From an uncultured Clostridia bacterium (lineage in GTDB: Bacteria > Bacillota > Clostridia > Oscillospirales > Acutalibacteraceae), in assembly GCA_927362715.1 (NCBI GenBank), contig CAKMIX010000013.1:1-64000 (forward strand): a DNA stretch of 64,000 nucleotides, read 5' to 3'. Positions 1 to 64,000 of the stretch are shown here, one piece after another; position 1 is the stretch's first letter, and each line of letters starts with the position of its first letter. The translations under genes and the position numbers were made by a program. A model generated the notes under the pieces. The model searched no databases. It was not told where the DNA came from and saw only the letters and a list, made by a program, of their open reading frames with translations.

Positions 1-2
1 GC

Positions 3-1019
3 GAAAATGGCCCGTCCTGTCCACCCTTCCCCCCCGCAGGCCTCTCCCCCCGCTCCGCCCCCCCTGCCGTTACGGCGGTCAGCACCGCGATGACCGCGGC
101 GGCGCTGTTCGGGTTTTCTGCTTCGGGCAGCATGGTGTGGCTTTGCCTGTTTGCCGTGCCGCTGGGGCTCGGCGCGGGGGCTATAGATACGGGACTCAAC
201 AATTACGTCGCCCTGCACTACAAGGCGACGCATATGAATTTTCTGCATTGCTTTTATGGGATCGGTGTTTCGGTGAGTCCGTTTTTGATGTCCCTTGCGC
301 TCTCAAACGGCTCGTGGCGCAGCGGTTACCGCACGGTGTTTTGGATTCAGCTCGGCGTTGCCGTGTTGATGCTCGTCTCGCTGCCGCTTTGGAAAAAGGT
401 CGGGCACGTAACGCAGGAAAGCGAAGCCGAAGAAAGCCGTCCCGTGCCCTTTAAGACCTTGTTGAAAGATGCCAAAGTGCGCATGGCGTGTTTGGTTTTT
501 GTCGGCTCGTGCGCGCTGGAATGCACCTGCGGCGCGTGGGGGAGCACCTTTTTGGTGCGCGCGAAGGGCTTAGAAGCGGACGCTGCCGCGTTGACGATAA
601 CGTTTTACTATGTCGGTATGGCAGTCGGGCGGTTCCTTTCCGGAGTGCTTGCGACCAAATTGACGGCGTCGCAGCTTGTGCGCATCGGGCAGGGCATCAC
701 TTTTTTTGCCATCCTTTTGGTACTCCTGCCGCTGCCTGCGGCGGTGTCCGGCGTGGGGCTGTTTATGATCGGGCTTGGCAACGGACCCGTGTTCCCGAAT
801 ATGCTGCACTTGACGCCGCGCATTTTCGGAAAAGAGATCTCCCAGTCGGTCATGGGCGTACAGATGTCGGCTTCCTACGTCGGTATTTTGCTGGCGCCGG
901 CGCTGTTCGGCCTGCTCGCCCAAAACATCACGGCCGCACTGTTCCCGTATTATCTGGCGATTTGGTATGCACTGATGCTTGCAGGCCGCCTGTTCCTGCA
1001 AAAAAAGCAAAAGGCATAG
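3..1019 (+). CDS. MFS transporter, 5' end missing
   Basis: C-terminal part of a major facilitator superfamily permease; the substrate cannot be told from sequence. The reliable part starts near position 70 and holds about nine hydrophobic segments with the short charged loops expected of MFS proteins, including a GLGAGAIDTGLNNYVALHYK stretch typical of clostridial MFS members. The frame stays open to the window edge, so the true start lies outside; the ATG at 90 sits inside a membrane helix and is unlikely to be the start. Roughly positions 15-70 are extremely C-rich and encode Pro/Ser/Ala residues where an MFS protein should have a charged loop and helix, so this stretch may be a damaged contig end. 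Confidence 0.75.
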   Translation, partial: ENGPSCPPFPPAGLSPRSAPPAVTAVSTAMTAAALFGFSASGSMVWLCLFAVPLGLGAGAIDTGLNNYVALHYKATHMNFLHCFYGIGVSVSPFLMSLALSNGSWRSGYRTVFWIQLGVAVLMLVSLPLWKKVGHVTQESEAEESRPVPFKTLLKDAKVRMACLVFVGSCALECTCGAWGSTFLVRAKGLEADAAALTITFYYVGMAVGRFLSGVLATKLTASQLVRIGQGITFFAILLVLLPLPAAVSGVGLFMIGLGNGPVFPNMLHLTPRIFGKEISQSVMGVQMSASYVGILLAPALFGLLAQNITAALFPYYLAIWYALMLAGRLFLQKKQKA

Positions 1020-1139
1020 CGGCGTGCCGTGAACGGCAAACGGTCGCTGCCGATACATACAAAGTAAGAATGGGATGGTTTTGTGTCAGACCCGCACAAA
1101 GCCGTCTCGTTTTATTTTCGCGAAATGATCGAATCCTTG

Positions 1140-1168
1140 TTGACAGAAGTGTATATTTGTATTATAAT
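1140..1168 (+). promoter_or_regulatory. Sigma-A promoter for the GntR regulator operon
   Basis: Perfect TTGACA (1140-1145), 17-base spacer, perfect TATAAT (1163-1168), about 30 bases before the GTG start of the GntR gene. Confidence 0.85.
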
Positions 1169-1180
1169 AAATAATACAAA
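1156..1180. promoter_or_regulatory. Candidate operator, perfect inverted repeat over the -10
   Basis: TTTGTATTAT (1156-1165), 5-base spacer, ATAATACAAA (1171-1180): a perfect 10-bp inverted repeat covering the -10 box. Its place just before a YtrA-type GntR gene suggests autorepression; that role is inferred. Confidence 0.65.
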
Positions 1181-1198
1181 AAGCAGAATGAAAAGGCG

Positions 1199-1600
1199 GT
1201 GAACGCATTGCGGTTGGAAATTGATTTGACCAGCGACGTGCCGATCTATCGGCAGATCCGCGACCGGATCGTGCGCGGTGCGGCGTCGGGCGCGCTTGCA
1301 CCCGGTGAACGTCTGCCCACGGTGCGCCAGCTCGCCGCGGATCTCGGCGTAAACCCGATGACCGTCAACAAAGCGTATGCGCTGTTGAAGGCGGAGGGGA
1401 TCATCGTGATGGATCGCAGGCGCGGCGCGCAGATATGTGAAAGCTTTGCGCAAAGCGGCACGCCGGATGATGACTTTGACGGCAAAGCGTCTTTGCTTCT
1501 TTCGGAAGCACGTACAAAAGGCGTTTCCAAGCAGGCTTTGCTGGCACGCATATCGGAAATTGTCAACACGCTTTATCAAGATGGGGAGGGATCCAAATGA
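1199..1600 (+). CDS. GntR family regulator, YtrA subfamily
   Basis: DNA-binding repressor of 133 residues. The N-terminal winged helix-turn-helix of the GntR family is clear: PIYRQIRDRIVRG, then GERLPTVRQLAADLGVNP (recognition helix about residues 40-58) and MTVNKAYALLKAEGI. The C-terminal part is short and helical, as in YtrA-type members, with no UTRA or FCD ligand domain. The GTG at 1199 and an in-frame TTG at 1208 are both possible starts; an AAGGCGGTG sequence lies just before the TTG. It overlaps the next gene by 4 bases, so the two are translationally coupled. YtrA-type regulators usually control adjacent membrane proteins or transporters. Confidence 0.85.
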   Translation: MNALRLEIDLTSDVPIYRQIRDRIVRGAASGALAPGERLPTVRQLAADLGVNPMTVNKAYALLKAEGIIVMDRRRGAQICESFAQSGTPDDDFDGKASLLLSEARTKGVSKQALLARISEIVNTLYQDGEGSK

Positions 1601-2973
1601 TCTGGTTGTTGCTTGCAATGCTTTGGGTGGTGTTTCTCACTGTGCTCGGCGCTTCCGCTTGTGCGGTGCGGCGCGGCGCGTTCGTGCTCGGGGTGGCGTT
1701 CTCTGAAAATAATGCCGAAAGTCCCGAGGTAAAGCGTATTTTGCGCGCCTATTACGCGGGGCTTTGTGCGGCCCTGACTGTATCGGCGGCAGCGGGCTTT
1801 TTGCTGTTTTTGCCGGCTGTGCAAGCATGGGCAGAAATGTGCATGTTGGCGATTTTGGTGCTTTTTCTGCTGCTGACCTGGCTTGTGCAAAATACCGCGC
1901 GACGTCGGCTTTTGACCTTGCGCGCACAAAAGGGCTGGCTGCCGCCTGCGCGTAAAACCCTATCTGCCGATCTTGCGGTAAGCCGTGACAAGGCGACGGG
2001 CGCGCTGTCGCCCGTATTCGTTTGGATATGTCTGGTGTTGAGCTTTGTCCCCTTGATCATCCTGCTTGCTGTTCCGGCGCTTCGTTCGGATTTTCCGCTG
2101 CCCTTTGCTTTCTTCGGTCCGGTTTGCCAGCTCTTCACCGTGCCTCTTTATTATCAGATGCGCAGCCTGCCCGTCCGCACGGCGGGGGAGGACACTGCCG
2201 CCGCCACGGCGTTTGCGCAGAAAAGCATCCGCATTCATACGGGCAGCGCCGTCGCTATGGCGGTAAGCATGCTCCTGTTTTGGCTGCTGTTCGCCTTATC
2301 CGCCGGCGTTCTGCAAAATATGTATCTGTCGATCGTCGCGATCGCGGTTCTGGTGCTTATTAATCTTGCCGCGGCGTTTTGGCAGCAAAAAAAGCTGCGG
2401 GAGCTGGAAAAAGCCTATATGGACGTGCAAGCGCCCGCAGATGCCGATGCGGAGAGCGAATGGAAATGGGGCTGCTATTATAACCCATATGACCCGCGCA
2501 TTTTTGTTCCGAAGCGTGTAGAGAGCCTCGGCTGGACGGTGAATATCGGCCGCCCTGCAGGCAAGGCGATCCTGTTCGGCACACTTGCCGTTTTAGTCTG
2601 CATCGTGGCGCTTGTCGGCGTGATGAGCTTTTCCGGTTTTTCCGTGGCGGTGCAGAACGAACAGCTTCAAATGGAGGCGCCGCTTTATGACCTGACGCTC
2701 ACACGTGAGCAGGTCGAGTCCGTAGAACTCGTAGATGCGCTCCCCGCAAACGGCACACGTACCAACGGTTACGGCGGTGTTTCCAAAAGCTACGGCCATT
2801 TCTACTTTGACGGCTACGGCGCATGCGATCTGTATGTATACAATGATACGGGCAAATATGTTTGCCTGCGCCTTTCGGGCGATGATCCCGCGTATGTGTT
2901 TTTGAATGCTGAGACCGTCGATGCGACCGAGACGTTGTATGCGGAGATCGCACAGTGGCATGCCGCACAATGA
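1597..2973 (+). CDS. DUF5808 domain membrane protein
   Basis: Integral membrane protein of 458 residues with about seven hydrophobic segments. Near residues 290-315 it carries the aromatic motif WGCYYNPYDPRIFVPKR followed by GWTVNIGRPAGK, the hallmark of DUF5808, a domain found in clostridial and bacillal membrane proteins encoded next to small GntR regulators. The C-terminal 120 residues follow the last membrane segment and form a polar domain resembling the PH-like tails of this group. Function is unknown. It is coupled to the GntR gene by an ATGA overlap and followed by a strong terminator, so the two form one operon. Confidence 0.75.
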   Translation: MIWLLLAMLWVVFLTVLGASACAVRRGAFVLGVAFSENNAESPEVKRILRAYYAGLCAALTVSAAAGFLLFLPAVQAWAEMCMLAILVLFLLLTWLVQNTARRRLLTLRAQKGWLPPARKTLSADLAVSRDKATGALSPVFVWICLVLSFVPLIILLAVPALRSDFPLPFAFFGPVCQLFTVPLYYQMRSLPVRTAGEDTAAATAFAQKSIRIHTGSAVAMAVSMLLFWLLFALSAGVLQNMYLSIVAIAVLVLINLAAAFWQQKKLRELEKAYMDVQAPADADAESEWKWGCYYNPYDPRIFVPKRVESLGWTVNIGRPAGKAILFGTLAVLVCIVALVGVMSFSGFSVAVQNEQLQMEAPLYDLTLTREQVESVELVDALPANGTRTNGYGGVSKSYGHFYFDGYGACDLYVYNDTGKYVCLRLSGDDPAYVFLNAETVDATETLYAEIAQWHAAQ

Positions 2974-2988
2974 TCCTTCGCAGCGTCT

Positions 2989-3020
2989 AAAGCCCGCCCC
3001 GGCCGGGGCGGGCTTTCTGT
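2989..3020 (+). terminator. Intrinsic terminator after the DUF5808 gene
   Basis: 12-bp perfect stem AAAGCCCGCCCC / GGGGCGGGCTTT with a GGCC loop, ending in a short T-rich stretch. Confidence 0.85.
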
Positions 3021-3023
3021 ATG

Positions 3024-3404
3024 ATGTCCGGCTTGCATGCCCTGCGAAAATTCGGTATAATAGGAACAGTCGTTATCGGAGCAGTGCTTCTATATGGCGC
3101 TTCCAATGATATTGAGCAGGCAACGAAGCTCGCGCGGGCGATGATCACGCAATACGGTATGAGCGAGGACTTCGACATGGTCGCGCTCGAAACGGTGAAC
3201 AATCGGTATTTGGGTGGAGATGCAAGCCTTGCGTGCTCTGCCGAGACCCAGACAGAGATCGACAAACAGGTGATCGCGCTTGTCAAACGGCAGCACGAAA
3301 AGGCGACGGAGATCTTGGAAGAAAACCGTCAAAAGCTTGACGAGCTGGCGGATTACCTGTATGAAAAGGAAACCATCACCGGCGAGGAGTTCATCAGATC
3401 TTAA
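3024..3404 (+). pseudogene. ftsH: ftsH remnant (C-terminal M41 peptidase fragment)
   Basis: From about position 3099 the reading frame encodes the last ~100 residues of the membrane AAA+ protease FtsH: GASNDIEQATKLARAM, the conserved NRYLGGD region, and the C-terminal ENRQKLDELADYLYEKETIT segment. The AAA+ domain, the HEXXH zinc site and most of the peptidase domain are missing. The ~25 residues ahead (a KFGIIGTVVIGAVLLY-like hydrophobic run) do not match FtsH. The open frame begins only a few bases after the previous terminator and has no Shine-Dalgarno, so translation is doubtful. A TTGCAT-N17-TATAAT promoter-like pair (3033-3061) lies inside it. Best read as a decayed partial duplicate of ftsH. 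Confidence 0.75.
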
Positions 3405-3447
3405 ATCGGTGAGCGAACAGCGTCACCCTAACGCTCTTTACCGAAAG

Positions 3448-3476
3448 CCGCCCTTTTTAGGGCGGTTTTCTTTTGT
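3448..3476 (+). terminator. Intrinsic terminator after the ftsH remnant
   Basis: CCGCCC / GGGCGG stem (3448-3453 with 3460-3465) with flanking A and T runs, followed by TTTTCTTTT. Confidence 0.75.
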
Positions 3477-3491
3477 TTTACCGTCGTTTTC

Positions 3492-3520
3492 TTGACAACG
3501 CGCGCGGCAAAGATTATACT
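3492..3520 (+). promoter_or_regulatory. Sigma-A promoter for the galM-ilvN-leuCD operon
   Basis: TTGACA (3492-3497), 17-base spacer, TATACT (3515-3520), 39 bases before the galM start. Confidence 0.8.
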
Positions 3521-3548
3521 TAATAAAATAGAATTCCATAAGTATAAT
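3513..3548. promoter_or_regulatory. Candidate operator over the galM -10 box
   Basis: Perfect 10-bp inverted repeat ATTATACTTA (3513-3522) / TAAGTATAAT (3539-3548) with a 16-base spacer. One arm contains the -10 box and the other ends just before the ribosome binding site. No regulator gene adjoins it. Confidence 0.55.
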
Positions 3549-3559
3549 GGGGTGAAATC

Positions 3560-4609
3560 GTGCAGACAGAAAAAAGATTTTACGGAAACGCCGAAAACGG
3601 CGCGGCGGTTTACGCATACACCATTACGAACGCCGCCGGCGCGTATATCGAATTGCTCTCTTACGGCGCGACGCTCAACAAGATCGTTGTGCCCGACCGC
3701 ACAGGTGCGCTTTGCGACGTGCTCGTCGGCTTTGATACCATGGAAGGGCAGATTTTGTGCACCGACTCCCAAGGCCGTACCGTCGGCAGGGTCGCCAACC
3801 GCATCGCGGGCAAGGGGATCACGATCGACGGGGTCAACTACCCGATCACGAAAAATGTGGACGGCAAATTCACCCTCCACGGCAACCACGAATATGCCAA
3901 AGCGGTGTGGGACGCCGAGATCGTCGGCGAGGGCGCCGTCCGCTTTACCTATGAAAGCCTCGACGGCAATGAAGGCTTCCCCGGGAACGTGCACAATGCG
4001 GTAACGTTCTCGTTTGACGACGACTGCGCCGTGCGCATCGAGTACCGCTGTGCGCCCGACCGCAAAACGGCGATCAATGTTACGAACCACGCCTACTTTA
4101 ATCTTGCGGGCTTTGACGCAGATCAGATCATCGACCATGAGTTGCAGCTTTTCTGCGACGCATACACCCCGACGGATACGGACTGCATCCCTACGGGTGA
4201 GATCCGTTCGGTCGAGGGCACGCCGTTTGACTTCCGGCTGCCCAAGAAAATCGGCCGCGACGTCGGCGCTGACGACGAGCAGCTGAAGATCGGCAGAGGC
4301 TACGACCACAATTTCCGCATTGAAAACTATGACGGTACGCTGCGGGAGTTCGCCCGCGCAAAAGACCCCAAAAGCGGGCGCGTCATGCGCGGCTATACGG
4401 ATCTGCCCGGCGTGCAGCTTTACATCGGCAACTATATGGACGGTACGCAGATCGGCAAGGCGGGCAAGCCCCTTATGTATCGGCAGGGCTTTTGCCTCGA
4501 AACGCAGTATTTCCCGGATGCGCTCAACCACCCGGAATTCATCCCCTGCGAATTCACGCCGGAAAAGCCGTTCGTTTCCACCACCGTATATCAATTCTCG
4601 GCAGAATAA
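3560..4609 (+). CDS. galM: Aldose 1-epimerase (galactose mutarotase)
   Basis: Interconverts alpha and beta anomers of galactose/glucose in the cytoplasm, feeding the Leloir pathway. The 349-residue length is normal for GalM. Visible motifs are GRTVGRVANRI with LHGN downstream (substrate loop), TNHAYFNL with the catalytic acid His177, and LETQYFPDA with the catalytic base Glu314. The GTG start at 3560 follows a GGGGTG Shine-Dalgarno. It is the first gene after a strong promoter and is only 13 bases ahead of ilvN, an unusual pairing of a sugar mutarotase with branched-chain amino acid genes. Confidence 0.93.
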   Translation: MQTEKRFYGNAENGAAVYAYTITNAAGAYIELLSYGATLNKIVVPDRTGALCDVLVGFDTMEGQILCTDSQGRTVGRVANRIAGKGITIDGVNYPITKNVDGKFTLHGNHEYAKAVWDAEIVGEGAVRFTYESLDGNEGFPGNVHNAVTFSFDDDCAVRIEYRCAPDRKTAINVTNHAYFNLAGFDADQIIDHELQLFCDAYTPTDTDCIPTGEIRSVEGTPFDFRLPKKIGRDVGADDEQLKIGRGYDHNFRIENYDGTLREFARAKDPKSGRVMRGYTDLPGVQLYIGNYMDGTQIGKAGKPLMYRQGFCLETQYFPDALNHPEFIPCEFTPEKPFVSTTVYQFSAE

Positions 4610-4622
4610 GAGGGATCCTATC

Positions 4623-5144
4623 ATGGCAGAACAGCAAAATTTGGAGCGTATCTTCCTTTCCGCGCTCGTCTATAACCGCACGGGCGTGCTGCTGCGCGTG
4701 GCGAGCCTGTTCGCGCGGCGTGGCTATAACGTCATCAGCCTGACCGTCGCCGAAACGGAAAATCCGCTGTATTCGCGCATCACCATCGTTTCGGACGTCG
4801 AGCCGTACAAATTCATGCAGGTCGAGCAGCAGCTTGCAAAGCTCGGCGACGTGATCAAGGTCGTGAAATTAAGCGAAGGGCAGCTCATTGCCAGCGAGCT
4901 GCTTCTCATCAAGGTGCATGCGACCAACAGCCGCCGCACTGCGGTGCTCAAGACGATCAACGGCTTCGGCGCGAAGGTCAAGGATATCGGGCACACCACC
5001 ATCACGGCGGAGCTGACGGGGCTGCCGTCGCTGATCGACCGCTTTATTGAAAAGATGACCAAGCACGGCATCATCGAGCTGTCGCGCTCGGGTCTTACCG
5101 CGCTCGAAACGGGCGACACCAACATCAACGGAATCGAGGAATAA
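4623..5144 (+). CDS. ilvN: Acetolactate synthase small (regulatory) subunit
   Basis: Regulatory subunit of acetohydroxyacid synthase, the first common enzyme of valine, leucine and isoleucine synthesis; it binds valine and activates the catalytic subunit. The 173 residues are a normal length. The N-terminal ACT domain is clear (LVYNRTGVLLRVASLFARRGYNVISLTV, residues ~13-40), followed by the second ACT-like domain with VHATNSRR and the FGAKVKDIG region. The ATG at 4623 is chosen because AGAGGG precedes it; in-frame sequence upstream overlaps galM. The catalytic subunit gene ilvB lies separately at 21147, so the two subunits come from different operons. leuC follows after 3 bases. Confidence 0.93.
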   Translation: MAEQQNLERIFLSALVYNRTGVLLRVASLFARRGYNVISLTVAETENPLYSRITIVSDVEPYKFMQVEQQLAKLGDVIKVVKLSEGQLIASELLLIKVHATNSRRTAVLKTINGFGAKVKDIGHTTITAELTGLPSLIDRFIEKMTKHGIIELSRSGLTALETGDTNINGIEE

Positions 5145-5147
5145 CCT

Positions 5148-6410
5148 ATGGCAATGACAATGACGCAAAAGATCCTTGCCGCGCATGCGGGGCTGCCGTC
5201 TGTCTCGGCGGGGCAGCTCATTGAGGCAAATCTGGATCTGGTGATGGGCAACGACGTAACGTCTCCCGTCGCCATCCACGAAATGGAAGAAAAAGGCTTC
5301 CAAAAGGTCTTTGATAATGAACATATCGCCCTTGTGATGGATCACTTTACGCCCAACAAGGATATCAAATCTGCCGAGAACTGCAAAAAGGTTCGTACCT
5401 TTGCAAAGGAATACGGCATCCGCAATTTCTTTGACGTGGGGCAGATGGGCATTGAGCACGCTTTGCTTCCCGAACGCGGCCTTGTGATCTCGGGCGACGT
5501 GGTCATCGGCGCGGACTCTCACACCTGCACCTACGGCGCGCTCGGCGCATTCTCCACGGGCGTCGGCTCGACGGATATGGCGGCGGGCATGATCTCGGGC
5601 AAGGCGTGGTTCAAAGTGCCGTCCGCGATCCAAGTGGTGCTTACCGGGAAACTTCAAAAGTATGTCAGCGGTAAGGACGTGATTTTGCACCTCATCGGTA
5701 AGATCGGCGTGGACGGCGCGCGGTACCGCTCGCTGGAATTTGCGGGCGAGGGCGTCGCGAGCCTTTCCATGGATGACCGCTTCTGCATTGCCAATATGGC
5801 GATCGAGTGCGGCGCGAAAAACGGGATCTTCCCCGTGGACGAAAAGACGCTTGCCTATATGGAAGGGCGCACCTCGCGCAAGCCCGTTGTATACGAAGCG
5901 GACGCGGACGCGCCCTATGATGAAGTCGTTACCATTGATCTCAATACCCTCAAGCCCACGGTAGCGTTCCCGCATCTGCCGGAAAACACGCACACGATCG
6001 ACGAGATCGAGCGCATCGACATCGATCAGGTCGTGATCGGGTCTTGCACCAACGGCAGGATCGAGGATATGCGCGCGGCGGCTTCCGTGATCAAAGGGCG
6101 CAAGATCGCCGACGGCGTGCGCTGCATCGTCATCCCCGCAACGCAGGCGGTGTATCTGCAGTGCATCGAAGAAGGGCTCACCAAAGCCTTCGTCGAAGCG
6201 GGCGCGATCGTCTCCACCCCGACCTGCGGGCCGTGCCTCGGCGGGCATATGGGCATCCTTGCCGCGGGTGAACGCGCGGTCTCCACGACGAACCGCAATT
6301 TCGTCGGCAGAATGGGTGACCCCACCAGCGAAGTGTATCTCGCAAGCCCGTATGTCGCGGCGGCAAGCGCCGTAACGGGGTACATCTCCGATCCTGCAAA
6401 GCTGGACTGA
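5148..6410 (+). CDS. leuC: 3-isopropylmalate dehydratase large subunit
   Basis: With LeuD forms isopropylmalate isomerase, which converts 2- to 3-isopropylmalate in leucine synthesis. The 420 residues are typical of the bacterial/archaeal short LeuC type. The [4Fe-4S] cluster ligands are Cys300 in GSCTNG and Cys360/Cys363 in [26 protein letters not shown] and the NFVGRMG region are aconitase-family signatures. It sits 3 bases after ilvN and 17 before leuD, so it is translated from the same operon mRNA. Confidence 0.95.
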
Positions 6411-6427
6411 CAGAAAGGACGAGACCT

Positions 6428-6907
6428 ATGAAAATACAGGGTAAAGTACACAAATACGGTGATCATGTCGATACGGACGTCATCATTCCCGCGCGGTATC
6501 TCAATACCGCCGACCCCAAAGAGCTGGCGGCGCACTGCATGGAAGATATCGACAAAGATTTTGTAAAAAATGTGCAACCCGGCGATATTCTTGTCGCGGG
6601 TGTGAACTTCGGCTGCGGTTCTTCGCGCGAGCATGCGCCTATTGCCATCAAAGCGTCGGGCATTGCCTGCGTCATCGCCGAAAATTTTGCACGCATTTTC
6701 TACCGCAATTCGCTGAATATCGGGCTGCCCATTTTGGAATGTCCTGCGGCAAGCAAGGCGATCCAAAACGGGGATGAGGTCGCGGTGGATTTTGATACCG
6801 GCGTGATCGAGAACCTTGCCACGGGCGAAATCTATCAGGCAGAACCGTTCCCGCCTTTTATCCAGAACATCATTCAAAAAGGCGGGCTGCTCGCGTCCCT
6901 GAAATAA
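6428..6907 (+). CDS. leuD: 3-isopropylmalate dehydratase small subunit
   Basis: Swivel-domain subunit of isopropylmalate isomerase, partner of LeuC. The 159 residues fit the short LeuD type. The domain signature [10 protein letters not shown] (about residues 60-69) and the N-terminal [15 protein letters not shown]-like loop are present, as is [11 protein letters not shown]. An AGAAAGGACGAG Shine-Dalgarno precedes the ATG. leuA and leuB are not in the window. Confidence 0.95.
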
Positions 6908-6935
6908 GGATCTTTAAGGCGGGGTAGGGGAGCCA

Positions 6936-8573
6936 ATGAAACCGATTTCAAAAAAGATAACTCGAATTTTCGCCGTGCTCGCATCCTTTGCGGGCGCGGC
7001 GGCTGTGCTTGTCTATACGGTACTGTACGCAAAAGCAAACGTCAATTCCGACACGATGGATACGCTTATGTGGGCGTATGCGTCATATCGTTCGGGCTCG
7101 CTGTTTGCCGCGGATTTCGCGTATGCGGGCTTTTTGCCGTTCGGCGGCGCGCTGTTGATGCTGCCGTTTGTGGCGCTGTTCGGTGTGTCTTATACGGCGC
7201 ATGTTGCGGGGATGGTCGTGTTTTTGCTGCTGTTCTTTGCCGCGCTGATCTGGTTTGCACGCCGCATGGATTTGGGGCTTTTCGGCGGGAGCCTGCTCGT
7301 TTTGGCGGTGTGCGCGCTGTTCCTTTGCGGATCGAAATTTCGTGAGATGTTTTGCGAGCACATCCTCTATTACAGCCTTTCCGCTTTATTTCTTATGGTC
7401 GGCTTTTCGCTGCTGACCGCATTTTTAGAGGCATTGCAGACACAGTGCCGCCGCAGGGCGGTGCTGTGGGGGCTTGCCGCTTTTTTGTTTTTTACCGCTG
7501 TTTCGTCCGACGGCTTTCAGGTGGCGGGCATTGCTGCGCTGCCGCTTAGCATTGCCTTTTTCTGTGAACGCTTTTTCGACACGAAAACAAAATTGACGGC
7601 GCAGCAGAATCTGCCCGCCTTTATCGCCGCCGCTCTGCCTCTGCCGGCTATGGCGTTTGGCTTCCTCCTGCGCTATGCGGTCACGGGCGGCGCGCAGTTC
7701 GGCTATGCGAACGCATCTTCTTCCTATGACACCATGGAAGAAATGCTCAATTGGACGGGTAAGCTCCAAAACCTTGTGACGGAATATTTTTTGCTGTTTG
7801 ATATATCATTTACCGATAATGCGAGCTTGACGGATCTTACCCAGCTGCCCGCACTTCTGCGCTGCCTGTTTGCGGCGCTTTTGCCGTGTGCGCTCCTCGT
7901 TTTCGCATTTTGCTATCGGAAAATCAAGGATGTGCACCTCAAACGCCTGTTTTGGGCGGTGACGGCGGTGTGCGGCATTACGGTTTTTCTTTGGTTCTTC
8001 GGTACGATCTCCAACGCGGGCTGGCGGCTGATCCCTATGATCTTCAGCCTGCTGTTGCTGTTCGCGGCAAGCGTGGTTGCGCTTTTGCGCCGTGTCTCCG
8101 TGCGCCGCTTCGGCGTGGTGCTTTGCGCGGTAACGGTGCTGTTTTTTGCAGAGTCGGTCTTTTCTGTTTCCGATATGCAGGTCGTGCGCGAACCTGCCGG
8201 AAAATATCAGGGAATTTACGACGCGATCACCGCACGGGATTTGTCTTGCGGCTATGGCAATTTTTGGTTTTCGAATGCGCTTTTTGTGATGAGCGGCGGC
8301 GAAGTCCGGCCGCATAATGTCGGGATCTCCGAAAACGGCGAACTTCTGCTTGAAAATTACCAGCAGTTCCCTTTCGATGCAGCAGCGCATGCTCAACAGG
8401 ACGGCTGCTACCTGATCGTGCTCGCGGCGGATGTGCAGCGCTTTGAAGCCTCCGAGACCTATCGGGCGCTTGCCGGTTACGAGACAGGGACGTATACGGA
8501 TTCAGAAGTCCCGTGGGGGTGCAGGGTATATTTTTATTCCCGCGATATTTCCGCCTTTTTCGCGGAGAACTGA
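6936..8573 (+). CDS. Polytopic membrane protein, GT-C-like, unknown function
   Basis: A 545-residue protein with about ten to twelve hydrophobic segments. After the first membrane helix it has an extracytoplasmic loop with NSDTMDTLMWAYAS, an acidic pattern reminiscent of the first loop of GT-C fold glycosyltransferases and related membrane proteins, but no firm family motif is visible. The C-terminal ~120 residues form a soluble domain. It starts 28 bases after leuD behind a GGGGAGCC ribosome site, so it probably shares the operon transcript, though a link to leucine synthesis is not evident. Phenylalanine and leucine content is high, as in many lipid-linked glycosyltransferases. Confidence 0.55.
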   Translation: MKPISKKITRIFAVLASFAGAAAVLVYTVLYAKANVNSDTMDTLMWAYASYRSGSLFAADFAYAGFLPFGGALLMLPFVALFGVSYTAHVAGMVVFLLLFFAALIWFARRMDLGLFGGSLLVLAVCALFLCGSKFREMFCEHILYYSLSALFLMVGFSLLTAFLEALQTQCRRRAVLWGLAAFLFFTAVSSDGFQVAGIAALPLSIAFFCERFFDTKTKLTAQQNLPAFIAAALPLPAMAFGFLLRYAVTGGAQFGYANASSSYDTMEEMLNWTGKLQNLVTEYFLLFDISFTDNASLTDLTQLPALLRCLFAALLPCALLVFAFCYRKIKDVHLKRLFWAVTAVCGITVFLWFFGTISNAGWRLIPMIFSLLLLFAASVVALLRRVSVRRFGVVLCAVTVLFFAESVFSVSDMQVVREPAGKYQGIYDAITARDLSCGYGNFWFSNALFVMSGGEVRPHNVGISENGELLLENYQQFPFDAAAHAQQDGCYLIVLAADVQRFEASETYRALAGYETGTYTDSEVPWGCRVYFYSRDISAFFAEN

Positions 8574-8698
8574 CTGCTTTCGGGATTTAACAAAAGTTTC
8601 TTCTTTGTTCATAAACTATTTGCAACTTTTTTTTATCATAAGAAAAAATGAACCGGGCGTATGCCCGTCTGTTCTTGCAAAAAGAAAGGGTGAGCCTT

Positions 8699-9391
8699 GT
8701 GGCAAACGAAAAAATTTTGGTCGTAGACGACGACACCAACATCTGCGAATTGCTGCGCCTGTATCTGGAAAAAGAGGGGTATGCGGTCAAAAGCGTGAAC
8801 GACGGGGTTTCGGCGATCAACGCCTTTAAGCAGGAAAACCCGGATCTGATGATCCTCGATATCATGCTCCCAAAGCTTGACGGCTGGCAGGTCTGCCGCG
8901 AGGTGCGCAAATTTTCCGACAAACCCATCATCATGCTCACGGCAAAGGGCGAGACCTTTGACAAAGTGCTGGGTCTTGAACTCGGCGCGGATGATTATAT
9001 GACCAAGCCCTTTGACACAAAGGAAATGGTTGCCCGCATCAAGGCGGTGCTGCGCCGTACAAGCGCAGGTCCTGCGGGCGAAGCGGTCAAAGAGGTCAAT
9101 TATGAAAACTTGAGCATCAACCTCACGAACTACGAAATGAAGGTCAACGGCAAGCCCGTGGACACACCGCCGAAAGAGTTGGAGCTGATCTACCATCTTG
9201 CTTCCAACCCGAACCGTGTGTTCACGCGCGACCAGCTGCTTGACGAGGTCTGGGGCTTCGATTATTACGGCGATTCGCGCACCGTAGACGTCCATGTAAA
9301 GCGGCTTCGCGAAAAATTGGAAGGCGTTTCGGACAAATGGGATCTTAAAACGGTTTGGGGCGTCGGCTATAAGTTTGAAACGAAGGAATAA
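8699..9391 (+). CDS. Response regulator, OmpR/PhoP-WalR family
   Basis: Cytoplasmic transcription factor of 230 residues. Receiver domain at residues 1-120: acidic pocket in VVDDD, phosphoacceptor Asp54 in LDIMLP, Thr in MLTAKG and Lys in MTKPF. A C-terminal winged helix (about 130-228) ends in the OmpR-family pattern RTVDVHVKRLREKL and VWGVGYKF. The GTG at 8699 is chosen because AAAGGGTGA sits 7 bases ahead. The cognate kinase starts 3 bases after the stop. Kinase plus HtrA neighbours recall the walRK-htrA arrangement of Bacillales. Confidence 0.92.
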   Translation: MANEKILVVDDDTNICELLRLYLEKEGYAVKSVNDGVSAINAFKQENPDLMILDIMLPKLDGWQVCREVRKFSDKPIIMLTAKGETFDKVLGLELGADDYMTKPFDTKEMVARIKAVLRRTSAGPAGEAVKEVNYENLSINLTNYEMKVNGKPVDTPPKELELIYHLASNPNRVFTRDQLLDEVWGFDYYGDSRTVDVHVKRLREKLEGVSDKWDLKTVWGVGYKFETKE

Positions 9392-9394
9392 GCC

Positions 9395-10933
9395 ATGCGT
9401 GACGGCAAGTTAAAGGCATTTGCCCGCAAGGCATACCATAAATTCAGCCACCAGTCCCTGTTTGTCAAATACTTTTCGGTGTTTTTGGTCATCGTAACGA
9501 TCTGTTTTGTCGCATTGGGTGTTACACTGGGGATTTTTGTGACAAACTATTGGAGCAACCAGATGTCTGTGCTGCTCAAGGAAAACGCCAAATCGGTAGC
9601 GCAGTCCACGGCAGAGGTGCTTTCCTCCTGGCTTCGCGACGAACCGCAGGGATCGGTCGTTTTCATCTGCAATAACCTCACCACGATCTCCGAAGCGATC
9701 GACGCGGACGTGTTTATGTGCGACCCGGACGGTAAGGTTATCCTATGCAAGGATCTGCTTTCCTCCGACCTTGTCGTGCGCAATGACGGCGTGTGCACTA
9801 TCCACGGGTCGTATCAGGTGCCGCAAAGCGTGCTCGATGAGGTGGCAAAGGGCAGCTACTATGCCACCGGGACACTGGACGGGCTGTATGACAATACCCA
9901 TTTGGCAGCTGCCGAGCCCGTGGTCGTCAGCGGGCAGATCGCGGGCTATATTTTTGCCGTGGAGCCGATGAGCATCAGCTTTCAGGGCTATTTCTTCAAT
10001 GCGCTGCGCATGTTTGCATTCGCCTCTCTTTTGGCGCTGTGCATCGGCTTTGCCGTGATCTATCTCTTTACGGCGAACCTTGTCCGTCCCTTAAAGGAGA
10101 TGTCCAAGGCGACCAAGGCGTATGCGGCCGGCGACTTCAGCCCGCGCGTAAGTGTGCGCGGCAACGACGAGCTTTCGGAGCTTATGGAGGCGTTCAACCG
10201 TATGGCGGCGTCCCTTTCCTTACAGGAGAGCTCGCGGCGCAGCTTTGTTGCGAATGTTTCGCATGAGCTCAAAACTCCCATGACCACCATCGGCGGTTTT
10301 ATCGACGGCATTTTGGACGGTACCATCGAGCCCGAACGGCAAAATCATTACCTGCGCATCGTCTCCGACGAGACCAAACGCCTCTCACGGCTTGTGACGT
10401 CCATGCTCAATATGTCCAAAATCGAAGCAGGCGAGCTGCAGCTGCAGCCGAAGCGGTTCGATCTGTGCCGCGAAATTTTCGATACCATGCTCAATTTTGA
10501 GCAGATCATTGATCGTAAGCACATCGAGGTCGTAGGGCTTGATACGCTCCGGCCGACATATATTTTCGCTGACCGCGATATGCTGCATCAAGTCATATAC
10601 AATCTTGTGGATAACGCCGTGAAGTTCACCGAAAACGGTGCGATCGGCGTAGCGGTAGAGCAAACACAGGAAAACACTACCGTTTCCATTCGCAATACGG
10701 GCACGACGGGGATCTCCTCCGAAGAGCTTTCGCGTGTCTTTGAACGATTTTATAAGGTCGACAAATCCCGCAGCTATGATACAAAAGGCGCGGGGCTGGG
10801 GCTTTATATCTGCAAGACGATCATAGAAATGCACGGCGGCACGATCTCGGCGCAAAGCGACGGCAGCGAATATGTGGAGTTTTCCTTCACGCTTCCGAAT
10901 GTCCCGCCGAGCAGCGGCGAGACGGTTGCTTAA
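9395..10933 (+). CDS. Sensor histidine kinase
   Basis: Membrane kinase of 512 residues paired with the upstream response regulator. Order: membrane helix 1 (~25-50), extracytoplasmic sensor of ~150 residues, helix 2 (~198-225), HAMP domain, HisKA dimerisation domain with the phosphorylated His290 in SHELKTPM, then the HATPase domain with N box (NLVDNAVKFT), G1 and the G2 loop KGAGLGLYI. There is no cytoplasmic PAS domain, unlike WalK of Bacillus. All catalytic boxes are intact. htrA begins 112 bases downstream and may be a target. Confidence 0.93.
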   Translation: MRDGKLKAFARKAYHKFSHQSLFVKYFSVFLVIVTICFVALGVTLGIFVTNYWSNQMSVLLKENAKSVAQSTAEVLSSWLRDEPQGSVVFICNNLTTISEAIDADVFMCDPDGKVILCKDLLSSDLVVRNDGVCTIHGSYQVPQSVLDEVAKGSYYATGTLDGLYDNTHLAAAEPVVVSGQIAGYIFAVEPMSISFQGYFFNALRMFAFASLLALCIGFAVIYLFTANLVRPLKEMSKATKAYAAGDFSPRVSVRGNDELSELMEAFNRMAASLSLQESSRRSFVANVSHELKTPMTTIGGFIDGILDGTIEPERQNHYLRIVSDETKRLSRLVTSMLNMSKIEAGELQLQPKRFDLCREIFDTMLNFEQIIDRKHIEVVGLDTLRPTYIFADRDMLHQVIYNLVDNAVKFTENGAIGVAVEQTQENTTVSIRNTGTTGISSEELSRVFERFYKVDKSRSYDTKGAGLGLYICKTIIEMHGGTISAQSDGSEYVEFSFTLPNVPPSSGETVA

Positions 10934-10970
10934 CAACTTATTTACAAGTCCCGCAAAATTCTTCAAAGCC

Positions 10971-10987
10971 TGTTAATATCGAGTTAA
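10971..10987 (+). promoter_or_regulatory. Candidate WalR/PhoP-like box before htrA
   Basis: Direct repeat TGTTAA-N5-AGTTAA with an 11-base period, close to the WalR consensus TGTWAH-N5-TGTWAH (one mismatch). It lies between the kinase gene and htrA, so the neighbouring response regulator could bind here; that is inferred. Confidence 0.45.
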
Positions 10988-11045
10988 TAACCGCGCATTA
11001 CGATAATCTTGTCAATCGGAAATCCACGCATGGAGGCGTTTCGAT

Positions 11046-12578
11046 ATGGATTATGAAAACAACAATCTGAATTCCAACACCACGCCGCAGCCGGAACAGC
11101 CGGACGCGGCGGGCAGCGAAAAGCCGGCGCAAAATGAATCTGCCGGGCAAGCCCAGCCGAACGCGGCGAACAACGCCGGGCAGGCAAACGCACCGTATAC
11201 CGCACCCAATCCCAACACAGGCTTTTACGGCAACCCGCATTATACCGCGCAGAATCCGAACGGCGCACCGCAGAACGCAAACCCTAACCCTAACCCCAAC
11301 TACGTTTGGTATTCCGCGCCGCAGAAAAAACAGGTGGATCCGGAAAAATCCAAGCATAAAAAGCGCGGTGTAAAAATTTTTGCAGCTTGCTTGGCGGTAG
11401 TCGTCGTGTTGGCGATCGTCGGTGTCTCGGTCGCACTTGTTCGCGGCAACGATGTCCCGACCGCAGAAGGCACGCAAAATCCGAGCACTGCCGAGATCCA
11501 CGAATCCCCCACGGCGTCGAGCACCGGCACGGACGGGGAATTGACCGCCAAGGGCGTATATGAAAAGATCCAGAAAAGCTCCGTCGGCGTACTTGTATAC
11601 AGCAGCAGCGCGTTCAGCAACGAGGCGCTTGCGGGTGAGGGCTCCGGCGTGATCGTCGGCGAGGACAGCACCGGGACATACACCTATATCGTCACCTGCG
11701 CGCACGTCATCAGCGACGGTCAGACCGTTAAAGTGCAGCTGTATGACGAGACGCAGTACGATGCGACCATCGTCGGCTATGACTCCAAAACGGATATCGG
11801 CGTACTGAGCATCCGCGCGTCGGGTCTTACCGCCGCCGAGTTCGGGGATTCCGACAGCCTTTCGGTCGGTGAGACGGTCTACGCCATCGGCAACCCCGGC
11901 GGCGTTGCGTTCGCAGGCTCCTTCACGGACGGTATGGTTTCTGCCATTTCCCGTCCTGTGGACAGTGAGATCGGCTATGAGATGCTCTGCATCCAGCATA
12001 CGGCGGCCATCAACCCCGGCAACTCGGGCGGCGCGCTTGTGAACGCGTACGGGCAGGTCGTCGGTATCAACTCCTCGAAGATCGCCAGCACCGAATATGA
12101 GGGCATGGGCTTTGCCGTACCGAGCGTGACCGTCAAGGAAGTTTTTGACGAGATCGTTGCCAACGGCTATGTGACCAACCGCCCGAAGCTCGGCATCAAC
12201 TATTTCCCGGCTTCCTCCAACCAGCTTTACAGCATGCTTGTCGGTGCGAACGATCTGCCGGACGGCACGCTGGTCATCCAGTCCATCAATTCCGACAGCT
12301 CGCTTGCCAATACGGACGTGCAGGCGGGGGATATGATCATCCGTGTCAACGGCGAGGATCTGACCTCTACGGATACGCTTCCGGATATCATTGAAGAGTC
12401 TAATGTGGGCGACACGCTTACGCTGACCATTTGCAGGGTAGACGCTGCAAACAACTATTCCGTCAGTCAATTTGAAGTGACCGCCACACTCGTGGAAGAT
12501 CGCGGCACGACCGTGACGAGCGAACCGACATCGCAAAGCTATTATAACCCGTTCGGTGCTTACGGCTACGGCAATTAG
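11046..12578 (+). CDS. htrA: HtrA/DegP-type serine protease with PDZ domain
   Basis: Membrane-anchored S1C protease that degrades or refolds misfolded proteins outside the membrane. The 510 residues show a ~105-residue Asn/Pro/Gln/Ala-rich disordered cytoplasmic tail, a single membrane helix (~115-138), then the trypsin fold with catalytic triad His220 (CAHVISDG), Asp250 (KTDIGVLSI) and Ser327 (NPGNSGGALV), and one C-terminal PDZ domain (~395-485, DVQAGDMIIRVNGEDL). The ATG follows GGAGGCG. It sits after a two-component system, as htrA often does in Firmicutes. Confidence 0.93.
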   Translation: MDYENNNLNSNTTPQPEQPDAAGSEKPAQNESAGQAQPNAANNAGQANAPYTAPNPNTGFYGNPHYTAQNPNGAPQNANPNPNPNYVWYSAPQKKQVDPEKSKHKKRGVKIFAACLAVVVVLAIVGVSVALVRGNDVPTAEGTQNPSTAEIHESPTASSTGTDGELTAKGVYEKIQKSSVGVLVYSSSAFSNEALAGEGSGVIVGEDSTGTYTYIVTCAHVISDGQTVKVQLYDETQYDATIVGYDSKTDIGVLSIRASGLTAAEFGDSDSLSVGETVYAIGNPGGVAFAGSFTDGMVSAISRPVDSEIGYEMLCIQHTAAINPGNSGGALVNAYGQVVGINSSKIASTEYEGMGFAVPSVTVKEVFDEIVANGYVTNRPKLGINYFPASSNQLYSMLVGANDLPDGTLVIQSINSDSSLANTDVQAGDMIIRVNGEDLTSTDTLPDIIEESNVGDTLTLTICRVDAANNYSVSQFEVTATLVEDRGTTVTSEPTSQSYYNPFGAYGYGN

Positions 12579-12579
12579 C

Positions 12580-12975
12580 ACATTGCCGCAGGATGGGGAA
12601 ATCTCCGTCCCGCGCGGGGCAACAGGCCATTGCCCCCGCCGCACGGCGTTTGTATAGAGAGGCAAGGGAAGCCGAGCCCAATATGGTTTCAAACGGCAGC
12701 TTTCCGCCTGAACTGCGTTAAAAACCTCGCCATACGGCAGTATGGCATCGGTTTTGTGCCTTGTTCAAACGAAAATCTGCGCGTTTGAAACTGCTCGGCA
12801 CCGAAAACGACGGGAATGCGGATGGATTTTTTCTTTTGAGACGGCAGGTGCGCTGACGCGCACCAACGGTGAAAAAGGGAAAAGCCGCCGCAGGATCAAG
12901 TTTTCGGCATATTGCGTTCGGCTTTCCTTGCCTCAAAAAAAGTGGAGCATCGGCAGTAAAACTGCCGGTGCTTCG
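12580..12975. ncRNA. Structured non-coding element, possible large ncRNA or dispersed repeat
   Basis: This ~400-base gap has no credible coding sequence but is dense in base-pairing potential. A long-range stem joins 12659-12677 to 12916-12934 (19 pairs, two G-U). Inside it are GCCATAC/GTATGGC (12729-12735, 12740-12746) nested in AAAACC/GGTTTT, TTCAAACG/CGTTTGAA (12764-12771, 12782-12789) nested in GTGCC/GGCAC, and GGTGCGC-TGAC-GCGCACC (12847-12864). Alternative local pairing exists (AAAGCCG 12881-12887 with CGGCTTT 12919-12925). Before it are hairpins at 12591-12610 and 12616-12636; after it an 11-bp hairpin at 12947-12971. GCCGCAGGAT occurs twice (12585, 12887). The strand is not settled. 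It matches no RNA family I can name. Confidence 0.6.
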
Positions 12976-13073
12976 TCAATTTTATTTGAGCTTAAAATAC
13001 GCATTGATTTTTGCGCTTCGGCGTATTATAGTAGTAATCGATCCAAATCATCTCAAAAATAGGAGGCACTTCG

Positions 13074-13571
13074 ATGCGTGAAATATCCGTAAAAGACCTG
13101 CAAACCTCACCCGTGAAAATGATCGCGGATGATTGGGCGCTGCTTACGGCGGGCATACCATCCGATTTCAACACCATGACCGTCAGCTGGGGCGGGGTCG
13201 GCGAGTTGTGGGGGCGTGACGTGGTGTTCGTGTTTGTCCGCCCGCAGCGCTACACACGTGAATTTATGGAAAAATACGACCGCTTTACCCTGAGCTTTTT
13301 TGACGGCGGCTGTAAGGCGGAAATGGGCTTGTGCGGCAGAAAATCCGGAAGGGATACGGACAAATGTGCCGAAACGGGGCTTGTTCCCGTACCGTTCGGC
13401 GATGCAGTGAGCTTCGAGAGCGCAAAAACGGTGCTCGTGTGCAAAAAGCTTGCAAAATGGGATCTGACCCCCGACGGCTTTTTAGACAGCTCTATTGCGG
13501 CAAACTATGCTGCGGGGGATTACCACCGCATGTATGTCGGTGCGATCGAGCATGTGTACCGCGCAGATTGA
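13074..13571 (+). CDS. Flavin reductase family protein (flavoredoxin-like)
   Basis: A 165-residue split-barrel FMN-binding protein. Residues 15-75 show the family pattern: a loading loop (PVKMIADDWALLTAG), NTMTVSWGG (flavin phosphate contact) and FVRPQRYT, followed by FTLSFF. Members reduce flavins or act as electron carriers; the electron donor cannot be assigned. A perfect AGGAGG lies 7 bases before the ATG. It is flanked by the structured element upstream and the 5S rRNA promoter downstream. Confidence 0.82.
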   Translation: MREISVKDLQTSPVKMIADDWALLTAGIPSDFNTMTVSWGGVGELWGRDVVFVFVRPQRYTREFMEKYDRFTLSFFDGGCKAEMGLCGRKSGRDTDKCAETGLVPVPFGDAVSFESAKTVLVCKKLAKWDLTPDGFLDSSIAANYAAGDYHRMYVGAIEHVYRAD

Positions 13572-13610
13572 CAAAAGAGAAAAAATACGAAAATTTTTTA
13601 AAAAAAGGGC

Positions 13611-13639
13611 TTGCAATTTTTGCAAGGGTATGCTATACT
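13611..13639 (+). promoter_or_regulatory. Promoter of the 5S rRNA gene
   Basis: TTGCAA (13611-13616), 17-base spacer, TATACT (13634-13639). An 8-bp inverted repeat CTTGCAA-TTT-TTGCAAG (13610-13626) overlaps the -35. Confidence 0.75.
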
Positions 13640-13684
13640 CTTTCTCGCGCTTGAGGGAAACGCACAAACGCTTCTCCTTAAGCA

Positions 13685-13799
13685 GTCGGTGTTGATTGCG
13701 ATGAGGGTCCACCCGTTCCCATCCCGAACACGGTAGTTAAGCTCATTTGCGCCGAAAATACTTGACTGGAAGCGGCCCGGGAAAATAGGTAATGCCGAC
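13685..13799 (+). rRNA. rrf: 5S ribosomal RNA, stand-alone
   Basis: Recognised by conserved 5S blocks: GATGAGGGTCCACCCGTTCC, CATCCCGAACACGG, TTAAGCTC and GGGAAAATAGGTAATGCCGAC. The ends GTCGG (13685) and GCCGAC (13799) pair to form helix I; length about 115 bases. No 16S or 23S gene is nearby, and the gene has its own promoter and terminator, so it is an isolated 5S copy. End positions are accurate to a few bases. Confidence 0.95.
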
Positions 13800-13803
13800 A
13801 TCA

Positions 13804-13835
13804 AAAAGCTCTCCTTTCGGAGAGCTTTTCTTTTT
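13804..13835 (+). terminator. Intrinsic terminator of the 5S rRNA gene
   Basis: AAAAGCTCTCC / GGAGAGCTTTT stem with TTTC loop, followed by CTTTTTGC. Confidence 0.9.
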
Positions 13836-13898
13836 GCTTTTTTCACGCAAAAGAGCCGCGCACCATAGCGGTACGCGGCTGTATGGGCGGATTTTGGT

Positions 13899-15372
13899 CT
13901 ATTCGGCAGCTTCCACGCCTTCGCTTTGTGCAAGCTCCTCACGCATTTTGAGCACTTCCGTATGCACTCGCTCGCGTTCTGCGCCCGAAAGCTTATAGAA
14001 CAGGAACGGCAAGCCTGCGAGCAGCATCATAAGACCATGGAACACCGTGTAGAACAAAAGCAGCATAATCTTGGTATCCAGCGTCTGCGCCGTGCCGTCG
14101 CCCAAGCCCTGCTGGTAGTGGATGATCGAACCGTCACCGTACAGAATATACGGGACGGCAATATTGGCAAGCGCGCCGCTGATTGTGCCGCCGATGCCGA
14201 TGAAGAAGCCCAAGCTCGCGTCCAAACGGCTGCCTGTCTTGAGTTCCAGATCGTCAAGCACATCCGCCTTGAACATCTCCGGCAGCAGGTTGGATGCCGG
14301 TGCCAAACAGACAGACGATGAAGATATAGTTGAGCCACGGCAGGGTCTCCATATGCGTCAAATACGCATAGCCCACGCCGAACGCCACGGCGTTGATGCA
14401 CACGGAATACACACCCGAAGCAATATACAGCACGCGGCTTGTAAAACGCTTTAACAGGCGGCTGATGATGAGCATACCCACCATCGTACCGATCCCGACG
14501 GGCAGCGCGAACAGCACGGTCTGGCTGGAGCTGCCCAAGATCGCCGCAGCGATGAACGGCTCCATGAAGGTGGCGATACCGCGAAAGGACTTCAGGAATT
14601 CACTGATCAAAATGACCCATGCGTGTTTGCTGCGGATGACGTTCCAAAGCCCTTTGAACGGGTCTTTGCGCTCGGATTTATAGACGATGCGCTCCTTGAT
14701 GACGGACATCCCCAAAAGCATGGTGATCGTCCCGACCACGCCGCACAAAATCGCGGAAATGAAGTAAGAAAGTGCGGCATTCTCTGTTCCGCCGTTTGCC
14801 GCTTTAATGATCGCTGCAACCACCAGCACAATGACGAGCGGCGCGGAGTTGCCGATGGCGCTGGCAATCCCGCGAAAGGAGAGCAGCTGTTCGCGCTCCT
14901 TGTCGTTGGGCGTCATAACGGCGGCGACCATCGTGACTGTCCCGCCGAAATAGGTGGCACACCCTTGAATGAGCGCCAGCGCGCACAGCCAGATGAGCAG
15001 CACGGTGGGGTTGCGCTGCACAAAATCAGGCGTCCAGAAGATGAGCGCGGTCACCACGCCGCAGGGGATCGCCGCAAGCAAACCAAGCGGCTTGAATTTC
15101 TGGTTGTTTTTGATTTTTTTGTTGTCTAAAATCAACGCATAAATAAATGAAAGCACATAGCCCACGATCTGCGTAAAACCATTGAAAAAAGAAAGCTGGT
15201 CATTTGAAAGCAGCAGTACATCTACCAGATAGGCACGGCGATAGGAATTGACCATGCCCGTCATGGAAGAGAAAAAGAACATGGCGAGCAGGTAAAAAAC
15301 CCATTCCTTTGTCTTTAAATACTTCTTTTCATTTGCGGTCGGCAGTTTGCCTGCAACGGACGCCGTGCTCAT
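13899..15372 (-). pseudogene. GPH-type (glycoside/cation symporter) MFS transporter, frameshifted
   Basis: Two frames together form one ~490-residue GPH-like sugar symporter. The first (15372-14254) carries about ten membrane segments starting with KTKEWVFYLLAMFFFSSMTGM and ends soon after FIVCLFGTGIQ. The next frame (from about 14295 down to 13899) picks up exactly where homologues continue: SNLLPEMFKADVLDDLELKTGSR, two more membrane segments and a charged tail. The break is consistent with loss of one base in the GGCACCGGCATCC region (~14290-14302, plus strand complement). It may be a real inactivating mutation or a sequencing error. It is coupled by an ATGA overlap to the metallophosphoesterase upstream. 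Confidence 0.8.
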
Positions 15373-16769
15373 GCCGGGTCGCCTCCTTGCTTCTGATAGG
15401 ATTTAAAAGGCAGCGCCGCCTCATAGTCCAGCTGTTTTTCATCGCCGATGAGCGAAAGCACAAACCCGCGCAGATCCGCAAACATCGGATTTTTCGCACC
15501 GAGCTTTTTTTCGGCGATGCGCAGCACCGGGCGCAGTCGCCGCAGCAGTGCATCCACTGCCGCATACATCGGCGTACCGGGCACATACGGCTCGTTGCCG
15601 ACAAAGATATTGCGCACGAATTCCACGGCGGTGTCTTTCAGCAGGCGGTCTTTAATGGAGGGGTCCACGCGGAACAAGAACAGCCTGCCCACGCCGCCGA
15701 GTGTAAGCTTTTGGAGAATCTTTCCAACCAGTGTGACGGGGATCTTCAGCTTCTTGTTCTTTTCGGGCCCGCCGAACAGCCGCGTAAAAAAGGCGAAGTC
15801 ATACGCCATGGCATCGATGATGTCCGTGATCATACGGTCAAAGCGCCAGGTGAAGTATTCGGCGGCAGTCTTGCCCTGTTTATCCCAATCAAAATCCTCG
15901 ATCGTAAAGGATTCGATGTGGATATCCGTATCCGAAAACGTCACCTTGCGGTAGGCGCACGGGCAGCCGACAAACGAGCCTGTGCAAACATCCGTGATGG
16001 TGTTGCCGTTTTGCGTGGTGTACTGCGTGAGGCTCTGCATATGCATGTGCCCTGTAAAGATCAGGTCAAGCCCCGCATCTGCAAGCTCGTTCGCACGCTT
16101 TTCCCAATCGGTCAGTTTCGCGTCGCCGATCAGGCGCATGACGGGCGAACCCGGCAGCAGGGGATAGTGGGTGGTGGCAAATATGTAATTCCCGCTTTCG
16201 TGCGCAAGACGAATCTGCTCGAGCGCCCAGGCCATCTGATCGTCATAAAAGCCTTTGAAATCCTTGCCGTCGCCGTCACAGTTGAGCACCAAAAGGCGGA
16301 TGCCGTCTGTCAGCTGCACAACATAGGAGAGCGTCGGAAGATGCTCGCTGATCGCTTGCTTGAAGCCGAAATCATAATACAGACCGCGCAGCTCGTCGCG
16401 GCGTGTCCCCTCGGCGGGGATTTCCTCTTCACCCACAAAGCCGCATGGCGTGTTGCCGTCGTTGCAGTAGTCGTGGCGCGCCGTGAGCACATAAATCTCC
16501 TTGCCCCGGCTTTGCAGCGCCCGCAGTTTTTCGATAAAGCCGAGATGGCTCGCCTTTTCGGCGCGGTATACCAGGTCCCCGGGCAGCACGACGACATTCG
16601 TTTCTTTGTCCGCTGCGATTTTCTGAAAACCTGCGTCGATAATGGCGCCCGTTTCGGCGATGCACTTCTGATCCGTGCGGCTGCGCCGTTCATACGCGGG
16701 GCCCGAAGCCCCGAGCTTGTTTTCAAAATAGTGCGGGTCAGTTACGATATATAAACTAAAATTTTTCAA
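15369..16769 (-). CDS. Metallophosphoesterase (calcineurin-like fold)
   Basis: A 466-residue predicted phosphohydrolase without a signal peptide. Metal-binding motifs in order: DPH (residues ~11-13), LPGDLVY, ARHDYCND in the place of the usual GNHD/E, TTHYPL and GHMHMQ. The substitution of Asn by Arg in the GNHD block is notable. The C-terminal ~190 residues are a family-specific extension. The TTG start at 16769 follows AGAGGTG. It lies between an AraC regulator and a GPH-type symporter with which it overlaps by 4 bases, suggesting that the substrate is a phosphorylated or sugar-linked compound imported by that symporter; this is inference. Confidence 0.82.
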   Translation of the reverse strand: MKNFSLYIVTDPHYFENKLGASGPAYERRSRTDQKCIAETGAIIDAGFQKIAADKETNVVVLPGDLVYRAEKASHLGFIEKLRALQSRGKEIYVLTARHDYCNDGNTPCGFVGEEEIPAEGTRRDELRGLYYDFGFKQAISEHLPTLSYVVQLTDGIRLLVLNCDGDGKDFKGFYDDQMAWALEQIRLAHESGNYIFATTHYPLLPGSPVMRLIGDAKLTDWEKRANELADAGLDLIFTGHMHMQSLTQYTTQNGNTITDVCTGSFVGCPCAYRKVTFSDTDIHIESFTIEDFDWDKQGKTAAEYFTWRFDRMITDIIDAMAYDFAFFTRLFGGPEKNKKLKIPVTLVGKILQKLTLGGVGRLFLFRVDPSIKDRLLKDTAVEFVRNIFVGNEPYVPGTPMYAAVDALLRRLRPVLRIAEKKLGAKNPMFADLRGFVLSLIGDEKQLDYEAALPFKSYQKQGGDPA

Positions 16770-16789
16770 TTACGCACACCTCTTTCGTT

Positions 16790-16818
16790 AGAATATCACA
16801 AAAAAACTGCGTTTTGAA
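16790..16818 (-). promoter_or_regulatory. Promoter for the metallophosphoesterase-symporter pair
   Basis: On the minus strand TTCAAA (16818-16813), 17-base spacer, TATTCT (16795-16790). Confidence 0.6.
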
Positions 16819-16848
16819 TGGATTTTATCACTAAAAACATAGAAAATA

Positions 16849-17667
16849 TCACATTGCTGATTTTCGAACACGGTTGCGGTATTCCCGCGGCGAACAGCCG
16901 ACTGCCTTACGGAAGCAGCTCGCAAAATACTGCCGATCCGAAAACGCCAAAAGATCCGCGATCTCGCCGATACACATCGAGGAATCCTGCAAATACCGTT
17001 TGGCGGTCTCGATCTTGACCTCACAGTAATATTGGTAAGGCGTTTTGCCGAATTTCTCGCGGAACACATGGATGAGGTGATTCTTGGAATAGTTGAAGTC
17101 GCTGCAAAGCATATCCAGCGAAAACGGATGCTCCACATAAAAATCCAAACGGCTGCGGATCTTATCCGCCAGATCCTGCTGTTCGAGCACATTGCGGCTG
17201 CGGATATACATGCAGATCTTCAAAAGCGCGACCGTGATACGATCTGCCTTTTCCGTGAACGGCACCGTGTCGTCCAGACTGACCTGTACGATCTCGCGGA
17301 AGTACGGTTCCACATTGCAGCGGGGAAACAGATAGGTGTCGGCAGGCAGATAGCTTTCTATGATGCGCTCGGCCACAGGCCCGGAAAATACGGCAAAATA
17401 CTTGCGCCACGGGTCATCCGGATCGGCATAATAGGTGTGACGGCTGCCAAGCGTGAGCAGAAATACATCGCCCGCCTGCGGGTGCAGCTCCTGCCCGTTA
17501 ATAGTTAAGGTCCCGGTGCCGGATAGGATGTATTCCAAAGCGAGCATATCGCCCTTTTCACGCGAAATATAAAAATCCGTACCGTCCACCGTTTCTCCCG
17601 CAATGCGTACTGCCGCAGGCGTTTCAGGCGAAATAAAGCGGGTGAAGTCGCGAAAATTCTCTACCAT
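16849..17667 (-). CDS. AraC family transcriptional regulator
   Basis: A 272-residue regulator with an N-terminal cupin-like ligand domain (residues ~10-150, with LSGTGTLTINGQ and HTYYADPDDPW) and a C-terminal pair of helix-turn-helix motifs (~168-268): FSLDMLCSDFNYSKNHLIHVFREKFG.. and the AraC signature IADLLAFSDRQYFASCFRKAVGCSPREYR. This layout is that of sugar-responsive activators. It is read in the same direction as the metallophosphoesterase and symporter, 79 bases ahead of them, and probably controls them. Confidence 0.9.
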   Translation of the reverse strand: MVENFRDFTRFISPETPAAVRIAGETVDGTDFYISREKGDMLALEYILSGTGTLTINGQELHPQAGDVFLLTLGSRHTYYADPDDPWRKYFAVFSGPVAERIIESYLPADTYLFPRCNVEPYFREIVQVSLDDTVPFTEKADRITVALLKICMYIRSRNVLEQQDLADKIRSRLDFYVEHPFSLDMLCSDFNYSKNHLIHVFREKFGKTPYQYYCEVKIETAKRYLQDSSMCIGEIADLLAFSDRQYFASCFRKAVGCSPREYRNRVRKSAM

Positions 17668-17807
17668 AATGATATTTCCAACCTTTCTGATAAAAGAGAG
17701 CCACGATGCAGATGATTTTGTTTGATATTTCTTTAGTTATCGTAGCATGCTTTCCGTAAAAGCGCAAGCGAGAAAAGGATAAAGTGCATACGAATGTGGG
17801 GTTGGAC

Positions 17808-17837
17808 TTGATTGTGCCCCGCAAAATGCGGTATACT
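17808..17837 (+). promoter_or_regulatory. Promoter of the ECF transporter operon
   Basis: TTGATT (17808-17813), 18-base spacer, TATACT (17832-17837), 33 bases before the chosen ecfT start. Confidence 0.65.
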
Positions 17838-17869
17838 TGCATGAAACACGAATGAAAGGGGAGAGCATT

Positions 17870-18751
17870 TTGCGTGCGTTTTCTGCACTGCACCCAAGCG
17901 TATTGTTGGTATATTTCCTGTCGGTGCTGCTCTTGACGATGTTCGCCGAAAATCCCGTGCTGCGCGGGATCGCGCTGCTCGGCGGTGTGTTGTGTGCCGT
18001 GCTGTCCGCACCGACCGGCGGCAAGCGGAAAACGTTGCGCACGACCCTGCCCTTTCTGCTCATCGTCGCACTGTGTAATCCTCTGTTTGTACACGAGGGT
18101 GTGACCGTCCTCTTTTGGCTCGGGGATACGCCCTTTACGCTCGAGGCGCTCTTGTACGGCGTGAGCCTTGCTTTGACGCTTGCGGCGGTGATCCTGTGGT
18201 GCGGCGTGTACAATCGGGCGGTGTCGTCCGACAAACTGTTGTTTTTATTCGGTAAAGCCGCGCCGCGGCTAACCATGACGCTATGCATGGCGCTGCGCTT
18301 TTTGCCGCAGCTGTTAAGGCAGCTTCGTGCGGCGGACCGCGCCCAGACAGCACTCGGCATGCAAACGGCAGCCGACCGAAAGGGACGAATCCGAGGAAAA
18401 CTGCGCGTGCTCTCAAGCGTTCTGAGCATTTCGCTGGAAAACGCAATGGAGACCGCCGCATCGATGCAGGCACGCGGTCATGTGCTGCCCGGGCGTACAC
18501 ATTTTGCGCTGTACCGCTTCACGCTGCGCGACGGTGTACTGCTTACGACCATTTTGCTTTTGACGGCAGCCGTGCTCGCAGGCTTTATAAGCGGCGAAGC
18601 CGCCTATGCGTTTTATCCGCGCCTCACAGCCCTTCCCGCAACGCCTGCTGCCGTGTGCACGTATGTCGCGTTTTTTGCCTTGTCGCTTTTACCCGCACTT
18701 TTGGAAGTCGTGGAGAGAGGAAAATGGAAATTCTTCGTATCGAAAATTTAA
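17870..18751 (+). CDS. ecfT: ECF transporter transmembrane component EcfT
   Basis: Coupling membrane subunit of an energy-coupling factor vitamin importer, 293 residues. About five hydrophobic segments surround the cytoplasmic coupling region that includes MALRFLPQLLRQLRAADRAQTALG, with the EcfT-type Ala-Arg-Gly box seen as MQARGHVLPGRTHF. The start is taken as TTG at 17870, since AAAGGGGAG lies 7 bases ahead; an upstream TTG overlaps the -10 box. The ATPase gene overlaps its 3' end by 28 bases. Confidence 0.85.
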   Translation: MRAFSALHPSVLLVYFLSVLLLTMFAENPVLRGIALLGGVLCAVLSAPTGGKRKTLRTTLPFLLIVALCNPLFVHEGVTVLFWLGDTPFTLEALLYGVSLALTLAAVILWCGVYNRAVSSDKLLFLFGKAAPRLTMTLCMALRFLPQLLRQLRAADRAQTALGMQTAADRKGRIRGKLRVLSSVLSISLENAMETAASMQARGHVLPGRTHFALYRFTLRDGVLLTTILLLTAAVLAGFISGEAAYAFYPRLTALPATPAAVCTYVAFFALSLLPALLEVVERGKWKFFVSKI

Positions 18752-20388
18752 GCTTTACGTATCCGCTCGCCGAGCGTTCCGCGCTCGAATCGGTTTCTTT
18801 TTCCGTGCGGCAAGGGGAATTCGTCGTGCTGTGCGGGGGAACCGGCTGCGGCAAAACGACGCTGTTACGGCTCATAAAGCGGGAGCTTGCACCGCACGGC
18901 ACGCGGACAGGCAACGTATTTTTGCACGATGCGCCGATGGATACTCTGGATGCGCGTGCAAGCGCTGCGGAGATCGGCTTTGTCATGCAAAATCCCGAGA
19001 ACCAGATCGTTACGGATAAGGTTTGGCATGAGCTGGCGTTCGGGGCGGAGAGCTTAGGGCTCCCAACGCAGGTGATCCGCCGCCGTGTAGCGGAGACGGC
19101 AAGCTGGCTGGGGATCGAAGGTTGGTTTCGGCAGGATACGGATACGCTTTCCGGCGGGCAAAAACAGCTTTTGAATCTTGCATCGGTGCTGGTGATGCAG
19201 CCGAAAATTCTGCTTTTAGATGAACCGACCGCCCAGCTTGACCCGATCGCGGCAACGGAATTTCTAAATACACTTGCGCGTTTAAATCGGGAAATGGGCA
19301 TGACGATTTTGCTCGTCGAGCATCGCTTGGAAGAGGCGTTTGCGCTTGCCGACCGCGTGCTGCTGCTTGAAAAAGGGCGCCTCATTATGGATGCTGCCCC
19401 GCACGCCGTCGCCGAAGCGCTTTGCAAGACGTCGCCGCCGCACCCCATGTGCGAAGCCTTACCGAGCGCGGCACGCATCTACCGCCTGCTCGGCGCAAAA
19501 AAAGAGCGCTGTCCCATCAGCGTGCGCGAGGGGCGGGAACTTTTACAAGATTACAGCTTTTCAGCGCCTTTGCCGAAAGCCCCGGACGCCGCCTTGAAAA
19601 GCGGGACAGCGCTTGCCGAGCTTCGGGAAGTGTGGTTTCGATATGCGCGTGATCTGCCGGATGTGCTGCGCGGGCTTACGCTTCAGTTGTATGCGGGTGA
19701 GATCTGCTGTGTGCTCGGCGGCAACGGCGTGGGAAAAACGACGCTTCTGAATTTGCTTGCGGGCACGGATAAGCCCTATCGCGGTAAAGTCCGGCTTGCC
19801 AAAAAGGAAAGTGGGTACGCAAAGACCGCCCTGTTGCCGCAGGATCCGCTGCTGCTGTTTACCGAGGATACCGTTCGCGCCGACCTGCTCTCACTTTTGC
19901 AGATCGTCGGCGTGCCAAAAAACGAGCGGGAAGCCCGTGTGGCTGCAGCCGCGCAGGAGCTGCATATAGAAACGCTGCTGGATCGCCATCCGTTTGACTT
20001 GAGCGGCGGCGAACAGCAGAAATGCGCGCTTTCGAAGGTGTTGCTTACAAACCCCGATCTGTTGCTCTTAGACGAGCCGACAAAAGGTATGGACGCCGCT
20101 TGCAAGCAGGGACTTAAGGTGCTTTTGCGCACGCTTCGCGAAAAGGGGCTTTGCATCCTTATTGTCACGCACGACGCAGAATTTGCTGCCGAAACGGCGG
20201 ATCGCTGCGCGCTGCTGTTTGACGGCGAGATCCTGTCTGCTGCACCGCCTCATGATTTCTTTTCGGAAAATTACTTTTACACCACTGCTGCGAACCGCAT
20301 CGCCCGCGGCTTTTGCGAGCATGCAGTCACCTGCGAAGCGGTGGCGGCCGCCGCAAAACCGCGCGGAAAGGCGGATGCGCCATGCTGA
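18724..20388 (+). CDS. ECF transporter ATPase, fused double ABC protein
   Basis: Both ATPase subunits of the ECF importer in one 554-residue chain. First domain (~1-240): Walker A GGTGCGKTTL, Q-loop VMQNPENQIV (typical of EcfA), signature LSGGQKQ, Walker B LLLDEPTAQLDP, H-loop VEHRLEE. Second domain (~300-535): GGNGVGKTTL, LLPQDP, LSGGEQQK, LLLDEPTKGMD, VTHD. All catalytic residues are intact in both halves. The ATG at 18724 follows GAGAGG. The S component starts inside its stop codon region (ATGCTGA overlap). Confidence 0.9.
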   Translation: MEILRIENLSFTYPLAERSALESVSFSVRQGEFVVLCGGTGCGKTTLLRLIKRELAPHGTRTGNVFLHDAPMDTLDARASAAEIGFVMQNPENQIVTDKVWHELAFGAESLGLPTQVIRRRVAETASWLGIEGWFRQDTDTLSGGQKQLLNLASVLVMQPKILLLDEPTAQLDPIAATEFLNTLARLNREMGMTILLVEHRLEEAFALADRVLLLEKGRLIMDAAPHAVAEALCKTSPPHPMCEALPSAARIYRLLGAKKERCPISVREGRELLQDYSFSAPLPKAPDAALKSGTALAELREVWFRYARDLPDVLRGLTLQLYAGEICCVLGGNGVGKTTLLNLLAGTDKPYRGKVRLAKKESGYAKTALLPQDPLLLFTEDTVRADLLSLLQIVGVPKNEREARVAAAAQELHIETLLDRHPFDLSGGEQQKCALSKVLLTNPDLLLLDEPTKGMDAACKQGLKVLLRTLREKGLCILIVTHDAEFAAETADRCALLFDGEILSAAPPHDFFSENYFYTTAANRIARGFCEHAVTCEAVAAAAKPRGKADAPC

Positions 20389-21059
20389 AAAAAGTGCTCG
20401 GTATTGTGCTTTTGTGCGTGTGCATCCCCGCCGTTGTTGCGGGCGGGCTGTGGCTGTTTGGGGAGCAGAGGTACGCCTGGGTCACGCTGTGTGTTGCCGT
20501 GCTCGCCTGTGTGCCGTTCTTTTTGTCTTTTGAAAGAAGCCGCGCAGGCGCACAGCGGCTCGCCCTGCTTGCCGTCATGACGGCGCTGTCCGTTGCGGGA
20601 CGCGTTTTGTTTGCGGCGATCCCCGGGTTTAAACCCGTAACCGCGCTCATAGTGCTCACCGCCATGTATTTCGGTCCGCAGGCAGGCTTTATGACGGGCG
20701 CGCTTTCCGCGCTGCTGTCCAATTTCTATTTCGGGCAGGGCCCTTGGACGCCGATGCAGATGCTTGCCTGGGGCATGGTCGGCTTTTTGGCGGGGTTGTT
20801 TGCAAAGCGGCTGCAAAAGAGCCGTGTTTCTTTGATCCTGTATGGTGCATTTGCAGGCGTGCTGTTTTCATTCGTTATGGACATATGGACGGTGCTTTGG
20901 TGGGACGGCGGCTTTAACGCTGCGCGTTATGCGGCAGCGGTCGTTTCCTCTGCGGGGTTCACTGCCGTTTATGCCGTCTCCAACGTCGTGTTTCTGCTCG
21001 TGCTTGCAAAGCCTGTCGGGCGCGTATTTGCGCGTTTGCAGCAAAAGTACGGCCTGTGA
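20382..21059 (+). CDS. ECF transporter substrate-binding (S) component
   Basis: A 225-residue membrane protein with six to seven hydrophobic segments. The family pattern FKPVTALIVLTAMYFGPQ, GFMTGALSALLSNFYFGQGP and WTPMQMLAWG identifies an S component close to those seen with cobalamin-type or uncharacterised ECF systems in Clostridia. The vitamin cannot be assigned from sequence, and no riboswitch was seen upstream of the operon. It overlaps the ATPase gene by 7 bases, completing a dedicated T-AA-S operon. Confidence 0.83.
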   Translation: MLKKVLGIVLLCVCIPAVVAGGLWLFGEQRYAWVTLCVAVLACVPFFLSFERSRAGAQRLALLAVMTALSVAGRVLFAAIPGFKPVTALIVLTAMYFGPQAGFMTGALSALLSNFYFGQGPWTPMQMLAWGMVGFLAGLFAKRLQKSRVSLILYGAFAGVLFSFVMDIWTVLWWDGGFNAARYAAAVVSSAGFTAVYAVSNVVFLLVLAKPVGRVFARLQQKYGL

Positions 21060-21077
21060 GCGCGTGCCGCGAAACAG

Positions 21078-21106
21078 TTGACTTTTCACGGAATTAGGAT
21101 TAAAAT
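21078..21106 (+). promoter_or_regulatory. Promoter of ilvB
   Basis: TTGACT (21078-21083), 17-base spacer, TAAAAT (21101-21106). The leader is short (~35 bases), leaving no room for a T-box or peptide attenuator. Confidence 0.7.
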
Positions 21107-21146
21107 ATCATCTAATAGCATTTTTTTGAACTGAGTGGAGAGAAGT

Positions 21147-22853
21147 ATGAAGCTGAACGGTTCGGATATCATAGCTGAGGTGCTCATTGAGCAGGGCGTG
21201 GATACCATTTTCGGGTATCCCGGCGGCGCTGTATTGAATATTTACGATGCACTTTACAAATATCGCGACAAGATCCGCCATGTCCTCACCGCGCATGAGC
21301 AGGGGGCTGCCCATGCGGCGGACGGCTATGCGCGTGCCACGGGCAGAACGGGTGTGGTGCTTGCCACAAGCGGCCCCGGGGCTACGAATCTGGTCACAGG
21401 TATTGCTACGGCATATATGGATTCCGTCCCGATGGTCGCCATTACCGGCAACGTCGGCACGTCGCTGATCGGGCGCGATGCGTTTCAGGAGGTCTATATC
21501 ACGGGCATCACCATGCCCATCACAAAGCATAATTTCATGGTGCAGAACATATCTGAACTCGCATCGGTTCTGCGTGAGGCATTCCGGATCGCCAATTCCG
21601 GCAGAAAAGGCCCCGTGCTTGTGGACATCCCGAAGGACATCACCGCCGCGGTCACGGATTTCGAGCCCCAGCCGCCTGTGCCGATCGTGGATGAAACGGT
21701 GCTCGACGAAGAAAAGCTGCAAAGGGCAGCAGCGCTGATCAACGCTGCCCGGTGCCCTGTCATTGAGCTCGGCGGCGGCGTTGCCTCGGCGGATGCGTCC
21801 GACATCGCCCACGCCGTGGTGGAAAAAACAGGGATCCCGACGTGCCATACCCTGATGGCGACGGGCGTGCTCGGCTATGACGAGCCGCTCAACTACGGGC
21901 TTGTGGGTATGCACGGCAACCTTGTGACCAATAAGGCGATCGATGAAGCAGATCTGCTTTTGGCGATCGGCACACGCTTTTCCGACCGCGTGGCGCTTGA
22001 TCCGGAGCACTTTGCCTCGCACGCGACGATCATCCAGATCGACATCGACAACAGTGAAATCAACAAAAACGTCCGTGTGGACGAATACTTGACGGGTGAC
22101 GTCAAAACGATCCTGACCGCGCTTTTGCCGCTGCTGGAGGAAAAAACGCATGACGATTGGCTCGCACGGCTTGCGGAATTCAAAAAGCAGGATTACACCC
22201 CGAAAGACAGCGACGATTTCCTCACACCGCATGCGCTGGTGCGCGCGATCTGCGAGGGAACAGACAAGGAAACGATCTATGTCACCGACGTCGGTCAGCA
22301 CCAGATGTGGGCGGCGCAGTATCTGTCACACACCAAGTCCCGCGACTTTTTGACAAGCGGGGGCTTGGGTACCATGGGCTACGGCTACGGCGCGGCAATC
22401 GGCGCGCAGATCGGCTGTCCCGAAAAACGTGTGGTACATATCACGGGTGACGGTTCTTTCCACATGAACTTAAACGAGGCGTGCACGGCGGTCAGCAACC
22501 ACCTGCCGATCATCACCGTGATTTTTGACAACCGCGTGCTCGGCATGGTTCGCCAGTGGCAGACCTGCTTTTACGGCAAACGCTATTCCCAAACCGATCC
22601 CGAACGGCAAACGGATTTCGTCAAGGTGATCGAGGGCTTCGGCGGCAAGGGCTACCATGCGCATACGCTCGAAGAGTTCAAGGCGGCGTATAAGGCGGCG
22701 CAGCAGGCAGACGGCCCCGTTTGGATCGCCTGTGACATCCAAAAGGATGCGCGCGTCGTGCCGATGATCCCGGCGGGCAAGACCGTGGACAGCATCCTGC
22801 TTGCCGATTCCTGCGCCACCTGCGAAAAGCAGTGCTACAAGCAGGAAAATTAA
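21147..22853 (+). CDS. ilvB: Acetolactate synthase large (catalytic) subunit
   Basis: Thiamine-diphosphate enzyme that condenses pyruvate with pyruvate or 2-ketobutyrate. The 568 residues fit AHAS catalytic subunits. Catalytic Glu51 lies in HEQGAAHAADGYARATG; GPGATN and the FAD-domain region follow; the TPP motif runs from GDGSFHMNLNE to the NN-like DNRVLGMVRQWQ. A short Cys-rich tail (DSCATCEKQC) ends the protein, which is slightly unusual. The ATG at 21147 is preferred over an upstream GTG because GGAGAG stands 4 bases ahead of it. The regulatory subunit is at 4623. Confidence 0.95.
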   Translation: MKLNGSDIIAEVLIEQGVDTIFGYPGGAVLNIYDALYKYRDKIRHVLTAHEQGAAHAADGYARATGRTGVVLATSGPGATNLVTGIATAYMDSVPMVAITGNVGTSLIGRDAFQEVYITGITMPITKHNFMVQNISELASVLREAFRIANSGRKGPVLVDIPKDITAAVTDFEPQPPVPIVDETVLDEEKLQRAAALINAARCPVIELGGGVASADASDIAHAVVEKTGIPTCHTLMATGVLGYDEPLNYGLVGMHGNLVTNKAIDEADLLLAIGTRFSDRVALDPEHFASHATIIQIDIDNSEINKNVRVDEYLTGDVKTILTALLPLLEEKTHDDWLARLAEFKKQDYTPKDSDDFLTPHALVRAICEGTDKETIYVTDVGQHQMWAAQYLSHTKSRDFLTSGGLGTMGYGYGAAIGAQIGCPEKRVVHITGDGSFHMNLNEACTAVSNHLPIITVIFDNRVLGMVRQWQTCFYGKRYSQTDPERQTDFVKVIEGFGGKGYHAHTLEEFKAAYKAAQQADGPVWIACDIQKDARVVPMIPAGKTVDSILLADSCATCEKQCYKQEN

Positions 22854-22867
22854 ATCAACTATTTTTG

Positions 22868-22903
22868 GCTCCGGCTGTTCGGTCAGAACAGCCGGAGCTT
22901 TCC
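22868..22903 (+). terminator. Intrinsic terminator after ilvB
   Basis: 13-bp perfect stem GCTCCGGCTGTTC / GAACAGCCGGAGC with a 5-base loop, then TTTCCCGTTT. Confidence 0.8.
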
Positions 22904-22932
22904 CGTTTCGCATCCGATGAGAAACATTTCTC

Positions 22933-22960
22933 TTGACACGGATCGTTTACACGCTATAAT
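22933..22960 (+). promoter_or_regulatory. Promoter of the marR-ABC exporter operon
   Basis: TTGACA (22933-22938), 16-base spacer, TATAAT (22955-22960); the last base of the -10 is the first base of the first operator. Confidence 0.85.
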
Positions 22961-22986
22961 TGACATGTCAATCATTGATATGTCAA
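22960..22986. promoter_or_regulatory. Two MarR-type operator palindromes
   Basis: TTGACATGTCAA (22960-22971, perfect palindrome) and TTGATATGTCAA (22975-22986, one mismatch) are separated by 3 bases. They lie just downstream of the -10 box and 23 bases before the marR start, a classic place for autorepression. Confidence 0.8.
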
Positions 22987-23008
22987 TTTTTTGTGTGGGG
23001 AGTATGCC

Positions 23009-23458
23009 ATGAGGGAAACGACCTTTCATCTGCTTTTGTATCGCGCGTTCCATATGCAGAGAAGCTACCTGCGCCCTTGCCTGCGCGAGATCGGGCTCGG
23101 TTCGGGGCAGCCGAAGCTGTTGTCGTATATTGCGGCGCACCCGGACTGCCGGCCGAAAGAGCTTGCCGATTATTTTGAGATCGATCCTGCCGCTGTGTCG
23201 CGGATGCTCGATACCATGGAGAAAAGCGGATTTATCGTCCGCCGCGCGGACGACAAAAACCGGCGCAGCGCGTGCCTTTCGCTGACCGAAGCGGGGGAGG
23301 AGGCTTTCCGCGGCTGGCGTGCACATTGCCAAAGGGAGGATGCGGTCATGCTGCGCGGCTTTACAGAGAAAGAAAAAGCGCAGTTTGCGGACTTTTTGGT
23401 GCGCGCATACCGCAATTTGCAGGATGCACAGCGGGAGGAAACGGCATGCGGGAAATGA
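23009..23458 (+). CDS. MarR family transcriptional regulator
   Basis: A 149-residue winged helix-turn-helix repressor. The dimerisation helix region is followed by LGSGQPKLLSYIAAHPDCRPKELADYFEIDPAAVSRMLDTMEKSGFIVRR (helix-turn-helix, residues ~40-85) and the wing ADDKNRRSACLSLTEAG. The ATG at 23009 has GGGGAG 6 bases ahead. It overlaps the first ABC exporter gene by 13 bases, so it most likely represses its own operon and responds to the exported compound. Confidence 0.92.
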   Translation: MRETTFHLLLYRAFHMQRSYLRPCLREIGLGSGQPKLLSYIAAHPDCRPKELADYFEIDPAAVSRMLDTMEKSGFIVRRADDKNRRSACLSLTEAGEEAFRGWRAHCQREDAVMLRGFTEKEKAQFADFLVRAYRNLQDAQREETACGK

Positions 23459-25194
23459 AACGCTTGTTCGGCTGCTTTGGGCCGTATAAAAAAGACCTGT
23501 ACTTAGGCGGGCTGTTTGTTTTGATCGAGACAGCCTTTGAATTGGTCATCCCGATCCTTATGGCGGATCTCATTGACGTGGGCGTTGCCAATCGCGATGT
23601 CCCTTATATTCTGCACAAAGGGCTTCAAATGGGGATCTGCGCGTTGCTTTCACTCATCACGGGGCTATTGTATGCGCGCTTTGCCGCCCGTGCCGCTTAC
23701 GGCTGGGGCGCGCGTATCCGTGAGGCGGAATATGAAAAGGTGCAGCAATTTGCCTTCGCGAATCTGGATCGCTTTGACACCGCCTCGCTCGTCACACGCA
23801 TGACGACGGATGTGACCGTTTTGCAGAACGCCGTCAACGGCGGGCTTCGCCCGCTCGCGCGCAGCCCGATCATGCTCATTATGGGACTTGGGCTTTCGTT
23901 CTATATGAACGCGCGGCTCGCACTTGTGTTCCTTGTGTGCGCGCCGCTGCTCGCCTTTATCCTGTTTGCGATCGTACACAAGGTCGCGCCGATGTACGGT
24001 GTGCTGCAAAAGGTAGTGGATAAGCTCAACCATGTGGTTGAAGAAAACCTTACCGCCATCCGCGCGGTCAAAGCCTATGTGCGCGGGGCGTATGAAGAGG
24101 AAAAATTCCGTGCAGTCAATCAGGATCTGACCGAAACGGGTGAAAAGACCTTCCGGCTCGCCGTACTCAATATGCCGACGCTGCAATGTGTGATGTATGT
24201 GACGATCGTGCTCATCATGTGGTTCGGCGGCAATATGATTTTGGAAAACAGCCTGCAGGTCGGTGAGCTGACCGGCTTTTTAAGCTATGTGATGCAGGTC
24301 ATGAACTCCATTATGATGATCTCGAATGCATTTCTGCTGCTGACGCGCTCTTTGGCGAGCGCGCACCGCATCGGCGAGGTGCTCGAAGAACCTGTGGTGC
24401 TTACATCTCCCGCGCAAGCGTGCACCACGGTGGAAAGCGGCAGCGTGGATTTCGAGCACGTTTCGTTCAAATATCACGCCGATGCAAAGGAATACGCCCT
24501 TTCCGACGTTACGCTGCATATCCGTGCAGGACAGACGGTCGGTGTTTTGGGCGGCACGGGATCCGCCAAGACCACGCTTGTGCAGCTGATCCCACGGCTT
24601 TACGATGTGACCAAGGGCGCTGTCAAAGTCGGCGGGCGGGACGTGCGGGAATACGACCTGCCGACGCTTCGCGACGCGGTGGGCATCGTATTGCAAAAAA
24701 ACGTGCTGTTTTCGGGTACAGTACGTGAAAACCTGCTGTGGGGCAATGCACAAGCGTCGGATGATACGCTTTGGGCGGCATGCCGTGCGGCGGGGGCGGC
24801 GGAATTTCTCGAACGTATGCCGAAAGGCCTTGACACCGAGGTTGGGCAGGGCGGTGTGAATTTTTCCGGCGGGCAGAAGCAGCGGCTGTGCATCGCGCGC
24901 ACGCTGCTGAAACAACCGAAGGTGCTGATCTTCGACGATGCGACCAGCGCTGTGGATACCGCCACCGAAGCAGGCATCCGCACGACGCTCGCAGAGCTTC
25001 GCGACATGACCAAGATCATCATTGCTCAGCGTATCACCTCCGTGATGCACAGCGACAGCATCGTGGTGCTGGATGACGGCAGGGTACACGCCATTGGTAC
25101 GCATGACGAGCTTTTGAAAAACGATCCCATTTATCAGGAAATTTATGCGACGCAGATGCGGGGAGGTGACGAAGATGGCAGCGAGAACGCTTAG
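23446..25194 (+). CDS. ABC exporter half-transporter, degenerate NBD subunit
   Basis: A 582-residue type IV exporter subunit: membrane domain of six helices (residues ~15-310) then an ATPase domain (~330-575). The Walker A is GGTGSAKTTL, with Ala in place of the last glycine; the signature NFSGGQKQR is consensus; Walker B LIFDDATSAVDT has Asp where the catalytic Glu should be; and the switch residue is Gln (AQRITS) instead of His. These changes mark the non-canonical subunit of a heterodimeric exporter. It overlaps marR by 13 bases and the partner by 20. Substrates of such pairs are drugs, lipids or peptides and are not predictable here. Confidence 0.9.
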   Translation: MREMKRLFGCFGPYKKDLYLGGLFVLIETAFELVIPILMADLIDVGVANRDVPYILHKGLQMGICALLSLITGLLYARFAARAAYGWGARIREAEYEKVQQFAFANLDRFDTASLVTRMTTDVTVLQNAVNGGLRPLARSPIMLIMGLGLSFYMNARLALVFLVCAPLLAFILFAIVHKVAPMYGVLQKVVDKLNHVVEENLTAIRAVKAYVRGAYEEEKFRAVNQDLTETGEKTFRLAVLNMPTLQCVMYVTIVLIMWFGGNMILENSLQVGELTGFLSYVMQVMNSIMMISNAFLLLTRSLASAHRIGEVLEEPVVLTSPAQACTTVESGSVDFEHVSFKYHADAKEYALSDVTLHIRAGQTVGVLGGTGSAKTTLVQLIPRLYDVTKGAVKVGGRDVREYDLPTLRDAVGIVLQKNVLFSGTVRENLLWGNAQASDDTLWAACRAAGAAEFLERMPKGLDTEVGQGGVNFSGGQKQRLCIARTLLKQPKVLIFDDATSAVDTATEAGIRTTLAELRDMTKIIIAQRITSVMHSDSIVVLDDGRVHAIGTHDELLKNDPIYQEIYATQMRGGDEDGSENA

Positions 25195-27022
25195 TGCCAA
25201 AAAACCGAAGCATCTTGGATTTACGCTGCACGAGCTGTTCGCCTATATGGGGCGGCACGGCGTTTTGCTGCTGCTTGTTGCCGTCCTTGTGACCGTCAGC
25301 GGTGTCACAGGCTTGCTCGGCACATATATGATCCGCCCGATCGTCAATAACCTTATAAACGGCGACCTGCATACGCTGGCGGTCGGTGTCTTGATCGCGG
25401 CTGGGATTTTCGGCATAAGTATTTTGAGCGCCTACGGCTATACGCAGCTGATGGTGCGCATGGCGCAGAAGGTGCTCTTTGACATCCGGCGCGACCTGTT
25501 TTCGCACGTGCAGAAGCTGTCGCTGAAATTCTTTGACTCCACACCGCACGGCGATGTGATGAGTTATTTTACCAACGACGTGGACACCGTTTCCGACGCG
25601 CTCAACAACAGCTTTGCCATGGCGATCCAGAGCTTTATCCAGATGGCGGGTACGCTTGTGATTTTATATGTGCTCAACTGGCGGTTGTCTTTGATCGTCA
25701 CGCTGTGCTATGTTGTCATGTTTCTGTACATTCGGTACAGCGGACGGCACAGCAAAAAGTATTATAACCGTCAGCAGAAAAGCCTCGGGGCGCTCGACGG
25801 CTATATTGAGGAGACGGTCACGGGGCAAAAGGTCGTCAAAGTTTTCAACCATGAGGCGGAGAACCTGAAGACCTTCCGTGAAAAAAACGAGGCGCTGCGC
25901 AAGGCGGGTACGGGCGCGCAAAGCTATGCCGCTACGATGGTGCCCGCCGTGGTAAGCATTTCTTATGTCAACTATGCGCTTGTTGCGATCCTCGGCGGCA
26001 TTATGGCAATGCGGGGGATGACAGACGTGGGCAGCCTTGCAAGCTATCTTGTGTTTGTGCGGCAGGCAGCGGCGCCGATCAATCAATTCACCCAGCAGTC
26101 GAATTTCCTTTTGGCGGCGCTTGCAGGCGCAGAACGCATTTTTGAAGTGATGCGCCTGCCCGCAGAGGTCGATGACGGTACGATTACCCTTGCCCATGCG
26201 CAGGAGACGGCGGACGGCGAACTGCATGAGACCGATGCGCCGACGGGTGTCTGGGCCTGGCGCGCGCCGGACGGCAGGCTTACGCGGCTTTGCGGCGACG
26301 TGCGGTTTGAAAACGTGACTTTTGGGTACTCTAAAAAGCATCCGGTGCTGCGCGACGTTAGTCTGTATGCAAAGCCCGGGCAGAAGATCGCGTTCGTCGG
26401 CTCGACAGGCGCGGGCAAAACGACCATTACAAATCTGATCAACCGCTTTTATGATGTACAGGGCGGGCGTGTGCTGTATGACGGGATCGACGTGCGCGAT
26501 ATCCGCAAAGCTGCGCTGCGCCGTTCGCTCGGCATCGTTTTGCAGGATACGCACCTGTTTACGGGGACGATCGCCGACAATATCCGCTTCGGTAAGCCTG
26601 ATGCAACGCAAGAAGAAATCGAAAAGGCAGCAAAAATTGCCAATGCCGATTCGTTTATCCGCCGCCTGCCGAACGGCTACGAAACCATGGTCACCGCCGA
26701 CGGCGCGAATCTCTCGCAAGGGCAGAGACAGCTGCTTGCTATTGCGCGCGCGGCAGTGTCCGACCCGCCTGTGCTCATCCTCGACGAAGCGACCTCCTCC
26801 ATCGACACGCGCACCGAACGCCTGATTGAAAAGGGGATGGATTCGCTCATGCAGGGGCGTACCGTGTTCGTGATCGCCCACCGCCTTTCGACCGTGCGCA
26901 ACGCCAATGCCATTATGGTGCTCGAACACGGCAAGATCGTCGAACGCGGCACGCACGACGAACTGCTGGAGCAAAAGGGGATGTATTACCGCCTTTACCA
27001 CGGTATGTTTGAGTTGAGCTGA
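25175..27022 (+). CDS. ABC exporter half-transporter, consensus NBD subunit
   Basis: A 615-residue partner of the preceding subunit. Membrane domain at ~25-340; ATPase domain at ~385-610 with Walker A GSTGAGKTTI, Walker B LILDEATSSIDT with catalytic Glu, and switch His in IAHRLST. The signature is degenerate (LSQGQRQ). The two degenerate parts are complementary between the subunits, so the dimer would have one working ATP site. An insertion of ~45 residues (around DGELHETDAPTG) before the ATPase domain is seen in clostridial members. The ATG at 25175 follows GGGAGGTG. Confidence 0.9.
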   Translation: MAARTLSAKKPKHLGFTLHELFAYMGRHGVLLLLVAVLVTVSGVTGLLGTYMIRPIVNNLINGDLHTLAVGVLIAAGIFGISILSAYGYTQLMVRMAQKVLFDIRRDLFSHVQKLSLKFFDSTPHGDVMSYFTNDVDTVSDALNNSFAMAIQSFIQMAGTLVILYVLNWRLSLIVTLCYVVMFLYIRYSGRHSKKYYNRQQKSLGALDGYIEETVTGQKVVKVFNHEAENLKTFREKNEALRKAGTGAQSYAATMVPAVVSISYVNYALVAILGGIMAMRGMTDVGSLASYLVFVRQAAAPINQFTQQSNFLLAALAGAERIFEVMRLPAEVDDGTITLAHAQETADGELHETDAPTGVWAWRAPDGRLTRLCGDVRFENVTFGYSKKHPVLRDVSLYAKPGQKIAFVGSTGAGKTTITNLINRFYDVQGGRVLYDGIDVRDIRKAALRRSLGIVLQDTHLFTGTIADNIRFGKPDATQEEIEKAAKIANADSFIRRLPNGYETMVTADGANLSQGQRQLLAIARAAVSDPPVLILDEATSSIDTRTERLIEKGMDSLMQGRTVFVIAHRLSTVRNANAIMVLEHGKIVERGTHDELLEQKGMYYRLYHGMFELS

Positions 27023-27033
27023 AAAAGCAAAAA

Positions 27034-27066
27034 CGCCCCCGTTCCCAAATCGGGAACGGGGGCGCT
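27034..27066. terminator. Terminator between the converging exporter and PII-like genes
   Basis: 13-bp perfect stem CGCCCCCGTTCCC / GGGAACGGGGGCG with a 5-base loop. It lies between convergent stop codons; on the minus strand it is followed by GTTTTTGCTTTTT, so it serves the PII-like gene best. Confidence 0.8.
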
Positions 27067-27081
27067 GCCATCTGCTTTGTG

Positions 27082-27768
27082 TTACGCTTCGTCTTCTTCC
27101 GGCAGGCGGATCCCTGCGGTATCCGTCACGGGGACGGAAAACACGATCGCGCCGGCGGGATTCGGCGCGCCGGCCTGTTCCATAACGGCACGCATCACGT
27201 CATTTTTGCGTGTGGTGCGCACCACGACGAACGCCATTTCCTTTTCCTCCGCAAGCGAGATGCCCAAAAATCTTTTCGCCTGCTCGGCGCCTGTGCCCTT
27301 GGCGTGCAGCACCGTGCCGCCCGTGGCTTTCGCGCTGCGTGCGGCGTCCATGATGATGTCAATGCTGCCGCTGTTGGCAATAATGATCAGCAATTCAAAA
27401 TCCGTATTCTGCAAGGTGCTTTCCTCCTTGAGTGTGACTTCCTGCCCGTCTGTCAGGTATTGCAGCGTCCGTCTGCCGCCGATGCTGCTTAACGGCATTA
27501 AAAATGCCACGCCCACACCGGGAACGCCGATGTACATATCCCGGTACAAAATTTTTTTGAGCTTCGTCCAGCTTTCTTCCGTAACGATTGAAAAGAACAC
27601 CATCCGCTCTGAGGACTCCAGCCCCAGAAAATCCAGCGTTTCGCTGGTTGCAGTTCCTCTTCCGGGTACGGACAGTGTCACCTGCACGTTTTCCGATGCC
27701 AAAACCTCTGCAAATTTATCTTTCAGTTCCCGTGCGACGATCAGCACGGCCATATTGATCGCGTACAT
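27082..27768 (-). CDS. PII-like signalling protein, tandem domains
   Basis: A 228-residue soluble protein made of two alpha-beta domains that look like PII (GlnB) folds: residues ~1-100 with LIVARELKDKFAEVL and ~122-222 with LLIIIANSGSIDIIMDAARSAKATGGTVLHAKG, the latter matching the PII T-loop start. It ends in an acidic LPEEDEA tail. PII-like proteins of this kind are regularly encoded with DUF1538 membrane proteins. It follows the DUF1538 gene by 23 bases in the same operon and presumably senses a nucleotide or small molecule and gates that protein; that is inference. Confidence 0.75.
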   Translation of the reverse strand: MYAINMAVLIVARELKDKFAEVLASENVQVTLSVPGRGTATSETLDFLGLESSERMVFFSIVTEESWTKLKKILYRDMYIGVPGVGVAFLMPLSSIGGRRTLQYLTDGQEVTLKEESTLQNTDFELLIIIANSGSIDIIMDAARSAKATGGTVLHAKGTGAEQAKRFLGISLAEEKEMAFVVVRTTRKNDVMRAVMEQAGAPNPAGAIVFSVPVTDTAGIRLPEEDEA

Positions 27769-27791
27769 TTGCGCGCTCCTCTCCGCCCGTA

Positions 27792-29321
27792 TTACAGTTC
27801 GATGATCTCAAGATCGGCAAAGGGTTCGCCTACGGGCAGCGCCGCAGCTGCCAGCTCGGCACGGCGGGCTTTCCGCTTATACAAGACCCCGAAGATTTGG
27901 ATGGTGATCAGCGGCGTCATGGCGACCATAGCGACTACGCCGAATGCGTCGCGCACCACATTGCCGCCCGTTGCCGTGCACGCGCCGATGGCAAACGGCA
28001 ACAGGAAGGTCGCCGTCATTGGTCCCGATGCAACGCCGCCCGAGTCGAAGGCGATCGCGGTAAAAATCTTTGGCGTAAAGAAGGAAAGAAGCAGCGCGAT
28101 CGCGTAGCCGGGAATCACCAGCCACAGCACCGAAACACCCGTGAGCACGCGGATCATGGTAAGCCCCACAGAAACGGCGACGCCGATGGAAAGGCTTGTG
28201 CCGAGCGCCTTGCCGGATACTGCGCCGGAGGTGATCTCTTCAACCTGCTCGCGCAAAACATAGACGGCAGGTTCGGCTCGGACGATAAAATAGCCTATGA
28301 CCACGCCGATGGGGATGATGATCCAGTTCCATTCAAGCCCCGCGAGCGTCTGCCCGAGGTAATTGCCCGCCGGCATGAAGCCGACGTTCACCCCCGTCAA
28401 AAACAGCACAAGCCCTATATAGGTGTAAACAAGCCCGACGACGATTTTCAAAAGGTCACGCTTTTTGAGCTTGAGCGCAAAGATTTGAAAGGCGGCAAAA
28501 AACAGCACGATCGGCAGCAGCGAGACCGCGATCTCCCGAAGGTATTTCGGGAAGCCCGACAAAAACGTGTAAAACAGCTCTGCGGAATCCGCGACCTGCG
28601 GAATCTCGCCGGCTATATAGGTCGTGTCGCCGGGGTTATAGAGTACGCCGAGCAGCAGCACGGCGAGGATAGGCCCTATGGAGCACAGCGCCACAAGGCC
28701 GAAACTGTCGTTTTCGGCGTGCTTGTCGCTTCGCACGGCGGCAAAGCCGACGCCGAGCGCCATGATGAACGGGACGGTCATCGGCCCCGTGGTTACGCCG
28801 CCCGAATCAAACGCAACCGCCAGAAAATCCTCCGGTGCGAAAAAGGCGATCGCAAAAACCAACACATAAAATACGATCAGCAATTTGTTGAGCGATTTGG
28901 AAAACAGCATGCGCAGCACGGCGACGACCAGAAACAGCCCGACGCCGACCGCGACCGCCAAAATAAGGATGAGATTGGGCACGGCGGGCACCTGCTCGGC
29001 AAGCACCTGCAAGTCCGGTTCGGAAATCGTGATGATAAAGCCCAGCACGAATGCGAGCGCAGCCGTCAGCCACAGCCGGTTGGTCTTTGCCATGCGCGCC
29101 CCGACCTTTTCGCCGACGGGCGTCATGGAAAGCTCCGCACCGAGTGTAAAAAACATCATGCCTGCGATCAGCAGCACCGCGCCGAACAGAAACAAAATCA
29201 AAATACCCGTCGGAATCGGTGCGATCGTAAAGCTTAACAGCAGCACAATGCATACGATCGGCAGCACTGCCGAGAGCGCTTCTTTCAGCTTCTCTTTCAA
29301 TTTGGTTTGATAATCCCGCAT
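27792..29321 (-). CDS. DUF1538 family membrane transporter-like protein
   Basis: A 509-residue polytopic protein with about twelve hydrophobic segments made of two homologous halves. Each half ends in the same signature, AVAFDSGGVTTGPMT (~residues 168-182) and AIAFDSGGVASGPMT (~420-434), each followed by a segment leading to a GVLY motif. Inverted or tandem repeats of this sort are typical of secondary transporters and channels. The family has no established function that I can name. Its partner is the PII-like protein downstream, as in other DUF1538 loci. Confidence 0.8.
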   Translation of the reverse strand: MRDYQTKLKEKLKEALSAVLPIVCIVLLLSFTIAPIPTGILILFLFGAVLLIAGMMFFTLGAELSMTPVGEKVGARMAKTNRLWLTAALAFVLGFIITISEPDLQVLAEQVPAVPNLILILAVAVGVGLFLVVAVLRMLFSKSLNKLLIVFYVLVFAIAFFAPEDFLAVAFDSGGVTTGPMTVPFIMALGVGFAAVRSDKHAENDSFGLVALCSIGPILAVLLLGVLYNPGDTTYIAGEIPQVADSAELFYTFLSGFPKYLREIAVSLLPIVLFFAAFQIFALKLKKRDLLKIVVGLVYTYIGLVLFLTGVNVGFMPAGNYLGQTLAGLEWNWIIIPIGVVIGYFIVRAEPAVYVLREQVEEITSGAVSGKALGTSLSIGVAVSVGLTMIRVLTGVSVLWLVIPGYAIALLLSFFTPKIFTAIAFDSGGVASGPMTATFLLPFAIGACTATGGNVVRDAFGVVAMVAMTPLITIQIFGVLYKRKARRAELAAAALPVGEPFADLEIIEL

Positions 29322-29374
29322 GCATCGACCTGCCTTTCAAAAATTGCGGCGTTTCCGTACAGCCGCAGTATATG

Positions 29375-29399
29375 TATGGTACACAAATAGTTTACCATA
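29375..29399. promoter_or_regulatory. Inverted repeat in the DUF1538 promoter region
   Basis: TATGGTA (29375-29381), 11-base spacer, TACCATA (29393-29399). On the minus strand a TTGCGC-N16-TAAACT promoter-like pair overlaps it. A possible operator. Confidence 0.4.
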
Positions 29400-29437
29400 T
29401 ATTTTGTTCCGCGCAAAGCGAAAAAGCCCGCAAAAAA

Positions 29438-29455
29438 GTAAACATTATGTAAACA
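29438..29455. repeat. Short direct repeat GTAAACA-N4-GTAAACA
   Basis: Two identical 7-mers with an 11-base period, just beyond the ilvD terminator and upstream of the DUF1538 gene. The period suggests a tandem regulator site on one DNA face. Confidence 0.4.
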
Positions 29456-29486
29456 AAAGATCCCGCACCGCAGGGTACGGGATCTT
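29448..29486 (-). terminator. Intrinsic terminator of ilvD
   Basis: On the minus strand AAGATCCCGTACC / GGTGCGGGATCTT stem (one mismatch), loop CTGC, followed by TTTTGTTT. Confidence 0.85.
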
Positions 29487-29503
29487 GGTCTGAAAATTTA
29501 TGA

Positions 29504-31171
29504 TCAGATCTTCATCACAGCGCCGTCCTTGGCGGAGGAGACCATCTGCGCATAGCGCGCAAGCCAGCCGCTCGTGATGCGCGGCGGATGCAGCACATAC
29601 GCTTTGCGGCGTTTTTCGAGTTCCTCATCCGAAACGCGGACGTTGACCTTGGCATTCGGGATGTCGATCTCGATGATGTCGCCCTCTTCGATGAGGCCGA
29701 TCTCGCCGCCGCAGGCAGCCTCCGGGCAGACATGCCCGATGGAAGCCCCGCGCGATGCGCCGGAAAAGCGGCCGTCGGTGATGAGCGCCACGGTTTTGTC
29801 AAGCTGCATGCCCGCAAGCGCCGAGGTCGGGTTGAGCATTTCGCGCATCCCGGGCCCGCCGACCGGGCCTTCATAGCGGATGACCACCACGTCGCCGTCG
29901 TGGATCTCGCCGCCGTAAATCGAAGCAATCGCTTCATCCTCGCTGTCAAATACGCGCGCGGGACCTTCATGCACAAGCATTTCGGGCGCCACCGCACTGC
30001 GTTTCACAACACAGCCGTCTTTTGCGATGTTTCCCCACAAAATCGCAAGCCCGCCCGTTTCGCTGTACGGGTTCGTGATGGGACGGATGGCGTTTTCATC
30101 TTTGATATACGCGCCCTCGATGTTCTCGCCGACGGTCTTACCCGTTACGGTCGGCAGAGAAAGGTCAAGAAGCCCTTTCTTCGCAAGCTCCGCCTGTACC
30201 GCCGGCACGCCGCCCGCATTGTTGAGGTCGTGCATATGCGTAGGTCCCGCAGGCGCGAGGTGGCAGAGGTTCGGCACCTTGGCGCTCATCTCGTTGAAGG
30301 TGTGCAAGTCCATCGGGCAGCCCGCCTCTTTGGCGATGGCGAGCAGGTGCAGTACGGAGTTCGAAGAGCACCCCAGCGCCATGTCGCACGCCAGCGCATT
30401 GCGAAGCGCCTTTTCGTTGACGATGTCGCGCGCCTTGATGTCGTTTTCGACCAAGTGCATGATCGCCATGCCCGCCTTTTTGGCAAGCTGTATGCGTCCC
30501 GCATGCACAGCGGGGATCGTCCCGTTGCCCGGCAGCGCGATGCCTAAGGATTCGCACAGGCAGTTCATGCTGTTGGCGGTATACATGCCGGAGCACGAGC
30601 CGCAGCCCGGGCAGGTGTTGTTTTCAAATTCGCAAAGCTTACGGTCATCGATCAGGTTCGCCTTGCGCGCGCCGACGGCTTCAAACATTTTGGAAAGCGA
30701 GGTTTCCACGCCGTCCACAAGGCCCGACATCATCGGCCCGCCGGAGCAAACGACGGTCGGCAGATTGATGCGCAAAGCGCCCAGCAGCATGCCGGGAACG
30801 ATCTTGTCGCAGTTGGGGACGAGCACCAGCCCGTCAAAGCCGTGCGCGGTTGCCATGGTCTCCACGCTGTCCGCGATCAGCTCGCGCGAGGGCAGGGAAT
30901 ACTTCATGCCGACATGCCCCATGGCAATGCCGTCGCATACGCCGATGGCGGGGACTTCAATCGGCGTGCCGCCCGCCATGCGCACGCCGGCCTTGACCGC
31001 TTCTGCGATTTTATCCAAATGGATGTGCCCGGGGACGATCTCGCTGTGCGCGGAGATTACGCCGATGAGCGGGCGCTCCAATTCCTCTTTTGTATAGCCC
31101 ATCGCATAAAACAGGCTGCGGTTCGGCGCGCGCTCCACGCCCTCCATCACATTTTTGCTGTGCAAATTCAT
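29504..31171 (-). CDS. ilvD: Dihydroxy-acid dehydratase
   Basis: Fe-S enzyme of 555 residues that dehydrates 2,3-dihydroxy acids to 2-keto acids in valine and isoleucine synthesis. Cluster-binding cysteines occur in NCDKIVPGM and in [40 protein letters not shown] and GRFSGASRG are family signatures. The start at 31171 follows a perfect AGGAGG; an in-frame ATG 60 bases upstream lies in the operator. Its promoter region carries the same operator as ilvC. Confidence 0.95.
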
Positions 31172-31201
31172 AAAATGCCTCCTGTCCAACATCTCTGAAA
31201 C

Positions 31202-31237
31202 AGTTGTATGACATATTCTAATAGTTGTCATACAACT
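31202..31237. promoter_or_regulatory. Operator in the ilvD promoter
   Basis: AGTTGTATGACA (31202-31213), 12-base spacer, TGTCATACAACT (31226-31237): a perfect 12-bp inverted repeat directly downstream of the -10 box on the minus strand. Identical arms and spacing are found before ilvC. Confidence 0.85.
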
Positions 31238-31265
31238 ATTATAGCAACAAAATCACAACTGTCAA
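31238..31265 (-). promoter_or_regulatory. Promoter of ilvD
   Basis: On the minus strand TTGACA (31265-31260), 16-base spacer, TATAAT (31243-31238). The operator begins at the next base. Confidence 0.85.
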
Positions 31266-31318
31266 TACCCTTTTGCGCAGTGCCGGGGATACGAACGCCG
31301 GCAAAGCAATTTTAAGGT

Positions 31319-31347
31319 TTGCTTTGCTTTTTTTGCAAAAGTATAGT
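31319..31347 (+). promoter_or_regulatory. Promoter of the FadR-type GntR gene
   Basis: TTGCTT (31319-31324), 17-base spacer, TATAGT (31342-31347). It lacks the AGTTGTATGACA operator. Confidence 0.6.
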
Positions 31348-31384
31348 ATAGTGGAACAGGCAAATCTATGAATCGAGGCAGATT

Positions 31385-32086
31385 ATGCAAACAGAAAACC
31401 TTTCCCAGCGCACCGCCGAAACACTGCGTGCGCAGATCTTGGAAGAAAAGAAATACCGTCCGGGCGAAAAGCTGCCGAATGAAAACGAGCTTGCCGAGTC
31501 GCTCGGCATCAGCCGCACGACCCTGCGCGAGGCGATCCGCACGCTTGCTTCCGAAGGACTTTTGGAGGTGCGGCGCGGGCGCGGTACGTTCGTAGCGGGG
31601 GAGCTTGACCGCGTTGCGGCGGAGAGCGTCAATATGCAGGAGCTCGTCCGAATGCAGGTCACGCTGCGCGACCTGTACGAAGCGCGCATGATCTTCGAGC
31701 CGCAAGCTGCCGCGCTTGCCTGCAAGCGCGCAACAGAAGAGGAGATCGAGCACATTTTGGCGCTCGGTGCCCAATGCCAGCGCCAGCTTCAGATCGACCC
31801 GCGCGGCAAGAACCGCATCGCCTCGGAAAGCGCCTTTCACGGCGCGATCATCAAGGCGGCGCACAACGATTTTTTAAGCCAGTTCATGCCTACACTCACG
31901 CGGACGATCGAACAGACCTTCGCGCTCAACTACAATCTGGATGTCATCGCCGAGGACGCCTACAAAGATCATATTTTGATCATGGATTTCTTAAAAAAGC
32001 GCGACGCGCGCGGCGTAAAAAGCGCCGTGACGGTGCACCTGCACCACGCCGTGCAGCACGAGCAAATTTCTTTTGAAGAATTGTAA
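31385..32086 (+). CDS. GntR family regulator, FadR/FCD subfamily
   Basis: A 233-residue regulator. The N-terminal winged helix is typical (ETLRAQILEEKKYRPGEKLPNENELAESLGISRTTLREAIRTLASEGLLEVRRGRGTFV, residues ~10-70). The C-terminal all-helical FCD ligand domain (~85-225) shows the metal-binding pattern: Asp/Arg-containing LRDLYEARMIFEP, FHGAII and the final HLHHAV. FCD regulators bind inverted repeats of the form TNGTNNNACNA, and the operators before ilvD and ilvC contain TTGTATGACA. It lies between those two genes and is the best candidate for their regulator. A GAGG Shine-Dalgarno precedes the ATG. Confidence 0.92.
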   Translation: MQTENLSQRTAETLRAQILEEKKYRPGEKLPNENELAESLGISRTTLREAIRTLASEGLLEVRRGRGTFVAGELDRVAAESVNMQELVRMQVTLRDLYEARMIFEPQAAALACKRATEEEIEHILALGAQCQRQLQIDPRGKNRIASESAFHGAIIKAAHNDFLSQFMPTLTRTIEQTFALNYNLDVIAEDAYKDHILIMDFLKKRDARGVKSAVTVHLHHAVQHEQISFEEL

Positions 32087-32093
32087 AAAGGTA

Positions 32094-32121
32094 TTGACAG
32101 AACGAAATTTGCGGTTATAAT
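32094..32121 (+). promoter_or_regulatory. Promoter of ilvC
   Basis: TTGACA (32094-32099), 16-base spacer, TATAAT (32116-32121). The same layout as the ilvD promoter. Confidence 0.88.
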
Positions 32122-32157
32122 AGTTGTATGACAACAAATCAAACATGTCATACAACT
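32122..32157. promoter_or_regulatory. Operator in the ilvC promoter
   Basis: AGTTGTATGACA (32122-32133), 12-base spacer, TGTCATACAACT (32146-32157), starting at the base after the -10 box. Arms are identical to the ilvD operator while the spacer differs, which points to selection on the arms. Confidence 0.88.
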
Positions 32158-32178
32158 CAGCTTAGATACATATTTTAG

Positions 32179-33216
<1,038 letters not shown>

Positions 33217-33238
33217 GTTTTCGCTGTATAAAGACAAT

Positions 33239-33268
33239 CGCCCGAACCAAACGGTTCGGGCGGTTTTT
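33239..33268 (+). terminator. Intrinsic terminator of ilvC
   Basis: CGCCCGAACC / GGTTCGGGCG stem with an AAAC loop, followed by GTTTTTCG. Confidence 0.88.
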
Positions 33269-33290
33269 CGTGTGTATTGGATATGTATCC

Positions 33291-36485
<3,195 letters not shown>

Positions 36486-36495
36486 TCAATTCATA

Positions 36496-36524
36496 AGCAT
36501 AGCAGATTGTGCCGCCGATTGCAA
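36496..36524 (-). promoter_or_regulatory. Promoter of lacZ
   Basis: On the minus strand TTGCAA (36524-36519), 17-base spacer, TATGCT (36501-36496). Confidence 0.6.
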
Positions 36525-36537
36525 GTGCTGCGGGCGG

Positions 36538-36568
36538 GGAAAAAGAGCGAGCCCGGAAACGGGCCCGC
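36538..36568 (-). terminator. Intrinsic terminator of the DUF815 gene
   Basis: GCGGGCCCG / CGGGCTCGC stem (one G-U) with a TTTC loop, then TCTTTTTCC on the minus strand. Confidence 0.75.
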
Positions 36569-36580
36569 TTGCGATCGATT

Positions 36581-37783
36581 TTATTGTGCCGCCTCGGCAT
36601 TTTTTTCGGAATACGCCAGATATTCGATGAACTGCTTGGCAAGCCGAGGGCTCCTGCCGCCGCCGCGCAGGGCGAACGCCTCCGCTTTGCGGATGAGCTC
36701 GTCATGCTCAAGCGTTACATTGTGCTGCTGTGCCAGATCGCAGACGATCTGCTCGAACAGCTTTTTGTCCGGCTTTAAGAATGTGATCTGCAAGCCGAAC
36801 CGCGCGGAAAGGCTGGTGAGTTCCTGAATCGTATCCTGTCGGTGCAGGTCGTCCCCGCTGCGGTCGGAGACGCTTTCCTGCACAAGGTGGCGGCGGTTCG
36901 AGGTAGCATAGACTGCGATGTTGCGGCTCCTGCCCGCCACGCTGCCCTCTAAGATCGCCTTGAGCGCGCCGAAGTCGCTGTCCCCGCGTGTAAAGCTCAG
37001 ATCGTCGATGAATATGATGAATTTCAGCGGGTTGCGCGCCAAACGGTCGAGGATGTCCGGGAGAAAGAACAGCTCGTTTTTCTTGACCTCGATGAGCCGC
37101 AGACCCTCAGGGTAATATTCGTTGACGATCGCCTTGACGGTGCTGCTTTTGCCTGCACCCGCGTCGCCGTACAGAAGCACGTTGTTGCAGGGCTTGCCGG
37201 CAAGCAAAGCTTCGGTATTTGCAATGACGCGGCTGCGCTCACGCGCATAGCCCGAAAAGTCGGAAAGCCGCTGGGGGTCCGGGTGCTTGACCGGGGTGAT
37301 CTTACCGTCTTTGAGCACGAACATACGGTATTTCGCCCAGATCCCAAAGCCGCGCTTGCCGATATTTTGCAGCTGATCGCGGTAGACCGCCTTGAGGTCG
37401 GCAGGGGTGTTTCGCCAGTGCGGGAAGGGCAGGGGGTCTTTTGTGAAGCTTTGTACATCCTCGGGCGTAACGGCTGCGAACGCTTGCAGCGCATCCAGCT
37501 CTGTGTCGAGCGCGTCCAGATAGCTTTGCGTCAATTCTCCGCATCCGGCGCGGTGCACGACTGCGTTTTCATCCTCCAGCATTTTCATGCGCACATATTC
37601 GCCCAAATCGTCGCACACTGAGAACAGCGCGGCACAGAAGCGTGCTGTTGAATCGGCGCGCGCTTCTTCGGGTGCGTGCTCGTCTGCGAGCGCCAAAAAG
37701 GCTTTGAACACGGCGTCGTTGAGCAGCGCACGGAAAAGCGAGAGCCCGTGCAGCTGCAGCATGACGTTTTGCAACGGTTGCAT
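36581..37783 (-). CDS. DUF815 family AAA+ ATPase
   Basis: A 400-residue soluble P-loop ATPase. The AAA+ core (~165-385) shows Walker A YGDAGAGKSST, Walker B FIIFIDDLSFTRGD, sensor-1 AVYATSNRRHLV, and the insertion with VSDRSGDDLHRQDTIQE that is characteristic of DUF815. The N-terminal ~150 residues are helical and lineage-specific. Its cellular role is not established. The ATG at 37783 is chosen over an upstream in-frame ATG because AGAGGTGG lies 4-11 bases ahead. It is transcribed away from rpoB. Confidence 0.85.
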   Translation of the reverse strand: MQPLQNVMLQLHGLSLFRALLNDAVFKAFLALADEHAPEEARADSTARFCAALFSVCDDLGEYVRMKMLEDENAVVHRAGCGELTQSYLDALDTELDALQAFAAVTPEDVQSFTKDPLPFPHWRNTPADLKAVYRDQLQNIGKRGFGIWAKYRMFVLKDGKITPVKHPDPQRLSDFSGYARERSRVIANTEALLAGKPCNNVLLYGDAGAGKSSTVKAIVNEYYPEGLRLIEVKKNELFFLPDILDRLARNPLKFIIFIDDLSFTRGDSDFGALKAILEGSVAGRSRNIAVYATSNRRHLVQESVSDRSGDDLHRQDTIQELTSLSARFGLQITFLKPDKKLFEQIVCDLAQQHNVTLEHDELIRKAEAFALRGGGRSPRLAKQFIEYLAYSEKNAEAAQ

Positions 37784-37868
37784 ATGACCACCTCTAAGGA
37801 AAAATGTCGGTTTTTGCCGTATTCGGGAAAAACGGGAAAAAGAATCGGTATATTTCAAAAATTACATC

Positions 37869-37897
37869 TTGACAGGCTGGAAGAACAGGTGTAAACT
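37869..37897 (+). promoter_or_regulatory. Promoter upstream of rpoB
   Basis: TTGACA (37869-37874), 17-base spacer, TAAACT (37892-37897). The leader to rpoB is ~160 bases and includes a CAGCC-TTTC-GGCTG hairpin around 38011-38030. rplJ and rplL are not immediately upstream. Confidence 0.55.
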
Positions 37898-38059
37898 ATA
37901 TAAACTGCAATTATAGTGGTGTTCTATTGCTTGCACATTTTTTGGCATTGGTAGTTTAGCACAAATATGCCGGAAAAGCAAGCGTTATGAATGCCGTTTT
38001 CCACCGCGGGCGCAGCCTTTCGGCTGCCGTTCAAAACACAAATAAGGAAATGGAGCGTG

Positions 38060-41000
38060 ATGGGCCCTATGGTGAATGTGAAACCTGTACAGCTCGGGAA
38101 AAACACACGAATGAGTTTTTCTAAAATCAACGAGGTCATGCAGATGCCCAACCTCATCGAGGTGCAGAAAAACTCGTACCAGTGGTTTCTCAACGAGGGA
38201 CTCAAGGAGGTGTTCCGTGACGTCGCCGACATCACGGACTATTCCGGCAATCTCGTATTGAGCTTTGTCGGGTATCGGATGGACGACACCCCCAAGTACA
38301 CGGTTAAAGAGTGCAAGGAACGCGACGTGACCTACGCCGCGCCGCTGCGCGTCACCGCAAGGCTTTTAAACAAGGAAACAGGCGAGATCAAAGAGAACGA
38401 AGTGTATATGGGCGATTTCCCGCTCATGACCGACAGCGGCACCTTCGTCATCAACGGCGCCGAGCGCGTCATCATCTCGCAGCTGGTCCGTTCCCCGAGC
38501 GTCTACTACGGCATGACGCACGACAAGACGGGTAAGGAGCTGTACTCCGCCACCGTCATCCCGAACCGCGGCGCGTGGCTCGAGTATGAAACGGATCAGA
38601 ACGACCTGTTCTATGTCCGCATCGACAAAAACCGCAAGATCTACATCACCACCTTTATCCGTGCGCTGGGCCTTAGCACCAATCAGGAGATCCTGGATTT
38701 CTTCGGCTATGACGAGCGCATCAAGGAAACGCTCGAAAAGGATACGACCATCAACACCGAGCAGGCGCTCATCGAAGTTTATAAGCGCCTTCGTCCCGGT
38801 GAACCGCCCACGCTTGAGACCGCGCAGGCGCAGCTGGACGGGCTGTTCTTTGATTCCCACCGCTATGACCTGTCGCGCGTGGGCCGTTACAAGTACAATA
38901 AAAAGCTGTGCATTTCCGCACGCATCACGGGCTTCAAGGCAAAGGAGCCGATCATCAGCCGTTTGACGGGCGAGGTGCTCGCCGACGAGGGCGATCTCAT
39001 CACGCCGGAGCTCGCCTACCGCATCGAGCAGGAGGGCGTCAACACCGCCGTCATCGACAATGAGGGCGACGAGGTCAAGGTGTTCTCCAACGGCATGGTG
39101 GACATCGCCGAGTACGTCCCGCAGCTGACCACGGAAGAGCTTGAGGACGCGGGCATCAATGAAAAGGTGCGTTTCGATGTGCTGCGTGAGGTGCTTGATA
39201 AGTGCGGCGACGACAAGGATGCGCTTTTAGAGGAGCTTTCCGCAAGATGCGACGACCTCATCCCGAAGCACATCACCGTGGATGATATTTTCGCGTCCAT
39301 TAACTATCTCAACTGCATTGCGCACGGCGTAGGCACGACCGATGACATCGATCATCTCGGCAACCGCCGCATCCGTTCCGTCGGCGAGCTTTTGCAGAAC
39401 CAGTTCCGCATCGGCTTTTCGCGCATGGAACGTGTTGTCAAGGAGCGCATGACCCTGCAGGCGCAGGAGCCCGACAAGGTCACGCCCGCCGCGCTCATCA
39501 ACATCCGCCCCGTGATGGCGGCGATCAAGGAATTTTTCGGTTCTTCGCCGCTGTCGCAGTTCATGGATCAGACAAACCCCCTTGCGGAGCTGACGCACAA
39601 ACGCCGTCTTTCCGCGCTCGGCCCCGGCGGCCTTTCGCGTGACCGCGCGGGCTTCGAGGTGCGCGACGTCCATTACAGCCACTACGGGCGTATGTGCCCC
39701 ATCGAAACGCCTGAAGGTCCGAACATCGGCTTGATCTCCTATCTTGCCACGTTCGCCCGCATCAACAAATACGGCTTCATTGAAGCGCCCTTCCGCCGCA
39801 TCGATAAGGAGACCGGCGTGGTGCTCGACGAAGTCACCTATATGACCGCCGACGTGGAGGACGCTTACATGGTCGCGCAGGCGAACGAGCCGCTTGATGA
39901 AAACGGCCGTTTCCTGCACAAAAAGGTCAACGCGCGCTTCCGCGACGAGTTTGTTGAGATCGAGGCGGGTGAAGCGGACTACATGGACGTTTCGCCGAAG
40001 ATGGTCGTCTCCGTCGCTACGGCGATGATCCCGTTCCTGGAGAACGACGACGCCAACCGCGCCCTGATGGGCTCGAACATGCAGCGGCAGGCTGTGCCGC
40101 TTCTGAAAACTGAGTCTCCCATCGTCGGTACGGGTATGGAATATAAGGCGGCGGTGGACTCCGGCACGGTCGTGCTCGCAAAACACGCGGGCAAGGTCAC
40201 GGCTGTGGACGCCGACCATATCGAGATCACCGTCAAGGGCGGCAAGGTCGATGCTTATGAGCTTATTAAGTTCATGCGCTCGAACCAGGGCACCTGCATC
40301 AACCAGCGCCCCATCGTGGAGCTCGGGCAGAAGGTCGAAGAGGGCGAGGTCATCGCAGACGGTCCCGCGACCTCGAACGGCGAAATTTCACTCGGCAAAA
40401 ACGCCCTGATCGGCTTCATGACCTGGGAAGGCTATAACTACGAGGACGCCGTGCTCATCAACGAAAAGCTGGTGCGCGACGACGTTTACACCTCCATCCA
40501 TATTGAGGAATATGAGCTCGAATCGAGAGATACCAAGCTCGGCCCCGAAGACATCACCCGCGACATCCCGAACGTCGGTGAGGACGCGCTTGCGAACCTT
40601 GACGAAAACGGCATCATCCGTATCGGCGCGGAGGTGCATTCCGGCGATATCTTAGTCGGTAAGGTCACGCCCAAGGGCGAGACGGAGCTGACCGCTGAGG
40701 AACGCCTGCTGCGCGCCATCTTCGGTGAGAAAGCGCGCGAGGTGCGCGACACCTCCCTGCGCGTGCCGCACGGCGAATACGGTATCGTTGTGGACGTTGA
40801 GGTGTTCACCCGCGAAAACAGTGATGAGTTGAGCCCCGGCGTCAACAAGGTCGTGCGCTGCTACATCGCGCAGAAGCGCAAGCTGTCCGTCGGCGATAAG
40901 ATGGCGGGCCGCCACGGCAACAAGGGCGTTGTTTCGCGCATCCTGCCGCAGGAGGATATGCCCTTCCTCGACGACGGCACGCCGCTGGACATCGTCTTGA

Positions 41001-41806
41001 ACCCCTTAGGCGTTCCCTCCCGTATGAACATCGGGCAGGTGCTCGAGGTGCATTTGGGCTTTGCGTACCGCAAGCTCGGGCAGAAGATCGCTACACCCGT
41101 CTTTGACGGCGCGCACGAAGCCGACATCCGCGAGGCGCTTAAAGAAGCCGGCTACCGTGAGGACGGCAAATCGATCCTGACAGACGGCCGCACCGGCTTG
41201 AAATTCGACAACCCCGTCACCGTCGGCGTGATGTACTTCTTAAAACTTCATCACCTTGTAGACGATAAGATCCACGCGCGCAGCACGGGCCCGTACTCGC
41301 TCGTCACGCAGCAGCCGCTCGGCGGTAAAGCACAGTTCGGCGGCCAGCGCTTCGGCGAAATGGAAGTTTGGGCACTCGAAGCCTACGGCGCGGCGTATAC
41401 GCTGCAGGAGATCCTAACGGTCAAGTCCGACGATGTGGTCGGCCGTGTCAAGACCTATGAGTCCATCGTCAAGGGTCTCAACGTGCCCAAGCCCGGCATA
41501 CCTGAGTCGTTCAAAGTCCTGATCAAGGAATTGCAGTCGCTGGCACTTGACATCATGGTGCTTGACGACGACGGCGAGGAGATCGACCTTCGCCAGACCT
41601 TCGAGGACGAGATCAACGAAGTAGGCATTCCCACGCATGACGCGGATCTTGCGACCGGCGACGTGGTCAACGACGTCACGCTGGATGACGGCTATGTGAC
41701 CGACGAGGATGCCGAAAGCGAGCTTGGGGAAGACGCATTCAACGAATATGTTTCCGACGAAGAAGAGCCGTTCGACCCGGACGAGGTCGATGAGGATGAC
41801 TTTTAA
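38060..41806 (+). CDS. rpoB: DNA-directed RNA polymerase subunit beta
   Basis: Core RNA polymerase subunit, 1248 residues. Landmarks: the N-terminal [27 protein letters not shown]-type lobe, the rifampicin-binding region with [38 protein letters not shown], the active-site [10 protein letters not shown] and the C-terminal clamp with [28 protein letters not shown]. The rifampicin pocket residues look wild type. It has a strongly acidic C-terminal tail. The ATG at 38060 follows GGAAATGGAG; the frame is open further upstream without a ribosome site. rpoC starts 52 bases downstream. Confidence 0.97.
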
Positions 41807-41858
41807 TCCCCGCTTTCGTCGTAACCGTTCAGATTTTCAGGAAGAAGGTATTTGACAG

Positions 41859-45440
<3,582 letters not shown>

Positions 45441-45463
45441 CCTGACTTTTTTCTTGAAAATGC

Positions 45464-45493
45464 TTGACAAGCTAAGGTTTTCGGTGTTAAAAT
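45464..45493 (+). promoter_or_regulatory. Promoter of the rpsL-rpsG-fusA operon
   Basis: TTGACA (45464-45469), 18-base spacer, TAAAAT (45488-45493). Confidence 0.75.
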
Positions 45494-45503
45494 CTTAGCT
45501 TGT
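45467..45503. promoter_or_regulatory. 10-bp inverted repeat across the rpsL promoter
   Basis: ACAAGCTAAG (45467-45476) and CTTAGCTTGT (45494-45503) are perfect complements with a 17-base spacer and flank the -10 box. A possible operator or leader stem; no regulator is known. Confidence 0.5.
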
Positions 45504-45506
45504 GTG

Positions 45507-45551
45507 AGCAAAGCAAACATCCTTTTGAAACGAGGATGTTTGTTTTGCTGA
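45507..45551 (+). promoter_or_regulatory. Leader hairpin before rpsL
   Basis: GCAAA-G-CAAACATCC pairs with GGATGTTTG-T-TTTGC around a ~11-base loop in the 5' untranslated leader, followed by a small GACAC-GCT-GTGTC hairpin. It may be an attenuator or ribosomal-protein binding site. Confidence 0.5.
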
Positions 45552-45591
45552 CACGCTGTGTCAAATTCTATTAAAAAAGGAGGAAAACCAC

Positions 45592-46014
<423 letters not shown>

Positions 46015-46161
46015 GGCTTTTTGCCTTTCGAAAACCGACAGAATCTGCTTGCAAGGGTTTACCTGTGCAGGGTTATATAGATATATGGCCTTTTGCATGG
46101 GCACCACGGGGTTTTGTCACCGAGTACCTATGATATCATTTATATGAAGGAGGGAAGCGAC

Positions 46162-46632
46162 GTGCCAAGAAGAGGCCAAACGGCAAAGCGCGATGTTTTG
46201 CCCGATCCGCTTTACAATTCCAAAATGGTCACGAGACTGATCAACAGCGTCATGCTCGACGGGAAAAAGGGCGTTGCCCAGAAAATCGTCTATGACGCCT
46301 TCAACATCATCGCTGAACAGACGGGGAAGGACCCGCTTGAAATGTTCGAAAACGCGATGGAGAACGTTATGCCCGTTCTCGAGGTCAAAGCCCGCCGTGT
46401 CGGCGGTGCGACCTATCAGGTCCCGATCGAAGTCCGTCCCGCCCGCCGCGAGACGCTGGGGCTTCGCTGGATCACTTTGTATGCGCGCCAGCGTTCCGAG
46501 CGCACGATGAAAGAGCGTCTTGCGAACGAGATCATGGATGCGGTCAACCAGACCGGTTCCGCATACAAGAAGCGTGAGGATACGCACAAGATGGCAGAGG
46601 CCAACAAGGCGTTTGCCCATTTCAGATGGTAA
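46162..46632 (+). CDS. rpsG: 30S ribosomal protein S7
   Basis: Primary 16S rRNA 3'-domain binding protein, exactly the usual 156 residues. The motifs [45 protein letters not shown] and [21 protein letters not shown] are clear. It starts at GTG 46162 behind AAGGAGGG. The 147-base gap after rpsL is longer than usual for this operon and could hold the S7 regulatory site. Confidence 0.97.
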
Positions 46633-46650
46633 TTACCGAGGGAGAATGTT

Positions 46651-48729
46651 ATGCCAAGAAAGGTATCTCTTGAAAAAACAAGAAATATTGGTATCATGGC
46701 GCACATCGACGCAGGTAAAACGACCACCACCGAACGTATCCTGTTCTACACCGGCGTAAACCACAAGATCGGTGAAACGCATGACGGCGACGCCACCATG
46801 GACTGGATGGCGCAGGAACAGGAGCGCGGCATCACCATTACTTCGGCGGCGACCACCTGCTTTTGGAAAGACCATCGTATCAATATCATCGACACCCCCG
46901 GTCACGTGGACTTTACCGTGGAGGTGCAGCGCTCTCTGCGCGTTTTGGACGGTTCCGTGACCGTGCTTTGCGCAAAGGGCGGCGTCGAACCGCAGTCTGA
47001 AACGGTTTGGCGCCAGGCGGACGAATACCACGTTCCGCGTATGATCTACGTCAACAAAATGGACATCATGGGCGCGGACTTTTACCGTGTGCTCGACATG
47101 GTCAATGAGCGTTTCCACTGCAACCCTGTCCCCATCCAGCTGCCTATCGGCTGTGAGGACACCTTCAAGGGCATTGTGGATCTTGTTGAGATGGACGCCG
47201 AGATCTATTATGATGACCTTGGCAAGGATGTCCGCCGTGAGCCGATCCCGGATGACATGAAGGAGCTGGCGGAAAAATACCGTACCCAGCTTATCGAGCA
47301 TGTTGCCGAGCAGGATGACGAGCTCATGGAAAAATACTTCAACGGCGAGGAACTCACCGTTGAGGAGATCAAGCGTACAATCCGCAAATCCACCATCGAC
47401 AACACGATGGTGCCGATCACCTGCGGTACTTCCTACCGCAACAAGGGCGTTCAGCCGCTTCTCGACGCGATCGTGGACTATATGCCCGCACCGACGGACG
47501 TTCCCGCCATCAAAGGCGTCAACCCGGATACGGATGAGGAAGAAGAGCGCCATGCGTCCGATACCGAGCCGTTTGCCGCGCTTGCGTTCAAGATCGCAAC
47601 CGACCCGTATGTCGGTAAGATCTGCTATTTCCGCGTCTACTCGGGCACGGTCGAAGCCGGCGCGAGCGTCTACAACTCTGTGAAGGACAACCGCGAGCGC
47701 ATGGGCAGAATCCTGCAAATGCACGCGAACCACAGAGAGGACCTGGAGGTCTGCTATTCCGGCGATATCGCCGCCGCCGTCGGTCTCAAGAACACCACGA
47801 CGGGCGATACGCTCTGCGACGAAAAGCACCCGATCATTCTTGAGTCCATGAACTTCCCGGATCCCGTTATCCGTGTCGCGATCGAACCCAAGACCAAAGC
47901 CGGTCAGGAGAAGATGGGCATCGGGCTTCAGAAACTTGCGGAAGAAGATCCGACCTTCAAGTGCTATACGGACGAAGAGACCGGCCAGACCATCATCGCC
48001 GGCATGGGTGAACTGCATCTGGAGATCATCGTCGACCGTCTGCTTCGTGAATTCAAGGTCGAAGCGAACGTCGGTAAGCCGCAGGTCGCCTACCGCGAGA
48101 CCATCCGCAAGCCCGCATCCTCCGATACGAAGTATGCGCGTCAGTCGGGTGGTAAGGGTCAGTACGGTCACGTCAAGATCAATATCGAGCCCAACCCGAA
48201 CGGCGGTTACGAGTTTATCAATAACATCGTCGGCGGCGCCATCCCGAAGGAATACATCGGGCCCGTGGATGCGGGTATTCAGGGCGCTATGCAGTCCGGC
48301 GTTTTGGCGGGCTACTCGGTCGTAGACGTCAAGGTTACGCTGTACGACGGTTCTTATCACGAGGTCGACTCCTCCGAAATGGCGTTTAAGATCGCCGGTT
48401 CCATGGCGTTCAAGGATGCCGCGAGAAAAGCCGATCCGGTGCTTTTGGAACCGATCATGAAAGTCGTTGTCATCGTGCCCGAAGAATATATGGGCGACGT
48501 CATCGGCGACTTGAACTCCCGCCGCGGCGAGATTCAGGGCTTCGAGGACAGAAGCGGCGTCAAGCAGATCAACGCGCATGTCCCGCTGTCCGAGATGTTC
48601 GGCTACGCCACCGACCTGCGCTCCAAGACGCAGGGGCGCGGCCAGTATGTCATGGAGCCCGACGGCTATAAGGAAGTTCCGAAGTCCATTGCGGAAAAGA
48701 TCATTTCCGAACGCACAAAGAAGGACTAA
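46651..48729 (+). CDS. fusA: Translation elongation factor G
   Basis: Ribosomal translocase GTPase, 692 residues. The G1 motif is [14 protein letters not shown]2 lies in [10 protein letters not shown]3 in DTPGHVDF and G4 in NKMD. Domain IV carries the [10 protein letters not shown] region. It starts 18 bases after rpsG behind GAGGGAG. All five domains are full length. Confidence 0.97.
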
Positions 48730-48743
48730 TTTTCTAAAAACAC

Positions 48744-48772
48744 TTGAAATTTTATCTGTTTATTGGTAAAAT
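48744..48772 (+). promoter_or_regulatory. Promoter of tuf
   Basis: TTGAAA (48744-48749), 17-base spacer, TAAAAT (48767-48772), so tuf can be transcribed apart from fusA. Confidence 0.7.
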
Positions 48773-48828
48773 AACTGCACATAGTGCAGAAGTGTGATTC
48801 TTGCATCTATTACAAGGAGGAAAATCCA

Positions 48829-50031
48829 ATGGCAAAGGAAAAATTTGAAAGAACCAAACCCCACGTTAACATTGGTACCATTGGTCACGTTGACCACGGC
48901 AAGACCACGTTGACGGCTGCAATCACCAAGACCCTCGCAATGAAGGGCTACGCCAAGTTCGAGGCGTATGACATGATCGATAAGGCGCCTGAGGAGAGAG
49001 AGCGCGGCATCACCATCAACACGGCTCACGTGGAATATGAGACGGATAAGCGTCACTATGCACACGTAGACTGCCCCGGCCACGCCGACTACATCAAGAA
49101 CATGATCACCGGCGCTGCGCAGATGGACGGCGCGATCCTTGTTATCGCGGCGACCGACGGCCCGATGGCGCAGACCAAGGAGCACCTGCTGCTTGCCCGT
49201 CAGGTCGGCGTGCCCTATATCGTTGTTTTCCTCAACAAGGCGGATCAGGTGGACGATCCGGAGCTTCTGGAGCTCGTTGAAATGGAAGTCCGCGAGACCC
49301 TCAATGAGTACGGCTTCCCGGGCGACGACACCCCGATCATCGTGGGTTCCGCGCTCAAAGCGCTTGAGTACAACGGCGGCGACATCGATGCGCCTGAGCT
49401 CAAGTGCATCTGGGATCTGATGGATGCAGTCGACAACTACATCCCCACGCCGGATCGTAAAGCGGATCAGCCCTTCCTGATGCCCATCGAAGACGTTATG
49501 ACCATTTCCGGCCGCGGCACCGTTGTTACGGGCCGTGTGGAACGCGGTCAGCTGAAGACCGGTGAAGAAGTCGAGATCGTCGGTTTGACCGATGAAAAGA
49601 AAAAGACCGTTGTTACCGGTATCGAAATGTTCCGCAAGACCTTGGATTACGCTGAGGCGGGCGACAACATCGGCGCGCTGCTTCGCGGTATCCAGAGAAC
49701 CGAAGTGGAACGCGGTCAGGTCCTTTCCAAGCCCGGCTCCATTCACCCCTACACCAAATTTAAAGGTCAGGTTTACGTCCTGAACAAGGATGAAGGCGGC
49801 CGTCACACCCCGTTCTTCAACAACTATCGTCCGCAGTTCTATTTCCGTACTACCGACGTTACCGGCATCATCACCCTTCCCGAAGGCGTTGAGATGTGCA
49901 TGCCCGGCGACAACGTCGAAATGGACGTTGAGCTGATCACCCCCATCGCGATCGAAGAAGGTCTTCGCTTCGCTATCCGTGAGGGCGGCAGAACCGTTGG
50001 TTCGGGCGTTGTTGTTGCGGTTTCCGACTAA
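48829..50031 (+). CDS. tuf: Translation elongation factor Tu
   Basis: Aminoacyl-tRNA carrier GTPase, 400 residues. [10 protein letters not shown] (G1), RGITINTAH (G2), DCPGHADY (G3), NKADQVDD (G4) and the C-terminal barrel with [23 protein letters not shown]-type sequence are present. The ATG follows AAGGAGG. It is the last gene of the str cluster and is followed by a strong terminator. Confidence 0.97.
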
Positions 50032-50058
50032 TTTCTGTCAGCGAAACACACATCTGCC

Positions 50059-50101
50059 AAAAACCCCCGAAATCCTGCTTGCAGGGTTTCGGGGGTTTCT
50101 A
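50059..50101 (+). terminator. Intrinsic terminator of tuf
   Basis: AAACCCCCGAAA / TTTCGGGGGTTT stem with an inner CTGC-TT-GCAG stem, ending in TTTCT. Confidence 0.9.
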
Positions 50102-50148
50102 TGTTTGCGGTTACCGCTTTAGAATGTACGGCAGGGGAGGATATCTCA

Positions 50149-51045
50149 TCACAAATAGGCTTTCAAAGCCTTTGCCTGTTTGGAGACCCGTTTTGCCGAT
50201 ACGGGCACGCCCGAGCGGGCATAATGCTCCAACTCCGTAAACAGCTCATAAAAGGCGTTTTTCTGCGCAAAATTTGCAGTCAGCGGCTTCTTCTTTGCAT
50301 AGATTTCCAAAAGCCGAAACTGTCTGCCGTTTGCGTTGTTCAGTTGGTAAAGATCCATTTCGCTGTCCGCCCAACAGCCGTTGCACGGGTCGATGACGGC
50401 GGTCACCTTGCACGCCGCTTTGTCGACTAAAATGTTCCACATGTTGTAGTCGCCGTGAATGAGCGATGCGCGCTCGATCGGCAGATAAAAAATCGAATCA
50501 AATTGCACGAAAGCCGCCTTTGCTGTTGCAAAAACCGCCTCGGGCATGTCCAGCTTCGAAGCCGCCTCTAAAATGGAGGATGCCCTTGGTTTGTAATAGT
50601 CTTGAAAGGTCGCATACCGCGCATTAGAGCCGATTTCCCCGAACCCGTCGGGGCTTTCCGTTTGATGAAAATGCAAAAGAATATCCACGACCTGTTCGGC
50701 AAGGCGTTCGCGCTTTTTGCGGCTGAAATACCGCACGGCGCCGCCGTTTGTACCGGGCAGGAAGTCCATGGCAAGCACATCGAAAGAAAGCTCTGCATCC
50801 GCCTCGTGCGTCCATAAAACGCGCGGCATCGGTACGGCGGCGTGTTCGCGCAAAATCCCAAGCTGTGCGATCTCTGCCTGCATAACGCCCGCCTGTTTAT
50901 AGGCTTTCAGTACCGTCGGGCCATCCTTGCCGCATTGCACAAGATACACATCTGCATAGTATCCGCCGCCGAGGCGCTTCGGAGCGCTTATGGGTTCTTC
51001 CGAATGCGCACGCAAAAAGCTTTCCAAAGCCTTGGCCGTCTCCAT
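50149..51045 (-). CDS. Fructosamine kinase/aminoglycoside phosphotransferase family protein
   Basis: A 298-residue kinase-like protein. The N-lobe shows RLGGGYYADVYLVQ (glycine-rich loop) and VLKAYK (ATP lysine); the catalytic loop is IHGDYNMWNIL and the metal-binding motif is VIDPCNGCWADSEMDLYQL, the latter closest to fructosamine kinases, which phosphorylate glycated amines for deglycation. An aminoglycoside or homoserine-type substrate is also possible. It has an AGGAG ribosome site and is monocistronic. Confidence 0.75.
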   Translation of the reverse strand: METAKALESFLRAHSEEPISAPKRLGGGYYADVYLVQCGKDGPTVLKAYKQAGVMQAEIAQLGILREHAAVPMPRVLWTHEADAELSFDVLAMDFLPGTNGGAVRYFSRKKRERLAEQVVDILLHFHQTESPDGFGEIGSNARYATFQDYYKPRASSILEAASKLDMPEAVFATAKAAFVQFDSIFYLPIERASLIHGDYNMWNILVDKAACKVTAVIDPCNGCWADSEMDLYQLNNANGRQFRLLEIYAKKKPLTANFAQKNAFYELFTELEHYARSGVPVSAKRVSKQAKALKAYL

Positions 51046-51084
51046 TACGCTTCAACTCCTTTTCTGTAAAATCAATTAAAAGCG

Positions 51085-51113
51085 AGGGGAAAGACGAGAT
51101 TGCGTCTTTCCCC
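51085..51113 (-). terminator. Terminator of the second ABC exporter operon
   Basis: GGGGAAAGACG / CGTCTTTCCCC stem with a 6-base loop between the exporter stop and the downstream kinase gene. Confidence 0.65.
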
Positions 51114-51126
51114 TTTGTTTTTTTCT

Positions 51127-52854
51127 TCACCGTACGGCAAATTGGCTGTTATACAGCGTATAATACGCGCCGCGCTTTTCAAGCAGCTCCTCGTGCCGGC
51201 CGGTTTCTACGATCTGCCCGTCGCGCATGACTAAAATCACATCGGCATTCCGAATCGTGGACAGGCGATGTGCCACAATGAAGCTCGTGCGCCCCTCCAT
51301 CAGCTGTGCAAATGCCTTTTGGATGCGCAGCTCGGTGCGCGTGTCGATCGAAGAGGTCGCTTCGTCCAAAATGAGCATCGGCGGCTTTTGCAGCATGACC
51401 CGCGCAATGGACAAAAGCTGCTTTTGCCCTTCGGAAATGTTGTCGCCGTTTTCCGTCAGCACCGTGTCGTAGCCGTTTGGCAGACGCTTGATGAAGCTGT
51501 GCGCGTGCGCCGCTTTCGCGGCGGCAACGATCTCTTCCTGCGTCGCATCCGGCACACCGTAGGCGATGTTATCGCGCACCGTGCCTTCAAAAAGCCACGT
51601 GTCCTGCAGCACCATGCCGAACGCCCCGCGAAGACTGCTGCGCGAGACCTCGCGGATGTTCTGCCCATCCACGGTAATCGTACCGCCGTTCGTATCGTAA
51701 AACCGCATCAACAGGTTGATCAGCGTCGTTTTGCCGCAGCCCGTGGGGCCAACCACGGCGACGGTTTGTCCGCTTTGCACATCCAGTGAGAAATCGCGGA
51801 TCAGCGGCTTCTTTTTGGTGTAGGAGAACGCCACGTCCGAAAACCGCACCGCGCCGGAATCAACCTGTAAGGCGGGAAGCCGGCTGTCGTCGGATTCCTC
51901 TTTTTCGTCGAGCAGGCGGAAGACGCGGTCTGCGCTTGCCAGCGCATTTTGGAATTCCGCGACAACGCCTGAGATCTCGTTAAAGGGCTTGGTGTACTGC
52001 GAGCAGTAGGAGAGGAAGGAGGTCAGCTCCCCGACGCTCAAACTCCCGCGCACGCACATATACGCGCCCGCAATCGCCACCGCAGCGTAAACCATAGCAT
52101 TCACGAACCGCGTGCAGGGGTTTGAAAGCGCGGAATAGAAGTGCGCGATCACGCCGACCTTTTGGAGCTTTTGGTTCATGTCCTCGTATTTTTCCTCTAC
52201 GCTGTCTTCCATGCAGTAGGTTTTCACAAGCGTCTCGTCCGCGATCATTTCCGAGGCATATCCGCTCATCTGCCCGCGCAGCTTCGCCTGTTCGCGGTAT
52301 TTGTCGTGCGAGCGCCGCGCGATAAAGCCCGATACGAAAAAGGAGAGCGGTGTTAAGACAATGACCACAAGCGCGAGCAGGGGGTGGATGACCGCCATGA
52401 ACACCAGCGTCCCAAGAATTGTCACAACGCCCGAAAATACCTGCGTAAAGCCCTGCAAAAGCCCCGTGCCCAAAATATCGATGTCCGTGACCACGGTGTT
52501 GAGGATGTCGCCGTGCGGCGTGCCGTCAATATAGGAAAGCGGCACGCGCGACAGCTTATGGAAGGTCTCGGCGCGCAGGCGCTCCATGGTAAGGTAGGAG
52601 AGCTTGTTGGAATGGTACGTCATGATCCATTGGAACAGCGCGGAAACGAGCAGTGCGACGGCAAGCGCGATGCAAATGCGGAACAGCCGCGGGAAATCCA
52701 CCGCTCCCGCGCCCGCAATACAGTCCACGGCAAGCCCGATGAATACGGGCACCAAAAGCGAGCCGAGTATGCCGATAAAAGCCGAAACAATGGCGAAGAT
52801 CAGGTTTTTCTTAAAAGGGCTGATGTAGACGAGCAGCCGCCGAAAGGTTTTCAT
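51127..52854 (-). CDS. ABC exporter half-transporter, consensus NBD subunit
   Basis: A 575-residue exporter subunit with six membrane helices (~15-305) and an ATPase domain (~335-570): Walker A GPTGCGKTTL, Walker B LILDEATSSIDT with catalytic Glu, and AHRLST with switch His. The signature is degenerate (ISEGQKQ), as in the other pair at 25175. It overlaps its partner by 4 bases (ATGA), so the two subunits are made together. Confidence 0.9.
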   Translation of the reverse strand: MKTFRRLLVYISPFKKNLIFAIVSAFIGILGSLLVPVFIGLAVDCIAGAGAVDFPRLFRICIALAVALLVSALFQWIMTYHSNKLSYLTMERLRAETFHKLSRVPLSYIDGTPHGDILNTVVTDIDILGTGLLQGFTQVFSGVVTILGTLVFMAVIHPLLALVVIVLTPLSFFVSGFIARRSHDKYREQAKLRGQMSGYASEMIADETLVKTYCMEDSVEEKYEDMNQKLQKVGVIAHFYSALSNPCTRFVNAMVYAAVAIAGAYMCVRGSLSVGELTSFLSYCSQYTKPFNEISGVVAEFQNALASADRVFRLLDEKEESDDSRLPALQVDSGAVRFSDVAFSYTKKKPLIRDFSLDVQSGQTVAVVGPTGCGKTTLINLLMRFYDTNGGTITVDGQNIREVSRSSLRGAFGMVLQDTWLFEGTVRDNIAYGVPDATQEEIVAAAKAAHAHSFIKRLPNGYDTVLTENGDNISEGQKQLLSIARVMLQKPPMLILDEATSSIDTRTELRIQKAFAQLMEGRTSFIVAHRLSTIRNADVILVMRDGQIVETGRHEELLEKRGAYYTLYNSQFAVR

Positions 52855-54569
52855 GACACCGCCTCGCTTTCCGAAAGCTGTGAATCGCAGATCTCGCGGT
52901 ACAGCTCATTTTCCGTATACAGCGCTTGGTGTGTACCGATACCGCGCACCTCGCCGTCATCGAGCAAAATGATCTTGTCGGCGTTTCGCACGGTGCTTAC
53001 GCGCTGGGCGACATACAGCACGGTTTTGCCGCGCAGCTCTTTGGAAACGGCGCTGCGCATGTTGGCGTCCGTCGCGTAGTCGAGCGCGCTGGAGGAATCG
53101 TCGAAGATCAAAATCTCCGGGTCGCCTACAAGCGCGCGCGCCACGCAAAGGCGCTGGCGCTGCCCGCCCGAAAAGTTTTTGCCGCCCTCCTCGACGGGCG
53201 CATCAAGGCCCTCCGGGAGCTTGTCCACAAATTCGCTGCACTGCGCAATGCGAAGCGCCTGCCGCAGGGCTTCATCCGAAATGTCCCGTTTGCCGCACAG
53301 CAAATTTTCGCGCACCGTGCCCTGGAACAGCCGGCTTCCCTGCGACACGATGTGCACCGCACCGCGCAGCGCCGCAAACGTGCAGTCGCGCACATCCCGG
53401 CCGAAGATCCGCACCTCGCCTCCGGTCACATCGTGCAGCCGCATTAAAAGATTCACAAGCACGGATTTTCCCGCGCCCGTGCCGCCGATGATGCCGACGG
53501 TCTCGCCGCGCTCTATGGTGAAATCAATGTTAGAAAGCAGCTTTTCTTCCGACCCTGCGAACGAAAAGTCCACATGCCGCACCTCTACGGCAGGGGCGTT
53601 TTCGTCAAATGTCTCTTCTGTGCCCTCGTGCATGGTAGGCTCTGCGGCGAGCACCTCCTTGACACGGTCTATGCTTGCGCCTGCCTTGGTAAAGACGACG
53701 ATCACGTTGGCGAATACGATGATGGAAAGCAGGATCTGCGTCATGTAATTTGTCAGCGCAATGATCTCGCCCTGTGTCAGCGACCCGGCGTTCACCTTGA
53801 ACCCGCCGAACACCAAAAGCGCCGCAATGCCGAGGTTGATGACGGCAAAGGTCAGGGGATTGAGGTAAGCGTTGAGTTTAGCTACGCGCATGCAAACACG
53901 TGTAAGCGCTTCGTTGCCGTCGGCAAAACGCTTCGTTTCATGTGCCTGGCGCACAAACGCGCGGATCACGCGCACGCCCGAAAGATTTTCCCCCGTAATA
54001 CGCAAAAGCCCGTCGAGCTTTTTCTGGATCTTTTTGTACAGCGGCAGCGAACGGCTCAAAACATAATACATAATCCCGCTTACAAGAAAGCCTGCAATAA
54101 AGAAGATGACGGACATCCGAAGATCCAGCGCCATCGCCATAATGAGCGACCCTGCGATGAGAAACGGTGAGCGGAACACCAGCCGAATGAGCATCGCCAC
54201 GCCGGACTGAATTTGGTTGACATCGTTGGTGATGCGTGTAATGAGCGTCGCGTTGGAGAATTGTGCGCGGTCGGCGCAGGAAAGCGTATGGATCTTGTGC
54301 AGCAGATCACGCCGCAGCGCCGTGCCTACGCCCTGCTGCGCAACGGCGGCACAGTATTGGCAGATCACGGCAAAGCCCAGGCCCGCCGCGCCCAAAAGCA
54401 CCATGAGCCCGCCCATTTTAAGAATGTACGGCACGTCGCCGTTTTGTACGCCGACATCCACGATGCGTGCCATGACAAGCGGCACTAAAAGTTCTAAGAT
54501 CGCCTCGGTCAGTTTGCAGGCGGGCCCCAAAATAAATTCTTTTTTATAGAGCATGTAGTATTTTCGCAT
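52851..54569 (-). CDS. ABC exporter half-transporter, degenerate NBD subunit
   Basis: A 572-residue partner subunit. Walker A is GGTGAGKSV, the signature FSGGQRQR is intact, but Walker B reads FDDSSSALD (Glu replaced by Asp) and the switch residue is Gln (AQRVST). Together with its partner's weak signature this leaves one competent ATP site. The family and gene order match the marR-linked pair at 23446-27022, but no regulator gene adjoins this one. The GGAG ribosome site stands before ATG 54569. Confidence 0.9.
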   Translation of the reverse strand: MRKYYMLYKKEFILGPACKLTEAILELLVPLVMARIVDVGVQNGDVPYILKMGGLMVLLGAAGLGFAVICQYCAAVAQQGVGTALRRDLLHKIHTLSCADRAQFSNATLITRITNDVNQIQSGVAMLIRLVFRSPFLIAGSLIMAMALDLRMSVIFFIAGFLVSGIMYYVLSRSLPLYKKIQKKLDGLLRITGENLSGVRVIRAFVRQAHETKRFADGNEALTRVCMRVAKLNAYLNPLTFAVINLGIAALLVFGGFKVNAGSLTQGEIIALTNYMTQILLSIIVFANVIVVFTKAGASIDRVKEVLAAEPTMHEGTEETFDENAPAVEVRHVDFSFAGSEEKLLSNIDFTIERGETVGIIGGTGAGKSVLVNLLMRLHDVTGGEVRIFGRDVRDCTFAALRGAVHIVSQGSRLFQGTVRENLLCGKRDISDEALRQALRIAQCSEFVDKLPEGLDAPVEEGGKNFSGGQRQRLCVARALVGDPEILIFDDSSSALDYATDANMRSAVSKELRGKTVLYVAQRVSTVRNADKIILLDDGEVRGIGTHQALYTENELYREICDSQLSESEAVS

Positions 54570-54598
54570 ACGTTCAACTCCGTCAATACCTTTGCATT

Positions 54599-54626
54599 AG
54601 TATACCATTTTCTGCGATTTTTTCAA
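54599..54626 (-). promoter_or_regulatory. Promoter of the second ABC exporter operon
   Basis: On the minus strand TTGAAA (54626-54621), 16-base spacer, TATACT (54604-54599). Confidence 0.65.
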
Positions 54627-54677
54627 GGTATCCGGAATACAAATGGAAAAGGAGCAACAGCTAAGGAGGGGCGTGCT

Positions 54678-55097
54678 ATGCAAAAACGGACGCGGCGAAT
54701 ATTCGCGCTGCTCTGTGCCGGTGTGCTGGCTGTTATGGGCGTTTTCAGCGGACTGCATTTCGGCTGCACCTTTCCGATCCTATTGGAAGATGCCGAGCAC
54801 GGTACGATCTATTGCACAAAATCGCGCGCCCGTCTGTTTTCCTCGGCAGTCATCTGCCTTTACCCGGAACAGGGATTTACCATAGAACGTGTGACCGTCA
54901 ACGGGGAGGATCAAACCGAAAAACTGCAACGTGACCGCCTGACGCTGCGCTTCATCCACGGGGAGATCGTGGTGCACGCCAGCTTTAAAAAAACAGGCGG
55001 GCAGGCCGCCTTTGACGCGGTATTCGTCGCAAAGGAAAACAGTTCCGCAGGATATGCGGAACCGTTTTCGGAAGCATATATGCAGGAAAGGCTTTAG
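54678..55097 (+). CDS. Small membrane-anchored or exported protein, unknown function
   Basis: A 139-residue protein with a basic N-terminus and one hydrophobic segment (residues ~8-30) that could be a signal peptide or anchor. The rest is beta-rich; GFTIERVTVNGEDQTEKL followed by LTLRFIHGEIVVHASFKK resembles the repeat units seen in bacterial surface proteins, where a Gly-rich turn and VNG recur, but no family is certain. AAGGAGGGG precedes the ATG. It is divergent from the ABC exporter and overlaps the end of the OPA transporter gene tail to tail by 4 bases. Confidence 0.65.
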   Translation: MQKRTRRIFALLCAGVLAVMGVFSGLHFGCTFPILLEDAEHGTIYCTKSRARLFSSAVICLYPEQGFTIERVTVNGEDQTEKLQRDRLTLRFIHGEIVVHASFKKTGGQAAFDAVFVAKENSSAGYAEPFSEAYMQERL

Positions 55098-56365
55098 GCA
55101 TCCGCGTCGTCGCTTTGCATAAACCGTTTCCAAAGGGGCGAAGCGGCGACGGAGAACAGCAATGCGATCACAGCGATCAGGATCCACATCCAGAAAAGCA
55201 GATCCCAGCCGTCCCGGCGCTCTAAAAGCGCGCCGGCAAGCAGGTTGAGCGCCCCGCAGCCTACATAAGCGGCGGCGTTTAAAAAACCCGCTATGGTGCT
55301 GACACGTCCGGTTTTGGAAAAATGCAGGGGAACGATCGTGATATACATAACGTTGATCGCAAACATGCAGTTTGTGACCACCGCCATACTCACTAAAGAA
55401 AGCACAAGGCTGCTGCTCCCGAACAGCCGCAGCAGGAGCAGGAAAACAGCCGCGATCGCAAAGAAAATGACGGCAGTAAGCGGTTCATTGCGTACACGGC
55501 GGTTGATCGCTTTGGCAAACCATGCACCGGTTACGTTGATGATGGGCAGCAGCATGGTAAGCGCCAGAGAGAATACCGTGTTGGAGCCGAATTCGCTGGT
55601 GAAAAAGGTCGGCACCCATTGCGTGACGCTGTCCTTGAGCGTGCCTTGGATGACGATCGGCACAAGCAGCAAAAGCGCGCCGCTTGACGCCATAAGCAAA
55701 AAGGTTTTGCGCGCGTTCAGCGCCGTGCGTGCAGACGAGCTGTCTGCCGTTTGTACAACACGGCCTGTCTTAGAACGGAATAAGCCCCGCGTACCGAAGA
55801 TCCAAACGAGCGAAGCGGCAAGCGAAACCAATCCACAGTTTAAAAACACATAACGCCACGGCAAAAACAACAGCGTCAAAAGGCTCACGCCATAGCTCGA
55901 AAGCGTGCCGAGCGGTACGCTTGCCGCCATGTGGATGCCGAATTTATCCCGCGTAGGCGCATCAAAATTCACCGAGGCGATTTTCAGGATCGGCGACCAC
56001 ACCAGCGACTGTACCGCCCCGTTCAAGCCCCATAAGAGGAGGAAAGCGATGTAGCTTTCCGTACAGAAAAGCCCCAGGTTGCAAAGTCCGGAAACAAACA
56101 TCCCCGTAAAGATCATTCTGCGCGTATCGAGCTTGTCGCCGATCACGCCGCTGACGAGTTGCCCGAGCCCGTAGCAGATAAAAAACGCCGACGAGATATG
56201 GGCAAGCTGCCCCTCGGTGAACACGCCCTCGCGCGAGAGCTCCGGCGTAGCGGCGGAAAAGTTTAAGCGGCACACATACGTCGAGGCATATGCGATCCAG
56301 CAAAAAACAAGCGTTAAAAAATCCTGTTTGCGCTTGTAACCGAAATGCTTTTGTGTCATAATCAT
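55094..56365 (-). CDS. MFS transporter, organophosphate:phosphate antiporter (OPA) type
   Basis: A 423-residue permease with twelve predicted membrane segments. The N-terminal block KQDFLTLVFCWIAYASTYVCRLNFS with the Tyr/Arg pair, and GQLVSGVIGDKLDTRRM after the second helix, match GlpT/UhpT-like OPA transporters for phosphorylated organic compounds. The ATG at 56365 is the likely start; a second ATG is 6 bases on. Its start is only 32 bases from the divergent phosphatase-like gene, which suggests a shared regulatory region and a shared role in organic phosphate use. Confidence 0.82.
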   Translation of the reverse strand: MIMTQKHFGYKRKQDFLTLVFCWIAYASTYVCRLNFSAATPELSREGVFTEGQLAHISSAFFICYGLGQLVSGVIGDKLDTRRMIFTGMFVSGLCNLGLFCTESYIAFLLLWGLNGAVQSLVWSPILKIASVNFDAPTRDKFGIHMAASVPLGTLSSYGVSLLTLLFLPWRYVFLNCGLVSLAASLVWIFGTRGLFRSKTGRVVQTADSSSARTALNARKTFLLMASSGALLLLVPIVIQGTLKDSVTQWVPTFFTSEFGSNTVFSLALTMLLPIINVTGAWFAKAINRRVRNEPLTAVIFFAIAAVFLLLLRLFGSSSLVLSLVSMAVVTNCMFAINVMYITIVPLHFSKTGRVSTIAGFLNAAAYVGCGALNLLAGALLERRDGWDLLFWMWILIAVIALLFSVAASPLWKRFMQSDDADA

Positions 56366-56397
56366 GGGTGCAGACCCCAATAAAGGAGTATTTTCAA

Positions 56398-57294
56398 ATG
56401 GGACTTTTTCAAAAACGCAGGGATGCCGCATATCTTCAAAGACTGGATACGCGCGGCGTATTTGATAATACCACAAAAAACGCGCTGCCGCAAACAATAA
56501 TTGCAAAAATTGTGCAAAACCATTTCGCTTCGCCAAACGGCAAAACGCCGAAAGCGCTGCTGATCGGCTTTGACGGCGCGCGCGCCGACAGTATGCACCT
56601 GCTCGTAAAAAGCGAGGATGAAGCGGTGACGGGCAAGCTGTTTACTTCGGCTTACAGCGCGGTCAATACGCTAAAAGCGGAAGGCGGGCTGTATTTGAGC
56701 TTTGCGGGCGGCGTGCCCGAAAATCCGCAGGAGACCTCCACTGCGCAGGGCTGGGCGGCGATCCTGACGGGCGTTTGGGGCGACGACAACGGCGTGAAGC
56801 GGCACGTCCCCTTAAAAACGGACTGCCCCACCGTTTTGCGCAGCCTTGCGGAAAACGGAAAAAAAGCCGCCTTCCTTGCGGAGTGGGCGGACCATTTTAC
56901 GATCACCTATAAAGAAGAAATACGCATGGCGGAAGAGAAAAAACTGCCGCTTTGTTTTCGAAAATATGCGGATGACGCGGCGCTTGCGCAAGCCTTCTCC
57001 GAGCATATCGCGGGCGACACCGACTGTATTTTCGGGATCTTTGAAGCGCCGGATTATAATGGCCATACCACGGGCTTCGGCGCGCGGAATTACCGCTATG
57101 CCGCAGGGGTCATGCACCTGGACAATCTGGCGTATCGCTTGATGGAAGAGGTACGCGCGCGCCCGACCTACGAAAAAGAGGATTGGCTCGTGCTCATCCC
57201 CTCCGACCACGGCGGCCATGGCCGCCGGCACGGCACGCAGCAGATGTATGATCGCATGACTTTCATCGCGTGCAATCAGCCGATCAAGGGCTGA
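56398..57294 (+). CDS. Alkaline-phosphatase superfamily hydrolase
   Basis: A 298-residue cytoplasmic protein of the phosphodiesterase/phosphopentomutase/sulfatase fold. Metal and nucleophile motifs are in order: GFDGARAD (first Asp), STAQGWAAILTG (nucleophile Thr or Ser), FEAPDYNGHTTGFG (Asp and His) and IPSDHGGHGRRHG (Asp, His, His). The exact substrate is not clear; phosphodiester or phosphonate bonds are likely. The ATG at 56398 has AAAGGAG ahead. It is divergent from the OPA-type transporter. Confidence 0.83.
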   Translation: MGLFQKRRDAAYLQRLDTRGVFDNTTKNALPQTIIAKIVQNHFASPNGKTPKALLIGFDGARADSMHLLVKSEDEAVTGKLFTSAYSAVNTLKAEGGLYLSFAGGVPENPQETSTAQGWAAILTGVWGDDNGVKRHVPLKTDCPTVLRSLAENGKKAAFLAEWADHFTITYKEEIRMAEEKKLPLCFRKYADDAALAQAFSEHIAGDTDCIFGIFEAPDYNGHTTGFGARNYRYAAGVMHLDNLAYRLMEEVRARPTYEKEDWLVLIPSDHGGHGRRHGTQQMYDRMTFIACNQPIKG

Positions 57295-57309
57295 TCGCAC
57301 CATACAGCT

Positions 57310-58641
57310 TTATGAAGAGGCGTTTTCTGTCCAAAACGACAGCAAAGCGCCTTTTTCGTTTGGGCAGCGCTCTTCGATCACGGCGTCCAGCAGCCAATCA
57401 AGCGTTTTGCGCAGTCCTGCGCCCGCCGGTACGCCGGCAGCAAGCAAATCATCGCCGTTAACGGCAAGCGAATGCAGAGAAACGCAATCGCCGTTTTCCA
57501 AAATCTCCGTAAGGAAGCGTTCCATATTGGCGAGTTTCCCGTCGATGGCGTGCGGCTGGGCTTTTCCGCGGCAATCGGCGCGCTTGATCGCGATGAGTGC
57601 ACGGTAGTCTTCTTCACCGAGGCTTGCCAGCAGCTTTTTTGCCTGCAAGCGACCCGGCGGGGCTTTTGTATCGTGGATCTCTACAAGCCGCGTTACGTGC
57701 CGCACGGTTTTGTTCGAGAAGCGCAGACGCCGCAGGATCTGTTCGGTCAAGCTTGCACTGACGGCGGCATGTCCCTTGAAATGCGCTATGCCGTTTTCGT
57801 CTACACGGCGGCAGGCGGGCTTGCCGAAATCGTGAAAGAACATACAAAGCCGCAGCGCTTCCTGCTGCGGTGCGGCGTCCAGCGCGGCGAGCGTGTGGTG
57901 AAATACGTCGTAGCAGTGATACGGTGTGTTTTGCGCACAGCCGATCAGTGCGGAAAGCTCCGGCAGAAAAACCTTCAAAACGGCAGAAAAGCGGTCTATC
58001 GCTGCCCCGGCATGCTTGCCGCATAACAGCTTTGTAAATTCTTCGCGGATACGCTCGGCGGCAATGTGTTCCAAAAGCGCACGGGTATTTAAGATCGCCT
58101 CGGCAGTCTTTGGCTCCACCGAAAATCCAAGCGTCGCAGCGAAGCGGACTCCGCGCAAAATGCGCAGCGCATCCTCGCGAAACCGCCGCTCCGGCTCGCC
58201 GACAGCGCGCAGTACGCCGTCGTTTAGATCCTTTAAGCCGTCAAAAAGATCGACCACACCGCTTTGCTCGTTCCAGCAAAGTGTGTTGACCGTAAAATCG
58301 CGCCGCGCAAGATCCTCGCGCAAATTTCGCGAAAAGGTCACGCTTTGCGGATGGCGCGCATCCTTGTAATCGCCGTCTATGCGGTAGGTGGTGATCTCCA
58401 GAGACATGCCGTCCAAAAGCACCGTTACCGTACCGTGACGCAGCCCCGTTTCTACAAGGCGGCAGTCCGAAAAGACCGTTTCGACCTCCGAGGGGAGCGC
58501 GGCAGTCGTGATGTCCCAATCCCCGGGCGTTTTCCCGAGCAGGCAGTCGCGCACACATCCGCCCACGGCAAACGCTTCAAAGCCGCTGCCCGAGAGCCTT
58601 TGCAGCGCCGTGCGCACCTGCTTCGGCGCATCGATCCGCAT
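57310..58641 (-). CDS. cca: CCA-adding tRNA nucleotidyltransferase
   Basis: Adds or repairs the 3' CCA of tRNAs. The 443-residue protein has the class II polymerase head with VGGCVRD and DWDITT (catalytic Asp pair), the RRDFTVN motif, the RRFREDALRILRGVRFAA neck helix, and a C-terminal HD domain (HHTLAALD, FHDFGKP) that gives phosphatase or repair activity. It starts at ATG 58641 with AAAGGAGG 7 bases ahead. Confidence 0.94.
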   Translation of the reverse strand: MRIDAPKQVRTALQRLSGSGFEAFAVGGCVRDCLLGKTPGDWDITTAALPSEVETVFSDCRLVETGLRHGTVTVLLDGMSLEITTYRIDGDYKDARHPQSVTFSRNLREDLARRDFTVNTLCWNEQSGVVDLFDGLKDLNDGVLRAVGEPERRFREDALRILRGVRFAATLGFSVEPKTAEAILNTRALLEHIAAERIREEFTKLLCGKHAGAAIDRFSAVLKVFLPELSALIGCAQNTPYHCYDVFHHTLAALDAAPQQEALRLCMFFHDFGKPACRRVDENGIAHFKGHAAVSASLTEQILRRLRFSNKTVRHVTRLVEIHDTKAPPGRLQAKKLLASLGEEDYRALIAIKRADCRGKAQPHAIDGKLANMERFLTEILENGDCVSLHSLAVNGDDLLAAGVPAGAGLRKTLDWLLDAVIEERCPNEKGALLSFWTENASS

Positions 58642-58680
58642 CCCACCGCCTCCTTTCCGAAATCAAAAAGTTTCAACCGA

Positions 58681-58709
58681 ATTGTAGCAGATTTGTCTCT
58701 CAAAATCAA
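58681..58709 (-). promoter_or_regulatory. Promoter of cca
   Basis: On the minus strand TTGATT (58709-58704), 17-base spacer, TACAAT (58686-58681). Confidence 0.65.
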
Positions 58710-58744
58710 TGCCGCAGACGTTTCGAGACGCAGGCGTTTATGGG

Positions 58745-59248
58745 TTATTTCTCTCCCGTTAACGGCAGGTAGTAGGGAATGATGCTTTCGTACCGCCCGT
58801 CAGGCATATGGAACCCGCCCGGTATTTCGCCGAGCTCTGCAAAGCCGAGCTTTTGATACAAACGCCGCGCCGCCGTGTTGGTCTTGACCACGGCGTTGAA
58901 CTGTAAAATGCGAAAGCCCAATTGCCGTGCCTGCACAATGCAGTCACGTACCAAAAGCTCGCCTGCGCCTTTTCCGCGGGCTGCAGCGCGCACGGCATAG
59001 CTCGCGTTGCAGATGTGCCCGCAGCGCCCGACGTTATTCGGATGCAAAATATAAAGACCCAAAAGCTCGCCTGTTTCGGTATCCTCCGCGACGCCGCAGT
59101 AGGATTGCTCGCCGAAAAACACGCTGCCCGTATGGATGTCGAGCTTGCTTGTCTGCGGGAAGGCGTCGCCGCTTTCCACGATTTCATTCCAAACCGAACA
59201 CATGGCCAAGAGGTCTGTTTTTTTCTGCTTTCGTATTCGGATCTGCAT
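58745..59248 (-). CDS. GNAT family N-acetyltransferase
   Basis: A 167-residue acetyl-CoA transferase. The acetyl-CoA loop is seen as VRAAARGKGAGELLVRDCI (~88-106), preceded by GLYILHPNN and followed by ILQFNAVVKTNTAARRLYQKLGF, the usual beta5-alpha4 region. The substrate is unknown. A GGAGG ribosome site precedes ATG 59248. Confidence 0.88.
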   Translation of the reverse strand: MQIRIRKQKKTDLLAMCSVWNEIVESGDAFPQTSKLDIHTGSVFFGEQSYCGVAEDTETGELLGLYILHPNNVGRCGHICNASYAVRAAARGKGAGELLVRDCIVQARQLGFRILQFNAVVKTNTAARRLYQKLGFAELGEIPGGFHMPDGRYESIIPYYLPLTGEK

Positions 59249-59280
59249 ACGATTCCTCCATTTTTCGGTTTCTTTTTAAT

Positions 59281-59309
59281 ATTGTAAAACGCAGGGCGCG
59301 TTTCGTCAA
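59281..59309 (-). promoter_or_regulatory. Promoter of the GNAT gene
   Basis: On the minus strand TTGACG (59309-59304), 17-base spacer, TACAAT (59286-59281). Confidence 0.65.
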
Positions 59310-59461
59310 TTCAAAGTGAAAAAATTCCAATTTCCTGTTTGAGAACAGACGTTTCAAAAAATGCAAGTGGACAGTTTGCAGATTTTTCACCGTTTTTTTT
59401 GGTGGTTTTCACGATTCTTTGCGTTTTGTCTGCAATCTTAGGTGAATCACGATTTTTTCTG

Positions 59462-59490
59462 TTGAAAAAAACGAAGCAGGATGTTACAAT
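59462..59490 (+). promoter_or_regulatory. Promoter of the tailed GPH-type transporter gene
   Basis: TTGAAA (59462-59467), 17-base spacer, TACAAT (59485-59490), 34 bases before the start codon. The rest of the 276-base gap holds a repeated CACGATT (about 59410 and 59450) and nothing else I recognise. Confidence 0.65.
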
Positions 59491-59524
59491 CATATAGTTA
59501 CTGAAAACGCAGGAGGCAATGCCA

Positions 59525-61969
59525 ATGAATGTAGTCGAAAAAGTCAAGGACTTTGCCGTCAAAGTCCCAACGTATTGGAAAACGCCGCCATTGGGCAGGT
59601 ACATGACGTATAAAGAGATCTGTGCCTACTCGTTCGGCGGTATCGGTGCATATTTCCTGATTTACGTTGTCCAGCAGTTGTTCCTTTCGGTCAACAACTT
59701 CATCATCGGCAGCGCCATCGGCTTGGATGCGCGGCTCATTTACATCATTTATGTCATCGCGATCATTGCGGGCTTCCCGTGCACGGCGATTCGTGCATAC
59801 ATCATCGATAACGTCCGCAACAAGAAGGGCAAATACCGCCCGTATCTCATTTCCATGGGTATTCCGACGGCGATCCTCGCTATCGGGATGGTTTGGGTCC
59901 CGTATGAAAAAATTGAAAGCCAGGTCGCCAAGGCGGTTATCATCCTTTTCTTCAACTTCGGCTTCCAGTTTTTCTATCAGTTCTTTTATGAGGCGTATGA
60001 GAACCTGGTCAAGGTTCTTTCGCCGAACACGCAGGAGCGCTCGGACGTTGCCGCGTTCAAGTCCATCGTGTATTCCATCGCACCGTCCATCGCAACGGCG
60101 ATCATGCCGCTGCTTGCACAGCTGATCACGGGCGGCAGCCTTACGAATATGCGCCTGTACCGCATTGCCTATCCGCCTATGGCGATCGTCGGCATTTTGA
60201 TGTCGATCATGGTGTATGCCAACACGCAGGAAAAGATCGTGCAGGCGAAGACGCACGTTATCCAAATCAAGTTCATCGATGCGCTGCGCTCGGTCGCCAA
60301 GAATAAGTATTTCTGGATCATCTCTCTTGCCGGCTGGATCGGCTTTCTGGAAAGCTCCTACAGCGTTATCCTCAACTGGCTGTATCAGTATAAGCACGCG
60401 GCTACCGCGCCCGAATTTACGATCATCGGGTTGATCTACGGCAACGCTTCATTCTGGGGCATGCTGTTCGCGCCCTTTGCCATCCGTCGTTACGGGAAAA
60501 AGCGTGTGCTTATCACGACCAACTTCTTAAATATTATCTTTATTGCCGCCATGTATCCTGTCATTGCGGCAGAGCCCGCACACATGATCTGGGTGGTGCT
60601 CATCTGCCTGTTCGCCAACGGCGTGGTCGGTGCGTTTGCACACATTTTAACGCCCTCTATCGATGCGGACATCCGCGACTACCAGCAGTATGTGACCGGC
60701 GAGCGCATCGACGGTATGTTCTCTACGGTGGGGCTTATCGGTCAGATCGTGACGATGGCAACCAGCAGCGTCATCCCGTTCGTGTATTCCGAAATGGGCA
60801 TCAATGAGGCAACGCTGCAAGCCAACCTGCCCGAGATCATTCAAAATGCAAATGATCCGGGATTGGATCTCACCAATATGTATAACGTTTTGTATGTGGA
60901 TGAGATCTTCGACAACATCATGCTTGTGCTCATCCTGCTTTCGGTCGTCGGCGCATTCATGAACGTCATCCCGTATTTCTTCTACGACCTGTCCGAAACG
61001 AAGCAGCGCGGCATGATCAAGGTCCTGCAGATCCGCGCCATGTTTGAGGACTACGGCAACGGCGTTTTGCAGGATAAAGATATCGTCTCCACCATCGACA
61101 GCCTCCGTGAAGCGGAAAGCTATGCGAACGCTGCGCCCAAGGAGATCACCAAGCGCGACATCAGGGCGGCGAGGAGCAAGGCGGAAAAGAAAGCCGCCAA
61201 GAAAGCATATCGGGATGCGGTCGAGTATAACCAAATGATCGAGATCTCCAAGATCGTTATGGATGAGATGAACCGCTTTACGACGGTCGAGGGCCAGGCG
61301 CAGCTGGAGGAAGCCAAGCAGGCTGTGGAAATGGGCTATGACTTCATCTATAACTTTGATCCGCAGGCTGTCAAGCGTGCAAAAGCGCTGCCGAAAGCAA
61401 CGGAAAAGGAAAAGGCCTACCGCAAGGCGGAGATTCAGCGCGCGCGTGACGCTGTCTTTGCTCGCCGCACGGCGCTGCGCAAATTCCCCAACGGTATTCA
61501 GGAATTCGACGTTTCCGTGTTTGAATCGCTGTTTGCCCGTGAGGATGCACTGAACGAAAAGATCGAGTCGCTTTACAAAGCGTATTATGCCGCAAAGAAG
61601 CAGAAAAATCAGGCGGAAGTCAATTCCCTGAAAGCGGATATCAAAGCCGCCAAGGCGGAAAAGAAGGTGCTCGACGCCGAGATCAAAAAGGCGGGCGACG
61701 AGAACGCGCTGTATACCCGCGCTGCAAAGCCCTACATTGATGCGAAAAAGCTCTTGACGCAGGCGGAAAATTACTGCCGCTTTGAAGAGATCGCAGCCAT
61801 GTATGACGACGCGAAAGTTCGCCATGAAGAAGCTTTGGCACAGGCCGCTGCGGAAGCCGAGCGCCAGAAGCAGGAAGAAAAGGCGTATGCCGCACAGCTT
61901 AAAGCACAGCGCGCCGCCGAAAAAGCCGCAAAGAAAGCGGAAAAGAAAAAAGATAAAGACGGCAAATAA
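59525..61969 (+). CDS. GPH-type MFS transporter with long charged C-terminal tail
   Basis: An 814-residue protein. Residues ~1-488 are a twelve-helix permease of the glycoside-pentoside-hexuronide/cation symporter type, with PYLISMGIPTAILAI and DIRDYQQYVTGERIDGMF as family landmarks. Residues ~489-814 form an unusual soluble tail, rich in Ala, Lys and Glu, that should be mostly helical and ends in a Lys-rich run. Typical family members are ~450-500 residues. The ATG at 59525 is chosen because the AGGAGG lies 8 bases ahead; an ATG 6 bases upstream is too close. A terminator and an AraC gene follow, so this is a single-gene unit. Confidence 0.85.
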   Translation: MNVVEKVKDFAVKVPTYWKTPPLGRYMTYKEICAYSFGGIGAYFLIYVVQQLFLSVNNFIIGSAIGLDARLIYIIYVIAIIAGFPCTAIRAYIIDNVRNKKGKYRPYLISMGIPTAILAIGMVWVPYEKIESQVAKAVIILFFNFGFQFFYQFFYEAYENLVKVLSPNTQERSDVAAFKSIVYSIAPSIATAIMPLLAQLITGGSLTNMRLYRIAYPPMAIVGILMSIMVYANTQEKIVQAKTHVIQIKFIDALRSVAKNKYFWIISLAGWIGFLESSYSVILNWLYQYKHAATAPEFTIIGLIYGNASFWGMLFAPFAIRRYGKKRVLITTNFLNIIFIAAMYPVIAAEPAHMIWVVLICLFANGVVGAFAHILTPSIDADIRDYQQYVTGERIDGMFSTVGLIGQIVTMATSSVIPFVYSEMGINEATLQANLPEIIQNANDPGLDLTNMYNVLYVDEIFDNIMLVLILLSVVGAFMNVIPYFFYDLSETKQRGMIKVLQIRAMFEDYGNGVLQDKDIVSTIDSLREAESYANAAPKEITKRDIRAARSKAEKKAAKKAYRDAVEYNQMIEISKIVMDEMNRFTTVEGQAQLEEAKQAVEMGYDFIYNFDPQAVKRAKALPKATEKEKAYRKAEIQRARDAVFARRTALRKFPNGIQEFDVSVFESLFAREDALNEKIESLYKAYYAAKKQKNQAEVNSLKADIKAAKAEKKVLDAEIKKAGDENALYTRAAKPYIDAKKLLTQAENYCRFEEIAAMYDDAKVRHEEALAQAAAEAERQKQEEKAYAAQLKAQRAAEKAAKKAEKKKDKDGK

Positions 61970-61980
61970 GAGCCGCAAAT

Positions 61981-62022
61981 GCAAAAAACGGACAGCCCGC
62001 TCAGAGCTGTCCGTTTTTGCAC
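61981..62022 (+). terminator. Intrinsic terminator after the tailed transporter
   Basis: ACGGACAGC / GCTGTCCGT stem extended by A/T pairs, followed by TTTTTGC. Confidence 0.88.
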
Positions 62023-62078
62023 AGGCGGCATGTATCGCGAGAAAATACGCAGATCTGGGAAGTATCCACAGCCTGTGC

Positions 62079-62107
62079 TTGAAAAAAGAAAAGAATTATG
62101 GTATTCT
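62079..62107 (+). promoter_or_regulatory. Promoter of the second AraC gene
   Basis: TTGAAA (62079-62084), 17-base spacer, TATTCT (62102-62107). Confidence 0.65.
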
Positions 62108-62158
62108 AAACTATTATAAAGCAATTTGTCCTTTTTCGGGGAAAATGAGGGAACCGTC

Positions 62159-62989
62159 TTGGAAAATGCATGTCAAATCAAATCGGGCGGCGTCAAATTC
62201 CGTGATTTTCGGTTTTGTAATTGCGGCTATGAGGAAAGCGACGCAGGGCAGGGGTTCGGCCCGGCGGTCAAGAATCACTATGTCCTGTACTATGTGCTGA
62301 GCGGTTCCGGTGTATTCGGTACGGATGACCGCCAATACACCGTTACGCGCGGGGAAGCGTTTCTGATCTGCCCGGATGAACGCGCATATTACCGCGCAGA
62401 TGCGGATGACCCATGGAGCTATCTTTGGGTCGGCTTCGACGGCGACATGGCGGAGGAGTACCTTCGCGAAATGAAGCTGCTCGGTGTGAAAAAACCCGTG
62501 TTCCGTATACGCAACGGCTTTGCGCTTAAGCAGATCGTCACCGAGATGCTCAAGTGCAACCACTCAGGGTTAGACAATGAATTCGCTTTGCAGGGGCTTT
62601 TCTGCCGCTTTTTTTCTGTCATCAGCGCTGAGGTGACCGGCCGCGGCAAAAAAGCGGAAGAAAGCGGCAGGCAGAATTATTATATCAAAAAAGCGATCGC
62701 CTTCATTCGCGATAACTATTCCAACGGTATCAATGTTTCGGATGTTTCCGAGTATGTGGGTCTCAACCGCAGCTATCTGTTCACGTTGTTTCAGGAGCAT
62801 TTGGGAATCTCGCCGCAAAAATATTTGAGCAATTTCCGCCTGGAACGCGCTTGCGAGCTGTTACAGGCGACAAATTACTCGATCGAGGATATTTCCTATT
62901 CCTGCGGTTACCGCGACCCGCTGGTTTTTTCCAAAGCGTTCAAAAAGCTGTACGGCGTTTCGCCCTTGAAATACCGCAAGGAGCTTTAA
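62159..62989 (+). CDS. AraC family transcriptional regulator
   Basis: A 276-residue regulator with an N-terminal cupin domain (VLYYVLSGSGVFGTDDRQYTV and RAYYRADADDPWSYLWVGF) and two C-terminal helix-turn-helix motifs (SDVSEYVGLNRSYLFTLFQEHLGISPQKYL and IEDISYSCGYRDPLVFSKAFKKLYGVSPLKYR). The start is TTG 62159, with GAGGGAA ahead; an upstream TTG at 62126 has no ribosome site. Its cupin pattern matches the AraC protein at 16849, and both adjoin GPH-type transporters, so control of the tailed transporter is likely. Confidence 0.9.
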   Translation: MENACQIKSGGVKFRDFRFCNCGYEESDAGQGFGPAVKNHYVLYYVLSGSGVFGTDDRQYTVTRGEAFLICPDERAYYRADADDPWSYLWVGFDGDMAEEYLREMKLLGVKKPVFRIRNGFALKQIVTEMLKCNHSGLDNEFALQGLFCRFFSVISAEVTGRGKKAEESGRQNYYIKKAIAFIRDNYSNGINVSDVSEYVGLNRSYLFTLFQEHLGISPQKYLSNFRLERACELLQATNYSIEDISYSCGYRDPLVFSKAFKKLYGVSPLKYRKEL

Positions 62990-63502
62990 TCACCGGTGCG
63001 CTTTTATGATCGTGCCGCAGGCAATGCGTGCGCCTGCGTTTCCCGACGGCTGTGTCGTAAAGTCGTCGGGTTTTTTATGAATAATCACGCTCTTCCCGAT
63101 GATCTCCGAAACGGAAAAACGGTCGCAAAGCACGGCGCTCCACGCCTTGCCGCGGGCGTTGGCAAACAGGGGCGGCAGGTCGCTTGCATGCGCAGGATGC
63201 ATGCAGTCCGACGGGTTATAATGCGTGCCCGCACCGGAAAAGGCTTCACCGTCCGACGGGCGGCAGTCTCCTTTTTCATGGATGTGCATACCGAAAAACC
63301 GCGCGCCGCATGCCGCGTCATCCACGGGCAGCCCGCGTACATTGCTGACAACAAGTACGCCGCGGTCGCCCGCAGGGTAAAACAGAATGCGCCCACCGAT
63401 GAGCGGGTACGCCGCAGATCCTTTTACATACGCTGCGGCATATGGCTTGCAGCCCTGCAAAATGCGGGCAAAATCCGCGTTTTCCTGTTGGAACGTATAC
63501 AA
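62990..63502 (-). CDS. sodC: Cu/Zn superoxide dismutase family protein
   Basis: A ~170-residue protein of the SodC fold. Copper and zinc ligands appear in order: MHIHEKGDC, GTHYNPSDCMHPAHASDLPPL and VIIHKKPDDF, with SGNAGARIACGTI closing the barrel. No signal peptide is visible, so it may be cytosolic or lack enzyme activity. The start is taken as TTG 63502: GGAGGTGAT, an ideal Shine-Dalgarno, ends 4 bases before it, whereas GTG 63511 overlaps that sequence. The ribosome site lies in a strong hairpin. Confidence 0.85.
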   Translation of the reverse strand: MYTFQQENADFARILQGCKPYAAAYVKGSAAYPLIGGRILFYPAGDRGVLVVSNVRGLPVDDAACGARFFGMHIHEKGDCRPSDGEAFSGAGTHYNPSDCMHPAHASDLPPLFANARGKAWSAVLCDRFSVSEIIGKSVIIHKKPDDFTTQPSGNAGARIACGTIIKAHR

Positions 63503-63543
63503 AAAAATCACCTCCGTGTTTCAGTATATGAAACACGGAGGCG
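63500..63543. terminator. Hairpin overlapping the sodC ribosome site, terminator-like on both strands
   Basis: 13-bp perfect stem CCTCCGTGTTTCA / TGAAACACGGAGG (63511-63523, 63529-63541) with a 5-base loop. On the minus strand it is followed by TGATTTTTTT and hides the sodC Shine-Dalgarno GGAGG in its 3' arm. On the plus strand it is followed by CGCTTTTTG. Confidence 0.75.
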
Positions 63544-63568
63544 CTTTTTGCACAAGACCCGCAAATAT

Positions 63569-63811
63569 TCAAAGGGGCCTTTGCTCGGCATGCTCGCGTT
63601 GATAGGCGTGCAGCAGTTCACGCAGCTGCGCAGCATGGCGGGCTTCCTCCACGGCAAGCGCGGAAAAAACTTTCCGGTATTTTTCGTCTTCGGCGTATTC
63701 GTCGGAATACCCCTCAAAATCCCGCGCCATTTCCATGGAATTTTCCCACGCGCGCAATAGCCTGTCGCGCACGGTGGTCTCGATCTTGTGCCGGTTCTGT
63801 TCGTTTTGCAT
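63569..63811 (-). CDS. Small ferritin-like/rubrerythrin-like helical protein
   Basis: An 80-residue protein with a two-helix pattern. The second helix carries SALAVEEARHAAQLRELLHAY, whose EEARH spacing is that of a half iron site in ferritin-like proteins; the first helix has an acidic YAEDEKYRK patch. It is too short for a full four-helix ferritin and would have to dimerise. GGGAGGG precedes ATG 63811. It lies 42 bases after the Rieske protein and before sodC, suggesting a role in oxygen or metal stress. Function is uncertain. Confidence 0.55.
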   Translation of the reverse strand: MQNEQNRHKIETTVRDRLLRAWENSMEMARDFEGYSDEYAEDEKYRKVFSALAVEEARHAAQLRELLHAYQREHAEQRPL

Positions 63812-63852
63812 GGTAAGCCCTCCCAAAAGCAGTATGCCCGATCACGCGGAGA

Positions 63853-64000
63853 TTATCCCCGCCGCGAACGGTTCGCGGGGTTTTCCAAAATATTGCCCTG
63901 CGCATCAAACCGCGAACCGTGGCAGGGACAGTCCCACGAATGCTCCTGCCGGTTGTAATGCAGCGCACAGCCGAGATGTGTGCACCGCTTTGGCAAAGGC
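63853..64000 (-). CDS. C-terminal Rieske [2Fe-2S] domain of an oxidoreductase, truncated by the window
   Basis: The last 48 codons of a larger protein read in from the right edge. They contain both halves of the Rieske motif, CTHLGC and CPCHGSRF, with HYNRQEHSWD between them, and end shortly after ILENPANR. This arrangement at the very C-terminus is typical of FAD-dependent oxidoreductases with a fused Rieske domain. No start lies within the window. It heads the run of minus-strand genes that includes the ferritin-like protein and SodC. Confidence 0.85.
   Translation of the reverse strand, partial: PLPKRCTHLGCALHYNRQEHSWDCPCHGSRFDAQGNILENPANRSRRG

Follow-up and report, generated by a model that had tools for sequence, protein, structure and literature searches.

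The window, a 64,000-nucleotide stretch of contig CAKMIX010000013.1 from an uncultured Clostridia bacterium (assembly GCA_927362715.1), carries a gene for a trypsin/PDZ protease (htrA-like) and one for a flavin-reductase-like protein, and the element described here lies between them. The initial annotation of this interval, made from the sequence alone, had proposed a 19-pair stem joining 12659-12677 to 12916-12934. This stem is present as claimed, with 17 Watson-Crick and two G-U pairs. The same annotation held that chance pairing of this extent is unlikely, and our folding analysis agrees. Segment 12650-12945 (296 nt) has a folding energy of -141.7 kcal/mol, which none of 200 dinucleotide shuffles equalled, with a z score of -9.8 on this strand and -10.2 on the opposite one; when 43 other stretches of 296 nt, taken at even intervals along the window, were folded, the best reached -130.2 and none matched the element segment. 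The extent originally assigned to the structure had to be reduced: the long-stem structure is real, but the element spans 12656-12937, and the hairpins reported before and after it belong to the flanks. Its parts are as follows.

12656-12937, model strand + (the reverse also matches): whole element copy; covariance model R1, which has this copy among its 32 sequences, gives 302.9 bits on + and 93.2 bits on -.
12656-12685, +: left terminal inverted repeat, the 5' side of the closing stem, including 12659-12677 (model alignment).
12686-12791, +: arm A, the branch ending in the ATACGGCAGTAT hairpin (model alignment; covariation).
12792-12800, +: 3-bp mini hairpin separating the arms (model alignment).
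12801-12907, +: arm B, the branch ending in the GCTGACGC hairpin (model alignment; covariation).
12908-12937, +: right terminal inverted repeat, the 3' side of the closing stem, including 12916-12934 (model alignment).

A repeated 10-mer, GCCGCAGGAT, had also been noted at 12585 and 12887. It is present at both positions, but also at 19836 and 57729. Since it occurs four times in the window, with its first copy outside the element and the inner one altered in the orthologue of genome G019, we take the repeat to be a coincidence. The statement that the element matches no familiar riboswitch, tmRNA, 6S or signal recognition RNA was borne out by Rfam, where gathering thresholds gave no match to the element in the window copy or at 17 further loci, and a lax limit gave only two chance-level matches (E 4.2). 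The sole Rfam family to reach its gathering score in the window is 5S rRNA, whose gene lies at 13685-13800, after the flavin-reductase gene. For the window copy, we saw no sign of a tie to the function of the htrA or the reductase gene.

The element is not confined to this locus. By blastn it occurs at four places in its own genome, the window copy included, and it has matches in 19 of 59 genomes (its own and 58 relatives); a copy is also found in a record of Ca. F. excrementigallinarum, which belongs to the window's genus, Candidatus Fimenecus, and is listed by NCBI under Clostridia incertae sedis. The aligned copies share one common block of about 278 bp, whereas their flanks are mostly unrelated except in a few orthologous pairs. 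In its commonest form the block starts with TAAGCTGAGG and ends with CCTCAGCTTA; the ends are inverted repeats of about 26 bp, and a closing stem surrounds two branched arms. A pattern of the terminal 29 bases was found at 68 places in five genomes, compared with none for a control pattern. Copies at different sites of one genome are up to 96.8% identical.

We next consider sites with and without the element. Joined flanks were run against 13 genomes, which yielded six filled/empty comparisons, two of them readable. Locus L043 of G019 is filled and its counterpart in G000 empty, with flanks 94% identical, and locus L037 of G000 is filled and its counterpart in G012 empty, with flanks 80% identical; in both cases a single TA stands opposite TA-element-TA. 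Divergence was too great to read L043/L138 and L036/L140, a short remnant of the 3' end was left in L046/L136, and L046/L141 had other sequence at the junction. Thus, the element moves, inserting at TA. The two empty sites fit a TA duplication, and fit equally well an insertion beside TA without duplication. Under strict scoring, in which model-derived ends may be off by one base, 68 of 139 copies have TA at both ends, 28 at one end and 43 at neither. The window copy has no TA at either end and is probably an old insertion. Orthologous copies can lose the middle while keeping the ends, as at the htrA locus of G012 and in L093 compared with L044; the former was considered as an empty site and rejected as an orthologous copy with an internal deletion.

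The copies do not encode a protein. A stop-free frame of at least 60 codons was common to no more than 45 of 131 copies in any frame, and the longest stop-free run per copy was only slightly longer than in mononucleotide shuffles (mean 72.6 compared with 61.1). Consequently, a coding role was rejected, as the 131 copies share no reading frame. In being short and non-coding with terminal inverted repeats, and in being multicopy with unrelated flanks and two readable empty orthologous sites, the element has the features expected of a miniature inverted-repeat transposable element (MITE). The window copy had no blastn match in the phage or plasmid collections; in viral contigs, a first search pattern gave no match and a second gave one, whose locus had no R1 match up to E 1.

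Several single loci deserve mention. In L224, copies at 1519-1802 (-) and 1795-2077 (+) lie end to end in opposite orientation with an overlap of a few bases, as would result from insertion of one at the end of the other. In L146, L148 and L149 of genome G002 the flanks are alike on both sides, and the element seemingly lies within a larger repeat. At five loci (L077, L078, L079, L091 and L092), contigs of G031 and G010 terminate within the element, and this suggests that assembly breaks down at copies that are nearly identical.

R1, built from 32 copies, was used to follow the element beyond close relatives. It matches 33 of the 39 genomes of the genus (E up to 0.001). In wider scans (E up to 1e-6), where four to six candidates were scored per genome and the counts are lower bounds, R1 matched at least 79 of 295 genomes of the order (at least 48 of 148 genera), at least 69 of 391 genomes of the class, at least 61 of these outside its own order, and at least 5 of 398 genomes of a phylum-wide sample. 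These last five are the element's own genome, two of its order, one with weak matches and one outside the class, which has full-length matches (4e-29 and 4e-22). Some R1 matches are weak (1e-7 to 1e-13), but the rarity of matches in the phylum sample, which includes class members without one, argues against indiscriminate matching. Forty-one order-wide copies of 281-287 nt, chosen from the best full-length matches with matches of other lengths (about 185 to 331 nt) left out, have a median identity of 47%. The twenty copies taken from the samples of class and phylum have motifs in common with one another in each of the two arms, and most have TA at both ends by eye. In a tree of 131 copies, those of the genus are interspersed among copies from other orders, so several old subfamilies coexist or were exchanged.

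We also observed that the copies occupy particular positions relative to genes. Of 140 copies, 48 have a ribosome-binding motif with a start codon and an open frame beginning no more than 30 nt from one end, compared with 257 of 2120 control TA sites taken from ORF-free gaps in the same loci. Of these 48 gene starts, 27 begin within 5 nt of the element, and they adjoin both of its sides (26 and 22). In 26 of 139 copies the two flanks are complementary right up to the point of insertion, compared with 257 of 2760 shuffled pairings (9.3%); in about 14 of these, by eye, the flanks make a clear intrinsic terminator whose loop holds the element. The sets of 140 and 139 copies include some orthologous pairs and internally deleted copies. 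A cruder gene table (52 loci kept of 60) places 3 copies between convergent and 16 between divergent genes. Target choice, purifying selection or a combination of the two may explain these niches at ribosome-binding sites and terminators. At single loci, a Gut-1 RNA (RF01706; 1826-1899) follows the element in L219 at a distance of 16 nt, a sub-threshold Gut-1 match lies further from it in L249 (2104-2173), and in L083 a shortened copy (2718-2801) sits between genes resembling argB and argD by eye, in a gene row on one strand.

The fold was then examined for compensating changes. RNAalifold, run on the 32 full-length copies, recovered the closing stem and the two branched arms; for 48 of the 84 pairs, one copy or more carries changes at both partners. 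Further tests were restricted to 101 pairs predicted from both strands. In these copies, 93.3% of the paired cells retained pairing, compared with 80.5% in shuffles and 37-48% in slid structures, and double-change cells numbered 402 against 118 in shuffles. Mapped on the tree, 65 double changes preserved pairing, compared with 0-3 for slid partners. Internal branches of this tree carry 50 doubles and 47 breaks, whereas terminal branches carry 15 doubles and 96 breaks (Fisher p 3e-9), which suggests that pairing is kept while a lineage still jumps and lost after insertion. This contrast is absent in the 131-copy tree (p 0.16), where the terminal branches are long. Because alignments made with the model lean towards the model's structure, we realigned with MAFFT 131 unique copies out of 133, nine of them turned by motif, and counted 646 double events against 19-51 for slid pairs. 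The initial annotation had staked its proposal on homologues elsewhere and on covariation in the stems; relatives occur across Clostridia and the covariation is very strong.

Strong covariation, together with a two-armed fold that persists at about 47% identity, could also indicate a large, structured RNA that functions from one strand and is incidentally multicopy and mobile. Selection on an RNA from one strand would be expected to tolerate G-U but not A-C. In the 32 copies, when only the pairs that both strands predict are counted, G-T and A-C mismatches occur about equally (84 and 91), as they do in the 131 copies (458 and 408; first steps 208 and 191, p 0.42). The order-wide set has a mild G-T excess (160 compared with 116), and in each of the three sets arm B also favours G-T, as such an RNA would predict; arm A, in contrast, tilts towards A-C in both sets from the genus and shows no lean in that from the order (the counts by set and arm used 95 best-strand rows of 150). 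The pairing changes therefore appear to show little strand preference. Balanced mismatches would be compatible with a function at the RNA level if transcription can cross the insert in either orientation, but this balance, the movement of the element, its lying in both orientations at gene starts and the lack of an Rfam match in the window copy and at 17 further loci speak against a one-stranded RNA gene, and we consider this explanation unlikely. The initial annotation had offered a large ornate RNA and a dispersed palindromic repeat as its two possibilities. The second is upheld by the four places in its own genome, the unrelated flanks and the relatives across Clostridia, whereas a one-stranded RNA gene is not supported.

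A second alternative is that the fold is unselected, and that template switching between the halves of a quasi-palindrome maintains complementarity. Double changes on neighbouring pairs are indeed more frequent than expected (11 compared with 3.2, with a maximum of 10 in 500 permutations), so part of them may be conversion between halves, and subfamilies differ from one another over entire stretches of the terminal stem. However, most of the 65 double events are non-adjacent, breaks concentrate on the terminal branches of the 32-copy tree, and in the copies examined the unlike arms, inner loops and near-fixed length persist at 47% identity. Template switching as the sole keeper of the fold is, in our judgment, quite improbable.

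The next question concerns the enzyme that moves the element. A MITE derived from the IS630 / Tc1-mariner group would be expected to have an IS630-type transposase in its host, and PF13358 was found in none of 7 and then none of all 39 genus genomes; DDE_Tnp_1 (PF01609), another candidate partner, was found in none of 16 genomes. As draft metagenome assemblies lose repeated genes, these absences are weak evidence. By eye, no transposase-like ORF suggesting an autonomous long copy was seen around nine partial or interrupted copies. Y1_Tnp matches occur in 10 of 16 genomes, but Y1/RAYT genes were rejected as partners since they do not follow the element: 5 of the 12 genomes that bear the element, including the window's own, lack them, and 3 of 4 genomes without a model match have them (G024, G028 and G003). 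RAYT-like proteins with weak Y1_Tnp matches are encoded in several genus genomes (L243, L245 and L246), in stretches without a match to the element model. Insertion beside TA without duplication by a single-strand enzyme (Y1/HUH, RAYT or IS200-like) is, in our view, very improbable: the hairpin-rich ends, the location of some copies in hairpin loops and the two empty sites would suit it, but this distribution of Y1_Tnp genes would not, nor would the lack of any element in ten stretches around them, the matching inverted repeats with TA at both ends or the absence of a favoured strand.

Taken together, the element is non-coding, dispersed, mobile DNA of about 278 bp, whose fold is kept by compensating changes across Clostridia. 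We favour the reading, with a probability of roughly 0.7, that it is a MITE-like element moved in trans, with its fold under selection. Our model is that a transposase leaving a 2-bp TA duplication, in the manner of IS630 / Tc1-mariner enzymes, would mobilize this non-autonomous transposon; selection would act on pairing while the lineage jumps, and inserted copies would then decay. The fold could serve in either or both of two ways. Its shape may be what the moving enzyme handles, and folding may take the insert out of transcripts whichever way round it lies, leaving a neighbouring ribosome-binding site or terminator hairpin functional.

MITE-like repeats are usually viewed as the recent and local remains of a single insertion sequence. 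The retention of a branched fold and, in the copies examined, of length at less than 50% identity across a class suggests long selection on the shape of DNA or RNA and not on a gene. Going further, we tentatively raise the possibility, which we hold to be doubtful, of an ancient and purely structural DNA parasite of about 280 bp, passed on and dispersed throughout the class Clostridia, with no gene and no resident partner, in which the fold itself is selected, alike on both strands, as the substrate of an enzyme and as a means of looping the insert out of transcripts. If true, landing against a ribosome-binding site or within a terminator loop would do little harm. These results raise the questions of which enzyme moves the element and whether folding lets genomes tolerate copies beside ribosome-binding sites and in terminators. 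They also reveal a gap in annotation, as Rfam holds no model for the element and several draft-genome contigs end within a copy.

In the open-access literature, which leaves most subscription journals outside its coverage, we found no description of such a family in Clostridia. Repeats of comparable kind are described in other bacteria, and we compare them here by description only. ERIC (or IRU) sequences of enterobacteria, 127 bp long with 7-bp terminal inverted repeats in the account consulted, resemble the element in being intergenic and non-coding, with terminal inverted repeats, TA ends, target duplication and transcripts that fold (PMC2229807); the element differs in its length of about 278 bp, its inverted repeats of about 26 bp, its two branched arms and its occurrence in Clostridia. 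The Correia (NEMIS) repeats of Neisseria, one species of which is 107 bp long and cleaved by RNase III, are likewise described as having inverted repeats of about 24 bp, TA ends, target duplication and stem-loop transcripts (PMC2229807), but the element is larger and branched. RUP of Streptococcus pneumoniae shares insertion at TA and terminal inverted repeats, and its movement is attributed to an IS630 transposase acting in trans (PMC2229807); RUP has a resident IS630 partner, whereas none was found for the element in the 39 genus genomes. SPRITE and BOX of S. pneumoniae are also structured intergenic repeats, SPRITE being described as terminator-like (PMC10969869), whereas some copies of the element sit inside existing terminators, with their flanks as the terminator halves. 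By analogy with these descriptions, the element would work like the ERIC, Correia and RUP-type repeats; it stands apart from them by its size, its fold of two arms and the retention of this fold throughout a class. The kind is already known from ERIC, Correia and RUP; a fold kept across a class is what makes this member unusual.
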